Below are positions 1 through 36,076 of a DNA stretch of 36,076 nucleotides, one piece after another. The stretch is from a virus, in IMG/VR virus record IMGVR_UViG_3300028383_000197, positions 1 through 36,076 of that record; one strand, written 5' to 3'. The position numbers were made by a program, and so were the translations under genes. Position 1 is the first letter of the stretch. Each line of letters starts with the position of its first letter. The notes under the pieces were generated by a model. The model made no database searches and was not told where the DNA came from. It saw only the letters and a list, made by a program, of their open reading frames with translations.

Positions 1-20
1 GTATATAAGTGTTTCGGTTA
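1..20 (-). promoter_or_regulatory. BRE/TATA promoter facing left
   Basis: Reverse complement reads TAACCGAAACACTTATATAC: BRE-like ACCGAAAC followed by TTATATA. It would drive a gene lying left of the window. It sits back to back with the plus-strand promoter at 31-50. Confidence 0.6.
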
Positions 21-30
21 GTATAATACA

Positions 31-50
31 GCACCGAAACCTTTTTATAC
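31..50 (+). promoter_or_regulatory. BRE/TATA promoter for the nuclease operon
   Basis: BRE ACCGAAAC followed by TTTTTATA. The expected transcription start is about position 72-74, exactly at an ATG that opens an 8-codon mini-ORF rather than the nuclease gene. Confidence 0.65.
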
Positions 51-71
51 CCGGCAGTGTGAATATAGTCT

Positions 72-98
72 ATGTCATTACGGCTGAGATATATATGA
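72..98 (+). other. leaderless 8-codon mini-ORF (uORF)
   Basis: ATG at 72 encodes MSLRLRYI and stops with a TGA at 96-98. That TGA overlaps the nuclease ATG (95-97) as ATGA. The ATG is 26 bases from the TATA box, as for other leaderless genes here. It may couple or regulate nuclease translation. It is short enough to be chance. Confidence 0.35.
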
Positions 99-847
99 GC
101 ACTATTATCGAGAACCTACAGCGCCGTACAACTGAGCACGGGAGAGTGTACACAGACTTGGATGAGATCTTTCTCCCATCAGTCACAACGGTTCTCGATC
201 AGAAACCGGAACCCGAGGGCCTGAAGTATTGGAAGAAGAAATACAACGGGAAAGACGGAATGAAACACTGGAGAGATATTTTGACATACAAAGCCAGCAG
301 AGGAACGATGATCCATTATCATCTTCTCAACGAGTTCGCAGAGGAAGACATGTTCAGCAAGAACGAAGAGGACAGCACAGAAGAACTTGAAGCATCTGGT
401 CAGATGGAACGGTACGAATCTGATCTCGCATTTGCGCTCGATGCATGGGAAGAGATCAAAGAGAAGCGCGGTATCAATGCAAACTCCGTGCTTGATGTGG
501 AGTGTTTTGTGACGAACATCGGTATCGGATACGCGGGGCAGTTCGACATGCTGTACATTGACCGAGATGGCAATCTTGTGCTATCGGATCTGAAGACGAG
601 TAAGCGTGTATATGACAAGCACCAGATGCAACTCACGGCATACAGTAATGCGATTGCGCTCGATGTAGATATTCTTGAGGTTGTCCGTATTCATCCCGAC
701 AGCGAGCGCTGGCAGGTGTCACACGACTCACAGTGGCCTAGTGGACGAGAGGAAATGTGGTCCGAGTTCGTGCGCCTCCGAGAAGGCATGGAGAACGTCG
801 AGGAAGAGTTCCGAAAGATAGCGGCGGAAGGCGTCGATGACAAATAA
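95..847 (+). CDS. PD-(D/E)XK nuclease, RecB/exonuclease family
   Basis: A 250-aa protein with the signature of RecB/YqaJ-like PD-(D/E)XK nucleases: an N-terminal RGTMIH segment, then GQFDML, LVLSDLKTSK (metal-binding D and catalytic K) and QLTAYSNA. Only one Cys is present, so the Fe-S cluster of Cas4 is absent. It is likely a DNA exonuclease for viral recombination, replication or host DNA degradation. A GTG at 59 lies too close to the TATA box, so the start is taken at ATG 95, where MSTIIENL begins. The TAA overlaps the next ATG by one base (TAATG), which suggests translational coupling. The family is well supported; the exact substrate is unknown. Confidence 0.8.
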   Translation: MSTIIENLQRRTTEHGRVYTDLDEIFLPSVTTVLDQKPEPEGLKYWKKKYNGKDGMKHWRDILTYKASRGTMIHYHLLNEFAEEDMFSKNEEDSTEELEASGQMERYESDLAFALDAWEEIKEKRGINANSVLDVECFVTNIGIGYAGQFDMLYIDRDGNLVLSDLKTSKRVYDKHQMQLTAYSNAIALDVDILEVVRIHPDSERWQVSHDSQWPSGREEMWSEFVRLREGMENVEEEFRKIAAEGVDDK

Positions 848-1110
848 TGGGTGCACTGTCGAACGATCTCCGAAAGATGGGGTTTGAACGGACAGAACAA
901 GAATCGCCGTTTCACGAGTACGGTATCATGTGGGCTAACTCATTTGAGCTGGTGTGCGATGAGACGGGAATAGTCATACGCGGTGGTGAAGATATGCGAG
1001 ATAACATACGATCTGTAGCAGAATTATCTGAGCCAACGCCGAGATATACGCACAGCAAAAAGGTTATTCTTCCAGGCGGTTTTTCGCAAGCCTACGAAAT
1101 ATCGCAATAA
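847..1110 (+). CDS. hypothetical protein, coupled to the nuclease
   Basis: 87 aa, starting MGALSNDLRK. It is translated from an ATG overlapping the nuclease stop codon (TAATG), so the two are one transcription unit. No family was recognised. The sequence is of mixed charge without membrane segments or Cys pairs. It ends 17 bases from the convergent Hjc-like gene. It could be a nuclease accessory factor, but only position suggests this. Confidence 0.6.
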   Translation: MGALSNDLRKMGFERTEQESPFHEYGIMWANSFELVCDETGIVIRGGEDMRDNIRSVAELSEPTPRYTHSKKVILPGGFSQAYEISQ

Positions 1111-1127
1111 TAGCTGCGTTCTGCTGA

Positions 1128-1703
1128 TTAGTCGCGTTCCCAGTATTCTGGGTATGCGTCGAGAATCGTATTCACACCGATTTTATCCTTTCTTCCCGCC
1201 GGGTTGTCATCATACAGGTCTCTGATCATCGCCGCTCCATCACCCGAGCTGACAATTGCACTGGGGACATCGCAATCATACTGTGTCGGGTGGCCGAATG
1301 AGATATTCCCGCTGGATGCGATATTCGTATCATACCTCGATTCGTCTGCTATGATCGTGAATGAATCCTCTGGATCCCACGGTTTTTTCAACCGATACGT
1401 TTGAATCTCATATCGTGTGAACTTTACGGCTAGATATGGATATGTCGGTATCTCGTTCATCTGCATCGACCACATGAGCACATCGTCTACATCCTCTGCT
1501 GAGATGACCAACCTATCTTGCGATGATGTCTTCATCTCTACAGCGCGTAGAGAACCGTCAAGGGGTATCAGAAGGTCTGGTGATGGTATCGACTGATTAC
1601 CACTGAACCCAGATCGTAAGGGCATCACAGAGCCGCCTGTGGCCTCGTATATTTCTGTGGCTATTTCGTGCTCCTTCTGCAACCCCGCCGATTGTCGTGA
1701 CAT
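1128..1703 (-). CDS. hjc: Hjc-like Holliday junction resolvase
   Basis: 191 aa. The N-terminal half follows archaeal Hjc: KEHEIATEIYEATGG (conserved Glu), MPLRSGFSG, SPDLLIP (metal-binding Asp) and RAVEMKTSS (E-x-K), then ISAEDVDDVL. Hjc cuts four-way junctions during recombination and before packaging. Cellular Hjc is about 120-140 aa; here about 100 extra C-terminal residues match nothing I recognise. The gene starts 3 bases after the stop of the upstream gene (1707-2117) and has no visible Shine-Dalgarno sequence, so it is probably co-transcribed with it. A related PD-(D/E)XK endonuclease of other specificity cannot be excluded. Confidence 0.75.
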   Translation of the reverse strand: MSRQSAGLQKEHEIATEIYEATGGSVMPLRSGFSGNQSIPSPDLLIPLDGSLRAVEMKTSSQDRLVISAEDVDDVLMWSMQMNEIPTYPYLAVKFTRYEIQTYRLKKPWDPEDSFTIIADESRYDTNIASSGNISFGHPTQYDCDVPSAIVSSGDGAAMIRDLYDDNPAGRKDKIGVNTILDAYPEYWERD

Positions 1704-1706
1704 AAT

Positions 1707-2117
1707 CTAGTAATAGTATCGCGCCTGCCGACCGTCAATATCATCTTGCAGGCCGATTGCAAACGAATGTGTGAAATAATCATACTCACGCACGGCGAGG
1801 GACAGCGTGTACACACCATCTTTGTATAATTCATAGTGATCTTCGACAAGAAGTTCCCACAGATCTTCACCAACGTGTAGTTCTGGTGTGTTCTTTGTTG
1901 GTGTGTGTAATGTGTGATCCGACGCTGTGATAAGATTCACAATGTGATATTCGCCGTCGTCAACGAACCCGCCATCAACATCATCAAACGAGTACGCATA
2001 GCCGTCCCACACCAGCGAACAATATGGAAATTGACGAAGTGCGTTTGCCATATTTTCAACAAGGATGCTTGTTGATAATACATCAGCAGACTGTGCGATA
2101 ACCTCGAACGAATCCAT
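1707..2117 (-). CDS. hypothetical acidic protein, first gene of the hjc operon
   Basis: 136 aa, starting MDSFEVIAQSADVL, rich in Asp and aromatics and ending in ARYYY. No recognisable domain. A BRE/TATA promoter lies 29 bases upstream of the ATG, so it is probably leaderless. The Hjc-like gene follows after 3 bases. Confidence 0.65.
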   Translation of the reverse strand: MDSFEVIAQSADVLSTSILVENMANALRQFPYCSLVWDGYAYSFDDVDGGFVDDGEYHIVNLITASDHTLHTPTKNTPELHVGEDLWELLVEDHYELYKDGVYTLSLAVREYDYFTHSFAIGLQDDIDGRQARYYY

Positions 2118-2141
2118 CGTTGTTTATCACTAACTGGTTGT

Positions 2142-2162
2142 AGTATAAAAGTGTTTCGGTTT
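2142..2162 (-). promoter_or_regulatory. BRE/TATA promoter of the hjc operon
   Basis: Reverse complement has AACCGAAACA followed by CTTTTATAC. TATA centre is about 29 bases from the ATG at 2117. Confidence 0.7.
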
Positions 2163-2175
2163 GTTCGGCGATATT

Positions 2176-2589
2176 TCAAGGCGTTTCGACGGTGTAATCT
2201 GTGCATGAGAACGATACTGTCCGTGTGTTACTGGATCGTTTCCAGTTTCGGAGACTTGTATCGACAAATGTGATATTATGTTTTGTGTTATACAGATATA
2301 CGGTATTGGTATTCATCAACGCGTGTGTTGGAATGTGCTGTGTCACATCGAATGTGACAGTCATGCTAGGACGGGGTGTCTCGAAATATGATTCATCCCA
2401 CGTCTCCCGGTCGACGCCGACATCAGACCGAAAACACATACGAAGTGTATGTTGCTCAATAACAGTAAATGTACCACCGACAACTGCAACGAGTGGGCCG
2501 TGGTCAAATAAATCTAAGACAGTACCCTTACGACTCTCTGTGCCAGCGCACGTGTTCAACCCGTTTTGCGGGGAACCGAGAGACGACAT
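2176..2589 (-). CDS. hypothetical ORF, possibly 3' part of a frameshifted gene
   Basis: 137 codons from ATG 2589, overlapping the preceding ORF (2528-2746) by 62 bases in another frame. No start codon lies near the upstream stop: the next Met is deep inside, near MCFRSDVG. Reading the upstream ORF into this frame near RHRES/RKGTVLDL gives a continuous plausible protein of about 190 aa. Either a single-base frameshift splits one gene or this is a long overlap. Beta-rich looking, no domain recognised. Confidence 0.45.
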   Translation of the reverse strand: MSSLGSPQNGLNTCAGTESRKGTVLDLFDHGPLVAVVGGTFTVIEQHTLRMCFRSDVGVDRETWDESYFETPRPSMTVTFDVTQHIPTHALMNTNTVYLYNTKHNITFVDTSLRNWKRSSNTRTVSFSCTDYTVETP

Positions 2590-2746
2590 ATTCTCCTTCC
2601 AGCATACCTTCTGTGATCACTGCTTCTGACTCATCATCAAATTGTGTGTCGTGTAGGTGGAGGTCATACTCTACTCCAGATTCGAGCACGACGCCAAGTT
2701 CTCCTGTTTGCCGGAGGAGGTCTTTTATGTCTTCGGTTGTGTACAT
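2528..2746 (-). CDS. hypothetical protein, possibly 5' part of a frameshifted gene
   Basis: 72 aa, starting MYTTEDIKDLLRQTGELG, acidic and typical of the window. A BRE/TATA motif lies about 32 bases upstream, next to the polB stop codon. It ends at TAA 2528-2530, where the frame of the following ORF could continue it. Function unknown. Confidence 0.6.
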   Translation of the reverse strand: MYTTEDIKDLLRQTGELGVVLESGVEYDLHLHDTQFDDESEAVITEGMLEGEYVVSRFPAKRVEHVRWHRES

Positions 2747-2773
2747 GGTACATCAATAGGTATATGTTGTCGG

Positions 2774-2790
2774 TACTTAAATCTTTCGAT
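2774..2790 (-). promoter_or_regulatory. BRE/TATA promoter abutting the polB stop
   Basis: Reverse complement ATCGAAAGATTTAAGT. The polB TGA (2790-2792) overlaps the first base of the motif. TATA centre is about 32 bases from ATG 2746. Confidence 0.65.
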
Positions 2791-5648
2791 CACATGAATG
2801 CAGCGAGATCTTCCTGCTTCTTCCCATCGATGAGATCGTCGAAGTCCCAGCCCATGGTTTCCACGATTGGCTCAATCGGTTGCCGTATCGTTTTCTCCGC
2901 CATCTTCTCATAATCGATGTGGATCTTATCAGGGAGATTGTTGATATTATTCAGAGAAATAGAGTTGACATCCTTCCCAACCTCTTTCATCGTTGGGTGA
3001 TCGGTGATGTCGTCTAACCCGGTCCACGAATCATCATAAACATACACGGGTGGATACGGGAACGTGACCGAACTGACATAGAAGAACATCGGTTTGTCGC
3101 CCGATGATATTTTCTCACCATCAACATGTGCGTTCGCATAGCGCGCGCCACGTATCTGCGGCTGTGGTGTTGTGTATTTTCCGTTGACATTCGGCCCGCC
3201 ATATTCCCGCAGGGGCTTCTTGATGGCAGATGGGATTGCAATCTTCTCTAAGGAAATATCTCCCGATACCGCCGGTTCCCAGATATTTTGTAGGTATTCT
3301 TCCACGTTTTCCCTGGGGTTTTCGTCGGTAAGAATGTACTCTAAAACCTTCTGCTGTGCTTCAACCGTGATCTCGGATGCATCTGACCGGACCAACTCGA
3401 ATCCCTTTGTCGCTGGCTCTGGTTCGTCGATGATCTCCCCCTCACTCCACGTGATCAGTTGGGAGTACCGTTTCTTCACACCTTTGTTTGGATCATTCGA
3501 CTTGAAGTCCTGTAAGAAGAACAATGAATCTGCAAATGATTCGATCTCTACTTCCATCTTGTGCATCGATGGATCGTCGATCCAATAGCGATCGGCCATA
3601 AACGTGTCATACATTTTGTTGACATGTTCAGCTGCGCGGAAGAACGGAAGCGTTGGTTCATGGCCATCTTGTATCCGCTCATAATCTTCTTGTATCTCTC
3701 CTGGAGTCACATCGAGATCGGGAAATGTCGTGATCAACGAATCTGTATCGCCGCCGATACGTCGTGCATTCTCGTGGCCGTTGGTGTGGAGCCACTCTTC
3801 GAATTCATCCGACGTGTATGTCACGACATCTTGTCCGGCGAGTGTGATGCTCTCTGCAAGACGCCAGTCGAACAGACGGAAACCACGACCGTATGAGGCC
3901 GAGTCACCGAACACACCATAGATACTGTTCGTGATGCGCTTGACGGCTTCGTACTGCTTGCCGGTCCCTTTATATTCATACTTCATGTCTGTGAGCATTG
4001 TGATCACAGATCGAACGAACCCCTCCTTCACATCCGGCTTTGTGTAATAGATCTCCTCGGGGTCTGGGTCACTATTCTTCTTATCTGGGTCCGGTCGTCT
4101 ATCGACATATGCCCGGTATAGGTCATCTTCCGAGTATCCGTCAACACGAGCATCTTCCATCGTGTCATACACCGTTTCAGGCGAGATGTTCAGACTCCAC
4201 ATCAGATATGGATATAGCGATGCAAGGTCAGGATACACAACATTTGTGTGCAGACCGGGCACGGGGTTGAACACCTTCGCACCGTAGTACCAGCCGCGCT
4301 CTGGGCGCGTGCTCGTCGGTAGCGCGATGTTGTCGCCCTGTGCCTTTCGCAAGAACAGCATATCGATAAGACCGATGTTCGAATCGGCGATCTCACTGTA
4401 GGTCGCGCCGGTGATACTTCTGATGTGGTCATACAGATCGAGCACACCCTTTGCGTTCTCGATGTCGACCACCGCCTGCACGTCGCGGATGTTGTATTTC
4501 ATGAGATCGACGGGTGTGTACAGCCATGCATCATCCGTTGAATCGATGTCCTCTTTCCCATACCCAAGCTCTTCTTCAGCGATCGCACCGAGCGCATAGC
4601 TCCGCTTCTCGTGTATCTGTGTCTTCTTGTACGCCTGCAACATGTCGACAAGCTGTCGTCCACGGATCACAGCTTCACCCCGACGTGTGGTGAACACCTC
4701 GCCCTCTGGCGACATGTCCTCGTATGTCCACTCGTTGATGTTGCGGCAGCGGTTGACCCAGTATGGGTAGTCGAATCCGTTCCCCATCTCATTGCGTGAG
4801 CTGTTCCACCCTGTGAGGATGTCTGGATCGTGCTCATATATCCACGCATTTCCATCTGCTAACATCTGATTTTCATCGTCATAGATGTCGAACGACACCT
4901 GGTCCCATGAGACACCGTCTGGTAGTTCCCAGTCCGGTTCCCCTGTCCATGTATCGCCGTCTTTGAATATGGTGTCCTGCGGTCGAAGGACCGCGACCTT
5001 GTATCTATCGGTGTATGTGTCGTGCATCGTGTACGACGTGATGGGCATCTTTGCTTCATCTGGCTCTGGGAACGAACCAGCAGTATACACTTCAATGTCG
5101 ATTGTGACCATCCTCGGTGTCACAGCGTCGATGTCCTCTGTTGCAGAAATGTCATCGATGTGCACACGTGATCTATCTGTGGGCACAGACACACCGCGTT
5201 TGATCCCAGTGTCGATCAAGAAGCGCTCCCGGAAGAACACATCAGCCTCCCACGTCTGCTCGAACGCTTCACGAAGACCCTTTACATCCTGCGGCTGTAT
5301 CGTCACAACCCGGACTAACGGCTCATCGTGCAATGTTTTTGCGGGCGGGTGATCGACATGGTGTATCGTCGTGTTGTATATGTTATCCTCATGTATGACG
5401 CGCTCCCGTGACTCGATGTATCGGACGCGGTGGTCTGTGAGCAGATCTTGCTGTCGCTCCGCGAACTCATCTTCTGTGATGTAAAAATACGGGTAGAATC
5501 CCTCGACCTCGATGTACCTGCGTTCACCATCGGCGTTCCGACAATACATCTGAATGATCGGCTCATCATACCTATGGCCCTTCGATTCGGTGACATAGCC
5601 GATGGACATGACCGCCAAGTGTTCTCGTGGGTTTGCAGATAGCTCCAT
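2790..5648 (-). CDS. polB: family B DNA polymerase
   Basis: 952 aa, full-length PolB with proofreading and polymerase domains. Exonuclease motifs: Exo I DIE at about 184-186, Exo II N282 to FD 292-293, Exo III YNIRD at 385-389. Polymerase motifs: A (DLASLYP, 474-480), B (K570 to NSIYG 574-578) and C (DTDS, 634-637). A KKRY segment near 720 fits the thumb-side motif. All catalytic Asp residues are present, so it should be an active replicative enzyme. A BRE/TATA lies 27 bases upstream of the ATG, implying a leaderless mRNA. The protein begins MELSANP, almost identical to the start of the AAA+ ATPase at 13490-15307 (MQLSANP). Confidence 0.97.
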   Translation of the reverse strand: MELSANPREHLAVMSIGYVTESKGHRYDEPIIQMYCRNADGERRYIEVEGFYPYFYITEDEFAERQQDLLTDHRVRYIESRERVIHEDNIYNTTIHHVDHPPAKTLHDEPLVRVVTIQPQDVKGLREAFEQTWEADVFFRERFLIDTGIKRGVSVPTDRSRVHIDDISATEDIDAVTPRMVTIDIEVYTAGSFPEPDEAKMPITSYTMHDTYTDRYKVAVLRPQDTIFKDGDTWTGEPDWELPDGVSWDQVSFDIYDDENQMLADGNAWIYEHDPDILTGWNSSRNEMGNGFDYPYWVNRCRNINEWTYEDMSPEGEVFTTRRGEAVIRGRQLVDMLQAYKKTQIHEKRSYALGAIAEEELGYGKEDIDSTDDAWLYTPVDLMKYNIRDVQAVVDIENAKGVLDLYDHIRSITGATYSEIADSNIGLIDMLFLRKAQGDNIALPTSTRPERGWYYGAKVFNPVPGLHTNVVYPDLASLYPYLMWSLNISPETVYDTMEDARVDGYSEDDLYRAYVDRRPDPDKKNSDPDPEEIYYTKPDVKEGFVRSVITMLTDMKYEYKGTGKQYEAVKRITNSIYGVFGDSASYGRGFRLFDWRLAESITLAGQDVVTYTSDEFEEWLHTNGHENARRIGGDTDSLITTFPDLDVTPGEIQEDYERIQDGHEPTLPFFRAAEHVNKMYDTFMADRYWIDDPSMHKMEVEIESFADSLFFLQDFKSNDPNKGVKKRYSQLITWSEGEIIDEPEPATKGFELVRSDASEITVEAQQKVLEYILTDENPRENVEEYLQNIWEPAVSGDISLEKIAIPSAIKKPLREYGGPNVNGKYTTPQPQIRGARYANAHVDGEKISSGDKPMFFYVSSVTFPYPPVYVYDDSWTGLDDITDHPTMKEVGKDVNSISLNNINNLPDKIHIDYEKMAEKTIRQPIEPIVETMGWDFDDLIDGKKQEDLAAFM

Positions 5649-5671
5649 ATCAAATCAGAAGCGATACGAAG

Positions 5672-5689
5672 TATTAATACTTTCGGTTA
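5672..5689 (-). promoter_or_regulatory. BRE/TATA promoter of polB
   Basis: Reverse complement TAACCGAAAGTATTAATA. The leading TAA is the stop codon of the upstream gene (5687-5689). TATA centre is 27 bases from the polB ATG. Confidence 0.75.
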
Positions 5690-6112
5690 GTGAACAAGAA
5701 CGTCTTTGTGACCGAGAAGTGCTAACAACACACGGGCTGCCGTTTCCATGTCACTGTGATATGAGTTCATCATCCACGACAATGGTATCTGCATATTCTT
5801 CCGCTTTCCATCGTACCAGATCGTGATCGGTTTTCCCGCGCGGTGTGCTTCTCGCATGTATAGCACAGCCCCGACAAGAGATGCGTTGTCTCGCCAGTGC
5901 ACAAGCACACCGTCGATCTCGTCTTGAATAAGATCGATAACAGGCTGTATCACAGCGTCGGGATTACGGTATGGGTTATCAACGTCTTCACTGATGTGAT
6001 ATGGATTTGTATAATTCTGCACACCAAGAAGTTCATGTTCTTCAAGATCTTCTTGCCACGGAAAAGGATCGTTAAAGCCCTCGATTGCTCCACAGATCAA
6101 GATGTTTGACAT
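5687..6112 (-). CDS. nucleoside 2-deoxyribosyltransferase-like protein
   Basis: 141 aa with the order of the nucleoside 2-deoxyribosyltransferase fold: ILICGAIEG at the N-terminus, a middle NPYRNPDAVI, IDLIQDEIDGVLVHW, then SLVGAVLYMREAHRAGKPI, and a C-terminal SWMMNSYHSD. Known enzymes carry GTxxE with a catalytic Glu; aligning GAVLY puts Tyr at that place. It may therefore be an altered or non-catalytic member that binds nucleotides. It neighbours dNTP genes, consistent with nucleotide salvage, but sensing or counter-defence roles are also possible. TATA is 27 bases upstream of the ATG. Confidence 0.55.
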   Translation of the reverse strand: MSNILICGAIEGFNDPFPWQEDLEEHELLGVQNYTNPYHISEDVDNPYRNPDAVIQPVIDLIQDEIDGVLVHWRDNASLVGAVLYMREAHRAGKPITIWYDGKRKNMQIPLSWMMNSYHSDMETAARVLLALLGHKDVLVH

Positions 6113-6135
6113 AGTGGTATCTTATAGACGGGGGA

Positions 6136-6152
6136 ACTTAAAGCTGTCGAAG
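6136..6152 (-). promoter_or_regulatory. TATA promoter of the deoxyribosyltransferase-like gene
   Basis: ACTTAAAG on the plus strand with TCGA on the BRE side. Centre is about 27 bases from ATG 6112. Confidence 0.55.
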
Positions 6153-6157
6153 CCAGG

Positions 6158-6340
6158 CTAGCGTTTGCTGAGACTGTGCGCGTTTGTGTATCCGCACTCT
6201 TCGCACTCGATGCTGTATGCCATATGCTTCTGCTCGGTCAGAATGAAATCCATCGCATCGCGTTCGCTGAGTCGGTCTGGCCCGTGGCGAGCAACAACAA
6301 GCTCGCTACCGCACTGTGGACAACCAACGAACTCTGCCAT
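6158..6340 (-). CDS. small zinc-ribbon protein
   Basis: 60 aa with two CxxC pairs: CPQC near residue 7 and CEECGY near residue 48, which together form a zinc ribbon. The segment between them is helical and charged. Such proteins in archaeal viruses often bind nucleic acid or partner proteins; no specific role is evident. Own TATA box 25 bases upstream. Confidence 0.75.
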   Translation of the reverse strand: MAEFVGCPQCGSELVVARHGPDRLSERDAMDFILTEQKHMAYSIECEECGYTNAHSLSKR

Positions 6341-6361
6341 ACCAGAACATATAACTCACAG

Positions 6362-6382
6362 TATTTAAACCTTTTGGTTTTA
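6362..6382 (-). promoter_or_regulatory. BRE/TATA promoter of the zinc-ribbon gene
   Basis: Reverse complement TAAAACCAAAAGGTTTAAATA. The first TAA is the thymidylate kinase stop (6380-6382). Centre about 25 bases from ATG 6340. Confidence 0.65.
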
Positions 6383-6991
6383 TAGATCGAGTTCTGATTC
6401 GATGATGTTCACCGCGTCTCCTATAACGTGGTGTATCTCTTGATTCGCATCTATCCGATGTATCCGGTCATTTGTCTCATACAGCACACGGTACTGATCA
6501 TTGACGCGCCGTTGAAATTCTATCTCTTCCTCGAACTTCTCAGATTTATCGAGCCGCTCGAATGTTGTGTCGACGTCTGCGTCTAACCACAACGTGACAT
6601 CTGGTGTGTACAGTATCGGTCCCATGGCTTGTTCTATGTATGATGACACATGTGAATCTGGGACACCTGCTGCTGCAAGCGAGATTGTTTGATATGCTCG
6701 TGTAGAATCTGCATACCGATCGCTCACAACGAGGTTCCCAGATCGAACAGCGGGGATGATGCAGTCCTCTACGTGGTATGCTCGATCAGCTAAGAACAGA
6801 TAGAAGTCAACAAATGCATTGTCGATACCGCCCCTGCTGATCGCCTCACGAACATATTGCCCGGTCCATCCATCTGTCGGTTCTTGTGTCAACAGACCGT
6901 TCTCTACACGCGTAGCAAGAGCGGTTGACACCGTTGTCGTTCCGCTTCCATCGACGCCTTCGACTGTGATAAAATATCCACGTTCTGGCAT
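6380..6991 (-). CDS. tmk: thymidylate kinase with altered P-loop
   Basis: 203 aa. Phosphorylates dTMP to dTDP, downstream of ThyX. Features: N-terminal EGVDGSGTTT P-loop, an FLADRAYH segment, VVSDRYADSTRAYQ (the DRY motif) and VTLWLDAD. The usual P-loop Lys (GxGKTT) is Thr here (codon ACG), which is unusual and may alter activity. An upstream in-frame ATG at 7015 abuts the TATA box. The ATG at 6991 (MPERGYF) is 28 bases from it and matches the leaderless geometry, so it is preferred. Family certain; activity is the open point. Confidence 0.88.
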   Translation of the reverse strand: MPERGYFITVEGVDGSGTTTVSTALATRVENGLLTQEPTDGWTGQYVREAISRGGIDNAFVDFYLFLADRAYHVEDCIIPAVRSGNLVVSDRYADSTRAYQTISLAAAGVPDSHVSSYIEQAMGPILYTPDVTLWLDADVDTTFERLDKSEKFEEEIEFQRRVNDQYRVLYETNDRIHRIDANQEIHHVIGDAVNIIESELDL

Positions 6992-7015
6992 ATATTCTCT
7001 GTTGCATGTATGCAT

Positions 7016-7030
7016 ACTTAAAGGTTACGT
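7016..7030 (-). promoter_or_regulatory. TATA promoter of tmk
   Basis: ACTTAAAG at 7016-7023 with GTAACG on the BRE side. It decides the tmk start at 6991. Confidence 0.6.
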
Positions 7031-7077
7031 TACTTAAGTTATCCGACGCACATTAGATAGAGTGTAGACAGTTACAT

Positions 7078-7093
7078 CCGCAAGATTTAAATA
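7078..7093 (+). promoter_or_regulatory. BRE/TATA promoter of dcd
   Basis: CCGCAAG followed by ATTTAAATA. TATA centre 29 bases from ATG 7118. Confidence 0.75.
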
Positions 7094-7117
7094 CCCTCGC
7101 AAGAAAGGTAGTGTACG

Positions 7118-7660
7118 ATGATCTTGTCAGACGCAGACATCAAGCAGCGGGTTCATAACGGTGATATTGTCATCGACCCGTATGATGAATCAAACGTCGA
7201 ATCTGCGTCTGTCGACTTGCGTCTCGGAAGCGAATGGAAGATCGTTCGTCGAGGTGGCGCAAACATTGTAGACACACGCGATGATAGCGGTGGTCTATCA
7301 TACACACCGAAGTCTGGTACAATATTTTTGCAGCCAGTAGAACTTGTGTTAGCGACAACACTGGAATATATCGAGCTACCAGATGACATCGCTGCGCATG
7401 TCATCGGGCGTTCGACGCTGGGCAGAGTCGGTGTATCTATTCACCAGACCGCCGGATTCATCGATCCTGGTTTTCGCGGCGAGATCACACTTGAGATGTC
7501 GAATCTCGGTCCTGCTACAGTCAAGCTGTACGAAGGACAGCGGATATGCCAGATTGTATTCACACAGCTGAGCGGTTCTGCTGAGCAACCATACGGTCAC
7601 GCGGGCTCACAATATCAGGATCAATCTGGTGCGACAGAAAGCGGTATGCAGTTTGACTGA
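7118..7660 (+). CDS. dcd: dCTP deaminase (Dcd family)
   Basis: 180 aa. Deaminates dCTP to dUTP; bifunctional archaeal members go on to dUMP, the substrate of ThyX. Motifs: SASVDLRLG near the N-terminus, GRSTLGRVGVSIHQTAGFID in the centre, then PGFRGEITLEMSN, whose Glu matches the catalytic base, and a C-terminal GSQYQDQSGATES lid. Length fits the family. Leaderless start defined by the TATA box. First of a plus-strand dNTP block with nrdJ. Whether it is mono- or bifunctional cannot be told from sequence alone. Confidence 0.93.
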   Translation: MILSDADIKQRVHNGDIVIDPYDESNVESASVDLRLGSEWKIVRRGGANIVDTRDDSGGLSYTPKSGTIFLQPVELVLATTLEYIELPDDIAAHVIGRSTLGRVGVSIHQTAGFIDPGFRGEITLEMSNLGPATVKLYEGQRICQIVFTQLSGSAEQPYGHAGSQYQDQSGATESGMQFD

Positions 7661-7661
7661 T

Positions 7662-7678
7662 ACCGTAAGATTTAAGTA
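7662..7678 (+). promoter_or_regulatory. BRE/TATA promoter of nrdJ
   Basis: ACCGTAAG followed by TTTAAGTA just after the dcd stop. The expected transcript start is near 7700, giving a leader of about 60 bases before the nrdJ ATG. Confidence 0.65.
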
Positions 7679-7752
7679 CCGATAGATACTACATTCAGAT
7701 CCTTATCGGCGGAGTTTGAGCAACCATAAACGGGGGACCCTCTCACTTTCGC

Positions 7753-7757
7753 AGGAG
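7753..7757 (+). promoter_or_regulatory. Shine-Dalgarno site of nrdJ
   Basis: AGGAG six bases before ATG 7764. It decides that start over an in-frame TTG at 7716. One of the few leadered genes here. Confidence 0.65.
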
Positions 7758-7763
7758 AACAAC

Positions 7764-10088
7764 ATGACAAAAACAACATCAACACGAGCAAAAGAGCGAG
7801 AAGAATTGGCAACAGTACCTGTGCTTTCAGTCGATGAAAGCTTGACTGTTGAACAGCGATTCACGGGAAACACTATCAACAATATCCTGCCTGCGCGGTA
7901 TTTACGCAGGGATGATGATGGTAATATTATTGAAACGCCGTCAGAATTGTTTGAGCGCGTTGCACAGAACGTTGCTGAAGCTGAGTATGTGTTCGGGGAT
8001 GAACAGGGTACACCAGATCATATCGTTGAAGAAGACGTTGCATATTGGAAGAGTGAGTTCGAGACCCTCATGAAGACGCAGCGCTTCATGCCGAACAGCC
8101 CCACGTTGATGAACGCTGGCGCGCGACTGCAGCAGCTTTCTGCGTGCTTTGTGTCATCTCCTGCAGATAATCTAGAGAACATCGCAGAGACAGAGAAAGA
8201 GTGGACACTTGTACAGAAGACAGGTGGCGGTATGGGTGGAGACTTTTCGTCTCTCCGCCCGAAGGGAACGCTCATCGGATCAACAAAGGGAACATCTTCT
8301 GGACCAGTGTCGTTCATGCGAAAATTCAACCTAGTGGCGGGTGTCATCAAGCAGGGCGGTGTTCGACGTGGTGCGCAGATGGCAGAACTTCGTGTCGATC
8401 ATCCGGACATCGGTCGATTCGCGGTCTGCAAGCGCAACGAGGGTGAATACTCGAACTTCAATATCTCTGTGTCCGTGACAGATGAGTTCGTTGAGGCGGT
8501 AGAAGACGATGACATATTCTACTTCTACGACCCCACGACAGAGTTCGAGGAGACATTCGGTATTGTGGAAGATACAGCACACTTTTACTCCCCTGAATAT
8601 CAGGAGTCTCCAGAGACGATCGTTGACGAGAACCTCTGGCGCGATTATGCTGACACATTGGAAGCGTGGGACTGGGAGAACGAGGAGACTGTATCGTTTC
8701 GTGAGAAGTGGGAGGACCACTTCATGGACGCACATGAGTCGGGCGCGTTCGACGAGGGCTCAGAGATGCGTATGCCCGCACGATTCATCTGGGACATCAT
8801 CCTCGATGGTGCATGGCGCAACGGGGAGCCAGGGTTGTTCTACTTGGATGAAACGCGTCGTATGCACTCGTTCGATGCAGCAGAACATCCAGAGTATCAG
8901 GTGTATGCAACAAATCCATGTGCCGAGCAGCCACTTGCAGAGTATGAGGCGTGTAATCTGGGGCATATCAATCTTTCTCTTGTGCTAGATGATGATGCAC
9001 CAACGTTCGATGAGTGGCTGGCAGATGCAAAACACGAGTATGAAACAGACAGCGCTGCCGCATACGATTACTTCGAAGAGGCAGTAGACTTCGATGAATT
9101 AGATCGTATCATACAGGGAGGTGTGCGCTTCCTTGACAATGTTGTCACACAAAGCGAGTTCCCGCTTGAAGAGATCACAGAGCGAGTGAACGGCATGCGG
9201 AAGATCGGTCTCGGCGTCATGGGGTGGGCACAGATGTTGTACCAGATGGGTATTCGGTACGGCGACGGCGTTTCGTTACAGCTTGGTCGCATCATCATGA
9301 ATTACATCGACAAGACAGCGACACACGCATCACACGTGCTCGCAGAGCAGCGTGGCGTATTTGACGCGTGGGAATCCAGTAAGTATGCTGACCCGACACG
9401 ATACGCCGATTGGTTTGCATCACATGCGCACGAACTTCCGGAAGAGTGGGAGGACGGCTACCCGATACGGAACCACAACGTTACCACGGTCGCCCCAACC
9501 GGGACGACAAGTATGATCGCAGACACAAGCGGTGGCATCGAGCCAGTGTTCAGTGTTGCATACATGAAGAATGTCGGCGAAGACATTCAGGGAGACGATA
9601 TGCTTGTTGAGTTCGACAAGGTGTTCATCGAGGCACTAAAGCACAACGAGCCGTCGCTCGATCACACGGTCGAAGAGATCAAGCAGATCGCTGCTGATCA
9701 GATGATGCAGAACAAGTTCGATGGTGTTCAAAGTCTTCCCATCCCGCAGTGGATGAAAGATACCTTTGTCACAACGAACGATCTCTCATCGCGCGAGCAC
9801 GGTCTGATGCAGCGCGCGTTCCAAGATGGTGTGGACTCTGGCATCTCGAAGACGGTAAACATGCCATCCGACGCGAACCACAAAGACGTTCACGAGGCGT
9901 ATATGTTAGCGCTTTCACAGGATGAGTTCGGTGCAGCGATCAAGGGTCTCACAGTGTACAGAGACCAGAGCAGAGAGGTTCAGGTGTTGACAACACAGGG
10001 ATACTCAGATCTTGAAGTACAGAACGCGGTCGAGATGCTTGAAGAACTTGGGTACGGAATCACAGAACCAGAAGGGGGTGATGAATAG
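7764..10088 (+). CDS. nrdJ: class II (B12-dependent) ribonucleotide reductase, catalytic core
   Basis: 774 aa. Reduces ribonucleotides to deoxyribonucleotides using adenosylcobalamin. Landmarks: RFMPNSPTLMNAG, then LSACFVSSP (first redox Cys), KTGGGMGGDFS, the active site NPCAEQPL (Asn, thiyl-radical Cys and Glu), EACNLGHINLS (second redox Cys) and the phosphate-binding APTGTTSMIAD. No radical-generating NrdB-type gene is nearby, as expected for class II. The core ends at TAG 10086-10088. The usual C-terminal zinc-ribbon tail follows in the same frame as a separate ORF. The start is set by AGGAG at 7753. Its reductant could be the thioredoxin at 33908-34213. Confidence 0.95.
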   Translation: MTKTTSTRAKEREELATVPVLSVDESLTVEQRFTGNTINNILPARYLRRDDDGNIIETPSELFERVAQNVAEAEYVFGDEQGTPDHIVEEDVAYWKSEFETLMKTQRFMPNSPTLMNAGARLQQLSACFVSSPADNLENIAETEKEWTLVQKTGGGMGGDFSSLRPKGTLIGSTKGTSSGPVSFMRKFNLVAGVIKQGGVRRGAQMAELRVDHPDIGRFAVCKRNEGEYSNFNISVSVTDEFVEAVEDDDIFYFYDPTTEFEETFGIVEDTAHFYSPEYQESPETIVDENLWRDYADTLEAWDWENEETVSFREKWEDHFMDAHESGAFDEGSEMRMPARFIWDIILDGAWRNGEPGLFYLDETRRMHSFDAAEHPEYQVYATNPCAEQPLAEYEACNLGHINLSLVLDDDAPTFDEWLADAKHEYETDSAAAYDYFEEAVDFDELDRIIQGGVRFLDNVVTQSEFPLEEITERVNGMRKIGLGVMGWAQMLYQMGIRYGDGVSLQLGRIIMNYIDKTATHASHVLAEQRGVFDAWESSKYADPTRYADWFASHAHELPEEWEDGYPIRNHNVTTVAPTGTTSMIADTSGGIEPVFSVAYMKNVGEDIQGDDMLVEFDKVFIEALKHNEPSLDHTVEEIKQIAADQMMQNKFDGVQSLPIPQWMKDTFVTTNDLSSREHGLMQRAFQDGVDSGISKTVNMPSDANHKDVHEAYMLALSQDEFGAAIKGLTVYRDQSREVQVLTTQGYSDLEVQNAVEMLEELGYGITEPEGGDE
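10074..10082 (+). promoter_or_regulatory. Shine-Dalgarno site of the NrdJ tail ORF
   Basis: GGGGGTGAT matches the archaeal 16S anti-Shine-Dalgarno sequence and lies 6 bases before ATG 10089, inside the last codons of nrdJ. It supports separate initiation of the tail. Confidence 0.6.
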
Positions 10089-10202
10089 ATGGCACAATCA
10101 GGATATTTCCAAACACACGGTTGCCCGGATTGCGGTGGACAGATGCGACCCGACGGCGGGTGCATGGTCTGCCTGCAGTGCGGTTTCTCACCGTGCGCAT
10201 AA
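10089..10202 (+). CDS. detached C-terminal zinc-ribbon tail of NrdJ
   Basis: 37 aa: CPDCGG, then GGCMVCLQCGFSPC near the end. This is the cysteine pattern that normally ends class II reductases and carries electrons to the active site. It lies in the same frame as nrdJ, directly after its TAG, and begins with its own ATG and a strong GGGGGTGAT site. It is either a true separate subunit acting in trans or the product of a stop-codon mutation in a once continuous gene. The homology assignment is firm despite the length because the spacing of all six Cys fits. Confidence 0.85.
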   Translation: MAQSGYFQTHGCPDCGGQMRPDGGCMVCLQCGFSPCA

Positions 10203-10220
10203 ATGCGGTAGCTGTCAACG

Positions 10221-10400
10221 ATGGTCGTATTTTCAGATAGAATATGTATCGCGGCAATAATCGGTATTGTTGTAATGATGGGAGATATAATTTTTCATCC
10301 TTCTACGATCAAACCATTCTGGTCTGAGTCTGCTATCATTGGACTTATTGGATATATGATAACATTCATCGCGATTTCAGTCCGCTCTTTTTTCAGATAG
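10221..10400 (+). CDS. small membrane protein, two predicted TM segments
   Basis: 59 aa starting MVVFSDRICIAAIIGIVVMM. Two hydrophobic stretches (about residues 8-20 and 36-53) are separated by a short polar loop with Trp. It follows the NrdJ tail ORF by 18 bases on the same strand. No family recognised. It could be chance, but the continuous hydrophobic pattern is unlike shadow frames. Confidence 0.5.
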   Translation: MVVFSDRICIAAIIGIVVMMGDIIFHPSTIKPFWSESAIIGLIGYMITFIAISVRSFFR

Positions 10401-10461
10401 AATAACACCTACGTGTGGTGTAAACCGGTGTATAGTGTATACGTGATATAAATATCCGCGA
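10401..10461 (+). terminator. hairpin region between convergent genes
   Basis: Holds the imperfect inverted repeat ACACC ... GGTGT (near 10405-10421) and another GTATA/TATAC pair between the plus-strand block and thyX. Plausible terminator for both strands; no long T-run, so weak. Confidence 0.3.
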
Positions 10462-11292
10462 TTATGCGCTGAGTGAATGCGGTCGATTGTTTCTGAACCA
10501 GTTCACTGTATACGGCATCCATTGATATAGCTGTTCCTCTAGTTCTGCAGCAAGCTCTCGTATCTCCCACTGAGCATCGGCTTTCCCTCGAATACTCAAC
10601 AAGTGGAGGAACGCTCGTGCATTTCCGCTAACGGTGATATTCACCTTTGTACCAATAGGCAGCACCATTCGCGCATCTTCTTTCGGCACACCGTGTTGAA
10701 CAAGCTCATCGTATGCGTCAAATGAGCGCGACACGGCGTCTTCATACACGTCTTGCAGATGCGCTTGCATACTATCACTTAATTCGACAAGACCCGTCTC
10801 ACGCGACATGTGCTCTTCTGAGCGGATCGAGGCAGGTACCACAACATTTGCGTCACTAAAGTTTGCATAGCGCATACTCTGTATGTCAAACGTGAGGTGT
10901 CGGTGCCGTGTAATCTGTGCCATGAGCGATCTGCTCACACCTTCGATGGCAAACGTGATCTGCGGGTGTTCCCACAAACCAAAGTGCCCACGCGACAACT
11001 GTGTTTCAATAAACGCGCGTGTTTTCACCTCGACAAGTGTAACGTCGTCTAATTCACCGTCATCGCTATCAAGATATGCGCCGACCTGCTGATCAACTCG
11101 ATATGCCGTCGAGTCTTCTAGCGGCGCTAATAGATCTGGCAGTCCTTCAACGTGCTGGTCTTTGAATGTAACCGGCTCCATAATATCTAGATAACTCACG
11201 TCATCGATGTAACCGTCGTAATAATCTCCTCTACCCGCCTTACAGACGAGTAGCTCTGCGTCTTCTGTTCTGCTTATTGTGTTCACTCTCAT
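10462..11292 (-). CDS. thyX: flavin-dependent thymidylate synthase ThyX
   Basis: 276 aa. Converts dUMP to dTMP using FAD, NADPH and methylene-tetrahydrofolate. The ThyX signature appears as RHRHLTFDIQSMRY at about 129-142, slightly divergent from RHRxxSxNxxSxRY: Thr and Asp replace the usual Ser and Asn. The later RGKADAQWEIRELA fits the conserved C-terminal Arg region. The first roughly 85 residues (MRVNTISRTEDAEL onward) make it longer than many ThyX proteins. Works with Dcd and Tmk in this window. Own promoter 26 bases upstream, so leaderless. Confidence 0.93.
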   Translation of the reverse strand: MRVNTISRTEDAELLVCKAGRGDYYDGYIDDVSYLDIMEPVTFKDQHVEGLPDLLAPLEDSTAYRVDQQVGAYLDSDDGELDDVTLVEVKTRAFIETQLSRGHFGLWEHPQITFAIEGVSRSLMAQITRHRHLTFDIQSMRYANFSDANVVVPASIRSEEHMSRETGLVELSDSMQAHLQDVYEDAVSRSFDAYDELVQHGVPKEDARMVLPIGTKVNITVSGNARAFLHLLSIRGKADAQWEIRELAAELEEQLYQWMPYTVNWFRNNRPHSLSA

Positions 11293-11313
11293 ACCTGACT
11301 GTATGAGCCGCTG

Positions 11314-11330
11314 TGTTAAAAGTGTTGCGC
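11314..11330 (-). promoter_or_regulatory. TATA promoter of thyX
   Basis: Plus-strand TGTTAAAAG followed by TGTTGCGC. TATA centre 26 bases from ATG 11292. The upstream gene's stop at 11330 touches it. Confidence 0.6.
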
Positions 11331-12316
11331 TATCCGTTTCCGTGCGCGCCGTTTCGCCACACCGTGTTAGACGTGACCTCTATAAACTGTGCGTTGTTCC
11401 TTGCTTCACCGAGTGTTGTGCCATTGCAATAACTCATTGCTGATCGGATACCATCCTGGTATCGCCGCAACAGAGATGAAACAGAGCCATTCATCGGTCG
11501 TGTAAACGATGCACCCTCAACCATACTTGCATCTCCATACATATCTCTCTGTGCTGACTCAGATGCCATCCCGCGGAACAGCTTTTCCCCGTGTGCCGTC
11601 ACAGGCGCTGCAGACTCCTCACAGACCGCTAGTTCTCCGCCCATCATGACAGCATCCGCGCCCGCCATAAGCGCCTTGCTGGCGTCACCAGGCGTCCGTA
11701 TGCCGCCATCAGCGATCACAGTGACGTTCTCATCACGCGCAATATCAACCACACTAGATATTGCTGTCATCTGTGGCACGCCAACCCCGGTATTGATCCG
11801 CGTTGTACACGCAGAGCCTGTTCCAACACCAACACGAAGACTATCTGCACCAGCGTCGATAAGATCCTTAGCCGCCTCTGCGGTTGCGATTGTGCCTGCC
11901 ATGACTGGAGCGCCAATAGATCGTATTGTCTCTATCGCATCGTCGTGATGAGCGTGGGCGACATCCACACAGATGAAATCTGCTCCTGCATCCAACAGCA
12001 TATCTGGAACCACACCGCCTTCATTGATACCGATAGCTGCTCCGCATGGTGTTTCATTGCTCACCGAATCCATCATTTTTATCCTGTCGTTCAGCGACAA
12101 AAATCGGTGCAGAACGCCAATGCCTCCAGCCCCAGCTATTGCTTCTGCCATGTCAGCGTCCGTGACGGTATCCATCGGGGATGCGACGACGGGTACATCA
12201 ACGTATATATCACGAATGATACGCGACCGTGTAGATATATCATGACGAGATGATATTGATGAACGCTGAGGTACAATCAACACATCGTCAAACGTCAGAC
12301 CGGCTGCATACATCAC
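11330..12316 (-). CDS. IMP dehydrogenase / GMP reductase family enzyme
   Basis: 328 aa TIM-barrel enzyme without the CBS domain insert of most IMP dehydrogenases. Motifs: LTFDDVLIVP, VVASPMDTVTDADMA, the phosphate and catalytic loop GVGTGSACTTR (Cys at about 170), ADGGIRTPGDASKAL, KLFRGMASESA and GIRSAMSYCNG. It interconverts IMP, XMP or GMP. Lack of CBS and length near 330 fit GMP reductase, while other positions resemble IMP dehydrogenase; I cannot decide. It would adjust guanine nucleotide pools for replication. Its ATG overlaps the stop of the upstream 83-aa gene by 4 bases. Confidence 0.88.
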   Translation of the reverse strand: MMYAAGLTFDDVLIVPQRSSISSRHDISTRSRIIRDIYVDVPVVASPMDTVTDADMAEAIAGAGGIGVLHRFLSLNDRIKMMDSVSNETPCGAAIGINEGGVVPDMLLDAGADFICVDVAHAHHDDAIETIRSIGAPVMAGTIATAEAAKDLIDAGADSLRVGVGTGSACTTRINTGVGVPQMTAISSVVDIARDENVTVIADGGIRTPGDASKALMAGADAVMMGGELAVCEESAAPVTAHGEKLFRGMASESAQRDMYGDASMVEGASFTRPMNGSVSSLLRRYQDGIRSAMSYCNGTTLGEARNNAQFIEVTSNTVWRNGAHGNG

Positions 12317-12564
12317 AGATCAAGCTCGGCGATGAGCTTGTCGTGCACGCGACCGACAAGCGCATACATCTCGCCATTATGTTCATCTTCATACGCTTCA
12401 AGCGCGTCGTCAAGTGTTGATACTACCCTTTCTCTGTTGTTGTTCAACATATTGATTCGCACGTCTTCGATGAATTCTTTTGCTGAACTGAAATTCTTTG
12501 CTTCGATCTGTTCGAGCGCGATGCTGAGAAAATCAGCGTTATGCATTATGTCTTGTTCTCTCAT
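12313..12564 (-). CDS. hypothetical helical protein upstream of the IMPDH/GMPR gene
   Basis: 83 aa, acidic and mostly predicted helix (LSIALEQIEAKNFSSAKEF, VVSTLDDALEAYEDEHNGEM). No domain recognised. It ends in an ATGA overlap with the IMPDH/GMPR gene, so they are co-translated and may cooperate. TATA centre 30 bases upstream. Confidence 0.65.
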   Translation of the reverse strand: MREQDIMHNADFLSIALEQIEAKNFSSAKEFIEDVRINMLNNNRERVVSTLDDALEAYEDEHNGEMYALVGRVHDKLIAELDL

Positions 12565-12589
12565 TGTATGTGTTTGTATGTATGTGCTG

Positions 12590-12608
12590 TTATTAAAGGT
12601 ATCGGTTA
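12590..12608 (-). promoter_or_regulatory. BRE/TATA promoter of the IMPDH/GMPR operon
   Basis: Reverse complement TAACCGATACCTTTAATAA. The first TAA is the stop codon of the HhH gene (12606-12608). Confidence 0.65.
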
Positions 12609-12950
12609 TCGTGTATGATTCCGCATCGATTCTAAACTTGTTTGGCCTACACCGCTGATAGACAACAACGTTTCGTCTGTTGCGTCCCGAACGTCTTGCC
12701 GCGTTTCGATACCCGCATCAATGATATTCTCTGCGGTGCTTTCCCCGATCCCTCGAAGCGATGTGAAATTAACGGGGTCGTCGCCCGATGTTGTAGTTTC
12801 TTCCATAGATGTGGGATTACATGACGGGCACAACCCTTTATTCCTGTACGGATTTTCAACAGACCATGGTGAGTCTTCGATGTCTCTGCGACGTATGTGT
12901 GTTGATTCATCACACGATTTACAGTATATTTTGTATGATACTACTGCCAT
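12606..12950 (-). CDS. zinc-ribbon plus helix-hairpin-helix protein
   Basis: 114 aa. N-terminal zinc-binding pairs CKSC (about 10-13) and CPSC (about 41-44), a Ser/Thr linker, then two helix-hairpin-helix units: SLRGIGESTAENIIDAGI and LLSISGVGQTSLESM. HhH units bind DNA non-specifically and occur in repair and replication factors; the layout resembles haloarchaeal small HhH proteins. Likely a DNA-binding accessory factor. Own TATA box 26 bases upstream. Confidence 0.75.
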   Translation of the reverse strand: MAVVSYKIYCKSCDESTHIRRRDIEDSPWSVENPYRNKGLCPSCNPTSMEETTTSGDDPVNFTSLRGIGESTAENIIDAGIETRQDVRDATDETLLSISGVGQTSLESMRNHTR

Positions 12951-12970
12951 ACACGATATACGCCGTGTAT

Positions 12971-12989
12971 CGATAAAAGGGTTTCGCTA
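12971..12989 (-). promoter_or_regulatory. BRE/TATA promoter of the HhH gene
   Basis: Reverse complement TAGCGAAACCCTTTTATCG; the TAG is the stop of the upstream gene. Centre 26 bases from ATG 12950. Confidence 0.65.
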
Positions 12990-13493
12990 CTCTTTGACAA
13001 GCACAGACGTGTACACACCGCTTTCTCCACAGTGAGCACACGTGATATTCATTTGCAGGGTGTAGTTTGGAGATGTCGGTAAGAATTCCACAGATGCACC
13101 TGCTGGATGACCGCACTCTTGACACCTAACCGATGTGTTAACATGATTATCTGGTGTGTTATCAACCTCCACATACACAAGATCAGAGTCCTCCCCATAG
13201 ACATCTGTAATCATCAGGATTTCGTCTTTAACTAATAAGTAAACAGCTGCCTCAACAAGCTCAAATTTATTAAATTGCGTCACCCTACCATCATACCAAT
13301 CGTTCCAAAACGGGTGCTCTGGATCTAGTATTGTGTCGTCGGTCTGGTAAGCTTCTTTCCCCCCGTCTATTTCAGCAACTCCAATCATCTGTGTCACGGT
13401 GAGATTCTCTGAGGTAAGATCAAACATATGCCCGCCAATTGTATCATCAATCTGCTGTGCGACCAGATCTTTCAGGTCTTTCATAGTATTCAT
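12987..13493 (-). CDS. zinc-ribbon protein sharing a domain with the AAA+ ATPase C-terminus
   Basis: 168 aa. Residues about 5-105 align with the C-terminal end of the upstream AAA+ ATPase. Here: QIDDTIGGHMFDL, MIGVAEIDGG, TILDPEHPFWNDW. In the ATPase: ALEDTLDGRIIDD, MLGVVKIGDN, TVFDPDHDVWEYG. Spacing is similar. The last third adds two Cys pairs (CQECGH and CAHCGE), a zinc ribbon absent from the ATPase. The start overlaps the ATPase stop (ATGA), so they are co-translated. It may be a partner or loader that uses the shared domain to join the complex. The domain has no name I recognise. Confidence 0.7.
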   Translation of the reverse strand: MNTMKDLKDLVAQQIDDTIGGHMFDLTSENLTVTQMIGVAEIDGGKEAYQTDDTILDPEHPFWNDWYDGRVTQFNKFELVEAAVYLLVKDEILMITDVYGEDSDLVYVEVDNTPDNHVNTSVRCQECGHPAGASVEFLPTSPNYTLQMNITCAHCGESGVYTSVLVKE

Positions 13494-15307
13494 TCTGAAC
13501 CAATCTCCTCTGCCGCTGCTACTTCTACCTTGATTGCAACCGGTGTGTTACCAGACTTTCTTACCACTTCTGTCCTGAATATACCTGTCTCTGTTAAGCG
13601 CCTTATAGCAGCTTCTATCTCGCGCTCTGCTTCATTCCGTGTCTCGATCCAATCATCGGGTCCATATTCCCACACGTCATGATCTGGATCAAACACAGTA
13701 CCCGTAATATCAACGCCTTCCCCGTTGTCACCGATCTTGACAACGCCGAGCATCTCTTTCATACCGGGTTCGTGTGTATCAAGGTCATCAATGATCCTGC
13801 CGTCGAGGGTGTCTTCAAGCGCTTGTCTTACCGCTTCCTCATATGGCTCTAGATCAACGTCCGCGAACTTCTTTGCAGATGCGCCAAGCTGCACCTGTGT
13901 GTCCTGTGAGTTGGATATATCCACTTCTATGTCCGACATAAAATCAGATGCTTTCGGCTCAAGCTGGTCATTGATGCGGCGGGCGGTGGTGATGAAGTCA
14001 TCTCCTGTGAATGGATCGACACAACCGCTGAAAAAGCGTTTGAAATCATCGTCAATCTGGAACTTACCGAGGGCCTGCCATCCTTTGAACTCGTACAGGT
14101 GACGGCCGTTCTCACCCGCCCTCTCATGCTTCTCGACGAGATAGTTCTGGATGAGATCATCGAGCATGTCTTCAACCTGCTGTCGCTTCACAAAGGATGC
14201 GTTTGTCTTGCGTAGATGCTCCTGTATCGCGTTGATACTCGCCATATTCTGTGTACCACCGTTCTGCTCGATAGCGACACAGATGGCCTTCTTCTTCCTG
14301 TCAAGCTGGTGTGTTGTCGCCATGAGCACGTCACGCGCGGCAAGTATATTCGCAAGGTCCTGTGGCTCTGCGATATATGCTTCTTTGACGCCTTCATTCG
14401 GAAGCTGAATCGGTATCTTCTCCCGGTGCTCGTGATTCAGCAGCGCTGATGCCCGGACAAGGTTTGCAACCATTGCACCGACGCGGTTTGTTTCAGACCG
14501 ATCTGTGTCGAAAATATTCCGCGCGAACTGTATGAAGTCTTGTCCATCGAATTGATCTTCTCCCGCTGGTATCTTGACCCACGTAGACTTTGGCATGTCC
14601 CTGATGTGGTGCTTCAGTGCGAGCATTCCGTTGTCAAAGTCATACATGTATTCGTGTTCTTCATTGCTGAATGTGATCATCGTGTGATCCCACTTCGTGG
14701 CTAGCACACCCTCATTCTTCTCTTTTGACTCGTGTACGGGTATCTTCAGCAAGCGATCCCACATCTCGAAATCTGGTTCGTACTGTGCATACAAGAACCA
14801 ATACGGTATCGCGGAACGAATGATCTCATCAACAGGACGATTCGCGCCATCGCCGTCTGCTGTGACCTTGTATGTGAACGTATCATCATCTCCATGCAAT
14901 GACTTCAATATCTCGATGATCTTCTCGCTTGGCTTCTGTAGCTCGTCAAGAGATGCGATGTATGCGTCTTCCCACGAGTCGTCGTAGATGATCGCTGTGT
15001 CACTGCCGCTCGTTGCTTGATACATGTACTCAGACGGGAACAGATGTTCAACTTGATGCTGCAGGTGTGTTTTTCCGCTTCCCGCAGTACCGATCAAGAC
15101 ACCGCTGATATAGTGACTGTTCGCCTCCATAAATCCCGTGAGATACCCCAGCGTTGTTAGAAGAAACTGCTGTTCATTCCGTACAATGCGAGACCGACTG
15201 TATTTTATGACATCATCTGCCACATTGGAAGAAAGTTCATAGTCATAGTTCATCTCGTCTGCAGAGACTTGTTCTTCTATCTGTGTTGGATTCGCTGATA
15301 GCTGCAT
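13490..15307 (-). CDS. AAA+ ATPase, probable replicative helicase or loader
   Basis: 605 aa. Walker A GTAGSGKT at 73-80; Walker B IASLDE at about 118-122; sensor region RSAIPYWFLYA near 166-176; a WDRLLKIPV segment that may hold the Arg finger; then helical and winged-helix-like regions around 345-420. The last roughly 110 residues form a domain repeated in the next gene. This suits a replication ATPase acting with PolB. Helicase is inferred from context, since no helicase family was recognised with certainty. The N-terminus MQLSANP echoes PolB (MELSANP). TATA 29 bases upstream, fused with the upstream stop codon. Confidence 0.75.
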   Translation of the reverse strand: MQLSANPTQIEEQVSADEMNYDYELSSNVADDVIKYSRSRIVRNEQQFLLTTLGYLTGFMEANSHYISGVLIGTAGSGKTHLQHQVEHLFPSEYMYQATSGSDTAIIYDDSWEDAYIASLDELQKPSEKIIEILKSLHGDDDTFTYKVTADGDGANRPVDEIIRSAIPYWFLYAQYEPDFEMWDRLLKIPVHESKEKNEGVLATKWDHTMITFSNEEHEYMYDFDNGMLALKHHIRDMPKSTWVKIPAGEDQFDGQDFIQFARNIFDTDRSETNRVGAMVANLVRASALLNHEHREKIPIQLPNEGVKEAYIAEPQDLANILAARDVLMATTHQLDRKKKAICVAIEQNGGTQNMASINAIQEHLRKTNASFVKRQQVEDMLDDLIQNYLVEKHERAGENGRHLYEFKGWQALGKFQIDDDFKRFFSGCVDPFTGDDFITTARRINDQLEPKASDFMSDIEVDISNSQDTQVQLGASAKKFADVDLEPYEEAVRQALEDTLDGRIIDDLDTHEPGMKEMLGVVKIGDNGEGVDITGTVFDPDHDVWEYGPDDWIETRNEAEREIEAAIRRLTETGIFRTEVVRKSGNTPVAIKVEVAAAEEIGSE

Positions 15308-15332
15308 GATATACAGTATATTGTACCACTCA

Positions 15333-15350
15333 GTATTTAATACTTTCGAT
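15333..15350 (-). promoter_or_regulatory. BRE/TATA promoter of the AAA+ operon
   Basis: Reverse complement ATCGAAAGTATTAAATAC. The TAA stop of the upstream gene (15337-15339) lies inside the TATA box. Confidence 0.7.
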
Positions 15351-15717
15351 AGACAGATGTTAAAATATCGTCACTCACTGCGTCTTCATCGAATACACCC
15401 GGAGATGTGAACGCGTATGTGCTACCGAGCATCTTTATACTCACATCGTACTCTCCTCGAAGCTGCGCAACATCCACCGATGTGATGTGCTCTTCTATGG
15501 GAGATAGCTCGTCGAGTAGCGTGAGTAGCAACACAGAAGCTTCTTCCACAGAATCGTATGCCTCGTCAAATATCTGTAGACCACGAGAGATCTCTTGGGG
15601 TATCCAATCCGGATGATAATACAGCGAAACAGACCACGGGGTGATAACCCCGATAATGTCACCATCTCTCCATGCGTTCCACTGAAAGCTATCCACCATA
15701 GATATATCTCGATTCAT
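15337..15717 (-). CDS. hypothetical protein coupled to the nucleotidyltransferase
   Basis: 126 aa, starting MNRDISMVDSFQW. The ATG at 15717 overlaps the stop of the nucleotidyltransferase gene (ATGA); an upstream GTG extension is less likely. Features: GDIIGVITPWSVSLYYHPD and a helical VEEASVLLLTLLDEL. No domain recognised. Tight coupling suggests a partner, substrate or antidote of the nucleotidyltransferase, by position only. Confidence 0.65.
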   Translation of the reverse strand: MNRDISMVDSFQWNAWRDGDIIGVITPWSVSLYYHPDWIPQEISRGLQIFDEAYDSVEEASVLLLTLLDELSPIEEHITSVDVAQLRGEYDVSIKMLGSTYAFTSPGVFDEDAVSDDILTSVYRKY

Positions 15718-16502
15718 ATAGCTTTGTGTAGGGCGCGCTTGACGAACCAGTCTATTTTGTCTTCTGGAACACGGAATGTGTCCGGGTGCTGCCAATCGAC
15801 ATAAAGTTGGTGCTCAATATATTGCGCAAAATAATTTTCGATCACATCATACCGCTGATCATCTGTCCGTCGGCGTTCGATCAAATGCATCAAGCGTTCT
15901 GGATCATCAACAAACGGACCCATATACCTGTGCGCGTACCGTCGTGCGAACGCCCCGAAGTGTAGATTTGGCATCCCGTCGGTCGATTTGATGTATTGCG
16001 CGTTCATAATATTTCGAATCACGAGGAGATACCGCTTGATAGATATATCCGTATCATATCCATCGTCAGTATTGATGTATCGATCATAGTTCGAGCGGGC
16101 GAGTTCAATGTAATACTCATACATCTTTGTCCGGTCAAAATGTTTATTGACCGTCGTTCGAAGCGTTCGTATCGACGCGACAAGCGACGGGTGATCGAAG
16201 TATGTGAGCGGCGAGTTCAAAAATTCTATAGCCACAGGATCTGAGTCGGCAAGCAGCGTTGCAAAATGGTCGATGTTCCACGCGCTGTAATCAATGTCAC
16301 CGCGAACAAATGAACATTTCTTCGTGTGGCCGGCGACGGTGGCGTATTGTTCTGGTCGTTGCACGAACAATATCCTCGCATCGATGTCGCTCGTCGGACT
16401 ATCTAGACCCATCATATTACTTCCGTAGTCTCGACACGTGATAACCGATGCGTCGTGCTTACGCTCGAAGCCGTATATATTCTTTCGCAGTTGGTCTGTC
16501 AT
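15714..16502 (-). CDS. RlaP/YcgL-type nucleotidyltransferase
   Basis: 262 aa of the DNA polymerase beta superfamily. The signature GSNMMGLDSPTSDIDAR (about 27-43) supplies the GS and two metal-binding Asp residues (39, 41). SAWNIDHFATLLADSDPVAIE and FLNSPLTYFD then match the RlaP-like family as I remember it. Members transfer nucleotides to RNA or protein; the substrate here is unknown. Phage homologues are common. TATA 26 bases upstream lies within the end of the preceding gene. Followed by a 4-base overlapping partner. Confidence 0.8.
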   Translation of the reverse strand: MTDQLRKNIYGFERKHDASVITCRDYGSNMMGLDSPTSDIDARILFVQRPEQYATVAGHTKKCSFVRGDIDYSAWNIDHFATLLADSDPVAIEFLNSPLTYFDHPSLVASIRTLRTTVNKHFDRTKMYEYYIELARSNYDRYINTDDGYDTDISIKRYLLVIRNIMNAQYIKSTDGMPNLHFGAFARRYAHRYMGPFVDDPERLMHLIERRRTDDQRYDVIENYFAQYIEHQLYVDWQHPDTFRVPEDKIDWFVKRALHKAI

Positions 16503-16507
16503 GCGTG

Positions 16508-17147
16508 CTATACAACGCCGTGTGACTTAAGTCTTTGCCATGCCCGCCGCCGGTTTGTATCCCGCTCATAGTGCTCCCCGGCGACCACTAGTCGTAGCGC
16601 AGCCACGTGTGATACAATCACAGGATACCCATTTATCAAGAAGCTTGTTGCATCTTTGCTGATCCCTGTCTCTGCTTTGAATGCGAGCGCGACCGATGGG
16701 TGGGCTAATATCACCATGTATGGATCTGTGTAACGATCTTCTGCAACGCGTATACATCTCTGTATAAAATCATACGCGCTTTCGCTGTCAGGACCAACAT
16801 TATGAATCTCGGCAATATCCATGGTAAAACGCGAGATACACTCACGCGCGCCACCGTCAACAACCCGACGCACGGTCTCTGCCGTGCGAATACAACGACA
16901 ATATCATGGGACTGCTCGATGTTCCACACACAACGTCCAGTTTTATGGGATGTGTGCCGAACGATTGTCGTTGCACACCAACAATACGCAATACACCGTT
17001 GGTGGCGCGTCGTGAGCTTGCAATCGCGGTAGGTGCCGTAACGCGCTATGGGGACTACGAACGTTCGTTTCCCATGTCGCGTGTTGAAGATATATTGTAT
17101 ATCATCCTCAGCAACAAACACATGCTTGTTGCTTGTTACGGCATCAT
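16508..17147 (-). pseudogene. disrupted gene, at least one frameshift
   Basis: The promoter at 17166-17182 points to ATGs at 17147 and 17144, but that frame stops after MMP. The sensible protein continues in another frame: NKHVFVAEDDIQYIFNTRHG, later WNIEQSHDIVVVFARQ (GTG-started ORF 16711-17121). A third frame then carries MDIAEIHNVGPDSESAYDF, VILAHPSVALAFKAE and NGYPVIVSHVA to TAG 16508. The downstream ORF could be translated alone from ATG 16822 (104 aa). The best reading is one gene of about 210 aa broken near its start and near 16870. No family recognised. Confidence 0.55.
16525..16541 (-). promoter_or_regulatory. TATA promoter of the nucleotidyltransferase gene
   Basis: ACTTAAGT on the plus strand with GCAAAG on the BRE side (reverse complement). 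Centre 26 bases from ATG 16502. Confidence 0.6.
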
Positions 17148-17165
17148 TCTGTATGCACTATGAGT

Positions 17166-17182
17166 ACTTAAAGGTTTCGGTG
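17166..17182 (-). promoter_or_regulatory. BRE/TATA promoter of the disrupted gene
   Basis: Reverse complement ACCGAAACCTTTAAGT, a near-perfect consensus copy, 23-26 bases from two ATGs. Confidence 0.7.
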
Positions 17183-17225
17183 TTTGCACAAAAAAAAGAT
17201 ACCGGTATCAGAAAAAAATAAAAAT

Positions 17226-18134
17226 TTACGCGAGCTGCTGCTGGATAAGCTCAACCATCCGATCCACATCTGGACGGCTGCTCAGATCCGACGAATTGTT
17301 CTCGATGTTCTGCTCGATGGTATCCCGGTCGCTTGGGAGACCCGCATCAACATACTGCTGAACAAAGTCATAATCCTCGTCGGGGATACGACCACTACCG
17401 ACCGAAGGGTCAAAGTTCCACAGAATGTACGAGCTACGAACAGCTGTACCCTCGTCTGTCGCCTCAACGGGCTCAAAACCATCGCCGAAGTCTGCAAAGA
17501 GCGCGAACCACTTCATGCCACGGCGGTCGCCAGACTCCACAAGCTCCGCATACTTGTCGTCAAGCTCCTCGCGCCGGGACACCATGACACCCACGTCTGC
17601 GCCGTACAGCTCCTCGCGGAGTTCTGGGCTGCGTGCGTATCGGCTACGGACCTCTGCGTCTGGGTCGTCTGTGTACTCGATGAGACCGTCGTTCTTTCGA
17701 CCGGTCTCCTCGTTCATTCCCGCGGTCTTTGCACCACACACGTCGAGCTTCTTTGCCACGCTCTTCGATGCAGCACCGCTCACGATCAGAATGATGCGGT
17801 CGTCTGGGAACGAGTCAACAATCTCGCCCTTGTACAAGCGGTCATTGTATTCAACGCCAACGCCGTCGATAAGATCGGTGTCCCGATCTGCGGTGTTGAA
17901 CACACGGACCTCGTTCGAGTCCGCGACATCGATGATGACGGTATCTTCTGTCTGCTCTTCCTCCGATGCGAGCACACCTGGGTTATCAATGATAAGCCCC
18001 AGATACCCCTGGTCGATGCGGCCATTGTTATGCTGCTCGTCAGAGAAGCGAATGATCGGGTTACCCTCGTCCGCGGGGAACTCACCGGTCACAATCGTCG
18101 TGGGGTGGAAGTGCGTGAACGTCATCTCACCCAT
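17226..18134 (-). CDS. hypothetical acidic protein, likely highly expressed
   Basis: About 302 aa from ATG 18134 (MGEMTFTHFHPTTIVT). Strongly acidic; the coding bases are richer in C/G at third positions than neighbouring genes, which suggests high expression or another origin. Segments: GYLGLIIDNPGVLA, DRIILIVSGAASKSVAKKLD, GMKWFALFADFGDGFEPVEA and a C-terminal acidic tail. No family recognised. GAGGTGG just before the ATG and a leader of up to 200 bases set it apart from the leaderless genes. A 323-codon ORF on the opposite strand is its shadow. A DNA-binding or single-strand-binding role is possible but unproven. Confidence 0.8.
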   Translation of the reverse strand: MGEMTFTHFHPTTIVTGEFPADEGNPIIRFSDEQHNNGRIDQGYLGLIIDNPGVLASEEEQTEDTVIIDVADSNEVRVFNTADRDTDLIDGVGVEYNDRLYKGEIVDSFPDDRIILIVSGAASKSVAKKLDVCGAKTAGMNEETGRKNDGLIEYTDDPDAEVRSRYARSPELREELYGADVGVMVSRREELDDKYAELVESGDRRGMKWFALFADFGDGFEPVEATDEGTAVRSSYILWNFDPSVGSGRIPDEDYDFVQQYVDAGLPSDRDTIEQNIENNSSDLSSRPDVDRMVELIQQQLA

Positions 18135-18136
18135 GT

Positions 18137-18143
18137 CCACCTC
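18137..18143 (-). promoter_or_regulatory. Shine-Dalgarno site
   Basis: GAGGTGG on the minus strand, 2-3 bases before ATG 18134. Complementary to the 16S tail; spacing is short. Confidence 0.45.
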
Positions 18144-18149
18144 AATCTG

Positions 18150-18337
18150 ATCTAGCTCGCCTTTCTGCTACTGTTTGTCGTAAACTCATATTATACTCCG
18201 CCTGCTGGAACAGAAAACAACCAACCGGGACCACACAGGCAGTCGGCCCATGGTTGGTAGTGGCCGGTGTTCCCAACACCGTTTCGACACGAACTTCACA
18301 GCACGCGCCCAACTCGCTCCACTCATCCTCTGTTCAC
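18150..18337 (-). other. long structured leader or small RNA
   Basis: Stretch without a convincing gene. A consensus promoter at 18360-18376 would start transcription near 18336. It holds a perfect 7-bp hairpin with CCC loop (18265-18281) and a longer-range pair AACCAACC (18219-18226) with GGTTGGT (18252-18258). Short reading frames chain through ATGA overlaps, including a 46-codon basic one that does not look like this virus's proteins. A second, weaker TATA (near 18188-18196) lies closer to the acidic-protein gene. Best read as a structured 5' leader or an independent RNA. Confidence 0.45.
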
Positions 18338-18356
18338 GGTACAGTAACACACATAT

Positions 18357-18746
18357 CTACTTAAACGTTTCGGTCATATCTTGAACGACCGTCCACGCCG
18401 ATTCTGGGCGTTCTATGTCCCGTATCTCCGGGAGGTGTTGGTTACCGCCGGTGAAATTTCCGATGGCGACCACCGTGTGTATGTCGTGTTCTTTGCAAAA
18501 ATCCGCAACGGCATCTTCAGTGGAGAACACGTGTTCGATGTCTCCATCTACATCTTCATGTATTCTACCGCCCCATGCATAGCTCTTCGTGCCAATAGTA
18601 TCGATTCCATACAACAGTGTGTATTCTTCCTCCACAGCATCGTGAATGAATTTATTCACGAACGGTATGAGGCTGTCACTCCCATTATATTGTTCTCCAT
18701 CGGGGTGACAGAACCGATTTTGCATATTGGATATGAACAGTCCCAT
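18357..18746 (-). CDS. isochorismatase-like (cysteine hydrolase fold) protein
   Basis: 129 aa from ATG 18746 (MGLFISNMQNRFCHP), chosen because it is 29 bases from the TATA box; ATGs at 18752 and 18761 also exist. MGLFISNMQNRF resembles the hydrolase motif xxxxDMQNxF, VFSTEDAVADFCKEHDI the mid-region, and HTVVAIGNF the strand before the catalytic Cys. The usual Asp is Asn and the catalytic Cys seems absent, so it is likely inactive or altered. Isochorismatase-fold proteins include nicotinamidases. Assignment is tentative. Confidence 0.45.
   Translation of the reverse strand: MGLFISNMQNRFCHPDGEQYNGSDSLIPFVNKFIHDAVEEEYTLLYGIDTIGTKSYAWGGRIHEDVDGDIEHVFSTEDAVADFCKEHDIHTVVAIGNFTGGNQHLPEIRDIERPESAWTVVQDMTETFK
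18360..18376 (-). promoter_or_regulatory. BRE/TATA promoter of the structured leader
   Basis: Reverse complement ACCGAAACGTTTAAG. Expected start about 18336, far upstream of the next clear gene at 18134. It overlaps the end of the isochorismatase-like gene. Confidence 0.65.
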
Positions 18747-18770
18747 GTTCATAGTTGTCATACACGGGGG

Positions 18771-18780
18771 TAGTATATAA
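18771..18780 (-). promoter_or_regulatory. TATA box of the isochorismatase-like gene
   Basis: TAGTATATAA on the plus strand; the BRE side is weak. 29 bases from ATG 18746. Confidence 0.45.
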
Positions 18781-18791
18781 CTCTTATGGTT

Positions 18792-18810
18792 TATCGAAAG
18801 ACTTATATAC
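18792..18810 (+). promoter_or_regulatory. BRE/TATA promoter of the AT-rich island
   Basis: ATCGAAAGACTTATATAC; TATA centre 26 bases before GTG 18832. Confidence 0.65.
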
Positions 18811-18831
18811 TGTGCCGTTGTATGCTATGTT

Positions 18832-19029
18832 GTGTCAGAGCATCCATATAAACAGTTTTTACCCCGATTACATGATTGGGAGGAAAACCCGGAACCAGAC
18901 ATACCAGAACTTGCCGGCGACATTATCTTAGACGACAATATGGAAGACGTCGCATGGCTATATCGTATAAACGATGAAAGTTCGCAGTGGCTATGTTATA
19001 GGGGCAAGCTTATGTCATTAGAGACCTGA
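18832..19029 (+). CDS. hypothetical protein upstream of the kinase-like gene
   Basis: 65 aa with a GTG start (MSEHPYKQFLPRLHDW). The GTG sits exactly where a leaderless transcript should begin, 26 bases from the TATA box. Acidic centre (EENPEPDIPELAGD) and aromatic end (SSQWLCYRGKL). No family. It is followed after 13 bases by the kinase-like gene, so probably one unit. Confidence 0.6.
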   Translation: MSEHPYKQFLPRLHDWEENPEPDIPELAGDIILDDNMEDVAWLYRINDESSQWLCYRGKLMSLET

Positions 19030-19042
19030 AATCGATCATCTG

Positions 19043-19606
19043 ATGTCATATTTAGATACGTACAATAAGACCGACCTTCAAGAGATAAAAGAGCTGATTA
19101 CAGTAAACCCTAGGTATACTAATGTTGTAAAAGAAAAATTAAAAGCATTAGATTTAATTATTCTAGGTGAGGGGCAGCATCGCGTTGTTGTACATAATGA
19201 AAATCACAATTGTGTTATAAAATTTCAAAAAACAGAAAAAAAACCATGTCGGGGTGAAGGAAATAAAACAGAAGTCAAAACATATAATACGTTTAAAGAA
19301 AAGCCTGTATCAAAAATACTAACTCCTGTGATAGAACACACAAAAAATTTTGATATTGTTGTTCAACAAAAAACAGATCTATCAAATATTGGTCAACGGG
19401 ATGTATTGAAAGTTTCTGCATCATTGATATATGATTACGGATATTTTACTCCCGATATATCTGAAAAAAATATAGGAATGCGTAAAGATAATGATGGTAA
19501 TATTCTAAGTATTAACGACTATGGGAGCGGTATAACCCCGATAAAAAATACAGAATTTGCGGATAAACACGAAGCGTTTGAAGAAATTATAGATCAATAC
19601 CTATAA
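19043..19606 (+). CDS. minimal protein-kinase-fold protein
   Basis: 187 aa with the kinase landmarks in order: Gly loop LGEGQHRVVV (42-44), VIKF with Lys60, candidate helix-C Glu77 (NKTEVKTY), catalytic loop PDISEKNIG (D138 and N143, the D-x4-N spacing of kinases) and NDYGSG (D159, equivalent to DFG). It is shorter than cellular kinases and lacks most of the C-lobe. The gene is strongly AT-rich and Lys/Asn-rich, unlike its neighbours, so recent transfer is likely. Substrate unknown: protein, small molecule or aminoglycoside-type. Confidence 0.6.
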   Translation: MSYLDTYNKTDLQEIKELITVNPRYTNVVKEKLKALDLIILGEGQHRVVVHNENHNCVIKFQKTEKKPCRGEGNKTEVKTYNTFKEKPVSKILTPVIEHTKNFDIVVQQKTDLSNIGQRDVLKVSASLIYDYGYFTPDISEKNIGMRKDNDGNILSINDYGSGITPIKNTEFADKHEAFEEIIDQYL

Positions 19607-19638
19607 AAATATAATAGCATAAACTATAAATTTTATTG

Positions 19639-20004
19639 TTAGGGAATACGCTCAAGAAACAATGGTTTACCGCTATCAATGGCTTTTCTCAGTATGTCTG
19701 CTGTTTCATTATCAACGCCATTCCACACGATGACAAATGCTTCTGCGTTCTCGACAATTTGTGTATTTTCTTTCGGTACAGAAACACCGCCCATCTGATC
19801 GCCGAAGTACACAACATCACACCATGCTCCATATTTGTCTGCAACGCGCTTAGCAGCGTTCGACATATCTCCGTGATGTTTCGTGATTACCGTATCGTTG
19901 CTGTCGAGCGGTAACCATGGCGCTTGCTCGACGACAGCGATGATGTCTTCTTCTGGCTCATTGATGATCTCTGAGCCGACAATAGCTATTTTCGTGATCC
20001 GCAT
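19639..20004 (-). CDS. SLOG-domain protein (DUF2493/YspA-like)
   Basis: 121 aa. KIAIVGSEI at the N-terminus, TVITKHHGDMSNAAKRVADK, VPKENTQIVENAEAFVIVWNG and ADILRKAIDSGKPLFL follow the Rossmann-like SLOG pattern, where related proteins show VISGGARGAD, RNxxM and a final GKP. The family binds nucleotide-derived ligands and appears in defence and counter-defence. The usual GGARGAD loop is changed, so binding may differ. Last of the HIT-like / RNase H-HD / SLOG operon; it begins one base after the fusion gene stop. Confidence 0.65.
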   Translation of the reverse strand: MRITKIAIVGSEIINEPEEDIIAVVEQAPWLPLDSNDTVITKHHGDMSNAAKRVADKYGAWCDVVYFGDQMGGVSVPKENTQIVENAEAFVIVWNGVDNETADILRKAIDSGKPLFLERIP

Positions 20005-20005
20005 A

Positions 20006-21094
20006 CTACGACAATATCTTTTCTAGTTCTTTATCTGTTATCTCTGGTAAGTCTGGAAACGCTTTCTTCAACTCTCTGGCCGGGTTCCAAACGGCCACCC
20101 GTCCGAGAATCGGTTTTGCTGCAACGTAATCTGACAGATGCATGATCTCCTCTCGATCATTTTGCGGGGTCTTTCCTTCTGACCACGCACCATTATGCGC
20201 ATGTATTGGATTGTAGACACTTGGTGGAAGATCGCCGATAAGACGGGCAACGTCGCTGTTGATAACGTCGTGCCGGTGTGATGTGTGTTCTCTGTTCTCT
20301 GACGGCCACCCATACTTCAACATGTCGTGTATCAGTGCAGCAGACTTGCCACCCTCTCTATCTTCTTCAGTGATAAGATCTTGCTTCAGATATGTCTGGG
20401 ACATGATAAGGTATGTGATGAACACCCGCTTCGTGTGTAGCCAATTGCCATGCTCCCCGCGCTCATCTTCCTCGTGATACTTCCCAGTTGAAGAAGACGC
20501 TTTCTCCCAGAATCCGTCTGGGCATGCGAGTAAAAATGTCTTTTTCGTGTTCTCCCGTATTTCTTCATCCCGGATCAAATTGACTTCCGGCAACTTGCGA
20601 TCTAACTCACTTTCCGTCAGTGAGTTCTTCACACGGGATATTCTCTCGGCCTTCTTCATTGTAATCGTCTGTGTGTAGACCGTTTGTCTATTTAAGTGTT
20701 TCGATGACAATCCCCGCGCAAGGCGGTTCGCTTGTTCGTTGTGCTCTGTCTGTTTCCGCTCTTCCCAATACAGATCCCATGAATCAAACGCGAACAGCGA
20801 TTTGAGCGCCCGCTTTCTATAGGAGTACCACGTTTCATCATACATATCATTCGGTTCCCGTATCTTTTGTACGAGCGGTTTGCAGTCGGTGATGACATGT
20901 ATCCATTCCATCCTGGGATCAACGTGCTTAGAGATGTGTATTCCTTCCATGATACCATACCATTCTGCTTGCATAGACGTATACTCTCCGACCACATAAT
21001 TCTTTCCTTTCAGTGTTTGGCCGCTCGGGTGATTAATAACGTACCCGATCCCAAACACACCAGTATCGACGGATGCATCTGTGTATACTTCCAT
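20006..21094 (-). CDS. RNase HI - HD phosphohydrolase fusion
   Basis: 362 aa. Residues 1-130 are RNase HI: YTDASVDTG (D6), MQAEWYGI (E44), VITDCKPLV (D70). The fourth acidic position (usually AD.LA) is QANRLAR, so Asn123 replaces Asp. Residues about 190-330 are an HD domain: H220, the HD pair 256-257 (LIHDMLK), HAH at 298-300 and D322 (HLSDYVAAKP). HD enzymes cleave nucleotides or phosphoesters. A consensus promoter inside the gene (20689-20704) lies just before M146, which could start the HD part alone. Co-transcribed with the HIT-like gene upstream and SLOG gene downstream. Confidence 0.82.
   Translation of the reverse strand: MEVYTDASVDTGVFGIGYVINHPSGQTLKGKNYVVGEYTSMQAEWYGIMEGIHISKHVDPRMEWIHVITDCKPLVQKIREPNDMYDETWYSYRKRALKSLFAFDSWDLYWEERKQTEHNEQANRLARGLSSKHLNRQTVYTQTITMKKAERISRVKNSLTESELDRKLPEVNLIRDEEIRENTKKTFLLACPDGFWEKASSSTGKYHEEDERGEHGNWLHTKRVFITYLIMSQTYLKQDLITEEDREGGKSAALIHDMLKYGWPSENREHTSHRHDVINSDVARLIGDLPPSVYNPIHAHNGAWSEGKTPQNDREEIMHLSDYVAAKPILGRVAVWNPARELKKAFPDLPEITDKELEKILS
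20689..20704 (-). promoter_or_regulatory. internal BRE/TATA promoter at the RNase H / HD boundary
   Basis: Reverse complement ATCGAAACACTTAAATA, full consensus, within codons for SSKHLNR. About 33 bases from ATG 20659 (M146, MKKAERIS), the first Met of the HD half. Confidence 0.6.
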
Positions 21095-21097
21095 GTA

Positions 21098-21367
21098 TTA
21101 CACAGGCACCGTTTCATAATTTTTGATGTGACCATGCCAATGGTGCTTCACGTGTGCAAGAGACACAAATAAATTGTGGTCTCCAAATAAGTCTGTCACG
21201 ATGTTATCAATGTGTTCTTCCTCTTTGTCTGTCGGTGTTACAGTGTGTCTTTTCAACACAACAAGATAGCCACCAGTTATGTTATCTAACACGATACACC
21301 GATCGTCTTCATGATACCAGGTTGTCAGTTGTTCTGGTTTTGGACAGAACAAACACTCATGATCCAT
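21098..21367 (-). CDS. short HIT-like protein
   Basis: 89 aa from ATG 21367 (MDHECLFCPK), 27 bases from the TATA box; a GTG at 21382 is less likely. CLFC and the central TGGYLVVLKRH match HIT family proteins (CxFC, GHxLVxPKxH). The C-terminus HVKHHWHGHIKN resembles the catalytic histidine triad, but the protein ends early. HIT enzymes hydrolyse nucleotide phosphoramidates. A second, complete HIT protein is at 32673-33038. First of a three-gene operon. Confidence 0.6.
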   Translation of the reverse strand: MDHECLFCPKPEQLTTWYHEDDRCIVLDNITGGYLVVLKRHTVTPTDKEEEHIDNIVTDLFGDHNLFVSLAHVKHHWHGHIKNYETVPV

Positions 21368-21389
21368 ACACAGTGTAGCCACTTCAGCG

Positions 21390-21405
21390 TATTAAATATT
21401 TCGAC
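21390..21405 (-). promoter_or_regulatory. BRE/TATA promoter of the HIT-like operon
   Basis: Reverse complement GTCGAAATATTTAATA, centre 27 bases from ATG 21367. Confidence 0.65.
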
Positions 21406-21439
21406 AAACAATGCGGTATGCTAACATAAAATTATGAAA

Positions 21440-21545
21440 AGATATAAAAAGGGAAAAGGGAGTGGAGCGAGTAAAACCTAATCACCGCACGCGAACACCT
21501 TATATCAACAACATTATGCGTTACTCAGCGATGGTGCTTGCGCTC
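21440..21545 (-). ncRNA. candidate small RNA
   Basis: A consensus promoter (21566-21583) points left into about 230 bases with no convincing gene; only an 8-codon ORF (MSASTIAE, ATG 21547) starts near the expected position. The transcript can pair GCAAGCACC with GGTGTTCGC (one mismatch, one G-U), then runs into T-tracts CCCTTTTCCCTTTTTAT, which look like an archaeal terminator. No known RNA family recognised. Confidence 0.45.
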
Positions 21546-21565
21546 ATATGTATATATGTCTACTA

Positions 21566-21583
21566 GTATATAAGTCTTTCGGT
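21566..21583 (-). promoter_or_regulatory. BRE/TATA promoter of the candidate small RNA
   Basis: Reverse complement ACCGAAAGACTTATATAC. No protein gene follows at the usual distance. Confidence 0.65.
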
Positions 21584-21603
21584 TGAAATGCGTCTAGGTA
21601 ATA

Positions 21604-21789
21604 TTAAAAAAGATACTCGTCTTTATTATCTACTGCCTCGTCTTCTTTCATTTGTGCATCGTAAGCATCGAGGAGCCGCTCAACCATGAGTCCAATCGGC
21701 TCATAGGGGGAGTGGTGTTTGTCTCGCAAAAATTCTAGACGTTCTTTTACATCTGTCGTGACACGAATGTACTTGTCTTGCTTTTTCAT
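21604..21789 (-). CDS. ribbon-helix-helix DNA-binding protein
   Basis: 61 aa. MKKQDKYIRVTTDVKERLEF gives the beta strand and first helix of an RHH (CopG/MetJ-like) fold, followed by a turn and the second helix IGLMVERLLDAYDAQ. RHH proteins are dimeric repressors, so it may regulate nearby promoters. Acidic C-terminal tail EDEAVDNKDEYLF. TATA about 33 bases upstream. Confidence 0.72.
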   Translation of the reverse strand: MKKQDKYIRVTTDVKERLEFLRDKHHSPYEPIGLMVERLLDAYDAQMKEDEAVDNKDEYLF

Positions 21790-21817
21790 ATGTCTTCGTA
21801 CATGTATGTATACGTTA

Positions 21818-21834
21818 GTATATAAATGTTTCGA
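21818..21834 (-). promoter_or_regulatory. BRE/TATA promoter of the RHH gene
   Basis: Reverse complement ATCGAAACATTTATATAC, slightly farther (33 bases) from the ATG than usual. Confidence 0.65.
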
Positions 21835-21855
21835 TAAATATTTGTTTAAATAGTA

Positions 21856-22443
21856 TCAGAAAAGAATATCGACGTTTTCCATCACGTACGTCTCATCTCC
21901 AGATAACGCGTCACCGACCTCGACAACTTCATCTGTCTGTGGCTCGTAAAGCAACAACGAACCGTCTGTCAAATACACAATATTGTATGCGTGGCCGCCG
22001 CTCCAATCGATAACTGTTCCAACGCTGTTGACCCCGAATAAGAACGCACTCAACGACTGAAACAACATTGCAAAATTCTCACAATCGAATCGTGCTGGCC
22101 GATATGGCAAAAAGTTCGTGGGATCGAATCTGGTCATCGCATCAAACCCGCTACGGTCTGTGGCATAGTATGTACCATCAAATAACATTGTTGCGTTTGC
22201 TGCTTCATCGCCGTATTCTTCGAGAATCGCGGATCGAATGTCATCTCCGCTCACTTCTCCATTATCTGGCAGCGGCACAGATGCATTGTTCGCAATATAA
22301 TTACGGAGATCTGTTTCAAATGCTTCTGCCTCGTCTGCTGCGCGAGATAAGTTGCCATTAAAATATGCAACAATAACAGCAGCAGCGCCGCCGAGAAGCG
22401 CTAGGACCTCAGGCTGAAGATATGGTGTCAGTGTGTCGAACAT
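21856..22443 (-). CDS. membrane-anchored Cys/His peptidase-like protein
   Basis: 195 aa from ATG 22443 (MFDTLTPYLQ), 27 bases from the TATA box; an upstream GTG at 22449 is rejected. An N-terminal hydrophobic segment (VLALLGGAAAVIVAYF) anchors it. The C-terminal part has RFDCENFAMLF (Cys121), SGGHAYNIVYL (His151) and LLLYEPQTDEV (Glu167): the Cys-His-acid order of transglutaminase/papain-like folds seen in phage proteins. It could act on the host cell surface or during release. Fold assignment tentative. Confidence 0.6.
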   Translation of the reverse strand: MFDTLTPYLQPEVLALLGGAAAVIVAYFNGNLSRAADEAEAFETDLRNYIANNASVPLPDNGEVSGDDIRSAILEEYGDEAANATMLFDGTYYATDRSGFDAMTRFDPTNFLPYRPARFDCENFAMLFQSLSAFLFGVNSVGTVIDWSGGHAYNIVYLTDGSLLLYEPQTDEVVEVGDALSGDETYVMENVDILF

Positions 22444-22466
22444 CAACACAATCTCGTCGGCCTAGA

Positions 22467-22485
22467 TATTTAAATGTTTCGGTTA
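22467..22485 (-). promoter_or_regulatory. BRE/TATA promoter with embedded stop codon
   Basis: Reverse complement TAACCGAAACATTTAAATA, the exact consensus. The TAA is the stop of the 51-aa gene. Confidence 0.8.
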
Positions 22486-22638
22486 TGTGTCGTCGCTTGA
22501 AGTCTCTTGTTGGAGCTTTCGTGTCTCTTTCCGCAGATGCATAATATCTTCTTCTTGCTGTTGAATGCGCTTCAATAGCGCTATATACACATTGTTCTGT
22601 TCTTCATATTTTTGAAACAGATCAGATACATCAACCAT
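22483..22638 (-). CDS. small coiled-coil protein
   Basis: 51 aa, starting MVDVSDLFQKYEEQNN, nearly all helix with heptad-like spacing (ALLKRIQQQEEDIMHLRKET). Its ATG overlaps the upstream TAA by one base. Probably a small oligomerisation or partner protein; function unknown. Confidence 0.6.
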   Translation of the reverse strand: MVDVSDLFQKYEEQNNVYIALLKRIQQQEEDIMHLRKETRKLQQETSSDDT

Positions 22639-22943
22639 TATTGTGCCCGCTTTGCGGTTTTAAATTCTCTTCTGCTGTACAAGAAGTATTCGATGTGACT
22701 CAATAGATCATATGCTGCATCTGTTATGCCGCTGTTCGCGGCCATATCGAATAAACACTGTTCACAGACGATGTAATCCCGAAGGTCTATCGCAACAGTT
22801 ATGCCTTTGAGTCCCTCACGGCTCACTTGACGTTCTATCTGCTGTGCTAATTCTTGTGCTCTCTCTCGGCCATCTCTCCGCAGAGATAAAACCAACAGCC
22901 CATACTGCATCGGGTCTAGAGGTATTGTGTACACCTGATTCAT
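22638..22943 (-). CDS. hypothetical protein
   Basis: 101 aa, starting MNQVYTIPLDPMQYGLLVLS. A helical RRDGRERAQELAQQIERQV region and a VCEQCLFD Cys pair. No family. Start overlaps the upstream stop by 4 bases and its stop overlaps the coiled-coil start by 1 base, so it is mid-operon. Confidence 0.6.
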   Translation of the reverse strand: MNQVYTIPLDPMQYGLLVLSLRRDGRERAQELAQQIERQVSREGLKGITVAIDLRDYIVCEQCLFDMAANSGITDAAYDLLSHIEYFLYSRREFKTAKRAQ

Positions 22944-23314
22944 GCATCTTCATACGATGCTAACTGTCTTAAGTCTTCCGTGCCAGAATACTCTGCGACA
23001 AGACCGATGATGCGCAGATGCATCTCTGACGACGCATCAAGTTCTCCAAGCGGACGGTTCAAATATTCTTTGACGCCGAGTATCGACCACTCTAGAGGAT
23101 CTTCGCCGTTCAATGACCGGGCAAATGTTTCAAGAACGTGTTCTCTTGTTGTTCCAACAACAACACCGACTGTTTTTAGTTCACCCGTCACAATGTGGCG
23201 AAACACCATTGTGATCTGCTCTCCGTCAACACACTCTTGGCAAACCTCGTCTGATGACTCAAGCGCCGCACCGCACTGGTCGCACGTGTGCAGCGCGGTG
23301 AAATCAAATGACAC
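22940..23314 (-). CDS. zinc-ribbon protein
   Basis: 124 aa with a GTG start. CDQCGA (about 11) and CQEC (about 25) make a zinc ribbon; the rest (QITMVFRHIVTGELKTVGVV and a helical tail) is not recognised. It follows the 47-aa gene by 3 bases and overlaps the next gene (ATGA). Confidence 0.6.
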   Translation of the reverse strand: MSFDFTALHTCDQCGAALESSDEVCQECVDGEQITMVFRHIVTGELKTVGVVVGTTREHVLETFARSLNGEDPLEWSILGVKEYLNRPLGELDASSEMHLRIIGLVAEYSGTEDLRQLASYEDA

Positions 23315-23317
23315 GGT

Positions 23318-23461
23318 TTACTCTGTTATCGGTGCATCGACGATGCCGGTGATGACCATGATCTTATACAGGTGCTCTTCGGCGCGATCCTGATCTCCGT
23401 CAAGATACGCGTCTTTTGCCAGCTCCATCAATTCTTTCACGCGCTTTTCTGTGGGAGACAT
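23318..23461 (-). CDS. small helical protein
   Basis: 47 aa: MSPTEKRVKELMELAKDAYL, then DGDQDRAEEHLYKIMVITGI. Two amphipathic helices, resembling a single TPR-like hairpin. Its ATG directly follows the TAA of the upstream gene. Function unknown. Confidence 0.55.
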   Translation of the reverse strand: MSPTEKRVKELMELAKDAYLDGDQDRAEEHLYKIMVITGIVDAPITE

Positions 23462-23800
23462 TTACAGCGTCTGCTGCATTGCGCCAACACGATCACCGAT
23501 CTCAACCTCAAAGCCCACGGACTTGAAGAAATCGATGGCTTCGTTGAATGTCTCTGCATCAAGCGCCCACTTATACTCATCCGAGTCCCACGATGCATGT
23601 GTTTCAAAGCCCTCCGAGAACTCGAATGATGGAACCTCTGTGTCGCTTTCTAACTCGTCCGTGTTTGGCCCGTCGTCGGCAGACCACGGCATGTACTTGA
23701 TGTACTGTTTTGCTTCATACGGTGAATCGATATACACCTTCTCACCGAAACGTGTCTCTACGATCTCTTCCGCTACGATTGTTAACGTATCTTCTGTCAT
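23462..23800 (-). CDS. hypothetical acidic protein, first gene of a five-gene operon
   Basis: 112 aa from ATG 23800 (MTEDTLTIVAEEIVETRFGE), chosen over GTG 23806 because it is 27 bases from the TATA box. Very acidic, aromatic-rich centre (YIKYMPWSADDGPN) and a C-terminal NEAIDFFKSVGFEVEIG resembling a small alpha/beta module. No family. Confidence 0.65.
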   Translation of the reverse strand: MTEDTLTIVAEEIVETRFGEKVYIDSPYEAKQYIKYMPWSADDGPNTDELESDTEVPSFEFSEGFETHASWDSDEYKWALDAETFNEAIDFFKSVGFEVEIGDRVGAMQQTL

Positions 23801-23822
23801 ACACACACTGTATGCACTATGA

Positions 23823-23839
23823 GTATTTAATGGTTTCGA
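23823..23839 (-). promoter_or_regulatory. BRE/TATA promoter of the small-zinc-protein operon
   Basis: Reverse complement ATCGAAACCATTAAATA, 27 bases from ATG 23800. Serves the genes 23800 down to 22483. Confidence 0.7.
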
Positions 23840-23851
23840 TAAAATATGTGT

Positions 23852-24256
23852 TTAGTGTGCGCCGAAGGCAGACTCAAGCCGCTTCGCCATAGAGTCTGGA
23901 ATCGGGGCACTCTCTGCAATCTCTGCTGCGCGAGACGGGTCAACACCCATGTCTTCCCCTCGGTGCTTTGCTTCGTGCAAGAAACAATGGCAATTCGGGT
24001 TTGTCGTGTGGGAGGACGCGTCGTCAAACGACAGATCAAAAGTGTCGCTTGCGCGGTGCTTGTTCGTGTCATGCATATGCGCAAGACCGCACTCGGCGCA
24101 CTTGAACCCTGTCACACGGAAATCAGACGCCACCGCATCGAGCGCCTGGTGAAGACCAGAAGCATCGACAGATGTCTCGCCAGTGAACGTAACGAACGAT
24201 GGGATCGACTCATCCATCGTGTCTCGCTGTTCGGTGTCCGTAATTTGCTTATTCAT
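23852..24256 (-). CDS. hypothetical Cys/His-rich metal-binding protein
   Basis: 134 aa. Centre carries KCAECGLAHMHDTNKH and NCHCFLHEAKHRGED, many Cys/His residues able to bind zinc or iron. No family. Start supported by a perfect GAGGTGA Shine-Dalgarno site, with the promoter about 38 bases upstream, so a short leader of about 10 bases. Confidence 0.65.
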   Translation of the reverse strand: MNKQITDTEQRDTMDESIPSFVTFTGETSVDASGLHQALDAVASDFRVTGFKCAECGLAHMHDTNKHRASDTFDLSFDDASSHTTNPNCHCFLHEAKHRGEDMGVDPSRAAEIAESAPIPDSMAKRLESAFGAH

Positions 24257-24260
24257 ATTT

Positions 24261-24267
24261 TCACCTC
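24261..24267 (-). promoter_or_regulatory. Shine-Dalgarno site
   Basis: GAGGTGA on the minus strand, 4 bases before ATG 24256. Confidence 0.6.
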
Positions 24268-24288
24268 ATCGTACTGTTATGTGCCATC

Positions 24289-24308
24289 TTATTTAAGTGT
24301 TTCGGTTA
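24289..24308 (-). promoter_or_regulatory. BRE/TATA promoter with embedded stop codon
   Basis: Reverse complement TAACCGAAACACTTAAATAA; the TAA is the stop of the rIIB-like gene upstream. Confidence 0.75.
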
Positions 24309-25061
24309 TTCATGGCGATTTTTCATATACATCCAGAATGGCACATCCGGATGATATTCATATCGATCAAGTAACCACCGCGCTTTCGACAAGAATGTTA
24401 TCTCGATCTCTGTGAGTGTGTAAACCGTGCCATTGATTTTCACTTCAACATCTTGCGTATCACTATCATCGCGCAGTTGTACAAGCTGATATGACCGGTC
24501 TGACTTCACGGCCTCATTATTGACGCGCATATAGTCTGGCTCTTCTATATCATCTTCTTTTGAATATATAGATGCGCTCCAATCTAAAAAGTAGTAATCG
24601 TCGATTACCCACCCGGTGCTCGATATAGATATGCGCATTCTGTGTTCTTCGTCAAATGTCTTGTATAATACATTTATTATGTGTTGACGCACCTGAAATT
24701 TCAACACCATCTCATGCACGGCTCGCAGTGTTGTATATACCCCGCGCTCCCTGGCGGCTTTGATACCATTGAGCAACCGTTCTGCGCGACGTCCATCCAC
24801 GATCACCGTTATGTCATCGACGCTCAAGTAGTATGAGATGTTATCGTCTGCTCGAAGTACTGAAATGCGTGTACCGTCATCGTCGAACACCAACGCCTCA
24901 TCCCCGTCGAGGAATGCATACAGCTCATCGATGTACAGCAGATAGTTCTCTGGCGTTGCGCTTTTTATTTCCGGCTCACCATCATCCCAGACAAGCAAGA
25001 ATGATTGTAGTTCGCCGGTTTGCTTGTCGTAGTTCTTGTCAACGATTTCGTATGATCTCAT
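24306..25061 (-). CDS. rIIB-like protein, copy 1
   Basis: 251 aa. Residues about 124-165 (VRQHIINVLYKTFDEEH to GWVIDDYYFLDWSASIY) and 209-230 (INGTVYTLTEIEITFLSKAR) align with residues 106-148 and 187-208 of the protein at 31452-32420. Both resemble, from memory, the NVRRAVEKY and nearby region of phage T4 rIIB, and both genes accompany a GHKL ATPase like rIIA. Begins in an ATGA overlap with the 90-aa gene. A two-component rII-like system is the best guess; it is inferred from the pairing more than from raw similarity. Confidence 0.55.
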   Translation of the reverse strand: MRSYEIVDKNYDKQTGELQSFLLVWDDGEPEIKSATPENYLLYIDELYAFLDGDEALVFDDDGTRISVLRADDNISYYLSVDDITVIVDGRRAERLLNGIKAARERGVYTTLRAVHEMVLKFQVRQHIINVLYKTFDEEHRMRISISSTGWVIDDYYFLDWSASIYSKEDDIEEPDYMRVNNEAVKSDRSYQLVQLRDDSDTQDVEVKINGTVYTLTEIEITFLSKARWLLDRYEYHPDVPFWMYMKNRHE

Positions 25062-25330
25062 CTGTTGTATCCATCTGCGCGCTCAACCTTGATGTATCCG
25101 GCTGCGACAATCTCACCGTCGGGTGTCTCGATGCGCACATCAAGGTCGTACTGTCCTGTCCGGAATTTCCGGTGTATCTCTGTACGTGTGTTCACGATGG
25201 GAGAGTCCTTCCGCTCGAAGCCCGCTCGTATCGGTTGCCCATCAACCATCGCAACGACAGATGGTTCATGGTCGATCAGCGGCGGCTCTGCAGGTATCCA
25301 TCCCTTGCCCGCAAGCTCTTTGAGCGTCAT
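25058..25330 (-). CDS. small protein between rIIA-like and rIIB-like
   Basis: 90 aa: MTLKELAGKGWIPAEPPLID, then VVAMVDGQPIRAGFERKDSP and a beta-rich end (YDLDVRIETPDGEIVAAGYI). No family. Overlaps both neighbours by 4 bases (ATGA at 25327 and 25058), so all three are co-translated and probably form one complex. No counterpart is visible beside the second copy. Confidence 0.6.
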   Translation of the reverse strand: MTLKELAGKGWIPAEPPLIDHEPSVVAMVDGQPIRAGFERKDSPIVNTRTEIHRKFRTGQYDLDVRIETPDGEIVAAGYIKVERADGYNR

Positions 25331-26889
25331 CGAACCGCCTCCTGTATATCGACAATCATAGATTCTATATCGATGTGCTTCAGTTCTTCAACAGGGTCTT
25401 CACTCTCGTTGATCTCGTGCATCACACGCGCGACGTGTTGCTCAAACATCATCTTCAACTTCGACCCAAGCCATGTCCAGAACACGTCGTTCTGCTGTAG
25501 CCGATCTCTGTCAGATGTTGGCTCTGGCAGTGTAAGGTCGCCTGTTTCTTCGTGCGGGTCGAATGGTTCAAGTTCATCTTCTGGGACATATCTTGCCGCT
25601 CTACCAGCATCCATGCTATCCCATGTGCCATCATCGATGACAACACGTCTTTTGTGGGGACCGATCAAAACAACAACATCACCAGGAATATCATCCCCGT
25701 GTAGGTCACTTTTGGCGACGTAAGTGTGGGGGGGAAGCGGTGTAGAATCGGTTAAAATTTTATCATCTACAGCAATATCGCCAGCATGTGGGCCTTCGTC
25801 AACATATTGCCCGATGATGTCATTGTTTGATAACATGTCCTCAATGATCACACCGCTGCGCGCATCAAGTAACATTTGCTCATAGTCTGATCGCGGACAC
25901 GGCATCTTCCCCTCGTGTCCGTTGTCTGATACGATCACCTTTCCAGATTCATCGAGCAATCTGATGTCATACGGGAACGGTGCTTTGGATGTTGGGTTTC
26001 TATCGTTCCTGTCGATGGGCATAGACAGCAATAGCGTTGTGTCCTCTGCATCAATCGAACAGTGCGCTTCGAATGCACCGTCGATGCTCATTGAATATTT
26101 TGCTGTTGCTTCTGCATAATCATCTGTCAGATGCGCATCTCCCCAGTCCTCGTTGAATACCTCTTCGCCAGCCTCATCATACTCTCGGTATATCACCGGA
26201 ACCCGCATCCATTGGCTGTATGTCTCAACAGCGCCACGGATGTCAAATGTATCTTTCGGCGTCATCTGGAACGATGTTCCGTACTGATCATTTGGCATCT
26301 TTCCGATGATGGGCTCTGGACCAGCAAGCGATACATATGTCGAGAAGTTCTCATCTGTCTGACGAGAATGCGTCGTCATGACCATCGAATTATCGATACC
26401 GATGAGCTTCACGAAGCTGAGTGCACCCATACCGAACTGCCCAGAATACTGTCCGCTGTCTCTTGCGACAGAACTTCCGATACGGCGGAAGATATGATCG
26501 ATCTCTGCAGCGGCCATACCAACACCGTTATCTCGTATCGTGAGGGTATTGTCTGCTCGGTCCCACGTTACCTCTATGCGGGGCTCATACCCGTCGTCGA
26601 TACCATACAACGAGTCAACATTGAATGTCTCGGGTGCGTCGTCCTCGATAAACTCTTCGACACGCAAGCATGCTGTCTCAGCATTGGCGAGATATTCTCT
26701 GATCGTCGATTCCCAGGATTCATACAAATCATCAGCAACCTTGCGGATGAGATGTCGCATATCACCACTGAATGAAAGCGGCTCTGTTCCAAGCGGGTGT
26801 TCGTCTCCGGCAATACCAAGCTGTTTGTGTTCAACGACCGTCTTCCCTTCGTGGAATACCGGGTTGAAGTCATCGTGTTCGTTGCTCAT
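25327..26889 (-). CDS. rIIA-like GHKL ATPase, copy 1
   Basis: 520 aa. Bergerat ATP-binding fold (Hsp90/gyrase/MutL type): IREYLANAET (E65, N69), IRDNGVGM (120-125), GQFGMGALSF (150-155), then SFQMTP and a second domain with MRVPVIYRE. T4 rIIA has the same order (RELITNM, RDFGPGM, GGFGLG). It shares residue patterns throughout its first 350 aa with the 872-aa protein at 28746-31364 but lacks that protein's long C-terminal part. MORC- or TopoVIB-like ATPases are alternatives; the rIIB-like partner argues for rIIA. Leaderless: TATA 27 bases upstream. Confidence 0.75.
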   Translation of the reverse strand: MSNEHDDFNPVFHEGKTVVEHKQLGIAGDEHPLGTEPLSFSGDMRHLIRKVADDLYESWESTIREYLANAETACLRVEEFIEDDAPETFNVDSLYGIDDGYEPRIEVTWDRADNTLTIRDNGVGMAAAEIDHIFRRIGSSVARDSGQYSGQFGMGALSFVKLIGIDNSMVMTTHSRQTDENFSTYVSLAGPEPIIGKMPNDQYGTSFQMTPKDTFDIRGAVETYSQWMRVPVIYREYDEAGEEVFNEDWGDAHLTDDYAEATAKYSMSIDGAFEAHCSIDAEDTTLLLSMPIDRNDRNPTSKAPFPYDIRLLDESGKVIVSDNGHEGKMPCPRSDYEQMLLDARSGVIIEDMLSNNDIIGQYVDEGPHAGDIAVDDKILTDSTPLPPHTYVAKSDLHGDDIPGDVVVLIGPHKRRVVIDDGTWDSMDAGRAARYVPEDELEPFDPHEETGDLTLPEPTSDRDRLQQNDVFWTWLGSKLKMMFEQHVARVMHEINESEDPVEELKHIDIESMIVDIQEAVR

Positions 26890-26910
26890 ACTACAACGTA
26901 TACACGGCTA

Positions 26911-26927
26911 TAACATAAAGCTGTCGA
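26911..26927 (-). promoter_or_regulatory. BRE/TATA promoter of rII-like module 1
   Basis: Plus-strand TAACATAAAG then CTGTCGA. The TATA variant ACATAAAG recurs only at rII-like module 2 (31388-31395). Confidence 0.6.
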
Positions 26928-26947
26928 TTACCGATGCACGATAAAAA

Positions 26948-27472
26948 TCAGATATTCCAATTATTTCCGCCGAGCTTTCCGCCAAGGTCACGTCGAGCGA
27001 AGACATCTTCATCGTCCGGCATCTCTTCTCGTGGCGGGTTCTTTGGTTGTACGGTGCCGATAACCTCACAACCGTGGTTCTCTAACCACGCTTCCCACTT
27101 GTCGTGTGAGTGCCCGTGCGATTCGGTTCCGTATGCGGGCGCGGTGTCAGCGCGACGCTGCATGTTCCACTCGACATATGTAGACACTGGGATCATCGCC
27201 TCGCCAGCAGCCCACCGTTCCTCGCGTGTGTCCATCGGGATGGGGACCAGTAAGATCGGCTCCGACTCATCATATTTCTTTGGCGCTGGCGGAACAGTGT
27301 CAAACCGACCATCATCCGCGTCGGGTATCGGACGATACCCGCGAGGGAACATCGGTAACTTGAAATCATCGACCGTATCATCACCAGACGCGGAGATGCT
27401 ATCACCATCGATAGATTGTGTACCATTTCCGTTATCGCTATGATCAGAATCGTCGCCGTTGGTATCAGGCAT
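26948..27472 (-). CDS. hypothetical protein, probably 3' part of a frameshifted gene
   Basis: 174 aa, starting MPDTNGDDSDHSDNGNGTQS, a low-complexity acidic linker, then FPRGYRPIPDADDGRFD, a WAAGEAMIPVSTYVEW segment and a C-terminus ending GGNNWNI. No family. No promoter at its own start; the promoter lies upstream of the ORF starting at 27591, whose frame is one base off. A -1 shift near the shared codons (GAATTTCTC) would fuse them into about 214 aa. Confidence 0.65.
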   Translation of the reverse strand: MPDTNGDDSDHSDNGNGTQSIDGDSISASGDDTVDDFKLPMFPRGYRPIPDADDGRFDTVPPAPKKYDESEPILLVPIPMDTREERWAAGEAMIPVSTYVEWNMQRRADTAPAYGTESHGHSHDKWEAWLENHGCEVIGTVQPKNPPREEMPDDEDVFARRDLGGKLGGNNWNI

Positions 27473-27591
27473 GAGAGAAATTCGTTCTCACCGTACTCAT
27501 TCTCGGCGATCTGTTCTATCTCATCTCTGAACGAGTCGTTCAGCGCGTATTGCTTACCGTTGACCGTGACCGTTGTATTGTTGTTGTCCAT
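27193..27591 (-). CDS. ORF whose first 40 codons look like the true N-terminus of the next gene
   Basis: Starts MDNNNTTVTVNGKQYALNDS, 25 bases from its TATA box, and is plausible through ENEYGENEFLS. After that the frame turns into an Arg/Met/Ser-rich shadow of the 174-aa ORF. Hence probably a frameshifted gene (sequence error, decay or programmed shift). Confidence 0.45.
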   Translation of the reverse strand: MDNNNTTVTVNGKQYALNDSFRDEIEQIAENEYGENEFLSCLIPTATILIIAITEMVHNLSMVIASPRLVMIRSMISSYRCSLAGIVRYPTRMMVGLTLFRQRQRNMMSRSRSYWSPSRWTHARNGGLLARR

Positions 27592-27612
27592 ACTTTCTAT
27601 ACGCGGGCAGCT

Positions 27613-27628
27613 GTATTAAGAGTGTTGG
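27613..27628 (-). promoter_or_regulatory. TATA promoter of the MDNNN gene
   Basis: GTATTAAG with ACCAACAC on the BRE side (reverse complement), 25 bases from ATG 27591. Confidence 0.5.
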
Positions 27629-27644
27629 TCGTATCAAGACAGAT

Positions 27645-27878
27645 TCATAGATGTTGCTTTGCACGATCCTCTATCAGCGCGCGAACCTCCTCTTTCGACT
27701 CAGCGATTACACGAATCTCTTGCAGATCATCACTGTCGAGAAGTGTCACATATGCACGTGTCTTTTCGTCTTCCTCGACAAGTTCTAGCGCCCACTGCAC
27801 CTCGTTGCCCAATGCACCTCGATGGGCTCGCCACAACTGCACGCGTAGAATAACGTATGCGATTGCTCGGATAATCAC
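27645..27878 (-). CDS. hypothetical protein with N-terminal hydrophobic segment
   Basis: 77 aa, MIIRAIAYVILRVQLWRAHR, then an acidic region (LVEEDEKTRAYVTLLDSDD) and helix ESKEEVRALIEDRAKQ. Overlaps the stop of the two-TM protein upstream by 4 bases. Probably membrane-associated partner; function unknown. Confidence 0.55.
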   Translation of the reverse strand: MIIRAIAYVILRVQLWRAHRGALGNEVQWALELVEEDEKTRAYVTLLDSDDLQEIRVIAESKEEVRALIEDRAKQHL

Positions 27879-28105
27879 TGTTGTGCACCCCGGTTTCTGA
27901 ATCCATTTATCATCTCAAACAGCGCCCAATAAAAAATGCCGCCGAATGAGAGATACAAGATAAGCAACAGCACCGCGTACAGAGCATCAACGCCCGGCAT
28001 ACCATACATGTTGCTGATTGCAAAGCACACAGCCATTGCAGCGGCTGAAATAAAGTATGTCAAGCCGCTAAACGCGGCGATAGTCCATCGAAGTGTCTGC
28101 ACCAT
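27875..28105 (-). CDS. two-TM membrane protein
   Basis: 76 aa with two hydrophobic segments: about 7-32 (TIAAFSGLTYFISAAAMAVC) and about 41-66 (LYAVLLLILYLSFGGIFYWA), and a short basic tail. Could be a holin-like or accessory membrane protein next to the rII-like modules. Own consensus promoter 26 bases upstream. Confidence 0.65.
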   Translation of the reverse strand: MVQTLRWTIAAFSGLTYFISAAAMAVCFAISNMYGMPGVDALYAVLLLILYLSFGGIFYWALFEMINGFRNRGAQQ

Positions 28106-28127
28106 GTATACGTATGTGGCCGGCTGT

Positions 28128-28144
28128 TATTTAAGTCTTTCGGT
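28128..28144 (-). promoter_or_regulatory. BRE/TATA promoter of the two-TM gene
   Basis: Reverse complement ACCGAAAGACTTAAATA, full consensus. Confidence 0.75.
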
Positions 28145-28145
28145 G

Positions 28146-28490
28146 TCAAATCACGATATTGAGATCTCCCTCAATCAGCTCATCGAGCTTATCGATCACT
28201 TGTTGCGGAATGTCAATTAATTCTCGTGTCTCTTCGAGTGTGAGCCCGTTCCAGTATCTATCTTCGACAAGCGTCCACTCTCTCGCAGATGGAACAGTGC
28301 TATATGGAGATTGGCGCACTTTATAATGATATAGCGACCACTCATCGATACTTTCCCAGTATGAAAATGTAAACGTCTTTTTTATCATGGTCTTTTTATC
28401 ATCCGCCTGTGTGTTGAACTCGACTGAAAGCCGTGGTTCTCCAATAATTTTATCTTGCACAGCTTCGTTTGCAACGTCTGTGAGTTTCAT
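28146..28490 (-). CDS. hypothetical protein
   Basis: 114 aa, MKLTDVANEAVQDKIIGEPR, beta-rich middle (KKTFTFSYWESIDEWSLYHY) and helical end (LTLEETRELIDIPQQVIDKL). Overlaps the upstream membrane gene stop by 4 bases. No family recognised. Confidence 0.6.
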   Translation of the reverse strand: MKLTDVANEAVQDKIIGEPRLSVEFNTQADDKKTMIKKTFTFSYWESIDEWSLYHYKVRQSPYSTVPSAREWTLVEDRYWNGLTLEETRELIDIPQQVIDKLDELIEGDLNIVI

Positions 28491-28720
28491 GGAGACACCA
28501 ACCCGCCAACACCAAAGATGATACCATGAACAATGAATACGATTGTCTTCATATCATGCTGATCTTGTACTGGGTATGTTAAAAGCGGCCGTATAGATGG
28601 TCGATGTTCATGCAGTTTGCCGCGCTTGACCGACAGCCGATAGTACCCCTGATGTGTATCAAAGATAACCGTGGACATCTGTTTCGATGTGTTGTAATCG
28701 ATGCTGTCGATCTCTATCAT
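28487..28720 (-). CDS. small protein with C-terminal TM segment
   Basis: 77 aa from ATG 28720 (MIEIDSIDYNTSKQMSTVIF), 27 bases from a TATA box; an upstream extension is rejected because it runs antisense-like through the rIIA-like gene. Ends with MKTIVFIVHGIIFGVGGLV, a tail anchor. Coupled to the next gene by ATGA. Confidence 0.6.
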   Translation of the reverse strand: MIEIDSIDYNTSKQMSTVIFDTHQGYYRLSVKRGKLHEHRPSIRPLLTYPVQDQHDMKTIVFIVHGIIFGVGGLVSP

Positions 28721-28742
28721 ATATCGGTATATGCGTCGTGAA

Positions 28743-28755
28743 TACTTAAAGCTTG
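28743..28755 (-). promoter_or_regulatory. TATA promoter containing the rIIA-like stop codon
   Basis: Plus-strand TACTTAAAG; TTA at 28746-28748 is the reverse complement of the rIIA-like TAA stop. Centre 27 bases from ATG 28720. Confidence 0.55.
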
Positions 28756-31364
28756 TCCTGCAGCATGCCATCAGGGATGTCATCGCCCATCGCCTCCATG
28801 ACCTCGATGAGTTCACGCATGCTGGTATTTTCTGGAGCCGCCCAATCATATCCGAAGAGCGCTTCAAAGTGATCTGAATCGGTGTCAAGGTCTGGGAACT
28901 CATTGTTCATGTAGACCCAGAATATATCTATGTCCACGTGCTCGGTGTCATCTGGCCACCTCCTGTTACCATCCACGATGATCACGCGAGTAACATCGTT
29001 GATGTGGTTACGCAGGTATACAGGGAGGGAGAGGTATGTGCGCCGACCAACGGTGCTGATCGTCCCTGTTAGCGGAACACCGATTATTCCGGACAGATGG
29101 CGTCGGAGTAGTTCTGTGCGACCCCGATATATGTCCTCTGTGTTGTCCTCGTTTGCAACAACAAGGACATCACACGATGTGTATGGGTCAGCGTGGTCAT
29201 CGATGAAGTCCTGTATGAGCGCGTCTTCGTCGGTGTACATTCCGTCGAACTGTTCGATGTATTCGTGGACATACTTTGGAACTGCGGTTGCAGCAACACC
29301 GAATGTCTCTGATATGAGTCGAGTTGGCGGCGTTGACCCATTGATCTCGTTCTGATCGTACACCATGATATACTCTGCGTCGTTGTAGAACCTATTCATA
29401 CTCACCGACTCGCCCTTCTCTGTTGTCTCGATGAGCTGGTTCACAGTGTATGATGTGATGGTCTTGCTGCTGTCGTAGCGAACCTTGATGGTGCGCGACC
29501 CCGCGTCCTGTGATCTGCTCGTCGATCCGCGTGAACTGGTTGATGTTCGACCGCTCGACGATTCAAGTTCATCGAGCAGGTCATCATCAAGCTGTGGCAG
29601 CTTCTCCCGAAGGTTTCGTGACGGAAGGTCCTTCAACAGCTTGAACCCCCACTGTTGTTGGAACGCCTCATAGGACGACAGCGCATCGTTTGACTCCTGT
29701 GGGTCGATGCGGATGATGTGTGTATCACCGAGCGCATGCGCGATGCGCGCTTTGGTCTGCGAGATGGTCTTTGCGACATACACGCCATCTGGTGCCTCAT
29801 CGATGACCTCCCAGAGATTCTTTGCGTTCTCACGAGCGGGCTTCAACAGATCTTTCCTGTTACTGTCCCGTGGAACGACAAGCACGTCTCGGTGCATCAG
29901 TGTAAAGTTCGTAGCAACCTCATCGCTGACCGTCACACCCAGCTCCTCTTGCAACGCCTGCTGCATCTTGTCAGGGTACTTTCTATCAGAGTACCCCACG
30001 TGTATCTTGACCCCTGACACGACAAGCGCCTTCTGCTTCGTCGTTAGTGCGGTGAAGTCAGACCATCGGTTGATACCGGAGATCACACGATATACCCTGT
30101 CGTTGAACGCATCCAGCAGCTTCGTAGAGACATGTTTCCAGAATGCATCGTTTCCGGCCATGTATGAATCTCTGGATGAGGCTGGTGCAACCATCTCGAT
30201 AGCATCACCGGGGACCGCAGACCGGTGAATGCTCTTTTTCTGACGGCGCTCCGACATGCGCTCATACGTGGTATCATCGACCGGGACACGCCCGATCACA
30301 GACGGGTCAGACTCACATGCGACGATGGGTCCATCCTCGCGCTTGGCGCGGAAATCCCACTGCCAGGGTGCATGGAACGCCGGTGTTCTGCCGAACTCAT
30401 CTGTATTCCGCTTGATGGGCATCGTGACATTGTACGTGACATGTCGGCGACGGCCCTCAGGAACGCGCGGGGCCATGACGGCCTTGAAGAACTCATTCTC
30501 ATACGTGATTGTGATAAGGTCGTCATCGTAGTCATCCTCGATATTCCGCGGAAGGAAGTCGTCGGACTCGTGGGTCTCAGCACCAGACTCATCGAAATCG
30601 CGGTACAGCACCGGGATACGCATCCCCTCGCTGTACTCTGCGACCTTCTCTGACACCGCCACGAAATCCATCGCATCGTCGGAAAACGACGGGAACTCGA
30701 ATCGCGTTCCCGCCAGCGACCGCACGCCGTCAAGGTATTCGAAGTTCGCCACATATTCAACCGTGCTGTACGCCTCGTCGGTCAGGTATGACCGCGTGTA
30801 CATGCGGAACGCGCCGTGGACACCTGTGAGGAGGAACCCGCTCATCCACCCCATGCCGAACTGCCCCAGGCGCTCACCGTGCATGTGCGATGTGGAATAA
30901 CCTATGCGCTGAACGACCTGATACTCCTCGACAGAGATACCGATACCGTTGTCCTCGATGACAAGCTGCGGTGCGGTATCAGACCTGTTGTGTGTCACTT
31001 CGATCAGCGGCTGATAGTCAGCGCGCTCTTGCGCGAGTGCGACCATCTTGTGCGTGTCTGCGGGGATGTCGTCCTCTGATACGCCGGCGTCAATCAACTC
31101 TGCGCGTGCGCGACGGATGCATGCAGTCTCCGCGTTGGATAAATATTCGCGGATGGCAGCAGCCGGATCATCGTAAAACTGCACGAATCGCTCTCCTGCG
31201 ATCTTCGCGTCATAGATGCGCTCCTTCGAAGGGTCGTCTTGCCCGAGCGCCTGCTTAAGCGCGTGTTCGTCACTCGCAACATCAGCGGTCTTGATCTCAG
31301 CGCCGATGGTCGAGCGATACTGTTCGAGTTCGTCGTTGGTCATGGTTGTTGGTTCTGTCACCAT
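28746..31364 (-). CDS. rIIA-like GHKL ATPase, copy 2 (long form)
   Basis: 872 aa. IREYLSNAET (E73, N77), IEDNGIGI (138-143) and GQFGMGWMSG (167-172) form the ATP site; MRIPVLYRDFDESG parallels MRVPVIYREYDEAG in copy 1, and further matches run through the first 380 residues. The C-terminal half is unique: a charged region, a Ser/Arg linker near 605-625 (SSGRTSTSSRGSTSRSQ) and a basic-to-acidic end. T4 rIIA (about 725 aa) is similar in size. Divergent from the rIIB-like gene at 31452. Could be a membrane-associated host-takeover or anti-exclusion factor as in T4; that is inference. Confidence 0.78.
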   Translation of the reverse strand: MVTEPTTMTNDELEQYRSTIGAEIKTADVASDEHALKQALGQDDPSKERIYDAKIAGERFVQFYDDPAAAIREYLSNAETACIRRARAELIDAGVSEDDIPADTHKMVALAQERADYQPLIEVTHNRSDTAPQLVIEDNGIGISVEEYQVVQRIGYSTSHMHGERLGQFGMGWMSGFLLTGVHGAFRMYTRSYLTDEAYSTVEYVANFEYLDGVRSLAGTRFEFPSFSDDAMDFVAVSEKVAEYSEGMRIPVLYRDFDESGAETHESDDFLPRNIEDDYDDDLITITYENEFFKAVMAPRVPEGRRRHVTYNVTMPIKRNTDEFGRTPAFHAPWQWDFRAKREDGPIVACESDPSVIGRVPVDDTTYERMSERRQKKSIHRSAVPGDAIEMVAPASSRDSYMAGNDAFWKHVSTKLLDAFNDRVYRVISGINRWSDFTALTTKQKALVVSGVKIHVGYSDRKYPDKMQQALQEELGVTVSDEVATNFTLMHRDVLVVPRDSNRKDLLKPARENAKNLWEVIDEAPDGVYVAKTISQTKARIAHALGDTHIIRIDPQESNDALSSYEAFQQQWGFKLLKDLPSRNLREKLPQLDDDLLDELESSSGRTSTSSRGSTSRSQDAGSRTIKVRYDSSKTITSYTVNQLIETTEKGESVSMNRFYNDAEYIMVYDQNEINGSTPPTRLISETFGVAATAVPKYVHEYIEQFDGMYTDEDALIQDFIDDHADPYTSCDVLVVANEDNTEDIYRGRTELLRRHLSGIIGVPLTGTISTVGRRTYLSLPVYLRNHINDVTRVIIVDGNRRWPDDTEHVDIDIFWVYMNNEFPDLDTDSDHFEALFGYDWAAPENTSMRELIEVMEAMGDDIPDGMLQDKL

Positions 31365-31387
31365 GCTCTACACTATGGCGGTTATAG

Positions 31388-31403
31388 ACATAAAGGTTTC
31401 GAC
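31388..31403 (-). promoter_or_regulatory. BRE/TATA promoter of rIIA-like copy 2
   Basis: Plus-strand ACATAAAGGTTTCGAC, the same TATA variant as module 1. 27 bases from ATG 31364. Confidence 0.65.
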
Positions 31404-31411
31404 ACACCCCT

Positions 31412-31427
31412 CCGTAACCTTTAAGTA
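31412..31427 (+). promoter_or_regulatory. BRE/TATA promoter of rIIB-like copy 2
   Basis: CCGTAACCTTTAAGTA; centre 29 bases from ATG 31452. Divergent with the rIIA-like promoter; the two BREs are about 10 bases apart, so they may compete or be co-regulated. Confidence 0.65.
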
Positions 31428-31451
31428 TACGTACCCCCTACCGTATGATGT

Positions 31452-32420
31452 ATGACTACGACAACATACAGACTCGAAGACCTTGCCAATGCGGAGATCG
31501 TCCCTAACCAGGGCGGCGAGAACGCATGGCTTGTAAAATTCGACAACGACACATACGATCTTGTCAGCAAGACAACGAAGCATCGGCTCATCATCGAGGA
31601 TGATGTGGGTGTTGACTGGGACAACGACGTGTACACGATGCGGAAGGCTGGTGTCAGTGATACTGTCACCGTCCCCGCGACCGCACACACGGAACTCCTC
31701 CTCGCCATCCGGCACGGGGACACGTTGTCTGCGGAGGCTGTGTTCGACGAGCACCACGTGCCGACGGTTCGGCGCGGGCTCGTGAACATGCTGATGCCGC
31801 GCTTCACTGAAAAGGGCGTTGACATCGCACGCACAGACGCTGGCTGGATCGTCGAGGGAGAGATTCTTGTTCGCTGGGATGCGAGCAATGAGATTTTCGG
31901 TGCAACACAGACGTTCGAGGTGAGCGGTAATGATGTGACATCGAGCAGCACACCCACTCCCGCGCGTGAGTTCTGGTTCTCGTTCCCTGAGAATCGAGAT
32001 GTTGTGCTGCCAAACGGCGAGACAACTGAGCTTGACGAGGTTGAGCTTGCGTTCCTTGCGACTGTTGGTCACATCGGCGAGACACAAACGAACGTTGACG
32101 ATGCGATTGCAGAGAGTATCCGTGAGTCGAAGACGGTCGCATTCACTGACACGCTGAGCGGTCTGTACCACCGCCACGCGATGGACAAGCACACGCTGTC
32201 CATGCTCGATGTGACGGATGAGGCTGCTGCGCAGCTTGAGTACCACGATTACGACCACGCGGGTGTCCACGAGATGTGGCACCGCCGCAGCGAGTTCGAG
32301 AATGCGGATTTCGATATGTTCACAACCGGTGCGAATGATTCTGTCAGCCAGTGGCAGGAGATCGACCGCGCCCGGCAGATGGCACCAATTCCGCAGACTG
32401 TCAAGAGCAAGCTGGCATAA
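31452..32420 (+). CDS. rIIB-like protein, copy 2
   Basis: 322 aa (T4 rIIB is about 312). THTELLLAIRHGDTLSAEAV followed by HVPTVRRGLVNML and DAGWIVEGEILVRWDAS (106-148) parallels the T4 rIIB order HSNFQEILNLLVADKLEEA, NVRRAVEKY, IEGGSLFYQNIEL as I remember it, and aligns with copy 1 at 24306-25061. Acidic, GC-rich codons, probably well expressed. Paired with the divergent long rIIA-like gene. The MTTTTYRLED start is set by the TATA spacing. Confidence 0.6.
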   Translation: MTTTTYRLEDLANAEIVPNQGGENAWLVKFDNDTYDLVSKTTKHRLIIEDDVGVDWDNDVYTMRKAGVSDTVTVPATAHTELLLAIRHGDTLSAEAVFDEHHVPTVRRGLVNMLMPRFTEKGVDIARTDAGWIVEGEILVRWDASNEIFGATQTFEVSGNDVTSSSTPTPAREFWFSFPENRDVVLPNGETTELDEVELAFLATVGHIGETQTNVDDAIAESIRESKTVAFTDTLSGLYHRHAMDKHTLSMLDVTDEAAAQLEYHDYDHAGVHEMWHRRSEFENADFDMFTTGANDSVSQWQEIDRARQMAPIPQTVKSKLA

Positions 32421-32422
32421 AC

Positions 32423-32647
32423 ATGCACAAGGGCGAGGTGATCGAGATGTTGGAGGAGTACGAGCTTCTCTTACGTGTCGATGGTATGGATGGGAAGGCG
32501 GCCATGGTCGGTATGGCAGCACAGAGCATCCGAGAAGTCGAAATCATCCCGCCCGACCCGATGCAGATCGATGGCATCGGTCCATTTTTTCGTGAGATGA
32601 TCGTTGATTTTCAGATGAAGGGAACGAATGAGGAGCTGGAGGATTAA
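32423..32647 (+). CDS. hypothetical protein downstream of rIIB-like copy 2
   Basis: 74 aa, MHKGEVIEMLEEYELLLRVD, then DPMQIDGIGPFFREMIVDFQ and an acidic end. ATG lies 2 bases after the rIIB-like stop, so co-transcribed. No family recognised. Confidence 0.6.
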   Translation: MHKGEVIEMLEEYELLLRVDGMDGKAAMVGMAAQSIREVEIIPPDPMQIDGIGPFFREMIVDFQMKGTNEELED

Positions 32648-32649
32648 GT
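32643..32649 (+). promoter_or_regulatory. possible TATA box of the HIT gene
   Basis: ATTAAGT overlapping the TAA stop of the 74-aa gene, 27 bases before ATG 32673. BRE side weak. Confidence 0.35.
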
Positions 32650-32672
32650 CATAGCGTAGCGTATAGCACGTG

Positions 32673-33038
32673 ATGACAAACTATATGTGCCCGTTCTGTA
32701 TACGCGGCGACGGCGATGTCGTTGATGAGACTGAACGATACATCGCAATACGCGATGCGTATCCAGCGACAGATGGACACACACTCGCACTGCCGAAAGA
32801 ACATATCGCATTTGATGATCTTCCCGATGATTTCCTCGATTTCCTCATCGATGTGAAGATCGGTCTCATTGCAGAGACCGGTGCTGATGGGATGAACATC
32901 GGGTTCAATCTTGGCCGCGCTGCCGGACAGACGATACCACACATTCACGCTCATTTGATCCCGCGATATGAGGGAGATGTAAATGTTCCCGACGGGGGAG
33001 TTCGGGGAGCGTTGCCACATAGAAAGATACCGAGATAA
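32673..33038 (+). CDS. HIT-family nucleotide hydrolase
   Basis: 121 aa from ATG 32673 (GTG 32670 also possible). CPFCIRGDG at the N-terminus, DGHTLALPKEHIAFDDLPD, GFNLGRAAGQTIPH and HIHAHLIPRYEGD: the full histidine triad with the G-x-N-x-G-xx-A-GQ-x-x-x-H pattern. These enzymes cleave AMP-linked or dinucleotide substrates. Leaderless by TATA spacing. Its shorter relative is at 21098-21367. Confidence 0.92.
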   Translation: MTNYMCPFCIRGDGDVVDETERYIAIRDAYPATDGHTLALPKEHIAFDDLPDDFLDFLIDVKIGLIAETGADGMNIGFNLGRAAGQTIPHIHAHLIPRYEGDVNVPDGGVRGALPHRKIPR

Positions 33039-33047
33039 TATATACAT

Positions 33048-33236
33048 ATGAATATGTTAAGAAAGATAAAAAATAAAATAAATGATGTTACACAAGATCC
33101 TGTGATAGAATTCATTGCAAAAGAAGAGTATATAGATGCTATTCCACACCCGACGCCGGCGAGTAAGAAAATTCCACAATGGTATAAAGAATTAGATCAA
33201 TATTACACAGGAAATAACAGAACCACAGGAGTATGA
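33048..33236 (+). pseudogene. N-terminal remnant of a phage-type gene
   Basis: 62 codons, AT-rich (MLRKIKNKINDVTQDPVIEF). ASKKIPQWYKELDQYY followed by NNRTTGV resembles the start of a phage protein family whose next segment is a conserved KxCxPFxDAM-GY stretch (from memory, DUF6065-like). That segment is missing; the frame stops at TGA 33234-33236. Confidence 0.5.
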
Positions 33237-33240
33237 GTAT

Positions 33241-33726
33241 GTGATTCCTCATCACGAAATACAAATAGATGGATATGGGTTAGAGGACCATGAAACAATT
33301 ATAAAATTTCAAACCCCGTGGTATATAAAGGCTCCAAAAAACACACGTTTGTTGATAACAGATCCATTTAACCGAAAACGAACGTTTTTACACGCGTTTT
33401 CTGGGGTTCGACACGTTGATAGATTTTTATATAATCTATTTGTTTTAGCCCGGTACGATATATCTCCAAATCACGATAGAATTATACCAGACGGCTATCC
33501 GTTAGCACAGATGATATTTTTCAATGATAACGGAATAATAAACAATGCAACAATAAGACCAATGACAACAAATGAAATAACTGAATCAAAAAAGACTAAA
33601 AACAGAATGCATACACACGAAGACTACTATAAAGAAAATTTGTGGGATCCTCTACCTGCAAGCAGGAATATACCTAAAACAAAGAAAAGCGGGAATGCAT
33701 GTCCATTTTCGAGACCACAAGAATGA
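33241..33726 (+). pseudogene. C-terminal part of the same phage-type gene
   Basis: 161 codons from GTG 33241, open upstream to EPQEYEYVIPHHEIQ. IIKFQTPWYIKAP, LLITDPFNRKRTF, and IIPDGYPLAQMIFFND match the rest of the family (FKxxNPWxIxTPxGYS, PLN, GTPLxQxIPF). Together with 33048-33236 it is one gene with an internal deletion and frameshift, in an AT-rich island. It may still yield a shortened protein. Confidence 0.5.
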
Positions 33727-33929
33727 GATTTCCGTTATTTACATCGGAATATATAATATGGGCGTATCAGTTGTTCCGCGGCAGAGATGTCGAGTTCATC
33801 GAGGGGGTTGAGATGCTCCCGTGGTGGGAGATACAATCTATCGGGGAAGATGCTGATCACAGAACAGACTTCAGGAATACGATCATCGGGCGACGCGACG
33901 AGATCGGTCAGCTGAACCGACACCACTGA
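33723..33929 (+). CDS. hypothetical small protein
   Basis: 68 aa from ATG 33723, overlapping the previous stop by 4 bases (ATGA). MRFPLFTSEYIIWAYQLFRG, then VEFIEGVEMLPWWEIQ and a charged end. Composition is normal for the virus again. It runs 22 bases into the convergent thioredoxin gene. Confidence 0.55.
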   Translation: MRFPLFTSEYIIWAYQLFRGRDVEFIEGVEMLPWWEIQSIGEDADHRTDFRNTIIGRRDEIGQLNRHH

Positions 33930-34213
33930 ACGCTTCGTATAGTCCCGAACAGATTCGAACTGTTGTTGACGGTTCCAAAGACCGTCGTGATGACATCGAC
34001 TGGTGTCACACCCGTCCAGCGATCGACCTCATATGCATCATCTTTGAGGATCAGTGTTGGGACGGCGCGCACATCATCGGTCTTCGCGCGCATGCTATCA
34101 TCATCGATGTCCACCGGTTCTACAGGGACGGTCTCGAATGATTCGAGCATTGCTGACTGCATCTTGCATGGACCACACCACTCTGCTTCATACTTGACGA
34201 GGTGTAGTGTCAT
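33908..34213 (-). CDS. thioredoxin-like protein
   Basis: 101 aa with EWCGPCKMQ (residues about 11-19, the active CGPC), PVDIDDDSM, and RAVPTLILKD holding the cis-Pro. It reduces disulfides and is a plausible electron donor for NrdJ and its detached tail. Its ATG overlaps the stop of the 53-aa membrane gene upstream (ATGA). The C-terminus extends a little beyond a minimal thioredoxin and overlaps a convergent gene. Confidence 0.9.
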   Translation of the reverse strand: MTLHLVKYEAEWCGPCKMQSAMLESFETVPVEPVDIDDDSMRAKTDDVRAVPTLILKDDAYEVDRWTGVTPVDVITTVFGTVNNSSNLFGTIRSVQWCRFS

Positions 34214-34371
34214 GCGTCGTTCTCTGTGTCACGGATCGCCGGCTTTGAGAACTCATCGTACATAATTCTGTCAACGGCGTCGAGAATCTTTGCGCGCATG
34301 TATTCATATACGAGCAGCGTTCCTGCAATGAACCCGATGTGCGTGATAACCAATTCGATTAGTCGAATCAT
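34210..34371 (-). CDS. single-TM small protein upstream of thioredoxin
   Basis: 53 aa: MIRLIELVITHIGFIAGTLL is one membrane segment, followed by a helical tail (MRAKILDAVDRIMYDEF). Consensus TATA 29 bases upstream; ATGA overlap with thioredoxin implies coupled translation. Function unknown. Confidence 0.6.
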   Translation of the reverse strand: MIRLIELVITHIGFIAGTLLVYEYMRAKILDAVDRIMYDEFSKPAIRDTENDA

Positions 34372-34395
34372 ATACAACAGTATACACGACGCACG

Positions 34396-34412
34396 TATTT
34401 AAATATTTCGAT
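34396..34412 (-). promoter_or_regulatory. BRE/TATA promoter of the thioredoxin operon
   Basis: Reverse complement ATCGAAATATTTAAATA; leaderless spacing to ATG 34371. Confidence 0.75.
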
Positions 34413-34530
34413 GCCTCTCACGGTGATAGAAATGCCTCGATTGAAAAGGGTGAGGCGTCCCTGATAGAAACCGACGGGTACATGTTGAGGACGACAGGGT
34501 GGAAGTATGTATGTATCCGAGCGGCTTCCG
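34405..34530 (-). ncRNA. candidate small RNA with inverted repeats
   Basis: A promoter at 34551-34569 points left, but no ORF longer than 21 codons follows. The stretch holds GCCTC ... GAGGC and GCCTCAC ... GTGAGAGGC pairings and a repeated TTTCTATCA (twice, about 38 bases apart). The predicted start is about 34526. No known RNA family and no tRNA pattern seen. Confidence 0.4.
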
Positions 34531-34550
34531 TATAGACGTTTGTGTTCAGC

Positions 34551-34569
34551 GTATATAAATGTTTTGGTT
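34551..34569 (-). promoter_or_regulatory. BRE/TATA promoter with no protein gene downstream
   Basis: Plus-strand GTATATAAATGTTTTGGTTT; reverse complement ACCAAAACATTTATATAC. Divergent with the plus promoter at 34580-34596. Confidence 0.6.
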
Positions 34570-34579
34570 TGCCGCCAAC

Positions 34580-34596
34580 ACCAGAAGATTTATATA
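34580..34596 (+). promoter_or_regulatory. TATA promoter of the 34618 gene
   Basis: ACCAGAAGATTTATATA; centre 26 bases from ATG 34618. Confidence 0.6.
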
Positions 34597-34617
34597 GACA
34601 TATCGCCTATCGGGGGC

Positions 34618-34812
34618 ATGAAGAATGACCAAACAGACGACGATGTGTTCGAGCCGTATGTGTTGATGGACATCGCGGAAGATGGCACCGGTGTGTTCAG
34701 TGTCATCGTTGATGAAGAGAGACGACATGGACTCAATGGAGATCGAGTATCAGGAGACACTCGGGTGGCGCGGGCAGATTCTTGTGTCAGAACCCGACGA
34801 CCATGTGTATGA
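34618..34812 (+). CDS. ORF with plausible N-terminal half, likely frameshifted
   Basis: 64 codons. MKNDQTDDDVFEPYVLMDIA through VFSVIVDEE is acidic and native-looking; after that it turns Arg-rich and ends at 34812. The other frame (from 34712) carries the continuing acidic sequence. A one-base slip at GAAGAGAGAC joins them. Confidence 0.45.
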   Translation: MKNDQTDDDVFEPYVLMDIAEDGTGVFSVIVDEERRHGLNGDRVSGDTRVARADSCVRTRRPCV

Positions 34813-34879
34813 CATCTTGCTTGAGTCCGACGAGTTCAATGAGTACATCGAGCATGTGATTCTTGCGTCGATGGGCTGA
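34712..34879 (+). CDS. ORF continuing the 34618 gene in another frame
   Basis: 55 codons if started at MKRDDMDSMEIEYQ. LGWRGQILVSEPDDHVYDIL and SDEFNEYIEHVILASMG look native. Either the 3' half of one protein of about 87 aa or a separate overlapping gene. Function unknown. Confidence 0.5.
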   Translation: MKRDDMDSMEIEYQETLGWRGQILVSEPDDHVYDILLESDEFNEYIEHVILASMG

Positions 34880-34880
34880 C

Positions 34881-34895
34881 CCGAAACCTTTATTA
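34881..34895 (+). promoter_or_regulatory. BRE/TATA promoter of the 34918 gene
   Basis: CCGAAACCTTTATTA, just after the preceding stop (TGA 34877-34879); centre 27 bases from ATG 34918. Confidence 0.7.
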
Positions 34896-34917
34896 CTGTA
34901 TATCGCGTAGGGTTGGT

Positions 34918-35295
34918 ATGGAGCAAGAAACCAAACCACCCCGCGTGGCACGAGCAGAACAGATTGAAGTAACTGACATCCGCCGCATCGACGGCACCGC
35001 GTTCGTGGATGATATGCCGGCTGTGTATGAGGTTGATTTTGTGAACGACCGCGGAGAGACCCGTGAGAATCTCACGATCATCCCCGGTATCCTGTATGAA
35101 GCGACACATGATGTCCGATTCCGACACGAACAGGGCGTTGTTGGGAAGTACACGATTGCATTGGCGAATGCAGACACCCAGGCGAAGCGCGAGCTTGTTG
35201 CGGCGATCAATACACGCCGCTCGTCGTTTACAGATGAGATCGACCAGCTTGTCGATGCTGACACAGAGTACGTGCAGGTGCTGACTCAGCTATAA
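34918..35295 (+). CDS. hypothetical protein, first of the terminal operon
   Basis: 125 aa, MEQETKPPRVARAEQIEVTD, beta-rich (VDFVNDRGETRENLTIIPGI), a helix ANADTQAKRELVAAINTRRS and an acidic end. No family. The next gene starts in a TAATG overlap. Confidence 0.65.
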   Translation: MEQETKPPRVARAEQIEVTDIRRIDGTAFVDDMPAVYEVDFVNDRGETRENLTIIPGILYEATHDVRFRHEQGVVGKYTIALANADTQAKRELVAAINTRRSSFTDEIDQLVDADTEYVQVLTQL

Positions 35296-35462
35296 TGTTC
35301 TGTCCGTACACATTCTGGCAGCGCGTAAAGTGGTGGTGGAAGGTGCGCACATTGAGCAAAGAAGAGCTTGCAGCAGCGTATCGGGATGCTGCGCGTAAAG
35401 CAGCACTGCGCGCCGAAGAGGAGTTCGACGATACATATGACGACGACACACAGCGTGGTTGA
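35295..35462 (+). CDS. small Trp-rich protein with acidic tail
   Basis: 55 aa: MFCPYTFWQRVKWWWKVRTL is aromatic and basic, possibly membrane-interacting; then a helix (KEELAAAYRDAARKAALRAE) and acidic DDTYDDD. Starts by TAATG overlap and overlaps the next gene by 26 bases. Function unknown. Confidence 0.5.
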   Translation: MFCPYTFWQRVKWWWKVRTLSKEELAAAYRDAARKAALRAEEEFDDTYDDDTQRG

Positions 35463-35631
35463 CGACATCCGACGTGGTATCGTTAACGGCATCAAAGCAT
35501 TGATTGTCGCGGTGTTCATCAGTGCTGGTGCGATGTTGATCACCGGCGTCGAACCGGGTGATGAACCGGCACTTCGGCCACAGGACCAGAGTGTGAGTGC
35601 GCCGATGGAGACAGATGCGCGAAGAGATTGA
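35437..35631 (+). CDS. single-TM small protein
   Basis: 64 aa from ATG 35437 (MTTTHSVVDDIRRGIVNGIK); ALIVAVFISAGAMLITGV is one membrane segment, with an acidic end. Overlaps its neighbours on both sides. Confidence 0.5.
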   Translation: MTTTHSVVDDIRRGIVNGIKALIVAVFISAGAMLITGVEPGDEPALRPQDQSVSAPMETDARRD

Positions 35632-35887
35632 ACGAGCGATCATGCGCGAGTTCCCACAGATAGCGATGCATGGGGGGCGCGCAGACATCGTTGACCTTGA
35701 CGAAGCATCTGGATATGCGCACATCGTGTTAGGTGCATCGTGTCATGGGTGCGGTATCTCCGGAATGACGATACTGGCATTGCAGAATCGATTGTGTGAA
35801 CATGTCGAGGGGTTGCATGAGGTTACTGTTGAAACAACCGAGCAATATGGAGCGAGCGACGGCGGGTTCGGAGACGTTCCTTTTTAG
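35615..35887 (+). CDS. NifU C-terminal-like Fe-S protein
   Basis: 90 aa from ATG 35615. MREEIERAIMREFPQIAMHG, GGRADIVDLDEASGYAHIVL and GASCHGCGISGMTILALQNR follow the NifU C-terminal domain (GGD, GxCxxCxxSxxTL), with CxxC able to hold an Fe-S cluster; a helix and VTVETT end it. NifU-like scaffolds build or carry Fe-S clusters. The start overlaps the preceding gene. Confidence 0.75.
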   Translation: MREEIERAIMREFPQIAMHGGRADIVDLDEASGYAHIVLGASCHGCGISGMTILALQNRLCEHVEGLHEVTVETTEQYGASDGGFGDVPF

Positions 35888-36072
35888 CCGAATATAATCG
35901 CGCCGAAAGCGAATCGAGGTTCAAAATAGCCCTTATAGAAAATTCTCCATGCACCTCTAACGTCGCCCCTCCCCCAACCCCACGAATCCATCAACCACAG
36001 ACCTTCAGCCCCCCGGATTCCGCAGAATCGCAGAAATACGGACTGGCACGAGGCACGCGCATCGGGGAACAC
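35884..36072 (-). other. doubtful partial ORF at window edge
   Basis: 62 codons on the minus strand that may extend past the window, ending RFAFGAIIFG. Composition (poly-C tracts) differs from the rest and the protein is not acidic. No promoter is visible within the window. Could be shadow, a gene end from another region or non-coding. Confidence 0.25.
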
Positions 36073-36076
36073 TCGC

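Follow-up and report, generated by a model that had tools for sequence, protein, structure and literature searches.

A predicted class II ribonucleotide reductase with a separately encoded 37-residue zinc ribbon in a salt-lake archaeal virus

Organisation of the nrdJ locus

The DNA analysed, referred to here as the window, is a stretch of 36,076 nt from a salt-lake archaeal virus (IMG/VR record IMGVR_UViG_3300028383_000197). Positions 2790-12316 hold a cluster of dNTP and replication genes, including a family B DNA polymerase, a thymidylate kinase, a dCTP deaminase/dUTPase, NrdJ, ThyX and an IMPDH/GMP reductase. The nrdJ gene of this cluster ends in ...EPEGGDE-TAG and is directly followed by a second, small ORF, called the tail below (MAQSGYFQTHGCPDCGGQMRPDGGCMVCLQCGFSPCA; start codon ATG at 10089-10091, stop codon TAA at 10200-10202). 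A sequence-only reading of the window had described a reductase ending in EGGDE-TAG with the ATG of a 37-aa ORF as the very next codon, and its coordinates were found to be correct. The features of the locus are collected in Table 1.

Table 1. Features of the nrdJ locus and related genes in the window.
Feature	Position	Strand	Remarks
dCTP deaminase/dUTPase-type gene, dNTP cluster	7118..7660	+	PF22769, E 1e-48; upstream of nrdJ
nrdJ, class II (adenosylcobalamin-dependent) ribonucleotide reductase catalytic subunit	7764..10088	+	774 aa, ATG 7764
NrdJ C-terminal extension	9996..10085	+	30 aa after conserved QVLTT (alignment); ends EGGDE
Shine-Dalgarno-like site GGGGGTGAT	10074..10082	+	within 3' end of nrdJ
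TAG stop of nrdJ	10086..10088	+	tail ATG directly adjoining
Separate zinc-ribbon redox subunit (proposed small NrdJb), 37 aa	10089..10202	+	homology, coding selection
Viral thioredoxin-like protein, WCGPC	33908..34213	-	PF00085 Thioredoxin, E 5e-11

NrdJ of the window matched TIGR02504 (NrdJ_Z) with 654.6 bits, the curated cut-off being 399.95, and was also matched by PF02867 and PF00317. Its best solved relative is NrdJ of T. maritima (1xjk/1xje) and the nearest kin found are the NrdJ proteins of haloviruses. The protein belongs to the class II, B12-dependent reductases; the activity itself is predicted. Only four cysteines are present, C128, C222, C386 and C397. The first and the last two are invariant in the NrdJ alignment and align with the active-site cysteines of the T. 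maritima enzyme. Since three of the four are active-site residues, no cysteine pair remains at the C-terminus of the chain. A profile search located no TSCPD domain in NrdJ of the window, nor in that of haloviruses HGTV-1 or HF2. In the C-terminal extension one helix (residues 749-761) was predicted in a model of low confidence, and the EGGDE codons double as the ribosome-binding site of the tail.

Further along the window, a 59-aa ORF after the tail (10221-10400, forward strand) has a membrane-like sequence and is apparently also present in the related contig L001, its protein pattern retained although the DNA diverges. Two reverse-strand ORFs (25327-26889 and 28746-31364) share the motifs REYL(A/S)NAETAC and DNG(V/I)G, resemble GHKL-type ATPases and are possibly paralogues.

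A zinc ribbon apart from the catalytic chain

A zinc ribbon with six cysteines normally terminates NrdJ. In a six-frame translation of the window this six-cysteine pattern occurs a single time, at the tail, and its cysteines (C12, C15, C25, C28, C31 and C36) were invariant in 22 tails. Their order is that of C920, C923, C933, C936, C939 and C945 of Stackebrandtia nassauensis NrdJ. Judged by alignment with the enzyme of Stackebrandtia (PMC5704485), the tail should bind zinc through C12, C15, C28 and C31 and use C25 and C36 as its redox pair. It aligned with the C-terminal 30 of the 759 positions of NCBIfam NF006417 (730-759; E = 4e-6), the profile of a vitamin B12-dependent ribonucleotide reductase. 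The top tblastn matches fell at the C-terminal ends of B12-dependent reductases encoded by crAss-like, Thermus and haloarchaeal viruses. With the cysteine pattern and the C-terminal profile match, the earlier claim that this ORF carries the zinc ribbon of NrdJ holds. When modelled alone, the tail formed a beta hairpin (pLDDT about 87 over residues 11-37). It consists of these 37 aa only and does not extend to a full cysteine-rich domain of 150-220 aa with a TSCPD or IscU-like part.

The tail could also be read as an unrelated haloarchaeal zinc-finger microprotein located beside nrdJ, with the reductase using another reductant or the tail of a host enzyme. Haloarchaea do encode small CPxCG zinc-finger proteins, for instance Brz (PMC2253796), and when the tails were used for a profile search of the PDB, many generic zinc ribbons came up. 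Such an origin is quite unlikely, given that the six-cysteine spacing with its terminal C-x4-C pair is of the NrdJ-tail type, that the top profile hit falls on the extreme C-terminal end of a B12-dependent reductase, and that the ribbon lies next door in exactly those viruses which have no fused tail, in a gene order conserved in two lineages. A fold search with the tail returned generic zinc ribbons only (best E 0.2), and phrog_35870, a family of 39 aa and unknown function, is a weak match to it.

Conservation of the split in related viruses

The same layout was found in L001, a separate virus contig whose NrdJ is 92% identical to that of the window. A TAA stop takes the place of the TAG and the Shine-Dalgarno (SD) site GGGGGTGATGAAT is unchanged. 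The two tails differ in 11 codons, 10 of which are synonymous differences and one a conservative change, an excess of synonymous changes with a P of about 2e-6 to 1e-5 under neutrality. In the DNA just 3' of the tail, identity to L001 falls to about 60%. This pattern of substitution indicates that the tail is under strong purifying selection.

The third case is HGTV-1, a Halogranum virus isolate with an NrdJ 56-59% identical to that of the window. Its NrdJ (gene 108) is followed by a 30-aa ORF (gene 109, TAATG overlap) and then by a ribbon ORF (ATGA overlap with gene 109), which starts 88 nt downstream of NrdJ in a different frame. This ribbon ORF, MSATQQICPSCGEGVIEQSSHSSCGVCNNCFFSPCSN, is preceded by GGAGGTGA and also encodes 37 aa. 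It is located at positions 57287-57400 of KC292026.1 (L004:5447-5560) and is unannotated, the annotated gene 110 overlapping it in another frame.

These relatives bear on two explanations by which the small ORF would be without function or an artefact. According to the first, the tail is dispensable and has been decaying since a nonsense mutation, with the reductase drawing on small-molecule thiols or formate. NrdJ without its tail does stay active with DTT in vitro (PMC5704485), and the tail cysteines are missing from some class II enzymes (PMC9669993). The nearly exclusively synonymous differences from L001, the conservation of SD site and cysteines in HGTV-1 and the rapid decay of the sequence just 3' of the tail make this most improbable. 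According to the second, the stop codon of nrdJ is a sequencing or assembly error, as might be suspected in a metagenomic virus record, but a different stop codon occupies the same place in a separate contig and the isolate HGTV-1 is also split, which leaves a negligible chance for an error.

In the NrdJ tree, from which proteobacterial NrdJa is absent, the window, L001, L002, HGTV-1 and L023 form one clade (support 87/88). All three members with a complete 3' end (window, L001 and HGTV-1) are split; the contigs L002 and L023 stop short of the 3' end of NrdJ. Apart from these three, 39 viral loci were complete at the 3' end, and in 37 of them, including the HF2-like viruses, L017-L022, L024 and the Druskaviridae, the NrdJ ORF itself ends with a fused cysteine ribbon; the exceptions are the distant L035 and L050. 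These data are best explained by one fission event in the common ancestor of the clade of the window and HGTV-1, with moderate support.

The sequence-only reading had held that related viruses with uninterrupted genes, and this virus a lone mutant among them, would speak against a two-piece reductase. Alignment with related viral NrdJ genes confirmed the first part, most of them being fused, and not the second, as the split belongs to a lineage and not to one sequence. Separate tail, start site and coding selection are conserved in L001 and HGTV-1, in agreement with the two-piece reading, and by sequence criteria the split is real, conserved and functional.

In pattern scans of IMG/VR, mini-ribbons beside NrdJ were found only in L001 and HGTV-1. 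No such mini-ribbon was found in 84,980 cellular genomes by a narrow scan for an SD site, an ATG and a ribbon after nine residues (x9); the 26 places retrieved were 22 C-termini of NrdJ chains and four small ORFs without NrdJ in the upstream stretch covered. As the pattern was narrow (GGTGA, one spacing), this is a limited negative for cellular genomes. The patterns of the NrdJ scan yielded no relatives among bacterial and archaeal genome contigs.

Three viral NrdJ genes contain insertions, probably inteins or introns (L023, 3304-4356; L024, 3370-4596; L047, 4054-4806). The insertion of L023 adjoins the active-site cysteine C128.

Translation at the TAG-ATG junction

The GGTGA of the SD-like site is spaced 7 nt from the ATG of the tail. 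When pairing with the 3' end of haloarchaeal 16S rRNA was computed, this ATG reached -16.0 kcal/mol, the strongest value of 1,657 ATGs on both strands of the window, so that the site, noted as strong in the sequence-only reading, is the best predicted one. The nearer fused relatives have no comparable SD site before the ribbon, their best in-frame start having -6.1 versus -16.0 kcal/mol. The idea that hidden internal starts give a free tail in these fused relatives was rejected, no strong site being present.

At the junction, stop and start codons adjoin and the SD site lies within the upstream gene, the arrangement of termination-reinitiation. Adjoining or overlapping genes of Haloferax volcanii are strictly coupled through this process, and SD motifs of haloarchaea serve termination-reinitiation and not de novo initiation (PMC6728339). 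Termination-reinitiation of the H. volcanii type, by which the tail of the window is probably translated, agrees with both overlaps in HGTV-1 and with the exceptional SD site at the TAG-ATG junction.

Readthrough of the stop codon, making both forms of the enzyme, had been proposed as well. Programmed readthrough of the TAG would give a minority of full-length protein with NrdJ and tail, the usual one-chain enzyme, and in both the window and L001 the tail is indeed in frame with NrdJ with one stop in between. Neither the stop codon nor the frame is conserved in the relatives, however: L001 has TAA, and the tail of HGTV-1 is in another frame, 88 nt away, so that fusion by readthrough is impossible there. 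What is conserved is the start codon with its exceptional SD site. The TAG is also an ordinary stop in the window, where other likely genes terminate at TAG, and no tRNA gene was found in the window, hence no suppressor tRNA. For HGTV-1 readthrough can be excluded, in the window it is very improbable, and as an account of the locus it retains little probability.

Relation to known reductases

Split class II reductases are already known; new here are a subunit consisting of the ribbon only and its occurrence in an archaeal virus lineage. No description of a split reductase in haloviruses was found in the open-access papers searched.

In the NrdJa-NrdJb system of Pseudomonas aeruginosa and other Proteobacteria, catalytic and redox parts are encoded by adjacent genes (PMC4520616), and in the window the redox domain likewise lies in a separate adjacent gene. 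The Pseudomonas split is located on a bacterial chromosome, that of the window in an archaeal virus. NrdJb of P. aeruginosa has 229 aa (PMC4520616) with an IscU-like domain and a zinc finger (PMC9669993), whereas the tail is a 37-aa ribbon only and does not comprise the whole cysteine-rich domain (about 200-230 aa) of an NrdJb. Thermus phage phiYS40 (L146) has, like the window, a viral class II reductase split before the tail (PMC3653736), with nrdJ-a and nrdJ-b 12 nt apart and an SD site (AGGAGG) between them. Unlike the tail, the product of its nrdJ-b is 199 aa long and combines a TSCPD domain (PF12637) with the ribbon, and the host of the phage is a bacterium. The phage record L086 (IMGVR_UViG_3300027985_000286) combines a 670-aa catalytic ORF with an overlapping 228-aa NrdJb-like ORF in another frame. 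In Pseudomonas, phiYS40 and L086 the entire cysteine-rich domain is thus split off, while in the window the ribbon alone is separate. With 37 aa it is the smallest redox subunit found in this analysis.

NrdJ of the HF1/HF2 type (Hafunaviridae) resembles that of the window in its catalytic chain (57-58% identical), in its compact form without TSCPD and in the same six-cysteine ribbon, but the ribbon is fused to the catalytic chain. HGTV-1 likewise encodes its ribbon in an ORF of its own, preceded by an SD site, and shares the order TMP kinase, dUTPase, NrdJ; it differs in having the 30-aa gene 109 between NrdJ and ribbon. NrdJd of S. nassauensis has six cysteines in the same order as the tail, four for zinc and two for redox, but there they are part of a fused domain of 150-220 aa which also drives oligomerisation (PMC5704485).

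A model for electron transfer in trans

The best explanation of the locus, and a probable one, is a class II reductase made in two pieces by a haloarchaeal tailed virus, in which a free ribbon would reduce the active site in trans. The large chain, stopping at the TAG, would comprise the barrel, the region that binds B12 and three active-site cysteines, with C128 and C397 as the pair oxidised in each turnover and C386 as the thiyl-radical cysteine. After terminating at the TAG, ribosomes would be directed by the SD-like site in the last codons of nrdJ to start again at the ATG of the tail, giving NrdJ and a free zinc ribbon of 37 aa in a ratio set by reinitiation. The ribbon is predicted to hold one zinc through C12, C15, C28 and C31 and to dock to NrdJ, where its C25-C36 dithiol would visit the active site and reduce the C128-C397 disulfide after each turnover. 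It could then be recharged by a thioredoxin-type donor, possibly the thioredoxin encoded by the virus itself, or by another reductant. The C-terminal extension of NrdJ and the first 11 residues of the tail are candidates for holding the ribbon. An AlphaFold model of the joined protein was of low confidence (pLDDT 54) and says nothing on docking.

The separate encoding of the tail suggests that it works unjoined to the enzyme. In Stackebrandtia, all six cysteines are required for reduction via the tail, and a tail can serve another subunit (PMC5704485), and in Pseudomonas dithiol exchange is mediated by NrdJb as a subunit of its own (PMC4520616). Against electron transfer in trans counts that truncated Stackebrandtia NrdJ was not rescued by a separately made cysteine-rich domain (PMC5704485). 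Two further points count against the two-piece model, namely that the 37-aa ribbon is without the TSCPD or IscU-like part of known NrdJb proteins and that the complete split loci number three.

Instead of a tightly bound subunit, the ribbon might be a free, exchangeable micro-redoxin, a variant we consider unlikely. It would then be one dithiol carrier with its own stoichiometry, serving many reductase molecules and perhaps those of the host too. If so, lone ribbons in phages without a reductase gene in the record would act on class II reductases of their hosts.

Under the two-piece model, a class II reductase manages with the smallest redox piece seen in this analysis, a zinc ribbon of 37 residues with neither tether nor docking domain. 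This raises the question of the route by which the tail reaches the active site and of its reductant, which can be tested with a synthesisable peptide. The model also assigns a function to a small ORF overlooked in the reference halovirus genome HGTV-1, and suggests the same question for the lone six-cysteine ribbons of other phages.

Lone ribbons in other records

Lone six-cysteine ribbons similar to NrdJ tails, about 29-39 aa long and equipped with an SD site, were observed in virus records L064 (7199, forward), L069 (6561, forward) and L083 (5828, forward). Further ribbons of the same type are present in L085 (3626, forward) and, on the minus strand, in L104 and L124. A large reductase chain was not found in these six records. 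Small ORFs for NrdJ-tail-like ribbons, without NrdJ in the upstream stretch covered, also occur in contigs of cellular metagenome-assembled genomes (L157, L167, L169 and L173), three of the four having the common start MEFCP[ED]CG.
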